Origin: Prochlorococcus sp. AG-412-C21
GTDB lineage: Bacteria; Cyanobacteriota; Cyanobacteriia; PCC-6307; Cyanobiaceae
Direction: 5' to 3'
Length of the DNA stretch: 46,273 bases
NCBI GenBank assembly: GCA_003214975.1
Contig: QCKZ01000006.1
Coordinates: forward strand, 1 to 46,273
Below are positions 1-46,273 of this stretch, piece by piece. A program made the translations under genes and the position numbers. The notes under the pieces are model-generated. The model did no database searches. It saw nothing but the letters and a program-made list of their open reading frames with translations, and was not told the DNA's origin. The stretch's first letter is position 1; each line of letters starts with the position of its first letter.

Positions 1-421
1 TTTTTTGGAGATTTGATTTCTATCAGTATTTTCAGCCAGAAGAAGGGTTTACCCTTCGAAGTGAGTTATTCACTTGTTGTTTAACTCTGCACCTAGAAAA
101 TTTAAAAACTTAGGAACTGATGCTTTTATTGCGTCAAAACTTTATCAAATTTAGATTTGGTAATTTTGAGATGAATTTGCAATAAAGGTGTGAGGTCCCG
201 TCAAGAATATATAAATTGTTTTCAATTGCTAACTTTTAGTTTTTTGAAAACCAACGGATCTGAGATCTTGGAAAGTCACTTTAGAAATATTTTTATTGTG
301 CACTCAAAGTAATCCTTAATTATTTAAGGAGGCTGAACCTAAATAAATTTAAGTCAAGCTTATTTTTTATTTGGAGAATGCAATTCATATTGAGTAGATT
401 TATCTACAAAAGGATTTGAAC
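1..421 (+). promoter_or_regulatory. rRNA operon leader region
   Basis: No gene is visible upstream of 16S. Two short hairpins lie near the left edge (AAGGGT/ACCCTT at about 43-56 and AAGTGA/TCACTT at about 59-75). The decamer AATCCTTAAT at 311-320 is the exact complement of ATTAAGGATT at 1980-1989 beyond the 16S 3' end, so the two can pair into a processing stem around pre-16S RNA (inference: RNase III-type processing). The rrn promoter must lie here or to the left, but I cannot place it with confidence. Confidence 0.55.
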
Positions 422-1904
<1,483 letters not shown>

Positions 1905-2032
1905 AACAGGGAGACAACAAAATGTTTAATATTATTATTTTGTCACCTTAGGTCGATCGGTATCTCACATTCTTAATTTATTAAGGATTTCATTTCCTAA
2001 GTTTTTTCTAGGTCACACCCATTATTTTTCCT

Positions 2033-2106
<74 letters not shown>

Positions 2107-2118
2107 TATCTCTATGTT

Positions 2119-2191
2119 GGGGGTATAGCTCAGTTGGTAGAGCGCCTGCTTTGCAAGCAGGATGTCAGCGGTTCGAGTCCGCTTACCTCCA
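2119..2191 (+). tRNA. tRNA-Ala (TGC)
   Basis: The 73-nt cloverleaf has acceptor GGGGGTA/TACCTCC with one G-T pair and discriminator A. The anticodon loop TTTGCAA gives TGC. It is the second tRNA of the rRNA spacer. The 257 nt between it and 23S contain no gene. Confidence 0.97.
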
Positions 2192-2448
2192 CTGATTACC
2201 ACCTCTTACATAATCTGATAAAGGAAATGTTTTGAGTTGTGATCAAATTCTGAACGATTCTAGCTTCCTAATGAAAACATTAAGATGCTGGACTCATTGA
2301 ATTAATTTCATTGTTTTCAGAGAACCTTGACAACTGCATAGATTATTTTTAAAGACAATAAGCATCTTTAATGATGCAGATTTATTATTTGTGCGAATGC
2401 ATTAAATAACAATTCTATTAAGCTGATGCTTCAATTATTGAAGTTATT

Positions 2449-5325
<2,877 letters not shown>

Positions 5326-5387
5326 TAAACTTAATTTATTGTTTTTAATTTATATAATTTTCTATGCAGTTCTCAAGGTTCATACTA

Positions 5388-5506
5388 TCCTGGTGTTCAT
5401 GGCGATGTGGAACCACTCCGATCCATCTCGAACTCGGTTGTGAAACGCATCAGCGGCGAAAATATTTAGGGGGTAGCCCCTTGAGAAAATAGCTCGATGC
5501 CAGGTA
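5388..5506 (+). rRNA. rrf: 5S ribosomal RNA
   Basis: The sequence of about 119 nt begins TCCTGGTG and ends with the complementary GCCAGGTA, with the conserved 5S core CCGATCCATCTCGAACTCGG. It is the last product of the rrn operon, 62 nt after 23S, and is followed directly by a terminator. Confidence 0.95.
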
Positions 5507-5516
5507 AAAATATTTA

Positions 5517-5550
5517 AAAGGGTTTACTCTTCTTGAGTAAGCCCTTTTTT
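5517..5550 (+). terminator. rrn operon terminator
   Basis: The 10-bp stem GGGTTTACTC/GAGTAAGCCC (one G-T pair) is followed by a run of seven T. It ends the rRNA operon and touches the stop codon of convergent mutM, so it may serve both. Confidence 0.85.
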
Positions 5551-6431
5551 TATTTTTGGCAATTTGGACACCAATGAGTACTTCTTCCAGAAATTTTTTG
5601 CTTTTCAATTAAATTTTTGCATTTGCGACATTCTTTACCAGTTCTCCTATAGACATTTGTTTGTAAACCAAAATTCCCATTCTCTCCTTCCAAGTCTCTA
5701 AAATCACTAAATGTCGTCCCCCCAGAACCTATACTTTTTTTTAATACATCAACAATTGATTCTTTGAGATTAATTAACTCATTCTTCTTTATTGTTTTAG
5801 CTTCCCTAAAAGGTGAGATACCAGCCGAGTATAAACTCTCATCTGCATAAATATTACCTATGCCTGCCACTATTGTTTGATCTAATAAGATAGCTTTTAT
5901 AGATTTTGTTCTTTTGTAGATAACTTTTTTTAGGTAATTTGCATCAAAGTCCTTAGAGAAGGGTTCTGGGCCTAATGAACCTAATCCTTTGATTAATTTG
6001 TGAGGCGATAAACCTTCCTTAATCCACCACATTTGACCAAAACTTCTCAAATCAATGTACCTGAGCTCATTATTTTTTTTATCAAAAAATCTTATTCTTG
6101 TATGTTTGCAAGGCTGAGTATAGTTATCAATAAATTTGAAATATCCAGTCATTCTTAGATGAACTACAAGAAATCCGTTATTCTTTAAGGATTTTTCGAG
6201 AGGAAATTGAATATTCTCATTTTGAATTTTTTTTAGTTCAGCTATTAAATATTTTCCTCTTCTATTCCATTTGTATAGAAGTGAGTTATGAAGCCCCTTA
6301 ATAAATTCTTCCTTATTAGAAGGAAAAGCAACAGTTGATTGCCTACAGACTTCTACTTTTTTAATAATAAAGTTATTAAGTTTTTGCTCTAAACCTCTTC
6401 GAACAGTCTCTACTTCAGGTAACTCAGGCAA
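5550..6431 (-). CDS. mutM: Formamidopyrimidine-DNA glycosylase (Fpg/MutM)
   Basis: This is the bifunctional base-excision repair enzyme that removes 8-oxoguanine and related oxidised purines and nicks the abasic site. The protein is 293 aa. It begins MPELPEVET, so after Met removal Pro is the Schiff-base nucleophile and Glu is the catalytic acid. The C-terminal zinc finger is intact (CRKC ... CPNCQ). The helix-two-turn-helix region [14 protein letters not shown], with its invariant Asn, is present. It lies 4 nt downstream of psaE on the same strand and is probably co-transcribed with it. This arrangement is ordinary for Prochlorococcus. Confidence 0.96.
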
Positions 6432-6435
6432 TTAT

Positions 6436-6645
6436 TTAAGCTTTCTCTAATTCACTTTCAGCAAAATTATTTGTATTCGCTCCACCCTCAGTACCACTTA
6501 TCCCAGCGTAATTAACTTTATCAAATCTAACTACACAGTTATATTTGATACCTGATTCATCAACAGAAGCAACTTTACCTAATTCATTGTACCAATATGA
6601 TTCTGGTCTTTTAACTCTTACGAGATCTCCTCTTGAAATTGCCAT
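6436..6645 (-). CDS. psaE: Photosystem I subunit IV (PsaE)
   Basis: This is a stromal-side peripheral PSI subunit that helps dock ferredoxin and supports cyclic flow. The 69-aa SH3-like protein begins [20 protein letters not shown], a start typical of PsaE, and has the conserved VVRFDKVNY and [13 protein letters not shown] segments. No transit or signal sequence is expected in cyanobacteria. mutM follows after 4 nt. Confidence 0.97.
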
Positions 6646-6725
6646 TACTTTTTATTTAACTTCTTAAAGAATAACCCATCATTAATTGTCTTAGACAAAT
6701 TATTCACACATATTAATTAAAAGTT

Positions 6726-7496
6726 TTAACAAAAATCATTTATTAAGTTTTTTTCGAATTCTTCTTTAGCTGGCTCCCCTCCCCTCCATTTTCTGCCTGG
6801 AATTCTGACATCTAATTCATTTTTATCGCAATTAATTGAAAGAATCAGTTTTTTATTGTCTTGATTTAGTACATTTAAAACTTTTCTCCCTTTAATTGTT
6901 TCATAAGATTTACTTTGAAAAATTATTGGACCATAAATTTGTTTATCTAACTCAAGTAATTCATTATTTTTTTTATTTTTAATTATTTGATCATTATCTG
7001 AACTAATTGGATTGTTTTTGCCTAATAAGAGCTTTTCTCCAACTTTTATAGAATCTGGATTCTTGAGATTATTAATTTTAACCAAATATCCTAAATTTAA
7101 CTTGTATTTATTTGATATTTCTGTCAGATTTTCCCCTATTTGAACAATATGATAATTATTTTTTAAATCTGATTGTTTTTTAGAATTTTCAGTAGATTCG
7201 GAGATAATAAGATTTTGCCCAACATAGATGTAATTTTCATTTTTTAAATTATTCAATTTAATAATTAAATCTTTATTTATTGAATAGAACTTTGAAATAC
7301 TTGAAATTGTATCTCCAATTTTTACGATATGAATTTTTCTTATTTCAGTTTTATCTTCAGAAATTGATTCTTTTTCAGCAATATTCTTAATTGTATTATT
7401 TGCTGAATCAATCTTTTCTTCTGATTTTATCAATGAGTGATTAAAAAAATTAATAAGGATTGCAATTACTATAAATACTAATTTCATTAACTTCAC
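6726..7496 (-). CDS. Secreted LysM-repeat protein
   Basis: The 256-aa protein has an N-terminal hydrophobic segment (about residues 5-24), probably a signal peptide or anchor. Two LysM domains follow (about 54-98, HIVKIGDTISSISKFYSIN; and about 116-160, HIVQIGENLTEISNKYKLN). LysM binds N-acetylglucosamine polymers, so it is expected at peptidoglycan. The C-terminal 80 residues end in a conserved-looking RIPGRKWRGGEPAKEEFEK segment that I do not recognise. No catalytic domain is seen. Confidence 0.85.
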   Translation of the reverse strand: MKLMKLVFIVIAILINFFNHSLIKSEEKIDSANNTIKNIAEKESISEDKTEIRKIHIVKIGDTISSISKFYSINKDLIIKLNNLKNENYIYVGQNLIISESTENSKKQSDLKNNYHIVQIGENLTEISNKYKLNLGYLVKINNLKNPDSIKVGEKLLLGKNNPISSDNDQIIKNKKNNELLELDKQIYGPIIFQSKSYETIKGRKVLNVLNQDNKKLILSINCDKNELDVRIPGRKWRGGEPAKEEFEKNLINDFC

Positions 7497-7559
7497 TGTT
7501 TATTTAAAGATAATCTCTTAAATCAAAATCGCTAGGGTGTTGAAAACAAATTAAGTAAT

Positions 7560-8951
7560 TTAAATCTTAAAAATAAACTTTAAAATTTTTTTTACTCTGT
7601 CGTACGGAGGATATCTAAGATTTAAATCAAATAAAAAACCTTTGAAAGTAATAGATTTTTGATTTGAAAAATTTCGAAAACCTTCCTGACCATGAAATTT
7701 ACCAATACCACTCTGCCCAACACCTCCAAAAGGTAAATTTGGAATAAGGACAGGTAACATTACATCATTGATACAAATAGTTCCTGAGCTGGTTATTCTT
7801 GAAATGTGATCATGGATTTTTTTATTGCCTCCAAATAAGTAGATTGCCAATGGTTTTGATGTTTGATTAATCTGTTTTAAAGCAGATTCTTTATCATTGA
7901 TTCCAATTACTGGAAGTATTGAACTGAATAGCTCTTTTTGCAAAATATCTGTTTCATTTAATTTGGTTCTCAAAATTGTAGGAGATATTTTTAATTTTTT
8001 CTTACTAAAAGTTCCCCCATATAAAATTCTTTTTTCTTTTTTATATCTTTTGAGAATTTCTAAAGTCGATGAAAATTGCTTTTTTTCTAATTTAGATAAG
8101 TTTTCGGAAATTATTGGATTTTCTCCGTAAAAACGTACTATGCATTGTTTTAATTTTTCTATGAAATTATTTTCAACTTCTTGATCTACAAAGATATGAT
8201 TTGGAGCGATGCAGGATTGACCAGAATTAAAAAATTTGCCCCAAACAATTCTTTTCGCGGCAACTTCTAAATTCGCATTCTTAAAAATAATTACAGGATT
8301 TGTTCCGCTTAATTCAAGAGTTAATGGAGTTAAGTTCTTTGAAGCCAATTTCATAATAGATTTTCCTGTTTTGGTACTTCCTGTGAAAAATATATGGTCA
8401 AAATTTTGTTCGATTAATTTTATGGATTGTTTATAGTCACCCTCTACTGTTAATAGGACATCTTTTTGGAAATATTTGGAAGTAAGCTTTTTAATAAGTT
8501 TTGAGGTTGAAGGACATTTCTCTGATGGTTTTATAACTGCAGTATTTCCTGCGGAGAAAATATTTACCAATGGCTTTAAAATGTACAACAATGGATAATT
8601 ATATGGACCTAGAATTAAGACACATCCAAGGGGTTCATAAATAACTTTGGAGGATGATGGAAATAGATAAAAAGGTGTTGCAATCTTTTTTGGATTCATC
8701 CAAGAATTAAGTTTCTTTTTTATAAGTGCAATTTCTTCTTTAATTAAGAGGATTTCTGAAAGCCCTTCAATTTCAGATTTTCCTAGATCAATAAAAAGTG
8801 ATTTTATTATCTCTTTTTTATTTTCATCTAAAAGTTTGGAAACTATATTTAGCTGTTTGATTCTCCATTTTATATCTTCTGTTTTACCAGTAAGAACTGT
8901 ATTCTTTAATTTATAGATATTTTCTAAATGAAATTTATCAGAAATTTTCAT
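7560..8951 (-). CDS. Aldehyde dehydrogenase (class 3 / fatty aldehyde type)
   Basis: The 463-aa NAD(P)-dependent aldehyde dehydrogenase has the cofactor-loop sequence FFTGSTKTGKSI, the general-base Glu in TLELSGTNP and the catalytic Cys in NSGQSCIAPN. The short form, the PYNYPL motif and the hydrophobic C-terminus (LKFIFKI) match class 3 and fatty-aldehyde enzymes, which may be membrane-associated. The likely role is oxidation of fatty or lipid-peroxidation aldehydes to acids; the substrate is inferred only from the family. Confidence 0.93.
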   Translation of the reverse strand: MKISDKFHLENIYKLKNTVLTGKTEDIKWRIKQLNIVSKLLDENKKEIIKSLFIDLGKSEIEGLSEILLIKEEIALIKKKLNSWMNPKKIATPFYLFPSSSKVIYEPLGCVLILGPYNYPLLYILKPLVNIFSAGNTAVIKPSEKCPSTSKLIKKLTSKYFQKDVLLTVEGDYKQSIKLIEQNFDHIFFTGSTKTGKSIMKLASKNLTPLTLELSGTNPVIIFKNANLEVAAKRIVWGKFFNSGQSCIAPNHIFVDQEVENNFIEKLKQCIVRFYGENPIISENLSKLEKKQFSSTLEILKRYKKEKRILYGGTFSKKKLKISPTILRTKLNETDILQKELFSSILPVIGINDKESALKQINQTSKPLAIYLFGGNKKIHDHISRITSSGTICINDVMLPVLIPNLPFGGVGQSGIGKFHGQEGFRNFSNQKSITFKGFLFDLNLRYPPYDRVKKILKFIFKI

Positions 8952-9110
8952 TATTTAATTCTATGAATAGTATTAAATATATCAGAGGATAAATTGGAAA
9001 TAGCAAAAGTTTTTTAAGCAATTAAGCTAAAGTGAATAATTTATAAGAAAGAATTATATTAATTAATATTGCCTTTGAAAATTCTAATTTTTCCAAGTTA
9101 ATATATTTCT

Positions 9111-10001
9111 ATGAAGGGAAAATTTTCAATTAGATTGATATCTACAAATGAAATATCAGAAGTTACAAATTGGGCAAGGTTAGAGGGATTTTCTCCTGGA
9201 ATGGATGATTTATCAATTTATAGAAATACAGATAAACAAGGAGTATGGGTTGGCTGCCTAGACAATAATCCTATAGGTTCTATTGCGTGCATTAAATATA
9301 ATTCCTCATATGGTTTTATAGGTTTATTTATCGTAAAAAAAGAATTCCGAAATAATGGATATGGAGTGAGATTATGGAAACATGCACTCGAGTATTTAAA
9401 AAATGTTGATTGTATTGGCCTAGAGGCTGCTCCAGATAGATTGAATGATTACCAAAAGTGGGGTTTTAGAGAATCTTCAATTACAAATAGATGGAAATTA
9501 AATGGTTTGCGACACTTACCATTGAGTAATTTCTATAATGATAAATTTCATTCTTTTAAAGTTGTTCCTGGTAATAAAATTTCCTCTGAAGCGGTCTTAA
9601 TTTACGATGATCAGAGAGAACCTAGTCCCAGGCCTCATTTTCTAAATGACTGGTTGAAAAATTCTCATGGCAATGTTAGTGCAATTGTCGATAATAATGG
9701 GATGTGCCATGGATTTGGCAGGATAAGACCTTGTGTCTTAGAGGATAATAAGCAAGGCTGGAGAATCGGACCTCTTTTAGCTGATACCCCCCCACTCGCT
9801 GAACTTCTAATCAGGAATTTAGTGGGTGAATTAGATTCCCAAATCTTATTGGATTGTTCTAATCTTAACCCCTATGCAAATTATCTTTTATCAAGTTTGG
9901 GATTTGAGGAAATATCAAAGACTTTTAGAATGTACAAAGGTATTCAACCTTCCTGCCCAATGAATCAAGTATACGGACTTGCCTGCTTGGAACTGGGATG
10001 A
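9111..10001 (+). CDS. GNAT acetyltransferase with YitH-like C-terminal domain
   Basis: The 296-aa protein carries two GNAT-fold halves. Residues about 1-140 hold a classical GNAT with acetyl-CoA loop KKEFRNNGYGVRLWK. The second half (about 150-285) resembles the Acetyltransf_18/YitH domain, with GFGRIRP, WRIGPLLAD and a terminal LGFEEISKTFRMYKG. The substrate is unknown. It stands alone on the plus strand. Confidence 0.85.
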   Translation: MKGKFSIRLISTNEISEVTNWARLEGFSPGMDDLSIYRNTDKQGVWVGCLDNNPIGSIACIKYNSSYGFIGLFIVKKEFRNNGYGVRLWKHALEYLKNVDCIGLEAAPDRLNDYQKWGFRESSITNRWKLNGLRHLPLSNFYNDKFHSFKVVPGNKISSEAVLIYDDQREPSPRPHFLNDWLKNSHGNVSAIVDNNGMCHGFGRIRPCVLEDNKQGWRIGPLLADTPPLAELLIRNLVGELDSQILLDCSNLNPYANYLLSSLGFEEISKTFRMYKGIQPSCPMNQVYGLACLELG

Positions 10002-10072
10002 TTCCCTTTAAAATGTTCTTTCTGTCTTTTGGTTTTTAATGATTTTTAAAGTTTATTTGTTTATCCATAAGC

Positions 10073-10324
10073 TTAACTCTCAGAAGGTTTCAAAATCTTT
10101 TCTACAATATCGGCATTAATTATAGTGATTTCTCCATTGTCAATATTGGCTACTTGAAACAAGGTCCATGAATTTGGATTTCTAGCTCCTCCAATACAGT
10201 CAATAACTTGGCCGACCCAATAATTTTTATTCTTTTCTTTAGTGTCCTCACAATTCCCTTCATTTTTAATTGCTACATAATCACCAGACTTAACGAAAAG
10301 AAATTCAGGGGTTGCCGAGCTCAA
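10073..10324 (-). CDS. DUF3104-type small protein
   Basis: The 83-aa soluble protein has a beta-rich core, DYVAIKN ... WVGQVIDCIGGARNPNSWTLFQVANID ... IINADIVEKIL. It matches my memory of DUF3104, a family largely confined to marine picocyanobacteria and of unknown function. A palindromic element lies 12 bp upstream of its start (10337-10354) and suggests specific regulation. It converges with the GNAT gene. Confidence 0.75.
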   Translation of the reverse strand: MSSATPEFLFVKSGDYVAIKNEGNCEDTKEKNKNYWVGQVIDCIGGARNPNSWTLFQVANIDNGEITIINADIVEKILKPSES

Positions 10325-10336
10325 AATAAATAGCTA

Positions 10337-10354
10337 ATAGTATATATGTACTAT
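10337..10354. promoter_or_regulatory. Palindromic operator, LexA/SOS-box-like
   Basis: The inverted repeat ATAGTA-tatatg-TACTAT lies 12 bp from the start of the DUF3104 gene. The core AGTATATATGTAC fits the cyanobacterial LexA consensus RGTACNNNDGTWC with one mismatch. It is close in sequence to the palindrome at 13383-13406. Confidence 0.45.
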
Positions 10355-10420
10355 ACTAAATTATTAGTTTTTTGTCGAAATTTGAATTAATTTGCAAACT
10401 AGAGGTAATTCAAAAATGAA

Positions 10421-10513
10421 ATGGAATCTACTGAAATTGCTATATTGTTAACATTATTGGTATTAATTTTAGCTTTAACTGACGTTTATATAGAAAGAAA
10501 TATTCCTGGATAA
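10421..10513 (+). CDS. 30-aa single-pass membrane protein
   Basis: The reading frame encodes a 30-aa protein: MESTEIA, then a strongly hydrophobic stretch (ILLTLLVLILALT), then a charged tail DVYIERNIPG. Its shape is like the small photosystem or cytochrome subunits, but it does not match PsbM, PsbK, PsaM, PetN or other named ones that I know. It could be a picocyanobacterial small membrane protein. No function is assigned. Confidence 0.55.
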   Translation: MESTEIAILLTLLVLILALTDVYIERNIPG

Positions 10514-10781
10514 GATTCTCAATTCATTTTTTAAATTAAATAAGATTTAAGCTGGTCTAATATGTCGGCACGGTTAGAAACTAATTTTGTAAAAACTAAA
10601 TATATCAACCCTCCCATTGCAAGCCTTCCGTTGATTTTCTCTAACTGCTTTAATTTTCTCAACAAGTTTCTTTAGCGGTTAAACAAAATTTAAAGGGTAT
10701 AGAAAATAAAAAAGTATTAATTAATTCAAAAGTAAAAAAAATACGAATTATTATAAAAATTATTTAAAACACAAATTAAAT
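10514..10781. other. Intergenic stretch, no convincing gene
   Basis: The only frame is 10562-10675 (+), 37 aa beginning MSARLETNFVKTKYINPP. It has no ribosome binding site and no recognisable pattern. The rest is AT-rich. It may be a decayed gene. Confidence 0.4.
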
Positions 10782-10922
10782 TTAGAGCCAAGCCTCTTTC
10801 ATCTCAAGATATAGCCTCTCACTCTCAGCAGCATTTATTTTGCTTTCTGAAAAAGATTGCTGCTGTTGCTGTTGTTGCTGCTGCTGAGATGAATTAGTAT
10901 TAGGATTTCGGACTTCGCTCAT
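10782..10922 (-). CDS. 46-aa protein with a ten-glutamine tract
   Basis: The frame begins MSEVRNPNTNSS, continues with ten consecutive Gln (mixed CAG and CAA codons) and ends SFSESKINAAESERLYLEMKEAWL, a likely amphipathic helix. It is soluble and has no signal peptide. The mix of codons argues that the protein tract is selected and is not a simple DNA slippage product. I do not recognise the family. Confidence 0.6.
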   Translation of the reverse strand: MSEVRNPNTNSSQQQQQQQQQQSFSESKINAAESERLYLEMKEAWL

Positions 10923-11041
10923 TAGAAAGACTAAAAATATTTGTGTTTATTCTCTCATATACAGAGCTTTTTTTGTCAACTTAAATTCTTAAATTTTATT
11001 TAAATTTTTTTTATCTTTAGTTTTTCTGTTTTAAGTGAAAG

Positions 11042-11143
11042 TTATTTTGCTACTGTAGTTTTGGTGTAAAGGAATTTAACTTCCCAATATACAATTCCTA
11101 GGAAGATAGCGCTTGCAATGATAATTTCAGAAATAGCTAACAT
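11042..11143 (-). CDS. 33-aa single-pass membrane protein
   Basis: The protein is MLAISEIIIASAIFLGIVY, one membrane span, followed by WEVKFLYTKTTVAK, a basic cytoplasmic tail. The size and pattern are typical of picocyanobacterial membrane microproteins. It has no named homologue that I recognise. It is divergent from the NdhF-like gene at 11292. Confidence 0.55.
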   Translation of the reverse strand: MLAISEIIIASAIFLGIVYWEVKFLYTKTTVAK

Positions 11144-11291
11144 TATGCATATAAATACTAATTAAATTTTGGTATCAATTTACACAGAATGCAATAGGTA
11201 CTAATTACATTTAAGAATTTTAAAAAATCTTACTTAATAAAATAACGCTTCAAAATAATATAAAATTTTAAGATATATTCAAATTTTATTC

Positions 11292-11726
11292 GTGGGAAAT
11301 TTCATACATACAGCAATTCTTATACCTTTAATACCTCTTATTAGTGCTTTATTTATTTTTGTTTTATTAGTAAGTTTTAACAGAACAATCAACAGATTAA
11401 CAAAACCGGTTACTGCCCTTGTTTCATTATCTTTATTAATTTCTGCTTTCATAAGCGCCTTTGACTATTTCAAGAAAATAGAAGAAGAATTAGTTTTATC
11501 GAAATTTCTTAAATATTTTGAAGAAACAAATTTAGTTATGCATCTGAATTTAGTTAATGAAAAAATTATAATTTTTTTCTCATTAATAATGACCATGGTA
11601 ATTGGATTGGCTTTTAATAAATTACCGAGGAAAAAAGGTTATGTCTTATTGATGATTGGCCTTGGATTTATATCTTCTTCTGTAATGATATCAATATTGC
11701 TAATAGATTTTTCAGCCTTAATTTAA
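11292..11726 (+). CDS. NdhF N-terminus-like membrane protein
   Basis: The 144-aa protein uses a GTG start and has four predicted membrane spans (about 8-30, 40-60, 90-108 and 118-140). The opening ILIPLIPLISALFIFVLL...FNRTINRL and the next segments resemble the first helices of NDH-1 subunit 5 (NdhF). The proton-channel core is missing, so it cannot replace NdhF. It ends 4 bp inside the stop of the convergent oxidase gene. It may be an accessory or truncated complex I-type protein; the family link is a resemblance, not a proof. Confidence 0.6.
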   Translation: MGNFIHTAILIPLIPLISALFIFVLLVSFNRTINRLTKPVTALVSLSLLISAFISAFDYFKKIEEELVLSKFLKYFEETNLVMHLNLVNEKIIIFFSLIMTMVIGLAFNKLPRKKGYVLLMIGLGFISSSVMISILLIDFSALI

Positions 11727-12241
11727 ACTGAAGTCAGCATTGACAAAGCTTGGTTAAGTTCTTGAACATGATTTAATTCATCTTGAGCGATTTCTCTAAT
11801 TTTTTGGTCATTTGGATTATCTTTTAAATATTTGGAATATGTTTTAAATGCATGTTCTTCTATTTTTATGTTGACATCATAAGCATTCGCTGGAGAGAAA
11901 AAATAATAAAGAACCATGATCCAGTAATAGACAAGTACAAGGTGTCTCGCAAAAAATCTATCAATCCAAAACTTATCTCCTCCTCTTTTCTCCATTTCTT
12001 TAAGATGCTCAGTTTCGTTAATAGCTTGATAAAAATGTTCTTTCATCAAAAACATTGTTTTGTCATTTTTAATTCCTAGGGATTCTTTAAAATGGAGAAC
12101 AGAAAGAAATGCAAAATAAGGTGATCTAGCGATAACTTCTAAAACCCAGAATCTTTGTAAATTCCTACCAGAGTATATGAAGTCTAATAAGTTGACAGTA
12201 TTATTTAAAATCAAAGAATTTAATTTCTTCATGAAAATCAC
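11723..12241 (-). CDS. Plastoquinol terminal oxidase (PTOX / alternative-oxidase family)
   Basis: This di-iron quinol oxidase passes electrons from plastoquinol to O2 and acts as a safety valve for over-reduced thylakoids. The 172-aa form shows all six ligands in family motifs: E35 (LEVIARSPYF), E76 and H79 (NETEHL), E128/E129 (IEEHA), E155 and H158 (DELNHV). The RFFARHLVLVYYW segment is characteristic of PTOX. Translation may start at Met1 or Met4. The gene overlaps the NdhF-like gene tail to tail by 4 bp. It is known from high-light Prochlorococcus. Confidence 0.93.
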   Translation of the reverse strand: MIFMKKLNSLILNNTVNLLDFIYSGRNLQRFWVLEVIARSPYFAFLSVLHFKESLGIKNDKTMFLMKEHFYQAINETEHLKEMEKRGGDKFWIDRFFARHLVLVYYWIMVLYYFFSPANAYDVNIKIEEHAFKTYSKYLKDNPNDQKIREIAQDELNHVQELNQALSMLTSV

Positions 12242-12386
12242 TTTTCTTTAAGTATATTTACTTATTTAAAAGAGATCTACATAGTATCTGAGTAATTAAC
12301 CAAAAATTAATATTTCTAATTTTAATCGAGATCTTCCATTGAAATATATTTTTTTCATGCATTAATTGGATAGATAAAAATTTTAT

Positions 12387-12527
12387 ATGAAAACAACTGA
12401 AAAGATTGCAAATGCGAAAAAGAGGATTGATGAATTAGAAAGACTTATAAAGTATTGGAATGATTCAGAACATTGCAATGCAAAAATAGTAAATTTTCCA
12501 ATTAAAATTGACAATAAAGTTTCTTAG
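12387..12527 (+). CDS. 46-aa hypothetical protein, N-terminal coiled helix
   Basis: The frame begins MKTTEKIANAKKRIDELERLI, a basic amphipathic helix with heptad-like spacing, followed by KYWNDSEHCNAKIVNFPIKI. It is soluble with no signal peptide. It is not recognised but has typical host codon use and a clean ATG. Confidence 0.55.
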   Translation: MKTTEKIANAKKRIDELERLIKYWNDSEHCNAKIVNFPIKIDNKVS

Positions 12528-12687
12528 ATAGTGGCCGGTGATTAAGCTGAATTAACTTTTTATGGATTTTGTGTGATTTAATATCTTTGAGTATTCATTT
12601 ATTATTTTCTACATAACTATATAAATAGAGCAATTAAACCTATTTTCAAAAACAGTAAGGAAGAAATAATCTAAAAGAAAAATCTAT

Positions 12688-12801
12688 ATGAAAACCTTTT
12701 CAAAAGAATATCTAGTTCCAATTAAATTTTTACCATGGTTTTTTTGGGTGTTTATATCTTTAGCGAGTATGTATTTGTTTAAAACAGCTTGGGTGAGTTG
12801 A
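12688..12801 (+). CDS. 37-aa single-pass membrane protein
   Basis: The protein is MKTFSKEYLVPIKFLPWFFWVFISLASMYLFKTAWVS, with one aromatic-rich membrane span (about 15-32). Family and function are not recognised. It lies tail to tail with the gene at 12815-13123. Confidence 0.55.
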   Translation: MKTFSKEYLVPIKFLPWFFWVFISLASMYLFKTAWVS

Positions 12802-12814
12802 ATATTTAATGAAC

Positions 12815-13123
12815 CTAACTTCTTTTTAGCCAATCAGGAGCACCTCCAAACCAGTTAGATATATCATCTTCATTTGGGTTGTAATGATTTTCTTTGTCGA
12901 GTCCATCTATCCCAAGTGATTGTAAGAGGTTATCAATTCCACCATCATTTTTTACGCCATTCCTCCTGAAACTGTTAGCTTTTTTTAACCAAAGAGAAAT
13001 TGTCGAATTGTGCTGTGCAAATCTCTCAACATATATTCTCTCTTCTAATGAAATTGATTTATCTTGGGCAATTCTTTTGATTATCCCGCGAATCTTTAGC
13101 CTTTTTTGATTACTTAGAAGCAT
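12815..13123 (-). CDS. Conserved-type hypothetical protein, 102 aa
   Basis: The soluble, highly charged protein has an N-terminal helical part (NQKRLKIRGIIKRIAQDKSISLEERIYVERFAQ) and an acidic tail ending SNWFGGAPDWLKRS. The WFGGAPDWL end looks like a conserved picocyanobacterial signature, but I cannot give a function. Confidence 0.7.
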   Translation of the reverse strand: MLLSNQKRLKIRGIIKRIAQDKSISLEERIYVERFAQHNSTISLWLKKANSFRRNGVKNDGGIDNLLQSLGIDGLDKENHYNPNEDDISNWFGGAPDWLKRS

Positions 13124-13382
13124 TTAAAATCAAATCACTAATTCTTTTATAGGAACCGCGATTAAAAATATCTTGTCAATGTTTATTTCAACAAATTCTC
13201 TATTTTAAAAGGTTTTTAGCAATAAAAGTCTTAAGACACTAAAAAAAGGCATTAATAAGTAATGCATTATACGTTGATTCATTTATGAAACTTATGAATT
13301 CTATAAATTAGATAAAAAAAACCTATCAGCTCTCAAAGACGATTTAAAGAACAAATAAGGGAGAGACCTTGCTTGATAGTAA

Positions 13383-13406
13383 ATCTGTACTATCATTAGT
13401 ACAGAT
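13383..13406. promoter_or_regulatory. Perfect 10-bp palindrome, LexA/SOS-box-like operator
   Basis: ATCTGTACTA-TCAT-TAGTACAGAT is a perfect inverted repeat ending 13 bp before the ATG at 13420. The right half with its flank (AGTACAGATGTAT) fits the cyanobacterial LexA consensus with one mismatch. The position overlaps where RNA polymerase or the ribosome would bind, as expected of a repressor site. Confidence 0.5.
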
Positions 13407-13419
13407 GTATTATTAAGCT

Positions 13420-13626
13420 ATGAAAGTTATTTCATCTTCTCCTTATGCCCCTTTTAATTCAAAAGAGTGGAATTCTCTAGTAAGTAAAAATGAAAAGTTT
13501 GAAAATACTCCAATAAAGATTCAAAAGAAATATTTTAGAACTTTTATCTTAAAAAAGATCGAAAAAGATGAACTTTTGCAAGAGAAGAGTGAATTGCATC
13601 AACAAATGCAACTTGTATTCGCATAG
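13420..13626 (+). CDS. 68-aa hypothetical protein behind a palindromic operator
   Basis: The protein begins MKVISSSPYAPFNSKEWNSLV and ends in a charged helix with DELLQEKSELHQQMQLVFA. It is soluble and basic in the middle. The perfect palindrome just upstream suggests tight control, possibly by LexA, so an SOS-linked role is possible but unproven. Confidence 0.65.
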   Translation: MKVISSSPYAPFNSKEWNSLVSKNEKFENTPIKIQKKYFRTFILKKIEKDELLQEKSELHQQMQLVFA

Positions 13627-13716
13627 AAAAATTTCAACTAAAAATCTTTTTGTTGAATATTATTTTAAGAGATCCAATTTTTTGTTAGATTAGTAAAAAG
13701 ACAAGAAGGTTTTAAT

Positions 13717-14007
13717 TTGGCTGTAGATCGAGAACTTTTAAAAGAAGTTACCAAAGAACTTTGGAATACTGTAAAAAAATTAAGACCAGAAATTGATCGG
13801 CAAACCCGACTTCAATTAGTTTTAAAGGCCTTATTGACTATTGGGGATTTGCCAGATCAAATGCAGGCTGCAATGGTAGTAGGTGTTTGTGCAGAAATGG
13901 ACAAGAGTGATATTGATAATGTTGAAACTAATTCTCAAACAAAAGATTCAAGCGGAGTTGACACTTCTACAGGAAGAAAAGTAGTTAGAAGAAGTTCAGC
14001 TAAATAA
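13717..14007 (+). CDS. Conserved hypothetical protein, 96 aa
   Basis: The start is TTG preceded by AGAAGGT, a good ribosome binding site, which decides it. The helical N-terminus (AVDRELLKEVTKELWNTVKKLRPEIDRQTRLQLVLKAL, described here as two helices) is followed by GDLPDQMQAAMVVGVCAEMDK and a low-complexity Ser/Thr-rich basic tail. No known function. Confidence 0.7.
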   Translation: MAVDRELLKEVTKELWNTVKKLRPEIDRQTRLQLVLKALLTIGDLPDQMQAAMVVGVCAEMDKSDIDNVETNSQTKDSSGVDTSTGRKVVRRSSAK

Positions 14008-14019
14008 AGTTTAAAACGA

Positions 14020-14223
14020 TCATCCTTTGATTTTCTTGGATTCGTTTTTATTAAGTCGATTGAATAGATAATATGAAATTACAAGTAAGAGAGGAATAAA
14101 TATTGAATGTAAAGTCATCATTAATTCTGTTTGGCCCATTCCTATAAGATTTGACTCGCTTGGAAGTTGCTCTGACCAAGTTCCAACTAAATGCCAGGCT
14201 TGAGGAATTGATAAGAAAAACAT
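14020..14223 (-). CDS. 67-aa single-pass membrane protein
   Basis: The protein has a Trp-containing N-terminal segment (SIPQAWHLVGTWSEQLPSE), one membrane span (about 37-57, IFIPLLLVISYYLF) and a lysine-rich tail (NRLNKNESKKIKG). It is not recognised. It is convergent with the gene ending at 14007. Confidence 0.65.
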   Translation of the reverse strand: MFFLSIPQAWHLVGTWSEQLPSESNLIGMGQTELMMTLHSIFIPLLLVISYYLFNRLNKNESKKIKG

Positions 14224-14341
14224 ATAAAAGCTATAAGTTAAGTTTATGTTCAGATAAAGATTATCATTATTGAACGTTTTTGCTCTCTTTATTCTTTTTT
14301 CTTAACTAAGTATTTGTATAGTTATAAAAAAAGAACTTGAT

Positions 14342-15871
14342 TCATAAATTTATTTTTTTAAGAAGAGTTTTAAATTCTTTTTTACCAATAATCTTTTCAG
14401 CTGCATAAGCACCGCTTGCTGAAACAGCGGGAATTCCAATACCTGGAAATGTACTTGCACCGCAGGTAAATAAATTTTTCACTGGAGTTTTGCCTCCTGG
14501 GAAAAGACCTTTTGCTGCAGATAATGCTGGACCATAACTGCCGCAATGGGTATTAGTGAATTTTTTATGAGTAATTGGGGTTCCTAACATCTTTAAATCT
14601 ATCCTTTCATCTATGTCAGGGATGAATTTTCGCACTGCATTAAGGAATATTGAACATCTTTCTTCTTTCAAATTTCTATATGCTAGTTCTCTTGGATTTA
14701 GGTTTTCCCAAATTCCCCATGGTTCATTTGCTGGAGTATATCCATGAAGTACATGTTTACCTTTAGGGGCCATATTTTTATCTAAAACAGATGGGATTGA
14801 AAATACAGCTATATTTCTTTCTGCGGTTATACCTTTCTCCCAATTATCAACATGTATCGCATGTACTGGCAAATTTCCAAGACCATCAGCATCAAAACCT
14901 AAATGTATATGAAGGAAAGAATCGCATTTATTAGGATCCAATTCCTTTTTCTTCCATTTTTCTGAGATTTTATTTGGAATTAACTTTTTTAAATTCCAAA
15001 CATCAGTATTCATTACAACAGATTCACAACTATAAGTGGAGCCATTCTCAAGTGTTATACCTGTCGCTAAACTTTTATTGAAGTTTATTGTCTTAACTCT
15101 TGAAGAGAGTATTAATTCTCCTCCATTCTTTTTAAATCCATTAATTAAGGCTTTTACAATAGATTCACTGCCTCCTTTGGGGTATTCAAGGTAGGAATTT
15201 GGTTCAAACCATTCGTTAAATAAAGTAGCCATAGCAGCTGTATTTGTATCATGCATTGACATTCCACTTATCAAAAAGCTCAATAAATCAACCCAGTTTC
15301 TGAGAAAAGGATCTTCTAAGTGATTATTTACTAAATTCCCAAAACCCTTATTAATTTTTGGTATTTGCTTGATATTAGGTAAGAATTTTGAGGTTAAATT
15401 TATTAGATCTAAGAAATTTATTGATTCAGGAGAAAAAGAGAGTAAAGGGATCTCATTTATTATTTGGCTAAGAGGTTTTATTCCAGAAATAAATGATTCC
15501 CATTCTTTGACAGATTTGTCACCTCTTAAAGTTTTTATTGTTTGTTTAAAGGGTTCTTCCCCTACATCAAGATTAAAATTGCCTTCTGGGACTATAACTT
15601 GCCAACCTTTGTACTTAAATAGTTCAACTTCTTCATCAAGTAATTTAAGAATTTGCCCTAAGGGATTAGTTGTTGGCCATTTACCTATCCCACTCCACAG
15701 TGAAGGGCCAGACTCGAAGGTGTAACCATTTCTTTTGAAACTGTGAGCAACGCCTCCAGGTTGGGAATGTGCTTCAAAGATGAGAACTTTTTTACCTGAT
15801 AAAGCTAGTATTGAACCACAGCATAAGCCACCAATACCACTACCGACTATTACGACATCATATTTCTGCAT
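14342..15871 (-). CDS. CrtISO/phytoene-desaturase-family FAD oxidoreductase
   Basis: The 509-aa protein has the N-terminal dinucleotide-binding motif VVIVGSGIGGLCCGSILALSG, the family sequence SQPGGVAHSFKRNGYTFE, and the C-terminal FAD signature NLFTCGASTFPGIGIPAVSASG. It belongs with carotenoid isomerases (CrtH/CrtISO) and carotenoid desaturases, which act on poly-cis carotenoids in membranes. Details (PSLWSGIGKWPTTNP) differ from canonical CrtH, so it may be a paralogue with another substrate. No carotenoid genes are adjacent. Confidence 0.85.
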   Translation of the reverse strand: MQKYDVVIVGSGIGGLCCGSILALSGKKVLIFEAHSQPGGVAHSFKRNGYTFESGPSLWSGIGKWPTTNPLGQILKLLDEEVELFKYKGWQVIVPEGNFNLDVGEEPFKQTIKTLRGDKSVKEWESFISGIKPLSQIINEIPLLSFSPESINFLDLINLTSKFLPNIKQIPKINKGFGNLVNNHLEDPFLRNWVDLLSFLISGMSMHDTNTAAMATLFNEWFEPNSYLEYPKGGSESIVKALINGFKKNGGELILSSRVKTINFNKSLATGITLENGSTYSCESVVMNTDVWNLKKLIPNKISEKWKKKELDPNKCDSFLHIHLGFDADGLGNLPVHAIHVDNWEKGITAERNIAVFSIPSVLDKNMAPKGKHVLHGYTPANEPWGIWENLNPRELAYRNLKEERCSIFLNAVRKFIPDIDERIDLKMLGTPITHKKFTNTHCGSYGPALSAAKGLFPGGKTPVKNLFTCGASTFPGIGIPAVSASGAYAAEKIIGKKEFKTLLKKINL

Positions 15872-15911
15872 TAAATAATGACTTTATTTTTACTTATAAA
15901 ACCAAACCTTT

Positions 15912-16022
15912 TTAAACGAATGTATTTGTTGAAGTTGTAATACTTAGTACAATTGCAATGAAGAAAATGTAAGGAACTACTTTGAGAGGTACGTATCCTT
16001 GGTTTTTAGAAATGAAATCCAT
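15912..16022 (-). CDS. 36-aa single-pass membrane protein
   Basis: The protein is MDFISKNQGYVPLKVVPYIFFIAIVLSITTSTNTFV, with a short polar N-terminus and one span. Its N-terminus MDFI-K resembles that of the 31-aa protein at 23152-23247, so the two may be distant paralogues. Function unknown. Confidence 0.55.
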   Translation of the reverse strand: MDFISKNQGYVPLKVVPYIFFIAIVLSITTSTNTFV

Positions 16023-16182
16023 TATTTTAGTTACTTTATGTAAACATATTAACGAGATATTGTTCCTTATGTGTGCCATCTGCCTTTTTTCTTTGAAATA
16101 TTTCGAAACAAAGAAATTTTTTATGGGATTTATTTAATCAAGAACATTTTTTATGAGGTTTTCTTAGTATTTAGTTCGTAGA

Positions 16183-16680
16183 TTGAAATTTATTATGAAG
16201 GACTTTCCTGGTATCAAAGAGTTAAAACTATTAGAAAAAAATTCTCAAAAGAATGGTAGCGGAATAATTTATGAGGAATTGTTAGGAATATGGAAGTTTC
16301 AGCATGTCTGGGGAAAAGAGTCAGATGAAATAAAAAATATACCTAGTTCGATTCTCCAAGTATTATCTGCAAAACTAGAATTAAAAAAGAAAAATAAAGA
16401 AGATCAACTGAATTTTGAAATAAAAAATTCAATTAATTTCGGATTATTAAATATTATCTTCAGAGGCAGGGCAGAGTTAAAAGGGCTTAGGCCTTTGTTA
16501 ACTTTTTATTTTGAAGAATTGAAGATTAATATTAGTAATTTTCCAGTATTTAATAAGAAATTAAAAAAACCTGAAGATAAAAAAATGCCATTTTTCTCAC
16601 TTATAGGAATTAGCACTAAAGATAAATGGATGTGTGCAAGAGGCAGGGGCGGCGGGCTCGCAATATGGGTTAAGTCTTAA
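16183..16680 (+). CDS. Hypothetical protein, possibly PAP/fibrillin-like
   Basis: The 165-aa protein starts at TTG 16183 or ATG 16195; no ribosome binding site decides. It is beta-rich, with GIWKFQHVWG near residue 35-45 and a C-terminal WMCARGRGGGLAIWVKS motif. The overall pattern (threshold beta-barrel lipid binder with Gly-rich end) recalls plastid lipid-associated/fibrillin proteins, but the match is weak. No signal peptide. Confidence 0.7.
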   Translation: MKFIMKDFPGIKELKLLEKNSQKNGSGIIYEELLGIWKFQHVWGKESDEIKNIPSSILQVLSAKLELKKKNKEDQLNFEIKNSINFGLLNIIFRGRAELKGLRPLLTFYFEELKINISNFPVFNKKLKKPEDKKMPFFSLIGISTKDKWMCARGRGGGLAIWVKS

Positions 16681-16681
16681 A

Positions 16682-16900
16682 TTAGTGGTATTCCCCTGGA
16701 TGATCTACTTTTCTTACGGTTACTTTATCAACTTTCTGTCCATTAAATCTTAAGAGATCATCTCCTGAAAAATCATATCCTAAGCCTTGACCTATTAGTG
16801 CTACATCATCCGCTGTAGAGGATGATGTAACAAGCTGCTTTAAGTCTTCATCAGACTGCATCTTAATTAAAAATTTTCTTATTTCAGAAAAACTCATCAC
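16682..16900 (-). CDS. Nif11-domain protein
   Basis: The 72-aa protein carries the Nif11 pattern: FSEIRKFLIKMQSDEDLKQLV, then ADDVALIGQGLGYDFSGDDLL. A short tail RFNGQKVDKVTVRKVDHPGEYH follows. Nif11 domains occur alone and as leaders of ribosomal peptides; here there is no Gly-Gly cleavage site, Cys-rich core or modification gene, so a stand-alone protein is more likely. Start is Met1 or Met2. It is divergent from the membrane protein gene at 16985, with a palindrome between. Confidence 0.8.
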   Translation of the reverse strand: MMSFSEIRKFLIKMQSDEDLKQLVTSSSTADDVALIGQGLGYDFSGDDLLRFNGQKVDKVTVRKVDHPGEYH

Positions 16901-16933
16901 CTGAATTTGATTGATTTTAAATAACTTATAAAA

Positions 16934-16958
16934 ATCTTGTTCTTATTTAGAACAAGAT
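16934..16958. promoter_or_regulatory. Perfect 10-bp palindrome between divergent genes
   Basis: ATCTTGTTCT-TATTT-AGAACAAGAT is a perfect inverted repeat with a 5-nt centre. It is midway between the start codons of the Nif11 gene (16900) and the membrane gene (16985). It has no T-run, so an operator is more likely than a terminator. Confidence 0.45.
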
Positions 16959-16984
16959 GAATAGATAATTATTATACTATTTTT

Positions 16985-17302
16985 ATGACTTACCTATTTC
17001 TTTATGTAGTTGGAATAGTTCTTATATGGTGGACTTATAATGTTGGTTGGCTTGAGGCGCTCAAAACAGTTGTTAAAGTTATAGTTCCCTCTGTACTTAT
17101 TGTTTTATTTAATATTAAGGCTGGAAGATTACTTTTTAAAAGTCCTGTTGTCGGTTTATTAAGCGCTTTGCCTACTTCTATTTTTATTTTTAGAGGTTCA
17201 CTACCTTTAGTTAGTTATATTAATAATTGGATTGAAAATAAAATAAATAAATATGATGATTCCGAAGTTATAGATACTGATTCGATCCCCTTAGATGATT
17301 AG
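16985..17302 (+). CDS. Multi-pass membrane protein, 105 aa
   Basis: There are two or three hydrophobic segments (about 3-20, 31-47 and 55-75) and an acidic C-terminus (KYDDSEVIDTDSIPLDD). N-terminal MTYLFLYVVGIVLIWWTYN suggests direct insertion. I do not recognise a family. It may share regulation with the divergent Nif11 gene. Confidence 0.7.
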   Translation: MTYLFLYVVGIVLIWWTYNVGWLEALKTVVKVIVPSVLIVLFNIKAGRLLFKSPVVGLLSALPTSIFIFRGSLPLVSYINNWIENKINKYDDSEVIDTDSIPLDD

Positions 17303-17313
17303 ATTATTTTAAT

Positions 17314-17706
17314 TCATTCAAAGCCAAGAAATAATTCTTTATGTACAACAAGAACATCAAATAAAGTTGTTCCATGAATTGGACTTAATGGAATTTTTTC
17401 TATGTTAAATGCTTCTGCGCAAATTAAATGAGCATCCCATTTTGTATCGTGATCACTAATTTCAATTGACCACTCTATTACTTTGTTGAAATGATCTGGC
17501 ATCTCTGAACCAATTTTTCTGCAAATTTGACATAGAACTGACAAAAGAGGAGGCTTTGATGGCCTTTTTAAATCTTTAATAAGACTTGGTTGTGTAAAAA
17601 CGCTTGTATAGCGAATGTAGTCTATTAATTCAGATTCGTCTTTAGTAAGAGCTGCTTTAGATAATGCTCTTTCAAATTCGTCTATGGGGGTTATCGGCCT
17701 ATCCAA
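17314..17706 (-). CDS. Conserved cyanobacterial hypothetical protein downstream of tatA
   Basis: I place the start at TTG 17706, four bases after the tatA stop, because the conserved-looking part begins LDRPITPIDEFERALSKAAL. An ATG at 17781 would overlap tatA by 71 bp. The 130-aa soluble protein contains YIRYTSVFTQPSLI, a CQICRKIG pair of Cys and a VHKELFLGF end. It is probably co-transcribed with tatA. Function unknown. Confidence 0.75.
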   Translation of the reverse strand: MDRPITPIDEFERALSKAALTKDESELIDYIRYTSVFTQPSLIKDLKRPSKPPLLSVLCQICRKIGSEMPDHFNKVIEWSIEISDHDTKWDAHLICAEAFNIEKIPLSPIHGTTLFDVLVVHKELFLGFE

Positions 17707-17710
17707 GATA

Positions 17711-18001
17711 TTAGTTGTTGCTGTTTTCTTTCTTTGAAAGATTCTTGTTTTCTGAATCAAGTTTTTGTTTATCAACTTCATTCGTTTGACTGGTTTCTAT
17801 AGATTTAGGCGATTCCTCTTTTTCTTCTTCGTTCATAACTTGATCGATTTCATTCTGAAATTCATTCGAAGCTTTTTTAAGACTTTTCAAAGTTTTACCA
17901 AGCTGTTTTCCTAATTCTGGAAGCTTTTTTGGACCAAAAATTAAAAGAGCTAAGATTAGTATTACAGTAACTTCAGGCAAACCTACACCAAAAATATTCA
18001 T
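17711..18001 (-). CDS. tatA: Twin-arginine translocase subunit TatA/Hcf106-like
   Basis: The 96-aa protein opens with MNIFGVGLPEVTVILILALLIFG, a short membrane helix, then the hinge GPKKLPELGKQLGKTLKSLKKA forming the amphipathic helix, and an acidic low-complexity tail. This is the classic TatA/B layout; it builds the pore for folded twin-arginine proteins in thylakoid and plasma membranes. Glu at residue 10 in the helix is typical of the cyanobacterial TatA group. Confidence 0.92.
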   Translation of the reverse strand: MNIFGVGLPEVTVILILALLIFGPKKLPELGKQLGKTLKSLKKASNEFQNEIDQVMNEEEKEESPKSIETSQTNEVDKQKLDSENKNLSKKENSNN

Positions 18002-18090
18002 AGCTGATAACTAATTACTAATGAGGAAATCTATTATTAAATATAGTCAAATCATTTAAAAATTTCATTCTTGGAATAGCTTTATTAATA

Positions 18091-18234
18091 TTAAAAGATT
18101 TTGAAAAATATCATTGTTACTAATACCCCTTTAAAGAAAACTAGCCAAAGTAATTGATAATCACTCAACTTAAATTTTTTTTTATACCAATTTATAAAGG
18201 TTTTGTGTTTCTCGATTAATTTTCTTATTTTCAT
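18091..18234 (-). CDS. 47-aa small membrane protein
   Basis: The frame begins MKIRKLIEKHKTFINWYKKKFKL, a strongly basic amphipathic part, then SDYQLLWLVFFKGVLVTMIFFKIF, a membrane span. The positive N-terminus would stay cytoplasmic. Family not recognised. The remaining bases between 18235 and 18411 show nothing. Confidence 0.6.
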   Translation of the reverse strand: MKIRKLIEKHKTFINWYKKKFKLSDYQLLWLVFFKGVLVTMIFFKIF

Positions 18235-18411
18235 GGAGATAATTTTTTAATATCACTTATTTTATCTTAATTTCTTTTATTATTATTTCAGAAGAATCCT
18301 AGATTTCACTCTAATTAGAATATTCTAAGAAATCTTAATCTTATTTTTTCTAAACTAATTTTATTGCTCTGTTATTGAAACTAATTGCTAAATATCTAAA
18401 TTCTTAAAGAA

Positions 18412-18645
18412 ATGAAGCCCTTATTTATTATTTTTTACCTAAGTTTTTTAATTTATCCAGCTGAAGCGGTTACAACAAAAATGTTTAAAGTATTAGATAC
18501 ATGTGCAAGATATCGACTTGGTGAGATTGATTCTGATGAGGCTATAGAAAAATTAAAATTAACGAATTCTTCTTCTAATCATCCAAAGGATCTAGTAAGA
18601 AAATATTGCTCAGTATTTACTCCAAATGAAAAAATTGAATTTTAA
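18412..18645 (+). CDS. Small exported protein, 77 aa
   Basis: A signal peptide (about 1-19, MKPLFIIFYLSFLIYPAEA with likely cleavage after AEA) precedes a 58-aa mature domain with two Cys (DTCARYRLG ... RKYCSVF), which could form a disulfide in the periplasm. Not recognised. Confidence 0.7.
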   Translation: MKPLFIIFYLSFLIYPAEAVTTKMFKVLDTCARYRLGEIDSDEAIEKLKLTNSSSNHPKDLVRKYCSVFTPNEKIEF

Positions 18646-18660
18646 TCTTAGTAATATAAA

Positions 18661-18795
18661 TTAAATATTCGTTTTTGAATAATCTTTGACCTTGTTTTGT
18701 ACTTCTCCAACTTTTTTAAAATTAGTTATTTTTAAATTAAAAATAACTCCTAAAAAAAGAATTAGAAATAAAAAAATATAAATTATTAATTCCAT
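18661..18795 (-). CDS. 44-aa single-pass membrane protein
   Basis: MELIIYIFLFLILFLGVIF is one N-terminal span; the rest (NLKITNFKKVGEVQNKVKDYSKTNI) is a polar tail. Convergent with the exported protein gene. Function unknown. Confidence 0.55.
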   Translation of the reverse strand: MELIIYIFLFLILFLGVIFNLKITNFKKVGEVQNKVKDYSKTNI

Positions 18796-18945
18796 AATAT
18801 TGAATTAATAAATCCACCTTAGTGTATTTCAATAATTTTTTAGTATCTTTTAAAACAAAAAAAGTGACTTTTACATTAGTTATTTACTTTGAGGGCCACA
18901 AAAAAATCAAATTTATACTTAATATGTAGTTTTATAAGTAATATT

Positions 18946-19395
18946 TTGCAGATCGGAGATGAAATTCCAGGATTTTCTTTACTGGATCAAAATGGAATTA
19001 AAAGATCAAATAAGGGATTAAAAAATCCTCTCGTGTTATTTTTTTATCCAAAAGATGATACCCCAGGATGCACTATAGAAGTTTGCGGATTTAGAGATAA
19101 GTATGACTTATTTAAAGTCTTAGGTGCCCAAGTTTGGGGAGTAAGCAATGGAAGTACCTCAAGTCACTTGGCATTTGCAAATAAAAACAAGTTACAGTAC
19201 CCTCTACTTTGCGATACCAATAACTCTCTCAGGAAAACTTTTAAAGTTCCTAAGGTATTAGGTTTTATGGATGGCAGAGTAACTTATGTTATCGATAGGA
19301 ATGGAATAGTTAGGCATATCTTTAGAGATTTATTGAATGGTCCGGAACACATCAAAGAGGCCATTAGAGTACTAAAAGAAATTCAAAATAAATAA
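18946..19395 (+). CDS. Thioredoxin-dependent peroxiredoxin, BCP/PrxQ type
   Basis: It reduces hydroperoxides using thioredoxin. I choose TTG 18946 because the family begins just there (QIGDEIPGFSLLDQNG); a longer frame from TTG 18889 would add 19 atypical residues. The 149-aa protein has the active site PKDDTPGCTIEVCGFRD with peroxidatic Cys and the resolving Cys five residues later, the PrxQ arrangement. It probably protects the photosynthetic membrane from peroxides. Confidence 0.93.
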   Translation: MQIGDEIPGFSLLDQNGIKRSNKGLKNPLVLFFYPKDDTPGCTIEVCGFRDKYDLFKVLGAQVWGVSNGSTSSHLAFANKNKLQYPLLCDTNNSLRKTFKVPKVLGFMDGRVTYVIDRNGIVRHIFRDLLNGPEHIKEAIRVLKEIQNK

Positions 19396-19465
19396 ATAAA
19401 TATAATTCAAAAAATTATAGATTTTTATTTTTTGTTTTAATATGGTTTTAGGATTTATTTAATCT

Positions 19466-19738
19466 ATGAAAAAAATGGGAATGCAAGCTGTTGATTTGGC
19501 TATTCAAAATGGAGTTGATCTTGACGGTACCCCAATCCCTCCAAAAATGCTAGATCTATATAACAGAATAATGGATGAGGAGAATAAAAGACAAAGAAGT
19601 GGCGTTAAAAAATCAATGAGAAATAGATGCGTCAAAACTGGTTCTAAGCATTTTGATAAAGAAACATTGAATCAATTATTGATTGAATCAGGATGGGAAG
19701 GTCTCAAAGAAAAGGAAATTTTATTTTTTTATAATTAA
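19466..19738 (+). CDS. Conserved-type hypothetical protein, 90 aa
   Basis: The soluble basic protein contains GVDLDGTPIPPKMLDLYNRIMDEE, then KKSMRNRCVKTGSKHFDKETLNQLLIESGWEGLKEKEI. The pattern suggests a picocyanobacterial family of unknown function. Preceded by 70 bp of AT-rich spacer. Confidence 0.7.
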   Translation: MKKMGMQAVDLAIQNGVDLDGTPIPPKMLDLYNRIMDEENKRQRSGVKKSMRNRCVKTGSKHFDKETLNQLLIESGWEGLKEKEILFFYN

Positions 19739-19844
19739 AAACAAAAGAAACTTTAAAGTCTAATTTAAAAATTATTTAGGGTAATTTTTAACTTAAATTA
19801 AAAAATAAGAACTAATTAAATTTTTTCGAAAATCTAATTTTTAA

Positions 19845-20189
19845 TTATTTAAACCAACCTTTTTTTTTAGAGGGCTTTATTTTTTCTTTTTCAGTCTTTA
19901 TTTTTTTACTTGCTTTTTTGAAAGCCAAGTTGGCTTCTATAACCGTAACAATTGATATAAAAAAAAGTCCAGAAATTCCAATTATTTGTTCTCCTTTAGA
20001 AGGTTCTGAATCTCCTTGTAAGAAAAATCCCAAAGCGAACCATGAACTTGAAGAAACTATGGTTAAAAAATAGGGTTTCCATCTTCTTTGGTATAAGTAA
20101 CCGGATCCTAAACCAGGAAGAAAATTCAAAAATGATGCAGCCCAGCCTTTTGAAGATGCAAGTATCTCGTCTCTTGAGGGATTAGGCAT
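19845..20189 (-). CDS. Cyanobacterial membrane protein, 114 aa
   Basis: The N-terminal segment SSKGWAASFLNFLPGLGSGYLYQRRWKPYF followed by two or three spans resembles a small cyanobacterial membrane family with a glycine-rich GLGSGYLYQRRW motif, reminiscent of TM2 proteins. The tail is lysine-rich (KIKTEKEKIKPSKKKGW). Function unknown. A 34-aa gene lies just upstream on the same strand. Confidence 0.75.
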   Translation of the reverse strand: MPNPSRDEILASSKGWAASFLNFLPGLGSGYLYQRRWKPYFLTIVSSSSWFALGFFLQGDSEPSKGEQIIGISGLFFISIVTVIEANLAFKKASKKIKTEKEKIKPSKKKGWFK

Positions 20190-20194
20190 TTAAA

Positions 20195-20299
20195 TTAGGT
20201 ATTTATTAAATGTACATTTATATAAGCAAAAGATATGGCTGCACAAATGACCCAACTAAAGGGTAAGAACATTCTTATTTTATCTTTATTATTTTCCAT
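20195..20299 (-). CDS. 34-aa single-pass membrane protein
   Basis: The protein is MENNKDKIRMFLPFSWVICAAISFAYINVHLINT. A charged N-terminus precedes one span. It ends 5 bp before the start of the 114-aa membrane protein gene, so the two are likely co-transcribed. Confidence 0.55.
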   Translation of the reverse strand: MENNKDKIRMFLPFSWVICAAISFAYINVHLINT

Positions 20300-20366
20300 A
20301 GATTAATTATGGAAAATATTTTAAAGATCTGTGGATTAATGGATATCTTAAAACTAGAAAAATTAA

Positions 20367-20393
20367 AAAAAGACGGTTAATGACCGTCTTTTG
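20367..20393. terminator. Terminator hairpin
   Basis: AAAGACGGT-TAATG-ACCGTCTTT, flanked by A-run and T-run, can act in either direction. On the minus strand it closes the gene at 20419-20655. Confidence 0.75.
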
Positions 20394-20418
20394 AAAAATT
20401 AATTTCTCTAAGAATTAA

Positions 20419-20655
20419 TTATTTATTGTTTGAGGCAGAGAGTAATTTAAGTTCTTTCTTTACCTCTTTTTCTCTCTCTTCAAGATGTTTGAGTTGCGCT
20501 TTAAAGGCATCTTCAAGTCTTACTTTTTGTGTCGTAATTTCATCAAGTTGTTCTTGATGTTGGTTTTTCTTTAACTCCTTCATTTCACTATCAGAAATAA
20601 CATATACTGGGCGATATGAAGGTGTTTCAAAAAGAAGATCAAACATTGAATACAT
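20419..20655 (-). CDS. Small coiled-coil protein, 78 aa
   Basis: The N-terminus MYSMFDLLFETPSYRPVYVISD is followed by a long charged coiled coil (about 23-72, with KKNQHQEQLDEITTQKV and AFKAQLKHLEEREKEVKKE). It is soluble. Family not recognised. A dedicated terminator and a long upstream region with repeated TACCG motifs suggest an independently regulated, possibly well-expressed gene. Confidence 0.7.
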   Translation of the reverse strand: MYSMFDLLFETPSYRPVYVISDSEMKELKKNQHQEQLDEITTQKVRLEDAFKAQLKHLEEREKEVKKELKLLSASNNK

Positions 20656-20716
20656 AAGTGACCTTGGAATTAGTACAAATCCAATATCTGATAATTCTTT
20701 AAAATATAAAAGGATA

Positions 20717-20787
20717 AATACCGAAGATATTTATACGGCAAATACACCGAATTTCGGTTTACCTAACATAACCGCCCAGTATTTACC
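20717..20787. repeat. Cluster of (A/T)-TACCG motifs with a palindrome
   Basis: Five ACC(G) motifs fall within 70 bp (AATACCG near 20717, ACACCG near 20744, TTTACC at 20758, ATAACCG at 20768, TTTACCG at 20782). The second overlaps the perfect inverted repeat ACCGAA-T-TTCGGT. The cluster sits between the divergent starts of the coiled-coil gene and the ArfB-like gene and may be a regulator array. Confidence 0.4.
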
Positions 20788-20859
20788 GATCAAATTTTAA
20801 GGTATGTTTTAAAGTATTAAAGAGATAATTCTAAAAATCTAAATTAAGAAGAATTAAAA

Positions 20860-21288
20860 ATGGATTTACAAATTACTAAAACATTAGTAATCCCATCCAA
20901 AGAAATTAAGTGGCGATTTTCCAGATCCTCTGGTCCTGGAGGGCAAAATGTAAATAAAAGTGAAAGTAGAGTAGAGATTATTTTTAATTTAGAAGATTCA
21001 AAAGTCTTAAACGATTATCAGAAAGCAATTCTTAAGATTAATTTGAAAAATAAATTAGTTAATAATAGTCTTTGTTTAGCGGTTCAAGAACACAGAAATC
21101 AATTATTAAATAGAAAGCTAGCCTTAATGAAATTTTTTTCAATCATAAAAGATGCCTTAAATAAACCATTTAAATTAAGGATATCTACAAAACCTACTAA
21201 AGCATCACAAAAGAAAAGAGTTGAGTTTAAGAAAAAACGTGGCGAATTAAAAAAAAGTAGAAAAAAAGAAAAAACATATCAAATATGA
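20860..21288 (+). CDS. ArfB/YaeJ-like peptidyl-tRNA hydrolase (ribosome rescue)
   Basis: The 142-aa protein has the class-I release factor catalytic motif GGQ (about residues 27-29, SSGPGGQNVNKSESRVE) but lacks codon-recognition domains. It has a lysine-rich C-terminal tail (KKKRGELKKSRKKEK) that in ArfB enters the empty mRNA channel of stalled ribosomes. Expected to release nascent chains from non-stop complexes, as a back-up to tmRNA. Confidence 0.92.
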   Translation: MDLQITKTLVIPSKEIKWRFSRSSGPGGQNVNKSESRVEIIFNLEDSKVLNDYQKAILKINLKNKLVNNSLCLAVQEHRNQLLNRKLALMKFFSIIKDALNKPFKLRISTKPTKASQKKRVEFKKKRGELKKSRKKEKTYQI

Positions 21289-21360
21289 GAAAACTTAATA
21301 AATATTTTCCTCGCAAATTGCAATGAAAGCATATGATTGATTTAATTTCACTTTGCGATA

Positions 21361-21609
21361 TTGAATTCAAATAATGATTTCTGGTTAATTGACTCCAATT
21401 TTGTAGGGGTGATGCGTTTCTACAAAGATAAAGAGCATTCTGATAAATCTATTGATTATATATTTATTGAAGAAGGAATTATTATGGGAATTCATGGAGA
21501 AAATCCTCCATTAATGAAAACTAGAAAAAAAATTGTTATTGAAGAAGCAAGATTATTATGGCAAAAATTGTTAAATGAAGGTTGGCAAAAAACTAATAAA
21601 AAATGGTGA
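21361..21609 (+). CDS. DUF1651-type protein
   Basis: Uses a TTG start. The 82-aa soluble protein, DFWLIDSNFVGVMRFYKDK ... ENPPLMKTRKKIVIEEARLLWQKLLNEGWQK, fits my memory of DUF1651, a family found in marine picocyanobacteria, often multi-copy and of unknown function. Confidence 0.75.
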   Translation: MNSNNDFWLIDSNFVGVMRFYKDKEHSDKSIDYIFIEEGIIMGIHGENPPLMKTRKKIVIEEARLLWQKLLNEGWQKTNKKW

Positions 21610-21641
21610 AAAAAAACTCTCCAATGAAAATTTTTTTAATT

Positions 21642-21806
21642 TCACAAAATAAATGAACCTTTAGGATATAGCTTGGATATTTTTTTATATTGTAGAAATC
21701 TCCTTTTTTTGAGGTCATTTTCATATCTTCTCAACATCATTAGATAGTTTGTAAGTCCAAAAAGTACTAAAAAGTCAATAAATCTTATTCCTGCTTCAAA
21801 GTTCAT
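21642..21806 (-). CDS. 54-aa hypothetical protein
   Basis: I choose the ATG at 21806 (MNFEAGIRFIDFLVLFGLTNYLMML); an upstream ATG at 21848 adds 14 residues. One weak hydrophobic segment, then a basic tail (RRYENDLKKRRFLQYKKISK). Function unknown. Confidence 0.5.
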   Translation of the reverse strand: MNFEAGIRFIDFLVLFGLTNYLMMLRRYENDLKKRRFLQYKKISKLYPKGSFIL

Positions 21807-21868
21807 ATGAGCATTAAGCTTTATTTTAATCTGACAATTATTAATCAAAAATCAATCAGTATTTATAT

Positions 21869-22750
21869 CTAATTAAAAGTTCTAGAAAAAATCTTTTTTG
21901 ATTTTATTGCATAAAAAATACATAACAAAAGTAATATTAAAATTGCAGTAAAGCTTCCTATTGGGTTTGGAATATTTTGTGTAAAAGGCCCTGCTAAAAA
22001 AGAAGGTGTATTTCCTTTGAACTCTATTAATCCGTTGCTTATAAAGAACCAAATACCAACAAGTCCTCCATGAATTCCTATGCAATTCCATAAAGAACCT
22101 TTATCTCTAATTCTTACTAATGATAGAAATATCCCAAGTAAAATAAATCCTAAACGTAATCCAATTATGTTCCAAAAGATCTCATTTGATAAATTATGAA
22201 CGAAGCTAAAAACTATAGCTTGTACAGCTATTGATATTTTTGAACCATATTCAAATTTTAATTCTTCTAGTAACCAGCCTCTAAAAATTATTTCCTCTGC
22301 GAATCCAACCCCTAATCCAAGTACAATAGAATTTAACAATATGATAGGCGAGAATTCACCTATCCAAGAAATATAATTTTTTTGCAATAGTGGTACCAGA
22401 ATTAGAATTATTAAAACTAAGGCAAATAAAATACCTTGAGAAAAATTGACAAAGTTTTTTAAAAATTTGTGTTTAGTTATCCCAATAAGTACCCATGCAC
22501 TTGAGATGTTCCGTTTGATATAAAACCAATATGGGAGTGAAAAGATAAAAAGTAAGAAAGTAAAAATAGTACCAATTAAGGATATATTCTCTTTTTCAAA
22601 ATTCAACAATAATAATGGCTGAGATAAAGCCCAGCCAATGCCATAAAGAATTGGAATAAAAAATATAGTTGATAAAAATCTTGGTCTTAAAAGAAAAAAA
22701 CTTTTAGTTAATATTATTACATTTTTCATTTTAGTTTGAATATTAATCAC
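21869..22750 (-). CDS. CPBP-family intramembrane metalloprotease
   Basis: The 293-aa protein has about eight membrane spans. Motif 1 EEIIFRGWLLEEL, motif 2 FSFVHN and a C-terminal HGGLVG carry the Glu and His ligands of the CPBP (Abi, Rce1-like) family. Members process prenylated proteins, bacteriocins or unknown membrane substrates. A 65-aa gene upstream overlaps it by ATGA (22747-22750), so the pair is translationally coupled. Confidence 0.88.
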   Translation of the reverse strand: MINIQTKMKNVIILTKSFFLLRPRFLSTIFFIPILYGIGWALSQPLLLLNFEKENISLIGTIFTFLLFIFSLPYWFYIKRNISSAWVLIGITKHKFLKNFVNFSQGILFALVLIILILVPLLQKNYISWIGEFSPIILLNSIVLGLGVGFAEEIIFRGWLLEELKFEYGSKISIAVQAIVFSFVHNLSNEIFWNIIGLRLGFILLGIFLSLVRIRDKGSLWNCIGIHGGLVGIWFFISNGLIEFKGNTPSFLAGPFTQNIPNPIGSFTAILILLLLCIFYAIKSKKIFSRTFN

Positions 22751-22944
22751 TCCCGATATTTTCCTTTTGTTATTCTAACTAATTGTTCAAAAAGATTTAG
22801 CTTTTTCTTTTTACTATAATTTATGTTTTTTGAAAGATGAGATAAATCTTTATAAAATTGCCGAGTTATTTTGTCTTCTTTTTCAGTAGTCCATATTAAG
22901 TATGAGACCTCTTCATATTCTTCTTTATAAATTTGTTTATTCAA
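22747..22944 (-). CDS. 65-aa hypothetical protein coupled to the CPBP protease
   Basis: The soluble charged protein MNKQIYKEEYEEVSYLIWTT ... NLFEQLVRITKGKYRE has no recognised domain. Its stop overlaps the protease start by 4 bp. The tight coupling suggests a partner or regulator of the protease (inference). Confidence 0.6.
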   Translation of the reverse strand: MNKQIYKEEYEEVSYLIWTTEKEDKITRQFYKDLSHLSKNINYSKKKKLNLFEQLVRITKGKYRE

Positions 22945-23032
22945 ATTTTTTTATATCGTAATAATTTAAATTTTACTTATTGCAAATGCTTAAAAGTGAT
23001 GTTTATTAAATTTGTGTATTTATTTAAAATTT

Positions 23033-23122
23033 ATGCTTATTAATCTTTCAACTTTAATTTTTACATTATTATCTCCATTGCTTATTTTTGCTGTAATAGT
23101 TTCTGTTTACTTATTTGATTAG
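23033..23122 (+). CDS. 29-aa membrane microprotein
   Basis: The protein is MLINLSTLIFTLLSPLLIFAVIVSVYLFD, nearly all one membrane span. The size is like PsbM- or PetM-class subunits, but the sequence does not match ones that I know. Confidence 0.5.
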   Translation: MLINLSTLIFTLLSPLLIFAVIVSVYLFD

Positions 23123-23151
23123 GAAATATTTATCAAATAATTTTAACTATT

Positions 23152-23247
23152 TTAGGGATGTATTATGCCTGCTTTTTCTAATGCAAATGTTAAAACTGCA
23201 ATTACTGCCATTAGAGTTAAAATTTTGTTCTTTTTTATGAAATCCAT
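23152..23247 (-). CDS. 31-aa membrane microprotein
   Basis: MDFIKKNKILTLMAVIAVLTFALEKAGIIHP has a basic N-terminus and one span. The MDFI-K opening resembles the 36-aa protein at 15912-16022. Function unknown. Confidence 0.5.
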   Translation of the reverse strand: MDFIKKNKILTLMAVIAVLTFALEKAGIIHP

Positions 23248-23318
23248 AATTCATATTAATAATCTATTTATTAAATTCCTATATAAAATAAATAATTAAA
23301 AATATTATAACAATTACA

Positions 23319-23459
23319 ATGGAACCTATATATTTAGTAGATTTAGTTCCCTCAATGGCATCTTATAAAAAGGGTATTGAAAAATATGATAAAGGTATAA
23401 AAGAAGGCGAATTTTATGAAGAACCTCTCGGCGGGGATTTTAATTACCCTGATTGGTGA
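23319..23459 (+). CDS. 46-aa hypothetical protein
   Basis: The soluble protein begins MEPIYLVDLVPSMASYKKGI and ends EEPLGGDFNYPDW. The Gly/Asp/aromatic end looks conserved in style. Function unknown. Confidence 0.55.
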   Translation: MEPIYLVDLVPSMASYKKGIEKYDKGIKEGEFYEEPLGGDFNYPDW

Positions 23460-23482
23460 ATATGCTTACTAAAAAATAACTT

Positions 23483-23640
23483 TTGCCTCAACAGATTGGA
23501 TTAGATAGTGAGGAAAGTGACGGGATAAGAATACATCTATTGAAGAGTTTATAAAGTTTGTTAAGTGGAAATTGGAAGATTATAAACTTTCTGATAGTGA
23601 TAAAAGAATAATAGAATCTATTTTGCTTTATGAATCTTAA
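23483..23640 (+). pseudogene. Possible frameshifted small gene
   Basis: A frame from TTG 23483 (LPQQIGLDSEESD) stops after 23 codons, while the neighbouring frame continues from 23521 with a protein-like sequence (KNTSIEEFIKFVKWKLEDY ... IIESILLYES) that lacks a start codon. The two join into one plausible 50-aa protein by a single frameshift near 23520. A sequencing error or a real loss would both explain it. Confidence 0.4.
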
Positions 23641-24049
23641 TAAGGAAGAATTATAGACCTTAATTTTTTATATTTATCTATAAAAAACAAAGGATCATTT
23701 AAATCCTCTTACAGATTAAAAAAAAAGTAAATCAGCATATTTACGGATTTACTGAAAATATAAATAGGAGTAATTTATAAATGTTGAGTTCGGAGGCAAT
23801 CTAAATGATTGATAGTCCGCCTGAAATTTAGCAAATTCCAACATATAGGAAGCGTATTCCTGAGAATGGGATTTTTCGAAAATTAAAGTTCAATCAATTA
23901 GTCTGATAAGACTTCGCTTTATAATTACTAGTGACAATAGGGACTGAAATTATCGAGAGAAATCCCCGAATTCACCTATTTTAGGTTTATGAGTAAATAG
24001 ACTTTAAAATATGTAATTTTATATCCTTTAAGAAGGAAATTAGATATTA
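23641..24049. other. Gene-poor stretch with many hairpins; possible structured RNA
   Basis: No convincing gene. Perfect or near-perfect stems occur throughout: AGTAAATC/GATTTACT at 23726-23753 (followed on the minus strand by a run of T, so a possible minus-strand terminator), CAATC/GATTG near 23797, GGAA/TTCC near 23848, AGTCT/AGACT near 23900, ACCTA/TAGGT near 23974 and TCCTT/AAGGA near 24025. The stretch ends at a strong terminator. A non-coding RNA is possible on either strand; it does not match 6S, tmRNA, RNase P or SRP RNA as far as I can tell. Confidence 0.4.
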
Positions 24050-24079
24050 AAAAAGGACTGCTCAAACAGTCCTTTTTTT
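24050..24079. terminator. Strong terminator hairpin
   Basis: AAAGGACTG-CTCAAA-CAGTCCTTT with A-run before and T-run after. It ends the hairpin-rich stretch on the plus strand; the symmetric A/T flanks would allow minus-strand use too. It lies about 80 bp before the iminopeptidase gene. Confidence 0.85.
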
Positions 24080-24156
24080 ATTTTTAAGAAATTCTTTCTA
24101 AACTAGAAGTCTTTTTGGATACTATAGATTTATAAAGTGATTAAAAATATTTAAAA

Positions 24157-25107
24157 ATGAAAGATCAAGTCTTGTTTCCGAAAATTGAAGTACGTGAAAA
24201 AGGTTTTTTACAAGTTAGTGATATTCATACTATTTATTGGGAAAGATCTGGTAATCCAAATGGAAAAAAAATACTGCTTATTCATGGCGGTCCAGGAGGA
24301 GGAAGTCAACCAAGATATAGAAGATACTTTGATCCAGATAAATTCGAGATTATTCAATTTGACCAAAGAGGTTGCGGTTCCTCAACTCCTTTCTCCGAAT
24401 TAAAAGAAAATACGACTAATCATTTAGTTGATGATATTGAGAAATTAAGGATTTTATTTAAAATAGATAGTTGGCATTTGTTTGGTGGATCTTGGGGTTC
24501 GACACTTTCACTTATATATGCAATTAAAAATCCCTCAAGAGTTATGAGCTTAACTTTGCGAGGAATATTTTTATGTAGAAAGTTTGAATTATTATGGTTC
24601 TATCAATATGGTGCAAGTGAGATATTCCCCGATGAATTTGAAGAATATATTTCTGTAATACCAAAAGAAGAAAGAAATGATTTAATAAGTTCTTTTTATA
24701 AATATCTAACATCTTCAGATGTGAAGCTTAGATCAAGAGCAGCAGCAGCTTGGACAAAATGGGAACTTTCAACTAGTCATTTAATAAATAAAAAATTTGA
24801 TTTTGATAAATCCCAAGTTAATTCTTTTTCAGATGCCTTTGCAAGGATCGAATGTCATTATTTTATTAATAATATTTTCTTAGAAGATGATTTTATTTTG
24901 AGAAATATAAAATCAATAGAATCGATACCAACAAAAATAATTCAAGGTAGATACGACATAGTATGTCCTGTTAGGAGTGCTTGGGATTTAAATAAGAAAT
25001 TAAAGAACTCTGAATTAATTATTGTTAATGATGCTGGTCATTCAATGAGTGAAAAAGGTATTAGTATCGAATTAATAAAAGCTGTAAAAGGAATTGAAAA
25101 TTCCTAA
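24157..25107 (+). CDS. pip: Proline iminopeptidase (alpha/beta hydrolase, S33)
   Basis: Releases N-terminal proline from peptides. The 316-aa protein has the oxyanion-region motif HGGPGGG (43-49), DQRGCGSS (69-76), the nucleophile elbow GGSWGS with Ser112, and the likely partners Asp267 (GRYDIVCP) and His295 (NDAGHS). Length and motifs match the family. Cytoplasmic, with no signal peptide. It is preceded by a strong terminator, so it has its own promoter. Confidence 0.93.
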   Translation: MKDQVLFPKIEVREKGFLQVSDIHTIYWERSGNPNGKKILLIHGGPGGGSQPRYRRYFDPDKFEIIQFDQRGCGSSTPFSELKENTTNHLVDDIEKLRILFKIDSWHLFGGSWGSTLSLIYAIKNPSRVMSLTLRGIFLCRKFELLWFYQYGASEIFPDEFEEYISVIPKEERNDLISSFYKYLTSSDVKLRSRAAAAWTKWELSTSHLINKKFDFDKSQVNSFSDAFARIECHYFINNIFLEDDFILRNIKSIESIPTKIIQGRYDIVCPVRSAWDLNKKLKNSELIIVNDAGHSMSEKGISIELIKAVKGIENS

Positions 25108-25129
25108 TAAAAGAATATTTTTTTAAAAA

Positions 25130-25303
25130 TTAAAGGCCATTATCTTCAATATTTTGTGCAATACTCCTAAGAAGTTCGACGATATCAGAATCTTCGCATT
25201 GAGTATCTTCCTTAAGCAAAATACACTCGTCTCTAATACTGACATTAGTACTCCACCATATACCCGAACTATTGGTATCGTCCCATTTAAATCTTTCAGA
25301 CAT
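25130..25303 (-). CDS. 57-aa hypothetical protein
   Basis: The soluble acidic protein begins MSERFKWDDTNSSGIWWSTNV and has two Cys (DECILLKEDTQCED). Start ATG at 25303. Convergent with the iminopeptidase gene. Family unknown, but the WWST opening looks conserved. Confidence 0.6.
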   Translation of the reverse strand: MSERFKWDDTNSSGIWWSTNVSIRDECILLKEDTQCEDSDIVELLRSIAQNIEDNGL

Positions 25304-25471
25304 AATTCAAAAATCTAATAAATATATTAAAGCTTGCAGAAAATTTATAGTGGATTTATTTAATTAGTTTAAAAATTAAAGGAAGCTTATTTATTTAATA
25401 GTAGAAATATAAGATTAATTTTGTAGGTAAAGAATATAAAAAATTATAGAATTATCTAAAAATCTAAATAA

Positions 25472-26095
25472 ATGACAATAACAAAAGAACTATGGAAGGA
25501 TAATTATGAGATTGCTCTCCTTAGTTTAAATACAAAATTTGTTCAAGGTCTAAAAACTGGAAGTCTTCCTAAAAATATATTTCAAGAATATTTAGCTCAA
25601 GATTATTTCTTTTTAGAGACTTTTGCTAGAGCATATGGTCTTGCCGTTTCTAAATCAAAAGATAAGTATTCAATAAGGAAGTTAAGTGAACTTCTAATGG
25701 GTGTTTCAGAAGAGTTAATACTTCATGAAACTTATGCAAAAGAATGGGGTATTGATTTGGCTGAAAACTATATAAAAAAAGCTACTAAAAATTATACAGA
25801 TTTTCTTGAAGATACTTCCAAGAGATATAGTTCCATTGAAATAATGTTTGCTATGACTCCATGCATGAGACTATATTCTTGGATAGGAAAAAGTTTGTAT
25901 AAAGAGGATTTTGATAATAAATATAAAGAATGGATAATTACTTACTCTGATGAGAGCTTTGAAAATTTAGCAAATTCACTCGAAAATCTTATCGAAGCCA
26001 ACAATGAATCATATGATATTAATCAGGCAAAAGATTTATACAAAAGAGCAATGGAATTAGAGTTGGATTTTTTTAATGAATATTCAGATTTCTAA
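25472..26095 (+). CDS. TenA-family aminopyrimidine aminohydrolase
   Basis: TenA (thiaminase II) hydrolyses aminomethyl-HMP and related breakdown products to the HMP pyrimidine for thiamin salvage. The 207-aa all-helical protein shows the substrate-binding Asp44 (AQDYFFL), the catalytic-type Cys131 (AMTPCMRLYSWIG) and a C-terminal acidic helix (AMELELDFFNE) that carries the usual Glu. It is followed 54 bp later by thiD, whose product phosphorylates HMP, so the pair makes a salvage unit. Confidence 0.9.
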   Translation: MTITKELWKDNYEIALLSLNTKFVQGLKTGSLPKNIFQEYLAQDYFFLETFARAYGLAVSKSKDKYSIRKLSELLMGVSEELILHETYAKEWGIDLAENYIKKATKNYTDFLEDTSKRYSSIEIMFAMTPCMRLYSWIGKSLYKEDFDNKYKEWIITYSDESFENLANSLENLIEANNESYDINQAKDLYKRAMELELDFFNEYSDF

Positions 26096-26149
26096 TTTAA
26101 ATTTAGAATGATTTTTTAATATTATTTATAAAGTCATGTTAATCAAATT

Positions 26150-26929
26150 ATGTACTCTAAAATTGCACTCACAATAGGGGGTAGTGACTCTGGAGGTGGG
26201 GCAGGAATCCAGGCTGATCTTAGAACATTTATGGCCCTTAAAGTTCATGGGTGCTCTGTTATTACATGTATAACAGCACAAAATAGTATTGAGGTTAAAT
26301 GCGTTGAAGCGGTAGAGAAGAATACTTTAATAAGTCAGTTAGATACTTTATTTTCTGATTTTGGTATTAATGCTTTAAAAACTGGAATGTTACTTAATGA
26401 AAGTATAATTAATGATACTGCGTCCAAGTTAAATAAATATAAAATAACCAAAATTATTGACCCAGTAATGGTTACCAGAACCGGTTCGAAATTACTTGAA
26501 GATTCTGCTATTAATGCTTATAAAAAACTCTTATTACCTATTGCAGATTTGTTAACTCCAAATATTTATGAAGCAAATCTACTCTCTGGTTTAGAAGTTA
26601 GGAGTAAAGAAGATATCGAAAATGCTGCAAAAAATATTATTGGGATGGGAGCTAAAGCGGTACTTATAAAAGGTGGCGGTTTGGAAGATATGAAAGGTAA
26701 AGATTTTTTTCTTGATTTAAATGGTAGAAAGGAGTGGTTGTTAAATAATTTTATAAATACAAAAAATACTCATGGCAGCGGTTGCACTTTAAGTGCAGCT
26801 ATTTGTGGTTATAGAGCTTTAGGCTTTGGTTTACTTGATTCCATACAAAAAGCAAAAATATTTGTTGAAAAATCTTTAGAAAATTCTTATAAAATAGGAT
26901 CTGGCCCTGGTCCCTTAGGGCATTATTAA
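26150..26929 (+). CDS. thiD: Hydroxymethylpyrimidine/phosphomethylpyrimidine kinase ThiD
   Basis: Phosphorylates HMP and HMP-P to HMP-PP for thiamin synthesis. The 259-aa ribokinase-fold protein has the N-terminal GGSDSGGGAGIQADL, the Gly-rich VLIKGGG and the anion-hole/catalytic NTHGSGCTLSAA containing the base Cys or equivalent region. Normal length. It is downstream of tenA and probably co-transcribed. Confidence 0.96.
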   Translation: MYSKIALTIGGSDSGGGAGIQADLRTFMALKVHGCSVITCITAQNSIEVKCVEAVEKNTLISQLDTLFSDFGINALKTGMLLNESIINDTASKLNKYKITKIIDPVMVTRTGSKLLEDSAINAYKKLLLPIADLLTPNIYEANLLSGLEVRSKEDIENAAKNIIGMGAKAVLIKGGGLEDMKGKDFFLDLNGRKEWLLNNFINTKNTHGSGCTLSAAICGYRALGFGLLDSIQKAKIFVEKSLENSYKIGSGPGPLGHY

Positions 26930-26945
26930 TTATTTTAGTAGTTTA

Positions 26946-27236
26946 CTAAAACCACCATTTCCTATAGGGCTTTTTTAAAAATAAGATTTCTTCTGTCTCC
27001 CATCCTCCTTCCAACCATTCAAGATGTTCGAGTAATAATGACTCACTTTCCCTTTTGCTTAATTGCCCAAGTCTATTTGCAATACCATCGAACCTGACTT
27101 TCATCAATTCCTCAATCTTGATGTTATTCATTAGGCTAAATAGTAAATTTTTTCTACTCAAACTCGAAGAGATTTTCTTGTCAAGTGCTTTATTTGAATT
27201 GCTTACTAGCATTTCTTGTATTTGTATTAAATGCAA
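26946..27236 (-). CDS. Hypothetical protein, 96 aa
   Basis: The helical N-terminus (LIQIQEMLVSNSNKALDKKI) leads to FDGIANRLGQLSKRESESLLLEHLEWLEGGWETEEI and a basic-aromatic end KKPYRKWWF. No known domain. It converges with thiD, 17 bp between stops. Confidence 0.65.
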   Translation of the reverse strand: MHLIQIQEMLVSNSNKALDKKISSSLSRKNLLFSLMNNIKIEELMKVRFDGIANRLGQLSKRESESLLLEHLEWLEGGWETEEILFLKKPYRKWWF

Positions 27237-27316
27237 CTTTTTTAAAAAGATAGTAATTAAGACTTATTCTCATGGATTTAATTCAAGACTAACTTTGTAT
27301 AAAAATACTTTTACTT

Positions 27317-27460
27317 ATGAACAAAGAAGAAACAGCAAAGCAAAAAACTATATTAAACGTTGGCTATTGTGAAAGCACCTCTGAGTGGCTCAATAGAATT
27401 ATTACTGAACTGGCAGATGAAGATAAGAATTTTGTAGACTTGTCAGTTATTTGTTATTAA
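27317..27460 (+). CDS. 47-aa hypothetical protein
   Basis: The soluble protein is MNKEETAKQKTILNVGYCES, then TSEWLNRIITELADEDKNFVDLSVICY. Good ATG, host-like codon use. Function unknown. Confidence 0.5.
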   Translation: MNKEETAKQKTILNVGYCESTSEWLNRIITELADEDKNFVDLSVICY

Positions 27461-27489
27461 TTTTCTAGAAAACTTAATCTTATTTTGAA

Positions 27490-28011
27490 TTGCGTTCAGA
27501 TTGCTATTCCTTTAAGAGGAATTTTAAAGATACTTCTTTAAAATTGAATCCCAATCAAAAAAACATTGAAATAATTAAACAATTTAATTTATCTCCTCAT
27601 CCTGAAGGTGGATGGTTTTGGGAGATCTTAAGGAGTAAGAGTTTTCTAACAAGGGAAGATGGTCAAATTAGAAACTACATTACAGGAATTTATTATCTTT
27701 TAGAGAGAGACTACAAAAGTGCGTGGCATAGAGTAAAAAATGCAGATGAAATTTGGATTTATCTTAGGGGTGATCCTCTTAATTTATGGTGCCTAGATAA
27801 TGATAATAAGGTAATAAAAAATTTAATTTTAGATTCCAATAATCCAGTAGAAATGATTCCATCTGGATATTGGCAAGCGGCAAAAAGTGCAGGAGAATTT
27901 ACTTTGGTGAGTTGTTTTGTTGGCCCTGGATTTGATTTTAAGGATTTTGAAATACTAAGACATACAAATTATAATTCGAGATTAGATAAAGCAATTAGTG
28001 ATCTTATTTAA
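27490..28011 (+). CDS. DUF985 cupin protein
   Basis: A small single-domain cupin with the DUF985 opening SPHPEGGWFWEILRS, then ITGIYYLLE and SAWHRVKNADEIWIYLRGDPL. The fold could bind a metal or sugar, but no activity is established. No ATG is available before the domain: TTG 27490 gives 173 aa, and TTG 27544 (NPNQKNIEIIKQF) gives 155 aa and starts closer to the domain. Confidence 0.85.
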   Translation: MRSDCYSFKRNFKDTSLKLNPNQKNIEIIKQFNLSPHPEGGWFWEILRSKSFLTREDGQIRNYITGIYYLLERDYKSAWHRVKNADEIWIYLRGDPLNLWCLDNDNKVIKNLILDSNNPVEMIPSGYWQAAKSAGEFTLVSCFVGPGFDFKDFEILRHTNYNSRLDKAISDLI

Positions 28012-28078
28012 GACATTTTTTCGTTTATAATTAAAATTTCTTCTAGATTTATAGAGTGACTTTATCGATTTTTAAGCA

Positions 28079-28456
28079 ATGAATAAAAATCATGTCAAAA
28101 CAATTGGTATTAAAGATGAATCAAGAAAAGATGCATACTTAGAATATATAAATCAGGTAGATGGATTAAAAGACATCTTAAATAGGGATTTTGATGAGTG
28201 GTCTAATTTTGATAGTTGGGAAAGTATTTCAGTTCAGCAATGGATTTTTTCTAGAGCTTTAGATGTTTTTAGAGGTAAGAAAATTGATATTAAATGCGAT
28301 TGTTGTGAATATATTGATTTGATTCCAAATGATTTTGAAATCATCAAAAAAGAAAAATGCTATGGTAAAAAAAGTGCTTACATAATTGAAAAAATTGTAG
28401 ATGAAATTGAACTAGCTAAGGCAAGAAGAGAAAGAGATGGGACATATTCTGCATAA
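28079..28456 (+). CDS. Hypothetical protein, 125 aa
   Basis: The soluble protein has a CDCCEYIDL cluster near residue 80-88 (three Cys) and an acidic-basic end LAKARRERDGTYSA. The Cys cluster could bind metal. Not recognised. ATG 28079, 67 bp after the cupin gene. Confidence 0.65.
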   Translation: MNKNHVKTIGIKDESRKDAYLEYINQVDGLKDILNRDFDEWSNFDSWESISVQQWIFSRALDVFRGKKIDIKCDCCEYIDLIPNDFEIIKKEKCYGKKSAYIIEKIVDEIELAKARRERDGTYSA

Positions 28457-28491
28457 GGATTAAGATATCTAAGAAATGAAAAATTTTTCAC

Positions 28492-28680
28492 TTACCAGTA
28501 AAAATTATCAGAAGCACCAATTGTTAAATTTCTAGTTGAAATCTTATGGAACTTGTCATGTACCGAATCAGTGAACTCCTTTTCATCTGAGTAATCAAGG
28601 AGATCTATGGGGTTGATATTTTCATCGAACCATGCATCATATTCAATATGGTTAGGTTCAGCAAAAAAACTCATATCCAA
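28492..28680 (-). CDS. 62-aa hypothetical protein
   Basis: The acidic soluble protein MDMSFFAEPNHIEYDAWFDEN ... SDNFYW has a first part that recalls small antibiotic-monooxygenase-like or monomeric enzymes in picocyanobacteria only loosely. Start is Met1 or Met3. Function unknown. Confidence 0.55.
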   Translation of the reverse strand: MDMSFFAEPNHIEYDAWFDENINPIDLLDYSDEKEFTDSVHDKFHKISTRNLTIGASDNFYW

Positions 28681-28804
28681 TTAATAGCTACCAAAAAACA
28701 TATAAACGGTACATGCTATACCAAATAAAGATTTTTTTTATTTATGAAGATCTCTTCTAAGACACTTAGCTTGCAACTTAAAGTAGTTTTTGTGATTTCT
28801 GTCT

Positions 28805-29047
28805 TTGTTATTTAAAAGCTATTCATCAAAAGAGATTCTTTTTATCGATCATGGAGATTCCCTTAATTGTGATGAAATAAATTCTCTTAAGGATAGTCCA
28901 ATGTGTCCTTCTCCTCTAAGAACTGGAATAATTAATTGGATTAATAATTCAGAAAAAGGTAAATGCTCTTGTTCAAATACTAATTTTCCTTCAGAGCAAA
29001 TTATCCAAGCAAAAGGAGCTGAGTTGATTAGTGATCTAGAAATTTAG
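28805..29047 (+). CDS. 80-aa Cys-containing hypothetical protein
   Basis: The TTG start gives LFKSYSSKEILFIDHGDSLNCDEINSLKDSP and then MCPSPLRTGIINWI and KGKCSCSNTNFPSEQ, with five Cys including CSC. The start is uncertain: an overlapping 23-aa frame (28744-28815) with a hydrophobic end also exists. No family recognised; a metal site is possible. Confidence 0.5.
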   Translation: MLFKSYSSKEILFIDHGDSLNCDEINSLKDSPMCPSPLRTGIINWINNSEKGKCSCSNTNFPSEQIIQAKGAELISDLEI

Positions 29048-29141
29048 GATAGTTCTAAAGTTTTAAAAACAAAGAGCCTTGTTTTAATTTGGATGATATT
29101 TTCAACGACTCACAGTTGGGCTTTTTATGTAACATAATGTG

Positions 29142-29159
29142 TTTACAAAAAGTAACAAT
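29142..29159 (+). promoter_or_regulatory. HLR1-like (RpaB) motif
   Basis: TTTACAAA-aa-GTAACAAT matches the HLR1 direct repeat (G/T)TTACA(T/A)(T/A) N2 (G/T)TTACA(T/A)(T/A) with one mismatch. It ends 4 bp before the ATG at 29163 and would block initiation if bound by RpaB under low light. Inference from the known HLR1 pattern of light-stress genes. Confidence 0.4.
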
Positions 29160-29162
29160 TAA

Positions 29163-29357
29163 ATGAAAAGACTCATTCCTTATATTGCCTTTGCATGTTT
29201 GACTAGTTTCACCGCAACAAATGGTTTTCCAGTTATGGCAGGCGGCTGCAATAGTCATATGAACAAAAAAGCCGAAATCAAATGTGCTGTAGATGATACT
29301 GAGTGTCAAACTGAAAAAGCTGAAAAGTTTGAATTAAACAAATCTGTAAGGTCATAA
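29163..29357 (+). CDS. Small exported Cys-rich protein
   Basis: A signal peptide (MKRLIPYIAFACLTSFTATNG, then FPVMAGG) precedes a short mature part with three Cys (GGCNSHMNKKAEIKCAVDDTECQTEKAEKFELNKSVRS). It begins the intact cassette copy of the hli cluster. A remnant of a paralogue (TEKASKFDLQRFS) is left at 31686. The function is unknown; the position with hli genes and an HLR1-like site suggests a light-stress role. Confidence 0.75.
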   Translation: MKRLIPYIAFACLTSFTATNGFPVMAGGCNSHMNKKAEIKCAVDDTECQTEKAEKFELNKSVRS

Positions 29358-29360
29358 AAA

Positions 29361-29465
29361 TTGACTCAACTTAGTTTAATCATTAACTCTGCTCCAAGAG
29401 ATTTACTTGAATTTATCTTCTGTTTAACTATCGGTTATACAGCAGGCTCATTAGGATTTATTTAA
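29361..29465 (+). CDS. 34-aa membrane microprotein (cassette copy A)
   Basis: Starts at TTG, three bases after the previous stop. The sequence (MTQLSLIINSAPRDLLEFIF, then CLTIGYTAGSLGFI) is one span. It aligns along its full length with the protein at 31738-31842 (SAPRDLLEFIF against SSPRDLIEFIF), showing a paralogous pair. Confidence 0.7.
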   Translation: MTQLSLIINSAPRDLLEFIFCLTIGYTAGSLGFI

Positions 29466-29476
29466 TAAATAACAAC

Positions 29477-29578
29477 ATGACTACTTCATCATTTTTTCTA
29501 ATATTTTCAAGCTCACTATTAATTTACGTAATGGCTTGTTTGTGGAGAGATCTTATAAATCAAAAAGTAAATATATAG
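29477..29578 (+). CDS. 33-aa membrane microprotein (cassette copy A)
   Basis: MTTSSFFLIFSSSLLIYVM is followed by ACLWRDLINQKVNI. The MACLWRDLINQ tail is identical in the broken copy at 31853-31944. The conservation of both copies supports a real gene. One membrane span; function unknown. Confidence 0.65.
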   Translation: MTTSSFFLIFSSSLLIYVMACLWRDLINQKVNI

Positions 29579-29675
29579 CGATAAAATATTCCAGTTTTAA
29601 TCAAAAATTACTTAACTTTTCTTGATTCAATTATTTATATTCTTGCTATTTATTAACTAGAGACCTTTTTATTAA

Positions 29676-29765
29676 ATGCCAAGAGACGTTTTTCTGTTGA
29701 ATATGTGCGTTGTAGTTATGGGTTTGTTGGTCAGAAGAGAGATCAAACTTAAGAAAGCTAGATAG
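29676..29765 (+). CDS. 29-aa membrane microprotein
   Basis: MPRDVFLLNMCVVVMGLLVRREIKLKKAR has one short span and a strongly basic tail. It is 3 bp from the next gene, so the two are probably one transcript. Function unknown. Confidence 0.5.
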   Translation: MPRDVFLLNMCVVVMGLLVRREIKLKKAR

Positions 29766-29768
29766 ATT

Positions 29769-29888
29769 ATGAAGACAAAAGTTTTTAAAGAGCATTACCT
29801 TCCACATGTCCATGCTATTACTATATTGCTAATTCTTCTTCTATGTCTTTGGTTGCCTCTAGTACTCAGATTCTTATTGACTTTGTAA
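29769..29888 (+). CDS. 39-aa membrane microprotein
   Basis: MKTKVFKEHYLPHVHAITIL, then LILLLCLWLPLVLRFLLTL. A His-containing N-terminus and one long span. Located in the hli cluster, directly after the 29-aa gene. Confidence 0.5.
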   Translation: MKTKVFKEHYLPHVHAITILLILLLCLWLPLVLRFLLTL

Positions 29889-29967
29889 AACCTTTAGTCA
29901 CACAAATTAGTTAATAATCTTCGTTGTAATCTGATGGGCTACCAGTTAAAGAAAAGATAACTGATTC

Positions 29968-30120
29968 TTAATTTTTCATTTCTTTAACCCAACTATTTAT
30001 TGGTTTACCTATTTTCTTTAAAACTCCAATATCCTCTTTAGTCTGACAACGAGCAATTATTTCTCTACTAAATCGATGGATAAGAAAAGTACTAGTAGCA
30101 CTTCATGCAAAACTAGTCAT
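29968..30120 (-). pseudogene. Small gene interrupted by an in-frame TGA
   Basis: From ATG 30120 the frame reads MTSFA, then TGA, then continues open (SATSTFLIHRFSREIIARCQ ... INSWVKEMKN) to a stop at 29968. There is no usable start after the TGA. It is protein-like and probably a recently broken gene. The rest of 29889-30221 holds nothing else. Confidence 0.4.
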
Positions 30121-30221
30121 CATAAAATAACTAAGAGAATCTAAATCTCTTCTTTTAAGTATTTTCTACGTTGTTTTTATTTGAGATTCTGATTTGAATT
30201 AGAAAAGCTATAGATATTCCT

Positions 30222-30329
30222 ATGGAAAAATCATTTGTAAATTTCATTTATTGGATCTTAGTAAAGTCAGCTGAAAGTTACTATGGCGATGCAACGAAAA
30301 CAGAAGTACCATACACTCCTTATTTTTAA
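30222..30329 (+). CDS. 35-aa hypothetical protein of the hli cluster
   Basis: MEKSFVNFIYWILVKSAESY, then YGDATKTEVPYTPYF. Weakly hydrophobic start, polar tail. No family known. Clean ATG, host codon use. Confidence 0.5.
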   Translation: MEKSFVNFIYWILVKSAESYYGDATKTEVPYTPYF

Positions 30330-30519
30330 ATTTCCAATGTTTTGTTAAATAAGAGGTAGAAAAGGTCTTGGATCATTTTGTCTTCTTAAATAGCTATTAC
30401 TAATTTTTAATTCCAAAGCATTTTGTGCATAATCCCTAAAGTATTTAACTTGAATCTATACATATATGTAACAATTATGCTTAAAAATACTTATATAGCC
30501 TGAGATTTAGGCTAATTTC

Positions 30520-30558
30520 TTTACATTGGTTAATACTTATGTTATAATTCTTTACATA
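30520..30558 (+). promoter_or_regulatory. hli promoter with HLR1-like repeats
   Basis: A near-consensus sigma-70 promoter, TTTACA (30520-30525), 17-bp spacer, TATAAT (30543-30548), lies 25 bp before the first hli ATG. Overlapping its -10 is GTTATAAT-TC-TTTACATA (30541-30558), an HLR1-like repeat with one mismatch, and the -35 is itself an HLR1 half site (TTTACATT). It could let RpaB hold the hli operon off until high light. Confidence 0.5.
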
Positions 30559-30573
30559 CTATTTTTTTTAATT

Positions 30574-30681
30574 ATGACTCCAGAAGCAGAAAGATTTAAT
30601 GGTTGGGCGGCAATGCTCGGCTTCGTAGCAGCTGTTGGTTCCTACGTAACAACTGGTCAAATCATTCCAGGTTGGTTCTAA
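30574..30681 (+). CDS. hli: High-light-inducible protein (HLIP), 35 aa, Arg-to-Trp variant
   Basis: A single-helix chlorophyll a/b-binding-like protein of the thylakoid, MTPEAERFNGWAAMLGFVAA ... TTGQIIPGWF. HLIPs bind chlorophyll and carotenoid near photosystem II and dissipate energy. The ExxNxR motif has Glu6 and Asn9 but Trp11 in place of Arg. The C-terminal TGQIIPG marks the multicopy, phage-type hli group. Its stop overlaps the next hli start by one base. Confidence 0.92.
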   Translation: MTPEAERFNGWAAMLGFVAAVGSYVTTGQIIPGWF

Positions 30682-30890
30682 TGACAAATTCTTCATATAT
30701 AACAACTGAATCTGATGGAAGACAAAATATGTTTCCTTCAGAAACTCCTCCATACATAGATAAGTCAGTTTCATATGAGGGTTACCCTCAAAATGCTGAA
30801 AAAGTTAATGGTCGTTGGGCAATGGTTGGTTTCGTTTCATTGCTAGTTTCATACCTAGCAACTGGTCAAATTATTCCAGGTATTTTTTAA
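30681..30890 (+). CDS. hli: High-light-inducible protein, 69 aa
   Basis: Begins in a TAATG overlap with the previous hli, so translation is coupled. A 40-residue polar N-terminus (MTNSSYITTESDGRQNMF ... EGYPQNA) precedes the HLIP helix EKVNGRWAMVGFVSLLVSYL and the TGQIIPGIF end. The ExxNGR motif is intact. The long N-terminus is unusual for the group and may face the cytoplasm. Confidence 0.93.
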   Translation: MTNSSYITTESDGRQNMFPSETPPYIDKSVSYEGYPQNAEKVNGRWAMVGFVSLLVSYLATGQIIPGIF

Positions 30891-30910
30891 TTAGCTCATT
30901 AGCAAGTTTT

Positions 30911-30982
30911 TTGATTTTAATAGTCTCATTAACTGCTTTATTCGTCGCTTATTTAACTAAACAGTTTCAAAAAAAAATTTAA
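30911..30982 (+). CDS. 23-aa membrane microprotein
   Basis: From TTG 30911: LILIVSLTALFVAYLTKQFQKKI in outline, one span with a basic end. It lies between two hli genes. A start codon other than TTG is not available. Low confidence. Confidence 0.35.
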   Translation: MILIVSLTALFVAYLTKQFQKKI

Positions 30983-31002
30983 TTTATTTCAACCAAAATC
31001 AA

Positions 31003-31149
31003 ATGAAAAACTCAAAAACAAACTCAAAAACAATTGAAAAGGAAAAAGTAGTTGCAGAAACTATCAACGGTAGATTCGCGATGCTTGGTCTTATGGCTGC
31101 TATTGGTGCTTATCTAACTACTGGACAAATTATTCCAGGTTTTGTTTAA
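31003..31149 (+). CDS. hli: High-light-inducible protein, 48 aa
   Basis: A lysine/serine-rich N-terminus (MKNSKTNSKTIEKEKVV) with an imperfect repeat KNSKTNSKT, then AETINGRFAMLGLMAAIGAY and TTGQIIPGFV. Intact ExxNGR. Same thylakoid photoprotection role as the other copies. Confidence 0.93.
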   Translation: MKNSKTNSKTIEKEKVVAETINGRFAMLGLMAAIGAYLTTGQIIPGFV

Positions 31150-31181
31150 CCAAAAACTTAAAACAATTCACTACAAATCAA

Positions 31182-31310
31182 ATGGAAAAATCACAACCTA
31201 ACTATTGGCAAAATGCTGAAATAACTAACGGAAGGATGGCAATGATGGGCTTCTTCGCATTAGTAGTAAACTACGGTCTTTTTGGCTGGATCATTCCAGG
31301 TATTTTTTAA
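31182..31310 (+). CDS. hli: High-light-inducible protein, 42 aa
   Basis: MEKSQPNYWQNAEITNGRMA, then MMGFFALVVNYGLFGWIIPGIF. Intact ExxNGR, but the end has GWIIPG in place of TGQIIPG. The next gene starts at the base after its stop. Confidence 0.92.
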   Translation: MEKSQPNYWQNAEITNGRMAMMGFFALVVNYGLFGWIIPGIF

Positions 31311-31400
31311 ATGAACGTAGACATTTTCTTAATCTCTTTCTTTACATATCTTTTAGTGCCAGTGGTAATGATAGCTAAAGGAAAAAAAACAATTAACTAA
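31311..31400 (+). CDS. 29-aa membrane microprotein coupled to hli
   Basis: MNVDIFLISFFTYLLVPVVM, then IAKGKKTIN: one span and a basic tail. Its ATG follows the hli stop without a gap, so it is translated by re-initiation from that gene. The KGKK-type end recalls the 31-aa protein at 36980. Confidence 0.6.
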   Translation: MNVDIFLISFFTYLLVPVVMIAKGKKTIN

Positions 31401-31405
31401 AAAAA

Positions 31406-31585
31406 ATGAATTTAGGAATTCTCTTTCTCAAAGTTAATACTACTGGAGTAATAACTTTATCTGATTTGGATTGGATTACAAATCATCAATCAGAATTTTC
31501 CAGGTTAGACATGGCACTAGTTTTAAAAATTGGTCGCTTAATGGATGAAGGAATAATAGAACTTGATTGTAGGTTGCCAGCATAA
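31406..31585 (+). CDS. 59-aa conserved hli-associated protein
   Basis: The soluble protein has NLGILFLKVNTTGVITLSDL, then DWITNHQSEFSRLDMALVLKIGRLMDEGIIELDCRLPA. From memory, proteins with the DWIT..Q..FSR..MAL..K.GRLMDEG.I pattern are widespread in picocyanobacteria near hli genes. Function unknown. It ends the hli operon; a terminator follows. Confidence 0.7.
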   Translation: MNLGILFLKVNTTGVITLSDLDWITNHQSEFSRLDMALVLKIGRLMDEGIIELDCRLPA

Positions 31586-31607
31586 TTTTTACAAAAAAAT
31601 CGTCATG

Positions 31608-31641
31608 AGCTTGCTTTTAGGGATATAGGCAAGCTTTTTTT
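31608..31641 (+). terminator. Terminator of the hli operon
   Basis: AGCTTGC-14 nt-GCAAGCT followed by seven T. Confidence 0.8.
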
Positions 31642-31685
31642 GTTTTCTATTTATTGTTATGGTACTGGTGCAAGGCCTCTAGAAT

Positions 31686-31727
31686 ACTGAAAAAGCTTCA
31701 AAGTTTGATTTACAAAGATTCTCTTAA
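31686..31727 (+). pseudogene. 3' remnant of the Cys-rich exported protein gene (cassette copy B)
   Basis: The 13 codons TEKASKFDLQRFS and a stop align with the C-terminus TEKAEKFELNKSVRS of the gene at 29163-29357. Upstream similarity fades within about 30 bp and is broken by stops; signal peptide and Cys part are gone. It is directly before the second cassette gene, as in copy A. Confidence 0.6.
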
Positions 31728-31737
31728 GTCATAATAT

Positions 31738-31842
31738 ATGACTCAAATCATTTTTTTTATGAACTCTTCTCCAAGAGATTTGATTGAGTTCATATTCTTT
31801 GCAGCTATTGTTTTTACTGCTGGATTCTTAGGATTAATCTAG
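31738..31842 (+). CDS. 34-aa membrane microprotein (cassette copy B)
   Basis: MTQIIFFMNSSPRDLIEFIF, then FAAIVFTAGFLGLI. It has the same length and register as the copy at 29361-29465 and uses ATG where that one uses TTG. One span. Still open, unlike its two cassette neighbours. Confidence 0.7.
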   Translation: MTQIIFFMNSSPRDLIEFIFFAAIVFTAGFLGLI

Positions 31843-31852
31843 TAATAGAAAA

Positions 31853-31944
31853 TTGACATATTTTTTTTTCTCCTAACTTTTGCAAGTCTTTCTTTCTTTT
31901 ATTTGATGGCTTGCTTGTGGAGAGATTTAATTAATCAAAGATAA
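31853..31944 (+). pseudogene. Cassette copy B of the 33-aa gene, broken at a T9 tract
   Basis: TTG 31853 reads MTYFFFS and stops, but the frame one base over, directly after a run of nine T, encodes LLTFASLSFFYLMACLWRDL, then INQR, matching copy A at 29477-29578. A tract of ten T would restore the frame from the TTG. A start at ATT 31852 is the only in-frame alternative. Confidence 0.55.
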
Positions 31945-31962
31945 ATAAAAAGATTTTTTAAA

Positions 31963-32106
31963 TTACTTTTTATAAATAAATTTTTGTATGTCTTCGAATA
32001 GGTTGGATTTTGATTTGAAAAATCCATTATTTTTTAAATAAGATTTTCCTTTTTCTATATTTTTAATTCTTTTTTGATAAGAATTTTCATCTAAATCTTT
32101 TTGCAT
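31963..32106 (-). CDS. 47-aa basic hypothetical protein
   Basis: The soluble Lys-rich protein is MQKDLDENSYQKRIKNIEKG, then KSYLKNNGFFKSKSNLFEDIQKFIYKK. It lies antisense between the decayed cassette and the last hli. The 265 bp from 32107 to 32371 contain no further gene. Confidence 0.5.
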   Translation of the reverse strand: MQKDLDENSYQKRIKNIEKGKSYLKNNGFFKSKSNLFEDIQKFIYKK

Positions 32107-32371
32107 AAAAAAATAGTTGGAACCTTATTCTGATTAGTGCTCACAAAAAAGTGGTTACCTTAAATATAAAATTCAAGTTCTTTCTTTAACTACTTCTCAT
32201 TCAAACTAAAGATCTGTAGAAATAGTTTATTTCTTAAATTTCGTAAATTAATAATGAAAAATAAATTAAAAATAAAATTCTTAGAAAAAAGGTGATTTAG
32301 GTAGGAAACACTACATCAATTACCTATTAAGAATAATTAGGTTGTAAATATTAAATCCAAATTACTTTCTT

Positions 32372-32500
32372 ATGGAATTCGCAAAAAAATTCATGACCGA
32401 AAAAGCTGAAAAGCTTAACGGTAAAGCTGCAATGCTTGGAATGTTTGCTCTTATAGGGGCTTACTATTTCACTGGTCAAATTGTTCCAGGTATCTTCTAA
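32372..32500 (+). CDS. hli: High-light-inducible protein, 42 aa, Arg-to-Lys variant
   Basis: MEFAKKFMTEKAEKLNGKAA, then MLGMFALIGAYYFTGQIVPGIF. The motif has Glu13 and Asn16 with Lys18 in the Arg position. It stands alone with its own terminator, so it is regulated apart from the four clustered copies. Confidence 0.92.
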   Translation: MEFAKKFMTEKAEKLNGKAAMLGMFALIGAYYFTGQIVPGIF

Positions 32501-32523
32501 AAAAATTATTTTTGTAATTTTTT

Positions 32524-32551
32524 GAGGGGCTTTATTAAGCCCTTTTTTTTA
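32524..32551 (+). terminator. Terminator after the solitary hli
   Basis: GGGCTT-TATT-AAGCCC with a run of eight T. Confidence 0.85.
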
Positions 32552-32576
32552 TTTTCTAATAATTCAAACAATTTGC

Positions 32577-32867
32577 TTATGACAAGCTGATTTTATATTG
32601 ATTAATTAATTTTTTAAAATCATCAACTCTTTTTTGTTCATTCTTTAATGGTCTTGAGGAATCAAGTACAGCTGCACAACATAATTGCCAACACGATTTT
32701 TCATCTAGGTCTAATTTCTCGCAAATATTTTTTGGTGCTTTAAAAACTGTATTTATTTCTTCAATATGTTGAGTGGTTTCCCATAACTCTCCTTCAAGAA
32801 AGTCAAGTTCAATACTTGATAATAATTCTGTGGCTACGTAATCTTTGATTAGCTCAGTTAATTCCAC
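32577..32867 (-). CDS. Hypothetical protein, 96 aa
   Basis: An acidic helical protein, MELTELIKDYVATELLSSIE ... NICEKLDLDEKSCWQLCCAAVLDSSR, with a CWQLCC cluster (four Cys in total). Not recognised. Upstream lie tandem 11-bp repeats that, read on this strand, look like a Pho box, so phosphate control is possible. Confidence 0.65.
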   Translation of the reverse strand: MELTELIKDYVATELLSSIELDFLEGELWETTQHIEEINTVFKAPKNICEKLDLDEKSCWQLCCAAVLDSSRPLKNEQKRVDDFKKLINQYKISLS

Positions 32868-32978
32868 AATATTTATTAAAGCAAAAGAAGTTAAATCATC
32901 TCTTAGTATTTATATAGCAAGATAAAAAAAAAAGAGCTAGTTGCATCTTATTTTAGATCGACAGACAATAGCTAAAAG

Positions 32979-33136
32979 TTTGAATAAAGTTTTAATAAAG
33001 TTTGAATAAAGATTCTCGATTTTTCGAGATCACAGTTATGGATAGTCGGATGTAATCTTCATTAGCCAGTAGCTAGCTTGCTTTTCTAGCATGGGATCTC
33101 GGTAAAATATATGATTTGAGTAAAGTTTGGGTAACT
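32979..33136 (-). promoter_or_regulatory. Tandem 11-bp repeats, Pho-box-like
   Basis: Three head-to-tail units TTTGAATAAAG, TTTTAATAAAG, TTTGAATAAAG occupy 32979-33011; two more (TTTGAGTAAAG, TTTGGGTAACT) occupy 33115-33136. Read on the minus strand they are CTTTATTC-aaa-CTTTATTA-aaa-CTTTATTC, which is the 8-bp unit plus 3-bp gap layout of cyanobacterial Pho boxes. They lie upstream of the minus-strand gene at 32577. A hairpin CTCGA/TCGAG sits at about 33015-33028. No gene is seen in 32868-33242. Confidence 0.45.
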
Positions 33137-33242
33137 TCTGTGAATATGAATTTATTATCCATCAAGGTTCCTAATTAGGAAAGTGATGGGTGGTATGGGG
33201 GCAACCGTCCTTGAATGTACGTATATATTTGACCACACGAAT

Positions 33243-33401
33243 TTATGTAGAAAAAGAACAAAAATGATGAGATCTCTGATCGTCCACATCCGAAATTAAA
33301 TCATATTCTTTTAATTTTTCTGTAATCCTTTTATATTCAAAATCATTTACTAAATCAGCTAAATATTTTTCTAGAGAATTAATATTGATTTCTAGCTTCA
33401 T
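33243..33401 (-). CDS. 52-aa hypothetical protein
   Basis: MKLEININSLEKYLADLVND, then FEYKRITEKLKEYDLISDVDDQRSHHFCSFST. Soluble, helical. No family known. Confidence 0.5.
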   Translation of the reverse strand: MKLEININSLEKYLADLVNDFEYKRITEKLKEYDLISDVDDQRSHHFCSFST

Positions 33402-33431
33402 TAATATCCTTTAGTTTATTTATAACTATTA

Positions 33432-33476
33432 ATTCTTGTTTTAACTTTATTGTTGTTAAACAATAAAGTCAAGAAT
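33432..33476. repeat. Long perfect hairpin next to the element boundary
   Basis: The 11-bp perfect stem ACTTTATTGTT/AACAATAAAGT with a 4-nt loop (33444-33469) is extended, after a 5-nt bulge, by ATTCTTG/CAAGAAT. There is no T-run, so it is not a standard terminator. The rest of 33402-33686 shows no gene. Confidence 0.5.
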
Positions 33477-33686
33477 AATCTCTAGGATTATCATTAAGAC
33501 CTTCTTTTATTAGATTTAAATTATGATTTAGCATATTTAGATTAAGTACTTGTTGGACGATCCTCTTGTGATAAAGAATCTGGCTCCAACCTTGCGTCTG
33601 AATGGTACAAACTCTCAGATTAATTTTCAGAATATTTTTACTCTCTAAATTCTTTGAATCCCCTGTGGTAGTTGGGCTTTGGGCTA

Positions 33687-33758
33687 TACCCTTGTAGAGA
33701 ATTGAACTCGAGGCCTTTCCCTTACCAAGGGAGTGCTCTACCGCTGAGCTACAAGGGC
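33687..33758 (-). tRNA. tRNA-Thr(GGT)-like sequence, degenerate
   Basis: Seventy-two nt, same length as the real tRNA-Thr at 44644. The 5' half is identical, including anticodon GGT. The 3' half differs: acceptor GCCCTTG/CAAGGGT keeps pairing (G-T at the first pair, and a T-A replaces a T-G), but the anticodon stem has a C-A mismatch and the T stem a C-T mismatch. It may be an attachment-site chimera or a decaying duplicate; function as a tRNA is doubtful. Confidence 0.55.
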
Positions 33759-33781
33759 AATATAAAGTGGGCCGGGTTGGA
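33718..33781. repeat. Direct repeat, left copy (tRNA-Thr 5' half plus tRNA-Tyr 3' end)
   Basis: From TCCCTTACCAAGGGAGTGCT to GTGGGCCGGGTTGGA the sequence matches 44675-44739 with a single missing T in the spacer. It includes the last 14 nt of a tRNA-Tyr, although no tRNA-Tyr is present here, proving that this end was copied from the tRNA-Thr/tRNA-Tyr locus. Confidence 0.85.
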
Positions 33782-33955
33782 CCGTTCATGATTACCTGCA
33801 GCACAGTAATTCTGAAGTGTGCAAGATAAATTTTAATGGACTATCTGTGGCTGTCAAATAATTTCTAGGGAGTGCTGTAACTTAACTTCAGTCCACTTTT
33901 TTATTCATGAATCCATATTTTTAACTTTTTCATAATGAAGAGTTGCTAGAAAGAA

Positions 33956-34330
33956 ATGAGCAATATCTATAAATCTATGTCTCTCGATACAACTATGGTT
34001 TCAATTCATCCTCACTTCAAAATCAAGGATGGGAATATGGATCAGTGCATTGCTCTTTTAGAAGAAATTCTGGTACTGACAAAAGCTAAGGAACCTGACT
34101 GTCTTTTTTTTAATATCACTGCATGCGGGTCAGACAAGGCTTATGTAAGAGAGGCATATAAAGATGGTGCTGCCGCTTTATTTCATCTAAAGAATATGGG
34201 ACATATGATCCCCAAGCTTTTTGAAGTAGCTGACATTAAAGTACAGGTACATGGTCCTGCCAAGGAAATCGAACCATTAAAGGCAGTACTCGAAGATGCT
34301 GATTTTTATGAAGCAATATCTGGATTCTGA
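33956..34330 (+). CDS. ABM-fold (antibiotic-biosynthesis-monooxygenase-like) protein
   Basis: The 124-aa protein has an alpha/beta ferredoxin-like pattern: VSIHPHFKIKDGNMDQCIAL, then LFFNITACGSDKAYVREAYKDGAAALFHLKNM. Families of this fold include quinone monooxygenases and stress proteins that dimerise. No specific substrate. Starts at Met1 or Met8. First gene of the less AT-rich cassette series of the element; a terminator module follows 12 bp after its stop. Confidence 0.75.
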   Translation: MSNIYKSMSLDTTMVSIHPHFKIKDGNMDQCIALLEEILVLTKAKEPDCLFFNITACGSDKAYVREAYKDGAAALFHLKNMGHMIPKLFEVADIKVQVHGPAKEIEPLKAVLEDADFYEAISGF

Positions 34331-34342
34331 TTTAGATTGTAG

Positions 34343-34385
34343 TTATTGACAGTCGATCGCCGGGGCTTTTTTAGGCTCCTTTTTT
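34343..34385 (+). repeat. Repeated intergenic terminator module, copy 1
   Basis: TTATTGACAGTCGATC is followed by GGGGC-loop-GCTCC and a T-run. The same 16-mer and the same hairpin occur at 35219-35264. As a hairpin it should end transcription after the ABM-fold gene. Confidence 0.7.
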
Positions 34386-34458
34386 ATTTAGGAATTCAAA
34401 ATAAATTAATATTCCCTTTACTTATTCGAAGTAGATTTAGACCAACAAAAATATTTTT

Positions 34459-34533
34459 ATGTCTTCAACGTTTTATATTGTTCATCATGAATTTAAGGCA
34501 GGAAAAGCTGAAAAAACCTGTCCGAGTGACTAA
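34459..34533 (+). pseudogene. Possible 5' fragment of an ABM-like gene
   Basis: MSSTFYIVHHEFKAGKAEKT, then CPSD and stop. The opening beta strand and helix start of an ABM-like domain are present, and the reading then breaks off. It lies between two terminators and looks like a truncated cassette gene. Confidence 0.35.
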
Positions 34534-34569
34534 ATCCAAGGTTATAGATGTAAGCAATATATTTTACAA

Positions 34570-34604
34570 CCCCTTACATTTGACTCTGAAGGGGACTTTT
34601 TTTT
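34570..34604 (+). terminator. Terminator before pyrE
   Basis: CCCCTT-13 nt-AAGGGG followed after AC by eight T. It isolates pyrE from upstream transcription. Confidence 0.7.
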
Positions 34605-34651
34605 GAGATGACTGGTAAATTATCAAAAGCAACTAAACAATTAATTCTCTG

Positions 34652-35191
34652 ATGGAAATTTATAGAAAGACATTACTAAATCTTATAAAAGAAAGAGCAT
34701 ACAAGAAAGGTAAATTTACCTTATCTTCTGGTAAAGAATCAGAGCATTACATTAACTGTAAACCTGTTAGTTTATCCTGTGAGGGAAATGCACTTATATC
34801 CCATTTGATGTTTGAACATATAGAAGATAAATCTGCAGCAGTTGGTGGACTTACACTAGGTGCTGATCCTTTAGTTTGTGGTATCGCACAGAAAGCATAT
34901 TACTCAAATAAACATATTGATGCTTTGATCGTAAGAAAGAATCCGAAAGGATATGGAACAAAAGAAGTTATTGAAGGTAACAAGCCACCTAAAGGATCTA
35001 TCGTTACAGTATTGGAAGATGTAACCACAACAGGTAGTAGTGCAATCAAAGTAGTAAATGTTTTGCGTGATGCAGGTTACATTGTGAATCGTGTTGTTGC
35101 AGTCGTTGATAGAATAGAGGATCACATTGTATGGGAAAATAACAAGATAGAATTTATTTCTCTATACAAATTAGAGGATATTATTGAATGA
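34652..35191 (+). CDS. pyrE: Orotate phosphoribosyltransferase
   Basis: Joins orotate to PRPP to make OMP in pyrimidine synthesis. The 179-aa protein has the N-terminal FTLSSGKESEHYINCKPVSL, the VGGLTLGADPL segment, the catalytic loop region VRKNPKGYGTKEVIEG and the PRPP motif VTVLEDVTTTGSSA. It is complete. It lies within the mobile element without other pyr genes, so it may be a second copy or a relocated host gene. Convergent terminators flank it. Confidence 0.94.
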   Translation: MEIYRKTLLNLIKERAYKKGKFTLSSGKESEHYINCKPVSLSCEGNALISHLMFEHIEDKSAAVGGLTLGADPLVCGIAQKAYYSNKHIDALIVRKNPKGYGTKEVIEGNKPPKGSIVTVLEDVTTTGSSAIKVVNVLRDAGYIVNRVVAVVDRIEDHIVWENNKIEFISLYKLEDIIE

Positions 35192-35218
35192 ACTTTTGGC
35201 ACTTTGCACCTCTAATAA

Positions 35219-35264
35219 TTATTGACAGTCGATCTACAATAAGGGGCAATTAGCTCCTTTTTTT
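35219..35264 (+). repeat. Repeated intergenic terminator module, copy 2
   Basis: Same TTATTGACAGTCGATC as at 34343, then AAGGGGC-AATTA-GCTCC and seven T. The ATG of the next gene follows the T-run at once. The only purine-rich ribosome-binding candidate (AAGGGG) lies inside the stem, so the hairpin could also control translation. Confidence 0.65.
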
Positions 35265-35543
35265 ATGTCTCTTGAAACTACTGTTTTCACCTTCAAAATA
35301 AGTGTCCCTTTTGAAGAATGGGCTGCGGTTTATGACAGCGAAGAAAATATACAGATGAATAAAGAACGTGGAATTATTTGCTTATATAAAGGTGTAAAGA
35401 AAGATGATCCAACCAGTGTAATTCTTATTGAGCAGGGTGAAGAAGGGAAATCAAAAGCTATGTTTGAAGATCCAGAGGTAAAACCACTTATTGAAAGTGC
35501 AGGTCATATTTATGATTCAACTGTCATCTCCAGTTACTTTTAA
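35265..35543 (+). CDS. DUF3764-type protein
   Basis: The 92-aa protein, SLETTVFTFKISVPFEEWAA, VYDSEENIQMN ... LIESAGHIYDSTVISSYF, fits my memory of DUF3764, a picocyanobacterial family with an ABM-like fold and no known function. Its start directly follows a hairpin and T-run, which is unusual. Confidence 0.75.
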   Translation: MSLETTVFTFKISVPFEEWAAVYDSEENIQMNKERGIICLYKGVKKDDPTSVILIEQGEEGKSKAMFEDPEVKPLIESAGHIYDSTVISSYF

Positions 35544-35584
35544 GTGAAAGGTTTACTACTTTTTTCGCTTTTATCTTTTTACTA

Positions 35585-35998
35585 ATGGTAAAAGAAACTT
35601 CTCAACTAACAGAAAAGGAAGCTTTGAGTATCTATGCGAAAATGATGCATACTCTTGATTCATCTGAATTCGAATCGTTTTTGTCAGAAGATTTCACATA
35701 CTCTTCACAGAAAGTCTTGACCGATATGAGCTCAAAAGATGAATTTATTGAATACATCAGACCGAAACTTGAAACAATAAAAAAAACTAACAGTTCTGTT
35801 TATGCAGAATTAGGTGTCTGCCCAGCCTATGGTCATGCAGATTGCCTAATCATGGCACAAGGCGATAAGTCTAATCTTCTTGGAGTTGCTTATGCTTCTG
35901 TAGATAAAGGGAAAATATCAGGTATCTCTTTATGTATTGTTCCCACTCTTGATTTGGCTGAGAGGAGTGGAATTTATCCCGGACTTCAGTTGAATTGA
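35585..35998 (+). CDS. NTF2-like (SnoaL-type) protein
   Basis: The 137-aa protein has the cone-shaped NTF2-like pattern: an N-terminal helix pair with ALSIYAKMMHTLDSSEFESFL, then SEDFTYSSQKVLTDMSSKDEFIEYI and beta strands to VPTLDLAERSGIYPGLQLN. No catalytic set can be assigned. Follows the DUF3764 gene after 41 bp. Confidence 0.75.
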   Translation: MVKETSQLTEKEALSIYAKMMHTLDSSEFESFLSEDFTYSSQKVLTDMSSKDEFIEYIRPKLETIKKTNSSVYAELGVCPAYGHADCLIMAQGDKSNLLGVAYASVDKGKISGISLCIVPTLDLAERSGIYPGLQLN

Positions 35999-36192
35999 AT
36001 AATACAAATTTACTTCTTGCGGACCCTTATTTAGTTTGGCAATATTAGTAACCGACTCCAAAATTGGCACATCATTATAAGATGTTTCCCTTAATGGCCA
36101 GATAGAACTGAAGGAATAAAAGTCAGGGATTTTTCTAATATTTTTCTTTCTGTTCAGCTGTTAAAAAGCTCCTACACACATACTGATAGACA

Positions 36193-36975
36193 ATGAAAAT
36201 TATTAAGAGACTCAGGTCGCTGCCAGGCGACTCTCTGGGCGTTATACGCCGCACTCCGCCACTTGTTTTTGCAATGGCTGTCTTATCTCTCGGAGGATTT
36301 ATAGGCGCCTCTACGGTCCTTGTGAGAGGGTTCAGAACGGTTGAGAATACTATCACTGTTACAGGTGCTAGTACAGAGAGTTTTGAGAGTGATATTGCAA
36401 AATGGTCAGTCCAGGTAAAGACATCAGGTAAAACTCAGATTGACTCATTTACCAAGCATAAACAGTCCATTAATAAGACAATGGAATTCCTTAAAGCCAA
36501 TGGAATTGAGGATGGTGTAAAGCAGGATGTTTATCTTGGACCTGCGAGTATAAGTGAATATAAAACTAAGCATCCTAAGACTAATGAAATCATTAGAACT
36601 GAATGGATTACTTATCAGAATATTGAGATTGAAAGTAGGGATGTTTATAACATCCAGAAGACTCATAGTCAGATAACAGAATTACTTGGTAAAGGAGTAA
36701 GGGTTAAACCAAGCCGTCCTGAATTCACCTATTCAAAGCTGGCTGATAAACGAGTTGATATGCTCGCTAAGGCAGCAAAGGATGCAAGAATTAGGGCTGA
36801 AGCTATCGCTCTTCAGGCAGGCTCTGAAGTGGGTGGATTGAAGAAAGTGAACACTGGAGTTTTTCAGATAACAGTTCCTAATTCCACGAAGGTAAGCAGC
36901 TGGGGGTCTTATGACACTTCAACTATTAAGAAAGACATCACTGCGGTTATGGGAGTCACTTTCGCGGTTAAGTGA
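36193..36975 (+). CDS. SIMPL-domain (DUF541) periplasmic protein
   Basis: A membrane anchor or signal (about 24-46, TPPLVFAMAVLSLGGFIGAS) is followed by a SIMPL domain, TITVTGASTESFESDIAKWS ... KAAKDARIRAEAIALQAG ... VMGVTFAVK. Such proteins are secreted oligomers linked to membrane or oxidative stress. The base composition is clearly less AT-rich than the genome (for example the GC-rich 5' end), a sign of transfer. Confidence 0.88.
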   Translation: MKIIKRLRSLPGDSLGVIRRTPPLVFAMAVLSLGGFIGASTVLVRGFRTVENTITVTGASTESFESDIAKWSVQVKTSGKTQIDSFTKHKQSINKTMEFLKANGIEDGVKQDVYLGPASISEYKTKHPKTNEIIRTEWITYQNIEIESRDVYNIQKTHSQITELLGKGVRVKPSRPEFTYSKLADKRVDMLAKAAKDARIRAEAIALQAGSEVGGLKKVNTGVFQITVPNSTKVSSWGSYDTSTIKKDITAVMGVTFAVK

Positions 36976-36979
36976 TGAC

Positions 36980-37075
36980 TTAAGAGGTCTTCTTTTTGCC
37001 TTTAAAAATCATAAGTAAAGGCAGACCAATAAGCATCAGACTTCCATCAATTAATAAAAAAGTATTCAGATTCAT
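36980..37075 (-). CDS. 31-aa membrane microprotein
   Basis: MNLNTFLLIDGSLMLIGLPL, then LMIFKGKKKTS. One span with basic tail. Starts in an ATGA overlap with the upstream gene (37072-37075), so translation is coupled. Confidence 0.55.
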   Translation of the reverse strand: MNLNTFLLIDGSLMLIGLPLLMIFKGKKKTS

Positions 37076-37275
37076 TTATTCATTCCTTCGGGGGTATCCC
37101 AATTAAGGGGTATCCCTTTTTTAACGGGTTCTTTTTTCATGTCATCCATCTCTTTTCTGATTTTGTTGTAGTAGGCCAACTCTTCTGGATCATCAGAACC
37201 CAGACCATAATTCATGGTCGCTGCAAGATAAATTCTGTGCATCCGGTATGATGATAGTGACATTAATAAAGACAA
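37072..37275 (-). CDS. 67-aa hypothetical protein
   Basis: MHRIYLAATMNYGLGSDDPE, then ELAYYNKIRKEMDDMKKEPVKKG and NWDTPEGMNK. Several Met could start it (Met1, Met5, Met12, Met21), so the N-terminus is unsure. Coupled to the 31-aa gene. Unknown function. Confidence 0.55.
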   Translation of the reverse strand: MSLLMSLSSYRMHRIYLAATMNYGLGSDDPEELAYYNKIRKEMDDMKKEPVKKGIPLNWDTPEGMNK

Positions 37276-37591
37276 TCTTTAATAAATATATCTGAATTTC
37301 ATTCAAATTGTCGATTTCTGAAAACCAAGTCATATCAACTATTTTCGAAAAACCCCACCATAATACACGGGGGAGAAGAAATTAAGACAAGAAATTGACT
37401 CGTTGACTACTTACTGGATGTGTATACATCATCATTGTAAGTACTGTAAATAAAGCACTCTCAACCACATCTAAATTACTATTTCTTTACGTGGGGTATG
37501 TGGATTAATCACATAATGCACGTACTGTATTTAATAGATTAATAATGAATAGGTTGAGTAGTAATTTGTAAAACTAACTTAATTAAATCCT
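37276..37591. other. Intergenic stretch, no gene seen
   Basis: Contains short inverted repeats (CCCC-12 nt-GGGG near 37356-37375 and TGTG-GATTAAT-CACA near 37499) but no credible gene. It marks the change from the less AT-rich cassettes to the AT-rich part of the element. Confidence 0.4.
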
Positions 37592-37933
37592 ATGAAACAT
37601 CTTTTTATAATTATTAGTCTTTTTGGCGTTGTCACGCCCTTAAAATCAGAATCTTATAAAGAGGTTGATTGCAACTCTGCAATGACTCAATATGAAATGA
37701 ATATTTGCAGCAATAGATCACTTTATAAAAATGATTTAAAACTGAAAGAGGAAATTGGTGATAGTGAAGTATATAAAAAATGGATAATAGGTAGAGAAGC
37801 TATCTGCCAATATTATTCGGGGAAACAATTTGAAGGAGGTTCTATAAGACCAATGATGCAGAGTGGTTGTAACTTAAGACTTAATTCAGAGGCTAAAAGA
37901 TATTGTCTTACAGGTAATCCACAATGCGGTTAA
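37592..37933 (+). CDS. Exported LprI-like (DUF1311) protein
   Basis: A signal peptide (about 1-20, MKHLFIIISLFGVVTPLKSE) precedes the LprI/DUF1311 pattern DCNSAMTQYEMNICSNRSLY, followed by EAICQYYSG and further Cys (CNLRLNSEAKRYC, NPQCG). Family members include a lysozyme inhibitor. Disulfide-bonded periplasmic protein. Its end overlaps the next gene by 10 bp. Confidence 0.8.
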   Translation: MKHLFIIISLFGVVTPLKSESYKEVDCNSAMTQYEMNICSNRSLYKNDLKLKEEIGDSEVYKKWIIGREAICQYYSGKQFEGGSIRPMMQSGCNLRLNSEAKRYCLTGNPQCG

Positions 37934-38391
37934 ATTTATTTTCTTTAAAAAAATCGAGATTAGTTTTTATTTTTCTTTTCTTGTTTCAATTCCAATTTAT
38001 AAAAGCTTCTGAAACTAAATCTGATGCAAACAAATTGAGAGAATTATGGAAAAGTGCAATTCAAAATAATAGGAACTGGAATCATTATGCTGCACTTGAA
38101 GATTATTCAAAAGCATTAATTATTGCTCCTAATAATCATTTGCTTTTTTATAACCGAGGATTAACTTATGCTGATCTTCAACTATTAACTCAGGCAATAA
38201 ATGATTTTGATTCTTCAATAAAAATCAAACCTGATTTCGGTCCTGCATATGGTGATAGAGGAATGGCATTTTATGATCTTGATCAGAAGGAAAAAGCATG
38301 TTCTGATTTCAAAAAAGCAGGAGATCTTAAATATAATCCTGCTGTTAGTTGGATTAAAGATCCAAAAAGAAATTCATGGTGTATAAAATAA
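37924..38391 (+). CDS. Exported TPR-repeat protein
   Basis: An N-terminal hydrophobic stretch (about 12-28, LVFIFLFLFQFQFIKA) is a signal or anchor. At least two TPR units follow (NWNHYAALEDYSKALIIAPN; LLFYNRGLTYADLQLLTQAI; GPAYGDRGMAFYDLDQKEKA). Overlaps the LprI-like gene by 10 bp, so the two are coupled and may work together in the periplasm. Convergent with the helicase-nuclease gene. Confidence 0.85.
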   Translation: MRLNLFSLKKSRLVFIFLFLFQFQFIKASETKSDANKLRELWKSAIQNNRNWNHYAALEDYSKALIIAPNNHLLFYNRGLTYADLQLLTQAINDFDSSIKIKPDFGPAYGDRGMAFYDLDQKEKACSDFKKAGDLKYNPAVSWIKDPKRNSWCIK

Positions 38392-38485
38392 AAAACTCAA
38401 AAATATTTATTTATTCATAAGGAAATAATACTGTTTTTTGCAAGATTAGATAATTTGTAACTAATTAAAAGTTTTTAATAGGAGA

Positions 38486-41400
38486 TCAATTATTTTTTAC
38501 TTCTTGCGCTAATTTTGACTGAATGTAGTTATCAAGGTTTCTTATTTCTTTATCAGGGTCTCTAAACCAATCAGTAGACCATATTCTATATACGTTCCAA
38601 CCAAGGCTTTCTAAAACTTGTTGTCTTAATCTATCTCTAGCTCTTGCGTTATAAGAAGAATGGTATGCTTTCCCATCACATTCAATAGCTAGAATATATT
38701 TTGAAGAATCGTTTGGATCAATAATACCCATATCAATCTTATAATTGCTTACGCCTATTTGTGTATCTACTTTATGACCAATGTTTGTTAAAGCATCATA
38801 AACTGCAACTTCAAAAGGGCTATCAAATTCATTATTAGTTTGTCTTATCAAAGTGTCGGATAATTGACCTGTCTGTGCATATTCAAGATAGTTCCTAAAT
38901 GCTCTTTTACCTCTACTACTTTTATCATCTATTTTTATATCACTTGGTTTAAGAGATGAGACTACAATAACTTCATGTTTTGCTCGAGTAAAGAGAACAT
39001 TTAATCTCCTGTGACCATTTGCTTTATTAATTGGTCCAAAGTTCTGACCAACTATGCCAGATGCATCAGGTCCAAAAACAGTTGAAATTATTACTATATC
39101 TCTTTCATCTCCTTGAACATTTTCTAAATTTTTTACAACAAGTTCATTCAATGTTCCTTGATGTAATCTAGAAAATTCTTCAAGTATTGGATCTGAGTTA
39201 ATTTCTTTTTCAAGTTCAAGCCTAAGATCTGAAGAATTTCTCTCATTCATTGTGGCTATAAGAATTGATTTGTCAGGGTTCTTTTTAACGGTATTTTTTA
39301 AAACTTCAATGGTATATTTTACTTCAGTTAAATTTGCGCCCCCCTTTTTATAGTTGGGATTTTCTACAGGTAAATAAGTAATAGCAGTTCCTTTTTTATT
39401 AGTTGGAAAAATTGTTAAATCCCCGTTATAAAATTCCCAGTTAGAAAATGCAATTAAAGAATGATGCTTTGATCTATAATGCCAACCTAATTTACAATTA
39501 TTATCCTTACCAAGTACTTTTACAGATAAATCTAATATAGATTCTGAATCTTCAACATCTATTTCTTCATCATCGTCATCGGCTTGTTGTTTGGTCTCGA
39601 AATAATTTGAAGGAGGTAGTTGTTTATCATCGCCAACAATAATAATTTGTTTACATCTGGCAATTAAGCTAATTGCAAATTGTGGTTTCATTTGAGATGC
39701 TTCATCAATAATTAGTACATCAAAAATATCTGGAGATTTAGGAAGTAACTCTGCTGCGCTTGATGGGGACATCATTAAACATGGTTTTAAGCTCAAAATC
39801 GTTTTGAAAGATTGCTTAAAAAGTCTCATTAGAGCTAAAAAACGTGTTTTCTTATTAACCTCATGTTGAATAAGATAACCTTCTGTGTAATCTTGCTTCC
39901 TTCCTCTTTGATTTCCTGTCCTTAACAATGGAGATGGATTAATATTTAAATAATTTGAAAGTGTTTTAGAAGTATTTTTTACGAAATTAGTATCCTCTTG
40001 ATTAAAAAGTTTTCTTGATCTATTTAGAGTTCTTCCACTGTAGTTAGATAAAATATCTTCAAGTCCAATCTTTCTTATTCTTGAACCTATAATTCCAGCT
40101 TTAAATAATTTAGAAGCTTTAATTCCTGATTTCAAATTTAATTTATAAATCTGATTAATTCCTTTTTTAACTCCATTTTCTTGAAGGATATTTTTATTCC
40201 TAATAGTGTCACTTAATAAATTTTTATAAGGACTTAATCCTTTAAGACTTTTTAGTTCATTAATAATAAAATTAGGATCTTGATTAAAATAATCAGAATT
40301 TAAATTTTGTTCTAAGTATTCATTAAGCAAAAATGTAAGTTGAAGGTTTCCGAAAATATTAACTTTCTCCTCTCTAAGTTTTTCAAGTTTATTAAGGTTT
40401 TTAATGCAATAATCTAGGCCAAATTTATCAAGAGATTCTTTCACTATTAATGGGAAAGTATCAAAATTTAATTTTCCATAATCCTTTAGGAAATTTTCAA
40501 TTGATTTTGCTTTAAGATTTATTCCTAAATTTTCCCCTTCAAAAATATTATTTCCACTATTTAAAATCTGATTTATTTCTTTTGCAGTGTAATTTAATTT
40601 TTTTATTTGAGAACCAAACTCCCCTAAATCTAAAAGACTTAAGTCATAAATAATTTCTTTAGAGTAATTATCAAGTAAGCTTATTTTTACTGTAAATTCA
40701 GAAAGGTATTTATTAGTATCTTCAAGCGCAGAATTAAAGGATATCTCGCTATCGGTAGCTATTTGATGTATTGATGATTGATTTATTATTTCTGAGAGCT
40801 TTTGATCAGTATTATTGTTTATTTCAATATTTTTAAATGATTCAATAAGATATTTAGAAATTTGACCTCTAGAACCAATTGGGACAAAAGAATCAAAATT
40901 ACTTTTTAATCCAAGTTCTTTTTCAACATAAAAAACTATAAATTCTTTTAATTCGGATGGTATTTGAATTTCAACTGCTTTTTCTCTTAATTTAAAAATT
41001 CTTTCATTTATCAAACCAGATGTTTCTTTAAAATGATCTTCTTCTTGACTATTCCCTTTAATAAATAATTGACATTCATTAAAAATTACTGCGAGTCTTT
41101 TAAAAGATGGTAATTTTGTCTTTTCTTTAGAAATTATTTTCCATATTTTTTTTGCTTTTCTTAACTTTGGATTTAAAAAACATCCTAAAAATCCTGCATC
41201 TTTGATCGCTTCAATAGATCTCAAAAGTGAATTAATATCAATTTTTAAAAGTTCAGAAATTTCAACTCCGTAATTCTGAATTTTATTTTTTAAAGCTACG
41301 TTTTTGCAAATTAGTTCATAGATTTCAAATTCTTTGTTGATATCTTTTAATTTATTTGGCCCTTTCAATGAGTCTAAAATATCGCATACAAGATCAATTT

Positions 41401-43498
41401 GAATTGATTCATAATTTTCTTTGCATTCAATAATTCTTTGAATATCAGATAAAGAAATATTTGCGGAAATTGAATTTACATTTTTGTTTAGTTCTTGCTT
41501 TATCTTTCGAAAAATAGAAGATATTTTTTTGCAGTCAGATATCAAATTTTTTATACTTCCAGATGAATATCTATAGTTAAAGTTATTAATGAAATAATCA
41601 ATTATGTCATTAATAGATTTATAGTTTTCCTCTTCAAGGAGAATATCAATTTTTAATTCACCTATTTCTTCTTCAATAATTTCTCTCTCATAAAGTTTGT
41701 TCAGAAGTTTTCCTAAATCTTCTTTAGATTCTATTTTTAGTGAATGATTATCTTTTACTGGATAATTAGATTTTATAAATTCTAGACTTTCTATAAGATT
41801 TTTTATTTTGTTTTTATCGATATGCCAAAAATCTTTATAAATGTATGGAAAAATATTTTCATCATTTAATAAGCCTTGAATTTTGTCTATATATTCTTTG
41901 GAATAAGTAATTAATTGTGTAAAGTTTGAGGATGTTTTTGGGAGACCTCTTTTTTCAATAAATTCTTTTTTACCAAGCTTTTCTAATTCTCTGCTTGAGT
42001 CAATGAATATATCTAAATTTTCTGAAATTAATTTCAAGTCATTATCACTTATTTGATCTACATCTATTTGTAGTGCACTTTGATAAGTTTTTTTATCTTT
42101 AATATATTCTTTATTTAGAGAGTAGTTAATGTATTCCCCAATTAAATCAAAAACTTTATATGAGTTCTTGTTTAAATTTTTGTCTTCGCTTATATCTTTA
42201 TAATGTTCATTTAAATATGATCTTAGTTTTTTTAGATTCCCAAGATCTTCTCTGTAAATTTGATTATTATATCTAATCACTTTTCTTTCTATTCTATTTT
42301 TAAGACTTTCTATAACCTTGTTCTTTGGAGTGGCAGTACTATGAACTTCAAGTAGAAAATCGCCTAAATTTCTTTCACTCAATCTATTTTTTACAACTTC
42401 TAATGCTGCTAATTTATCTGCTGCAAATAGTACCTTTTTACCATCTCCAATAAGACTTGAAATCATATTAGTAATTGTTTGACTTTTTCCAGTTCCAGGA
42501 GGACCTTCTACAACAAAACTCTTTCCCTCTATTGCTTTTTTTATAACTCTATATTGAGTACTATCTGCATCTGCAATTAATTTTGGAATTGAATCAAGAC
42601 CTAAATTAATTTCTTCTTTGTCTTGATAAACTTCTTCACTTCCAAGAGGTTCTATTTTTTCTGAAACATTTCCTAATAAAAAACTTCTCATTAATTCTTT
42701 CTCATCACATGGATTTTTATCCCATGATTCGAAGTCAAGATCGTTATATATTGAGATGTTCATGAAAGGAAATAGACCTAAAGATGACCATTCCTTGAGG
42801 TTCCATTTTTCCCCAGTAATTGATTTATTTTTTTTATTTATGATTGTATTTACATCTTGGAATAATTTCTTTATATTTGCTTTTCCTTCCTCGTCAAATT
42901 CTAATTTTGGCATCTTAATGCCGTATTCTTTCTCAAGTTTTTGCCAAAGAGTAACGTTATAATTCATATCCTCTCCAGCAGTTTCTAAAAAGTATTTATA
43001 ACCATCACTAGTTTTTCTTTTTTCTATTCCTACTGGATAAATAGCTAACGGGGATAATCTCTTCTCTTCTTTACCAGTTATTCCTTTTAACTCATACCAT
43101 TCAAGGAAACCAATAACAATATTTAAAATATTAATTCCTTTTTCTTGATTATAAATTCTATTTTGATTCCTTAAATTATTACAACTCAGTTCAAATTTAG
43201 GATTCTCCTCAATAACTTGAATTTTGTCATCAAACAATTCATCTTTATCTTTATCAGCATTAGATTCAAGTATTACTTCTAATTCAAAATCAATTTCTTT
43301 TGGTTTTGCAATTAGTTCTAATTTTGAATAGGTATCAAGTTTTCTTATAATAAATTCTGGGATTTCATTTACTATTCTTAAAAAGTTTTGTCTAACACCT
43401 TTCGATGTGTGTTTATAATTTAGAAGCTTATTTCGGGCACTAAAATCTAAAATTTTTTTTCTTTCTTCAGCAAGTTTTTGTGAAAGGATTTTGTCCAA
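38486..43498 (-). CDS. 1670-aa SF1 helicase with Vsr/DUF559-like nuclease (putative antiviral protein)
   Basis: Domain order: DUF4011-like N-terminus (about 1-200, KKILDFSARNKLLNYKHTSK); Walker A VEGPPGTGKSQT near residue 332; about 900 residues of helical, partly coiled-coil insertion; Walker B VLIIDEASQM near 1260; motif III IIVGDDKQLPP; motif VI LNVLFTRAKHEV; and a C-terminal PD-(D/E)XK-type nuclease (about 1557-1665) with YKIDMGI, AIECDGKAYH and SLGWNVYRIWSTDW, like the MTES_1575/DUF559/Vsr group. Single-protein defence systems with DUF4011, AAA helicase and Vsr-like nuclease are known (for example the Hhe type). The base composition is AT-rich like the host. It is intact and next to a tRNA-integrated integrase. 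Confidence 0.92.
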   Translation of the reverse strand: MDKILSQKLAEERKKILDFSARNKLLNYKHTSKGVRQNFLRIVNEIPEFIIRKLDTYSKLELIAKPKEIDFELEVILESNADKDKDELFDDKIQVIEENPKFELSCNNLRNQNRIYNQEKGINILNIVIGFLEWYELKGITGKEEKRLSPLAIYPVGIEKRKTSDGYKYFLETAGEDMNYNVTLWQKLEKEYGIKMPKLEFDEEGKANIKKLFQDVNTIINKKNKSITGEKWNLKEWSSLGLFPFMNISIYNDLDFESWDKNPCDEKELMRSFLLGNVSEKIEPLGSEEVYQDKEEINLGLDSIPKLIADADSTQYRVIKKAIEGKSFVVEGPPGTGKSQTITNMISSLIGDGKKVLFAADKLAALEVVKNRLSERNLGDFLLEVHSTATPKNKVIESLKNRIERKVIRYNNQIYREDLGNLKKLRSYLNEHYKDISEDKNLNKNSYKVFDLIGEYINYSLNKEYIKDKKTYQSALQIDVDQISDNDLKLISENLDIFIDSSRELEKLGKKEFIEKRGLPKTSSNFTQLITYSKEYIDKIQGLLNDENIFPYIYKDFWHIDKNKIKNLIESLEFIKSNYPVKDNHSLKIESKEDLGKLLNKLYEREIIEEEIGELKIDILLEEENYKSINDIIDYFINNFNYRYSSGSIKNLISDCKKISSIFRKIKQELNKNVNSISANISLSDIQRIIECKENYESIQIDLVCDILDSLKGPNKLKDINKEFEIYELICKNVALKNKIQNYGVEISELLKIDINSLLRSIEAIKDAGFLGCFLNPKLRKAKKIWKIISKEKTKLPSFKRLAVIFNECQLFIKGNSQEEDHFKETSGLINERIFKLREKAVEIQIPSELKEFIVFYVEKELGLKSNFDSFVPIGSRGQISKYLIESFKNIEINNNTDQKLSEIINQSSIHQIATDSEISFNSALEDTNKYLSEFTVKISLLDNYSKEIIYDLSLLDLGEFGSQIKKLNYTAKEINQILNSGNNIFEGENLGINLKAKSIENFLKDYGKLNFDTFPLIVKESLDKFGLDYCIKNLNKLEKLREEKVNIFGNLQLTFLLNEYLEQNLNSDYFNQDPNFIINELKSLKGLSPYKNLLSDTIRNKNILQENGVKKGINQIYKLNLKSGIKASKLFKAGIIGSRIRKIGLEDILSNYSGRTLNRSRKLFNQEDTNFVKNTSKTLSNYLNINPSPLLRTGNQRGRKQDYTEGYLIQHEVNKKTRFLALMRLFKQSFKTILSLKPCLMMSPSSAAELLPKSPDIFDVLIIDEASQMKPQFAISLIARCKQIIIVGDDKQLPPSNYFETKQQADDDDEEIDVEDSESILDLSVKVLGKDNNCKLGWHYRSKHHSLIAFSNWEFYNGDLTIFPTNKKGTAITYLPVENPNYKKGGANLTEVKYTIEVLKNTVKKNPDKSILIATMNERNSSDLRLELEKEINSDPILEEFSRLHQGTLNELVVKNLENVQGDERDIVIISTVFGPDASGIVGQNFGPINKANGHRRLNVLFTRAKHEVIVVSSLKPSDIKIDDKSSRGKRAFRNYLEYAQTGQLSDTLIRQTNNEFDSPFEVAVYDALTNIGHKVDTQIGVSNYKIDMGIIDPNDSSKYILAIECDGKAYHSSYNARARDRLRQQVLESLGWNVYRIWSTDWFRDPDKEIRNLDNYIQSKLAQEVKNN

Positions 43499-43726
43499 AA
43501 ATTATATTTTGTTCAATTAATAAATTTTAACCCATGATTTAAAAAGCAAATATTTTATTTAAGGTTTGAAAACAAGTTAAGTTTTTCAGCAAAAATATCC
43601 CAAGGTGAAAGATATTTATGTAAAGCACAATTTTTTTAAAAAACCCTTAAATTTTTATATAAAAATCTTTTCTCGTTTCATACGTCTAATCACTTTAAAT
43701 ACCCCCAACGGGTGAAAGTTATTAAT

Positions 43727-44530
43727 TTAAAAACTTAATTGATAGTGACTGTATCTCATCAACATTTTTATATCTCTGTGTCCGCTGCAAGCACTTATCT
43801 CCAGAGCATTCATTCCATAACTCTACATTCTGCTTATGGCTGCACAATTCTTTCTTCTTATATAAAGTAATTTTTTTTTAAGATCTATATTTCTCCAGGT
43901 CAGGCTCAATAGTTCGGAGCGGCGGAAGCCAGTAGTTAGGGCAAGCTTTGTAAGTCTCAGATGATTTTTATTGGACATCTGAGACAGTTCATATATAAGT
44001 CTTTTCTCGTCTTGATCAGTGAAAAATGGAGCCCTTGCATCTCCAGTCCCTCTTACTCTCAGATGTCTTGCGGGGTTATCTTTTATTTCCGCTCCTCTTT
44101 CATCCTTTGCCCAGTCGATCAGTACTCTTAGTACTCTCAGTTCCCGCATAACTGTATTCGGTTTCACCTTCAGTAATCGTTCATCTCTCCAGACCGCAAA
44201 GTGCTTTATCTGCAGGTCTTTAAGACAAATATCCCTAAGCCAGCTTTCCGCTGTCACTCTGAGGGGATATTTCTCATTCTCCGCACTACGGTGCAGCAGC
44301 AGCGGACCATTTATATAGTCATTGATTGCCTCTCCCAGGGTGATGGGGATGTCATTTATAACTTTTTTTGTTCTCTTTTCGACTGCATCTGCCCAGGATT
44401 CCGCCAGATCTCTGGAAAGAAAAGTTCTGGACCTCGGGCCTACATAATTCTTCCTTCTGATAAGGACCTGCCAGCCGTTTCCGCTTCTTCTGATTGTTGC
44501 CATTTGGGTGTCATCGTTTATGTGATGCAC
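43727..44530 (-). pseudogene. Tyrosine recombinase (integrase), internally deleted
   Basis: The N-terminal arm and core-binding part is complete (MATIRRSGNGWQVLIRRKNY ... WRDERLLKVKPNTVMREL) and the first catalytic Arg is present (TTGFRRSELLSLTW). After LLYIRRKN the protein jumps to CAAISRM and a TAG at 43823. The same frame continues beyond it with SYGMNALEISACSGHRDIKM, then LMRYSHY: the normal integrase end with GH and the Tyr nucleophile. The missing piece of about 40-70 residues contained the HxxR Arg. Probable real start is Met10. Base composition is far less AT-rich than the genome. Faces into the element from tRNA-Thr. Confidence 0.88.
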
Positions 44531-44550
44531 CTCCAGAAATCTGCCCTTAA

Positions 44551-44587
44551 AACAGAAAAGTGGACCCGTAATCGGACGTCCACTTCT
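44551..44587 (-). terminator. Terminator of the tRNA-Tyr/tRNA-Thr unit
   Basis: On the minus strand AAGTGGAC-loop-GTCCACTT is followed by TTCTGTTTT. It lies 57 bp beyond the tRNA-Thr 3' end and before the integrase. Confidence 0.7.
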
Positions 44588-44643
44588 GATGAATTCTTTT
44601 TAGCGATAGTGGTAATCTCTTTGATACCAAGCTATCCAACGAG

Positions 44644-44725
<82 letters not shown>

Positions 44726-44739
<14 letters not shown>

Positions 44740-44807
44740 TTTGAACCAACGTAGGCAGAGCCAGCGGATTTACAGTCCGCCCCCTTTAACCACTCGGGCA
44801 CCGACCC
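44726..44807 (-). tRNA. tRNA-Tyr (GTA)
   Basis: Eighty-two nt, class II with a long variable arm. Acceptor GGGTCGG/CCGGCCC with discriminator A; anticodon loop CTGTAAA gives GTA. Ten bp upstream of tRNA-Thr; the two form one transcription unit. Confidence 0.97.
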
Positions 44808-44909
44808 CCACTATTTGAACTTATCAGTTAATGGACACTTTGTGTGAAAATGTTTTGGTTTTTTTGTTTCTTTCTAGATAGCATTTGTAAAGAAAATACT
44901 TTATTGCTG

Positions 44910-45362
44910 ATGAATATTTTATTGATAAATGGACCAAATCTTAATCTTTTGGGTACTAGAGAACCTGAAATATATGGGAATAAAACATTGAATGATATCG
45001 AACAAGACTTAACGAAGACTGCAGAGAGTAAAAGAACATCCCTTGAATGTTTTCAAAGTAATCATGAAGGTGAAATAGTCGATAAAATTCATGATTCTGT
45101 TAATAGTGTTCAAGGCATTCTTATAAATGCTGGCGCTTTTACTCATACTTCCATTTCCATTCGAGATGCTTTAATTGGATCAAAAATTCCATTTGTAGAA
45201 TTACACATATCAAATATTTTTAATAGAGAAGACTTTCGTAAAGAATCTTTTCTCACAGATAAAGCCATAGGAATAATTAGTGGATTCGGTATATCTAGTT
45301 ATTCCCTCGCTCTCGATGGAATAATTGGATATTTAAGGAGTAAAAAATTAAATGCTAGTTGA
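44910..45362 (+). CDS. aroQ: 3-dehydroquinate dehydratase, type II
   Basis: Dehydrates 3-dehydroquinate in the shikimate pathway. I start at ATG 44910 ([20 protein letters not shown]), which gives 150 aa, the normal size; an ATG at 44844 would add 22 unrelated residues. Active-site motifs are present: NGPNLNLLG with the following Tyr (IYG), the Arg/Asn set [21 protein letters not shown] and ELHISN. Overlaps miaE by 11 bp. Confidence 0.95.
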
Positions 45363-45960
45363 TTTTAAAAGGCCGCTTTCTCATATTAAATATTTATCGT
45401 CATTTACCTCAGATGATTGGATCAAACTCGCATTATCTAATCCAATAGATATTCTTATTGATCATGCTCATTGTGAAAGAAAAGCAGCAGGAGTTGCTAT
45501 ACAATTAATGTTTAGATATCCATCAGAACCAAATCTAGCTGAAGTTTTAAGTCCAATTGCGAGAGAGGAATTAGAACATTTTGAAAAAATACTATATTTT
45601 TTAAAGGATCTTGGACATTCTCTTAAGGCTTTAAAACCGCCACCATATGGAGCTGAATTGGCTAAGGAAATTAGAAAGGATGAACCTAATAGGATGTTGG
45701 ATAGTTTCTTAATCGCAGGACTTATTGAAGCAAGAAGTCATGAAAGATTAGGTTTACTTGCTCTTAATTCTGAAGAAGAATCTTTCAAAGTCCTTTATGA
45801 TTCTTTGCTTGAGAGTGAGGCAAGACACTTTGGTATTTATTGGAAACTCGCGCAAACTAAATTCTCTAAAAATCAAACTTTCAAAAGGTTAGAGGAATTA
45901 TCTAAAATTGAGTCAGAAATACTGGCTAAGACTTTTTTTATGCCAAGGGTCCATAGCTAA
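45352..45960 (+). CDS. miaE: tRNA 2-methylthio-N6-isopentenyladenosine-37 hydroxylase (MiaE-like)
   Basis: A di-iron enzyme that hydroxylates the isopentenyl group of ms2i6A37 in tRNA. The 202-aa helical protein shows the ligand motifs [28 protein letters not shown] and [10 protein letters not shown]. It is translated by coupling with aroQ (11-bp overlap). Confidence 0.9.
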
Positions 45961-45981
45961 AAAAATTTAGTTAAATTAATA

Positions 45982-46273
45982 ATGATTATAAAAAAAATTT
46001 TTAGAGCATTTAAAGGATATAAAAATGATTTGGGATCATTGTCTATCGTTGGTGTTGGCCCTGGAGATCCATCACTTTTAACAATTGCCGCTGTAAATGC
46101 AATTAAAAAAGCAAAAGTTATAGTTTTTCCAGTATCAGATGAAAATAAAAAGAGTTTTGCTGCAGAAATAGTCAAGAAATATACCAAATTAAAAAAAAAT
46201 ATACCTATCATTTTTCCAATGGCTAGGAAGGATTTTGATCCTGATGAAATATGGTCTATTGCAGTAGAAAAAA
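45982..46273 (+). CDS. cobI: Precorrin-2 C20-methyltransferase, 5' part
   Basis: The first 97 residues of a SAM-dependent tetrapyrrole methylase: SIVGVGPGDPSLLTIAAVNA, then IKKAKVIVFPVS. The GVGPGDPxLLT P-loop and the VFPVS segment point to CobI/CbiL of cobalamin synthesis. Runs off the window at 46273. Follows miaE after 21 bp, probably the same operon. Confidence 0.88.
   Translation, partial: MIIKKIFRAFKGYKNDLGSLSIVGVGPGDPSLLTIAAVNAIKKAKVIVFPVSDENKKSFAAEIVKKYTKLKKNIPIIFPMARKDFDPDEIWSIAVEK

Follow-up and report, generated by a model that had tools for sequence, protein, structure and literature searches.

A DUF4011 helicase-nuclease of a candidate-defence kind in a tRNA-Tyr-site integrative element of a Prochlorococcus-like cyanobacterium

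The window, by which the whole analyzed stretch of 46,273 nucleotides is meant, carries a helicase-nuclease gene on the minus strand (positions 38486–43498). The open reading frame begins with a TTG start codon, spans 1670 residues without an internal stop and is the sole match in its own genome (1.25 Mb, 65 contigs, 74% complete). The encoded protein combines an N-terminal DUF4011 domain, an SF1 Upf1-like helicase and a C-terminal MTES_1575 nuclease, and a Pfam search bore out this arrangement, of which an earlier note had read split SF1 helicase motifs and a C-terminal Vsr/DUF559-type nuclease from the sequence and had proposed a check against DUF4011, AAA_11/AAA_12 and MTES_1575. The DUF4011 domain (residues 15–188; positions 42935–43456, minus strand) is matched at 6e-25 with 88.5 bits against a cut-off of 22.2. 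The helicase is recovered as AAA_11, split into two stretches, and AAA_12 (2.7e-20 and 4.8e-14), all above the cut-off. The nuclease domain (residues 1562–1658; positions 38525–38815, minus strand) is matched at 6.8e-36 with 122.7 bits against a cut-off of 38.2, and the protein additionally shows a DUF559 match (3e-5).

The helicase motifs were located by motif reading and alignment. The Walker A motif GPPGTGKS (residues 332–339; positions 42482–42505, minus strand) and the Walker B motif, or motif II, DEASQ (residues 1265–1269; positions 39692–39706, minus strand) are separated by 927 residues (K338 to D1265), close to the spacing of about 900 residues estimated at first reading. Walker A, Walker B and the conserved arginines of the helicase are all intact. 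Between the Walker motifs, residues 441–1150 contain 11 prolines and 31 glycines per 710 residues, a composition that fits a mostly helical insert. The full-length domains and conserved motifs rule out a chance open reading frame or a decayed gene.

The nuclease is well conserved in relatives, as the defence reading of the earlier note had required. In an alignment of 94 proteins, D1589, D1608 and G1609 are present in 94 of 94 sequences and E1606 in 93, and the cysteine of the Glu-Cys-Asp-Gly motif is found in 84. On family grounds, D1589, E1606 and D1608 are read as the putative catalytic residues. The alignment comprises the window protein, 12 congeneric proteins, three from plasmid records and those of 78 of 82 outside loci; it omits the partial congeneric proteins of genomes G009, G018 and G049 and four loci (L177, L197, L204 and L240) that have no open frame of at least 900 residues with a Walker A motif. 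The outside loci were retrieved by the patterns DSTQY[KR]VI and GTGKSQTI, so conservation in the Walker A region is partly built in, and that of the nuclease is unaffected.

A profile search of solved structures matched the helicase to Sen1, SMUBP-2, UPF1 and Dna2. The predicted structure of residues 1151–1670 (pLDDT 83.6) has UPF1 as its best fold match (E-value 4.6e-12; TM-score 0.43 of the query) and also matches IGHMBP2, Sen1 and Dna2. Residues 3–330, which include the DUF4011 domain, were modeled with a pLDDT of 84.7, and no PDB fold match to this model was found at an E-value of 0.001 or lower. The N-terminal part of DUF4297 in HerA-DUF4297 was considered as a DUF4011 counterpart and rejected as too weak a match (Z-score 2.8, root-mean-square deviation 4.2, 108 aligned residues).

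Among the PADLOC models, the best match of the protein is PDC-S37 (893 bits, 1e-268), followed by Hhe (595 bits, 7.5e-179). The NCBIfam models Hhe (NF042953) and ProA (NF058533) give 867.4 and 843.1 bits against equivalog cut-offs of 2000 and 1500, respectively. Both scores lie far below the cut-offs, and neither Hhe proper nor ProA proper was accepted as the identity of the protein. These profile matches assign the protein, as a deep variant, to a known and widespread candidate-defence kind under the PDC-S37/Hhe umbrella, in line with the earlier assignment to proteins found in defence collections.

The gene is distributed sporadically in the genus. Homologues at an E-value of 1e-20 or lower occur in 16 of 200 congeneric genomes, including its own, and in four of 66 high-quality genomes. 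No homologue was found at this threshold in the other 184 genomes, many of which are incomplete, or in 62 of the 66 high-quality ones. The gene is therefore accessory, as had been anticipated, and a core gene is ruled out. Beyond the genus, relatives are very widespread, with at least 583 confirmed, 80 of which were retained for comparison. Plasmid records contain 442 matches among 72,556 at an E-value of 1e-5 or lower, and none covers 80% of the query. Phage records contain two matches among 50,697, and a scan of viral contigs yielded two loci with 42% and 37% identity; on these counts, a viral origin of the gene was rejected.

A quick tree of 516 columns places the window protein with four Prochlorococcus-like long forms (support 100) and then with a lake cyanobacterium (97). 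A larger branch of 21 rows (100) takes in this clade together with two annotated Hhe proteins, and the eight shorter forms (1338–1442 residues) fall outside it. The tree carries program warnings, because branches are long at the short Prochlorococcus-like forms and the residue composition is unusual in the window, G033 and L183 rows. Both lineages are found next to the same tRNA-Thr gene, the long one in the window and the short one at L027, L028, L029, L030 and L035, and the two lineages that share this slot stand well apart in the tree. The DUF4011 gene is not tied to this site, because it adjoins tRNA-Thr in only six of the 16 genomes that have it; the G179 copy is located beside a SIMPL gene on another contig. 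A second slot was noticed between clusters F39 and F42, which holds a long form in G198 (L024) and short forms in G103 and G104 (L032 and L033).

In the window, the helicase-nuclease gene lies within an integrative element of about 10.96 kb (33782–44739) that reaches from a conserved right end to the 3' end of a tRNA-Tyr(gta) gene (44725–44807, minus strand), the integration target. The proximal attachment core occupies positions 44725–44739. It is followed by a tRNA-Thr(ggt) gene (44643–44715, minus strand), which is read as the element-borne copy, and by a truncated tyrosine integrase of 235 residues identified with Pfam (43823–44530, minus strand), full-length relatives of which have about 330 residues. 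Owing to the loss of about 190 bp from within the gene, the 3' part of the integrase persists as a remnant (43730–43840, minus strand). The integrase remnant scores 32.7 bits against a Pfam cut-off of 27.1 and adjoins the tRNA. The lost segment includes a box that we take to be the HxxR box of the integrase. Because of this deletion of about 190 bp with the presumed HxxR box, the window element is probably immobile; the description of the gene as mobile thus appears apt for its origin and probably not for the present copy.

Besides the helicase-nuclease, the element carries a TPR protein (37924–38391, plus strand) and an LprI-like small protein (37592–37933, plus strand) as cargo. Further in lie a SIMPL (DUF541) protein (36193–36975, plus strand), the cluster of which is present in 27 of the 66 slots read, and a phosphoribosyltransferase-like gene (34652–35191, plus strand; 21.8 bits, below the Pfam cut-off of 26.3). 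The SIMPL cluster is absent from several unoccupied slots and may be a standing part of the element. The phosphoribosyltransferase-like gene is presumably a second pyrE; the other copy, 49% identical, lies on another contig, and the gene might be nucleotide-salvage cargo. At the far side, the right-end sequence CACACTTCAGAAT..TGTGCTGCAGG (33795–33821, minus strand) precedes a distal attachment core (33767–33781, minus strand), which corresponds to the final 15 nt of tRNA-Tyr, and a diverged distal tRNA-Thr(ggt) (33686–33759, minus strand), which is read as the original chromosomal copy. The distal tRNA-Thr scores 59.5 bits, against 72.1 bits for the proximal one, and is still recognized as a tRNA. 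The 27-nt right-end pattern has one match in the window at up to three mismatches, with none expected. Outside the element, an AT-rich stretch contains a Yfr8/9 cyanobacterial RNA (23783–24008, 252 bits). This RNA, together with the size and base composition of the genome, is the basis on which the genus is taken to be Prochlorococcus.

The same anatomy recurs in relatives. The repeat unit consists of the last 15 nt of tRNA-Tyr, a spacer and the whole or nearly the whole tRNA-Thr. This repeat, which includes a tRNA 3' end, lies in direct orientation at both element ends, with a length of 93–97 nt in nine of 66 slots and a partial form in two more (L030 and L124). Of the 200 congeneric genomes, 25 carry the right-end pattern (the window's own among them), at 26 places in total, and a reversed control pattern gave no match in any of the 200. 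At 19 of the 20 right ends read among these 26 places, the tRNA-Tyr core follows after 12–13 bp and tRNA-Thr after 36–38. The exception (L024:15920–15946) lies elsewhere in G198, downstream of the long-form DUF4011 gene that this genome carries, and is followed by a different sequence, TTCCAACCCTGCTCCA; it may mark a decayed element or a relative of the element that uses a different tRNA-like site. The integrase is present, whole or in part, in 39 of the 200 genomes, including the window's own, and copies of about 330 residues exist in relatives.

Unoccupied sites match both flanks of the element. On the proximal side, tRNA-Tyr/aroQ is matched in 177 of 200 genomes (E-value of 1e-10 or lower), and in many genomes the DNA match to tRNA-Thr/tRNA-Tyr/aroQ stops no more than a few bases from where tRNA-Thr ends at its 3' side. 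On the distal side, the unoccupied site L149, which has a single tRNA-Thr, aligns over 149 nt at 90.6% identity and continues about 55 nt past the repeat. Fifteen sites were compared with the distal flank; at the 12 others without a left end, the match past the tRNA repeat is shorter than that of L149 or absent, and L127 and L135, which carry the element left end, were used as a contrast. The repeats, the right end, the integrase, the break in the match and the L149 flank are therefore read together as an element at 33782–44739 that targets tRNA-Tyr and brings its own tRNA-Thr. This reading places the helicase-nuclease gene in an island, as the note had supposed. Stacked elements are indicated in L099 and L102, where another left end comes after the distal tRNA-Thr. 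L028, L099, L102, L105, L111 and L115 have a distal tRNA-Thr that hardly differs from the proximal one; the distal copy has diverged in the window, in L097 and in L131, and is cut short in L030 and L124. This graded divergence is read as probable decay of the displaced copy.

The cargo of the tRNA-Tyr/tRNA-Thr slot was compared across 66 slots, namely the window, five further slots fetched for DUF4011 (L027, L028, L029, L030 and L035) and 60 slots picked by hand from 177 genomes, 40 of these, with few exceptions, for a match that extended into the element end, and 20, again with few exceptions, as controls. Slots were scored over 15.5 kb downstream, with some contigs shorter, and integrase pieces of at least 70 residues were visible to the open-reading-frame step; L136 (G182) was classed as having no left end, and its integrase lies about 16 kb further in. 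Slots with an integrase hold MzaB/C/D/E with a cytosine methylase and Vsr, PDC-M33-like genes, type I and type IV restriction genes and NsnB-like genes. Slots without a left end contain type IIG and MkoA-like genes (L136, L137, L142 and L151). The occurrence of type I, IIG and IV restriction and Mza genes in this slot in relatives is at odds with the earlier statement that Prochlorococcus usually lacks most restriction systems.

PADLOC-labelled defence genes are present in 14 of 17 slots with an integrase open reading frame of at least 300 residues, five of 10 slots with an integrase fragment, two of 14 slots with the left end only and six of 25 slots with no left end; since the slots were chosen by hand, these fractions are not population frequencies. 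The three long-integrase slots without a defence label are L105, L107 and L118. The labels come from PADLOC scans of 29 selected cargo proteins and were extended to others through BLAST clusters, and some matches are weak (for example, C33 at 2.6e-15 over about 140 residues). The contrast between long-integrase and no-left-end slots (14 of 17 vs 6 of 25; p 4e-4), which persists when the six slots fetched for DUF4011 are left out (12 of 15 vs 4 of 23; Fisher p 2e-4), is indicative only, because hand-picked slots, related genomes, cluster-spread labels and weak matches cause the p-values to overstate it.

A further module recurs in four tRNA-Thr slots (L118:1073–8328, L107, L114 and L125) and consists of large TPR-CHAT proteins together with two uncharacterized proteins (C56 and C57), the representatives of which matched nothing in Pfam or PADLOC. 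In three of these slots, the module is joined by a member of the protein cluster that has a DnaB-like helicase domain. Homologues of C56 and C57 are also found near DUF4011 genes in G049 (48–55% identical) and G003 (28–34%), at loci L025 and L034. The TPR-CHAT module is a candidate for an unlabelled defence system.

Taken together, these observations make it likely that the protein, a helicase-nuclease of the PDC-S37/Hhe kind, acts by itself against phages or mobile elements and is an exchangeable cargo of a tRNA-site element in Prochlorococcus-like cyanobacteria. The defence role is deduced from the family and the genomic context. At the level of the protein, the Upf1/Dna2-like motor would load on and translocate along nucleic acid, and the DUF4011 module and the long insert may gate the motor. 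The C-terminal nuclease, presumably of the PD-(D/E)XK type, would then cut invading DNA that is unmodified, has ends or consists of replication or recombination intermediates. DNA is assumed as the substrate here, and RNA is a further possible substrate because RNA and DNA helicases are both among the nearest solved structures. Protection might come from cutting the invader directly or from an abortive suicide of the cell.

At the level of the element, the integrase would direct recombination at the final ∼15 nt of tRNA-Tyr. With its left end, the element would bring in a 3' end for tRNA-Tyr, the spacer and a full tRNA-Thr, so that neither tRNA would be disrupted. The cargo would come next, followed by the conserved right end, which would border on the displaced 3' end of tRNA-Tyr and the tRNA-Thr that the chromosome had originally. 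Further elements could land in the same site and generate stacked copies. With a dead integrase and a diverged original tRNA-Thr, the island in the window is probably fixed. The AT-rich composition, which had been taken as a sign of long residence in Prochlorococcus-like genomes, is only compatible with the data.

Four other explanations were weighed against this reading. The protein might guard the element by excluding rival elements, plasmids and satellites at the tRNA site more than it protects the cell from phages. We regard this as unlikely: the gene does ride an integrative element at a reused site, but relatives are found on plasmids, on chromosomes of many phyla and in other places in the genus, and the stacked elements of L099 and L102, which illustrate the reuse, also imply that any exclusion is not absolute.

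The helicase-nuclease could instead be part of a multi-gene system and need two companions of about 356 and 156 residues or the TPR/LprI pair, a reading that appears rather improbable. Both companions adjoin the helicase in six loci (L021, L023, L024, L027, L028 and L030) and occur with both DUF4011 lineages and at more than one chromosomal place (e.g., L027:10734–12431). However, neither lies beside the window gene, neither has a Pfam match, and the shorter one is also found beside a type IV restriction gene (L111). The single-gene character proposed at the outset agrees with the window, where neither companion adjoins the gene, and is put in question by those six related loci.

A housekeeping or repair helicase-nuclease of the Dna2/RecBCD-like type, with an incidental island location, would agree with the Upf1/Dna2-like motor seen in the profile and fold matches. 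It would also agree with one study (PMC10250203), in which a DUF4011 gene is a conserved flank (cDHS1) in every P. aeruginosa isolate. This explanation is nevertheless improbable in light of the missing matches in most congeneric genomes, high-quality ones included (184 of 200 and 62 of 66), the occupation of one slot by two separate DUF4011 lineages and the restriction and Mza genes among the slot cargo of relatives. Equally doubtful is a homologous replacement of the island at a conserved tRNA pair in place of site-specific integration, for which the recurrence of the SIMPL gene and small open reading frames in many slots, some without an integrase, and the potential of flank recombination to exchange cargo can be cited, but which is opposed by the sharp duplication that starts at the same tRNA-Tyr base, the adjacent integrase, the right end at a fixed 12–13 bp and the break of the match near the tRNA-Thr 3' end.

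Under the preferred reading of a self-contained defence protein borne as exchangeable cargo, a broader proposal can be put forward tentatively. The element might represent a lineage dedicated to the exchange of whole defence systems at one tRNA pair in the ocean's most abundant phototroph, in which each insertion would bring a fresh tRNA-Thr, the host copy would decay and the host would come to depend on the left end after integrase death. The two DUF4011 lineages, Mza and restriction genes would then be swappable modules. If true, the element would be a vehicle defined by its sequence (target, left end, right end and integrase) for the swapping of anti-phage systems in a streamlined ocean cyanobacterium, and any genome or metagenome could be read for its defence cargo in relation to cyanophage pressure. 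Unlabelled slot genes, such as the TPR-CHAT module, would be candidates for new defence systems. The protein kind is already known, and what appears to be new here is the genomic setting, that is, the element anatomy and the cargo exchange. A literature search by title, which covered few subscription papers, found no description of the tRNA-Tyr/tRNA-Thr slot and nothing on Prochlorococcus with tRNA-Tyr and a genomic island.

Among known systems, Hhe (NF042953; PADLOC PDLC02194) has the same three domains in the same order as the window protein, and two annotated Hhe proteins share the 21-row branch with the window clade (SH-aLRT 100). The two differ in score and length. On the PADLOC Hhe model, the window protein reaches 595 bits, compared with 1471 bits for an annotated Vibrio Hhe and 2379 bits for a Xenorhabdus relative, and it is ∼190–250 residues shorter than the two annotated Hhe proteins (1855 and 1915 residues, the first one cut). 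In PMC10925250, Hhe is grouped with MkoA/MkoC in the SF1 Upf1 group. PDC-S37 (PADLOC PDLC05009) is a label for a single-gene phage-defence candidate, and the window gene likewise stands as a single gene there. The PDC-S37 model is broad, given that the annotated Vibrio Hhe scores 1203 on it, and thus cannot settle the subfamily; no paper naming PDC-S37 was found in the literature search. ProA (NF058533) can be aligned to residues 6–1666 of the window protein.

The element resembles tycheposons, to which it can be likened through a second-hand summary (PMC10872708), in its tRNA border and tyrosine recombinase. It may differ from tycheposons in that defence genes are the cargo most often recognized here and in that the tRNA-Thr is duplicated in full. 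A preprint (PMC10187409) describes integrase islands of picocyanobacteria that sit at tRNA-Phe and tRNA-Cys and likewise carry restriction genes; by their description, these islands use other tRNAs than the tRNA-Tyr of the element. Judged from its ends, target and integrase gene, the element is a variant of the tRNA-site integrative elements.
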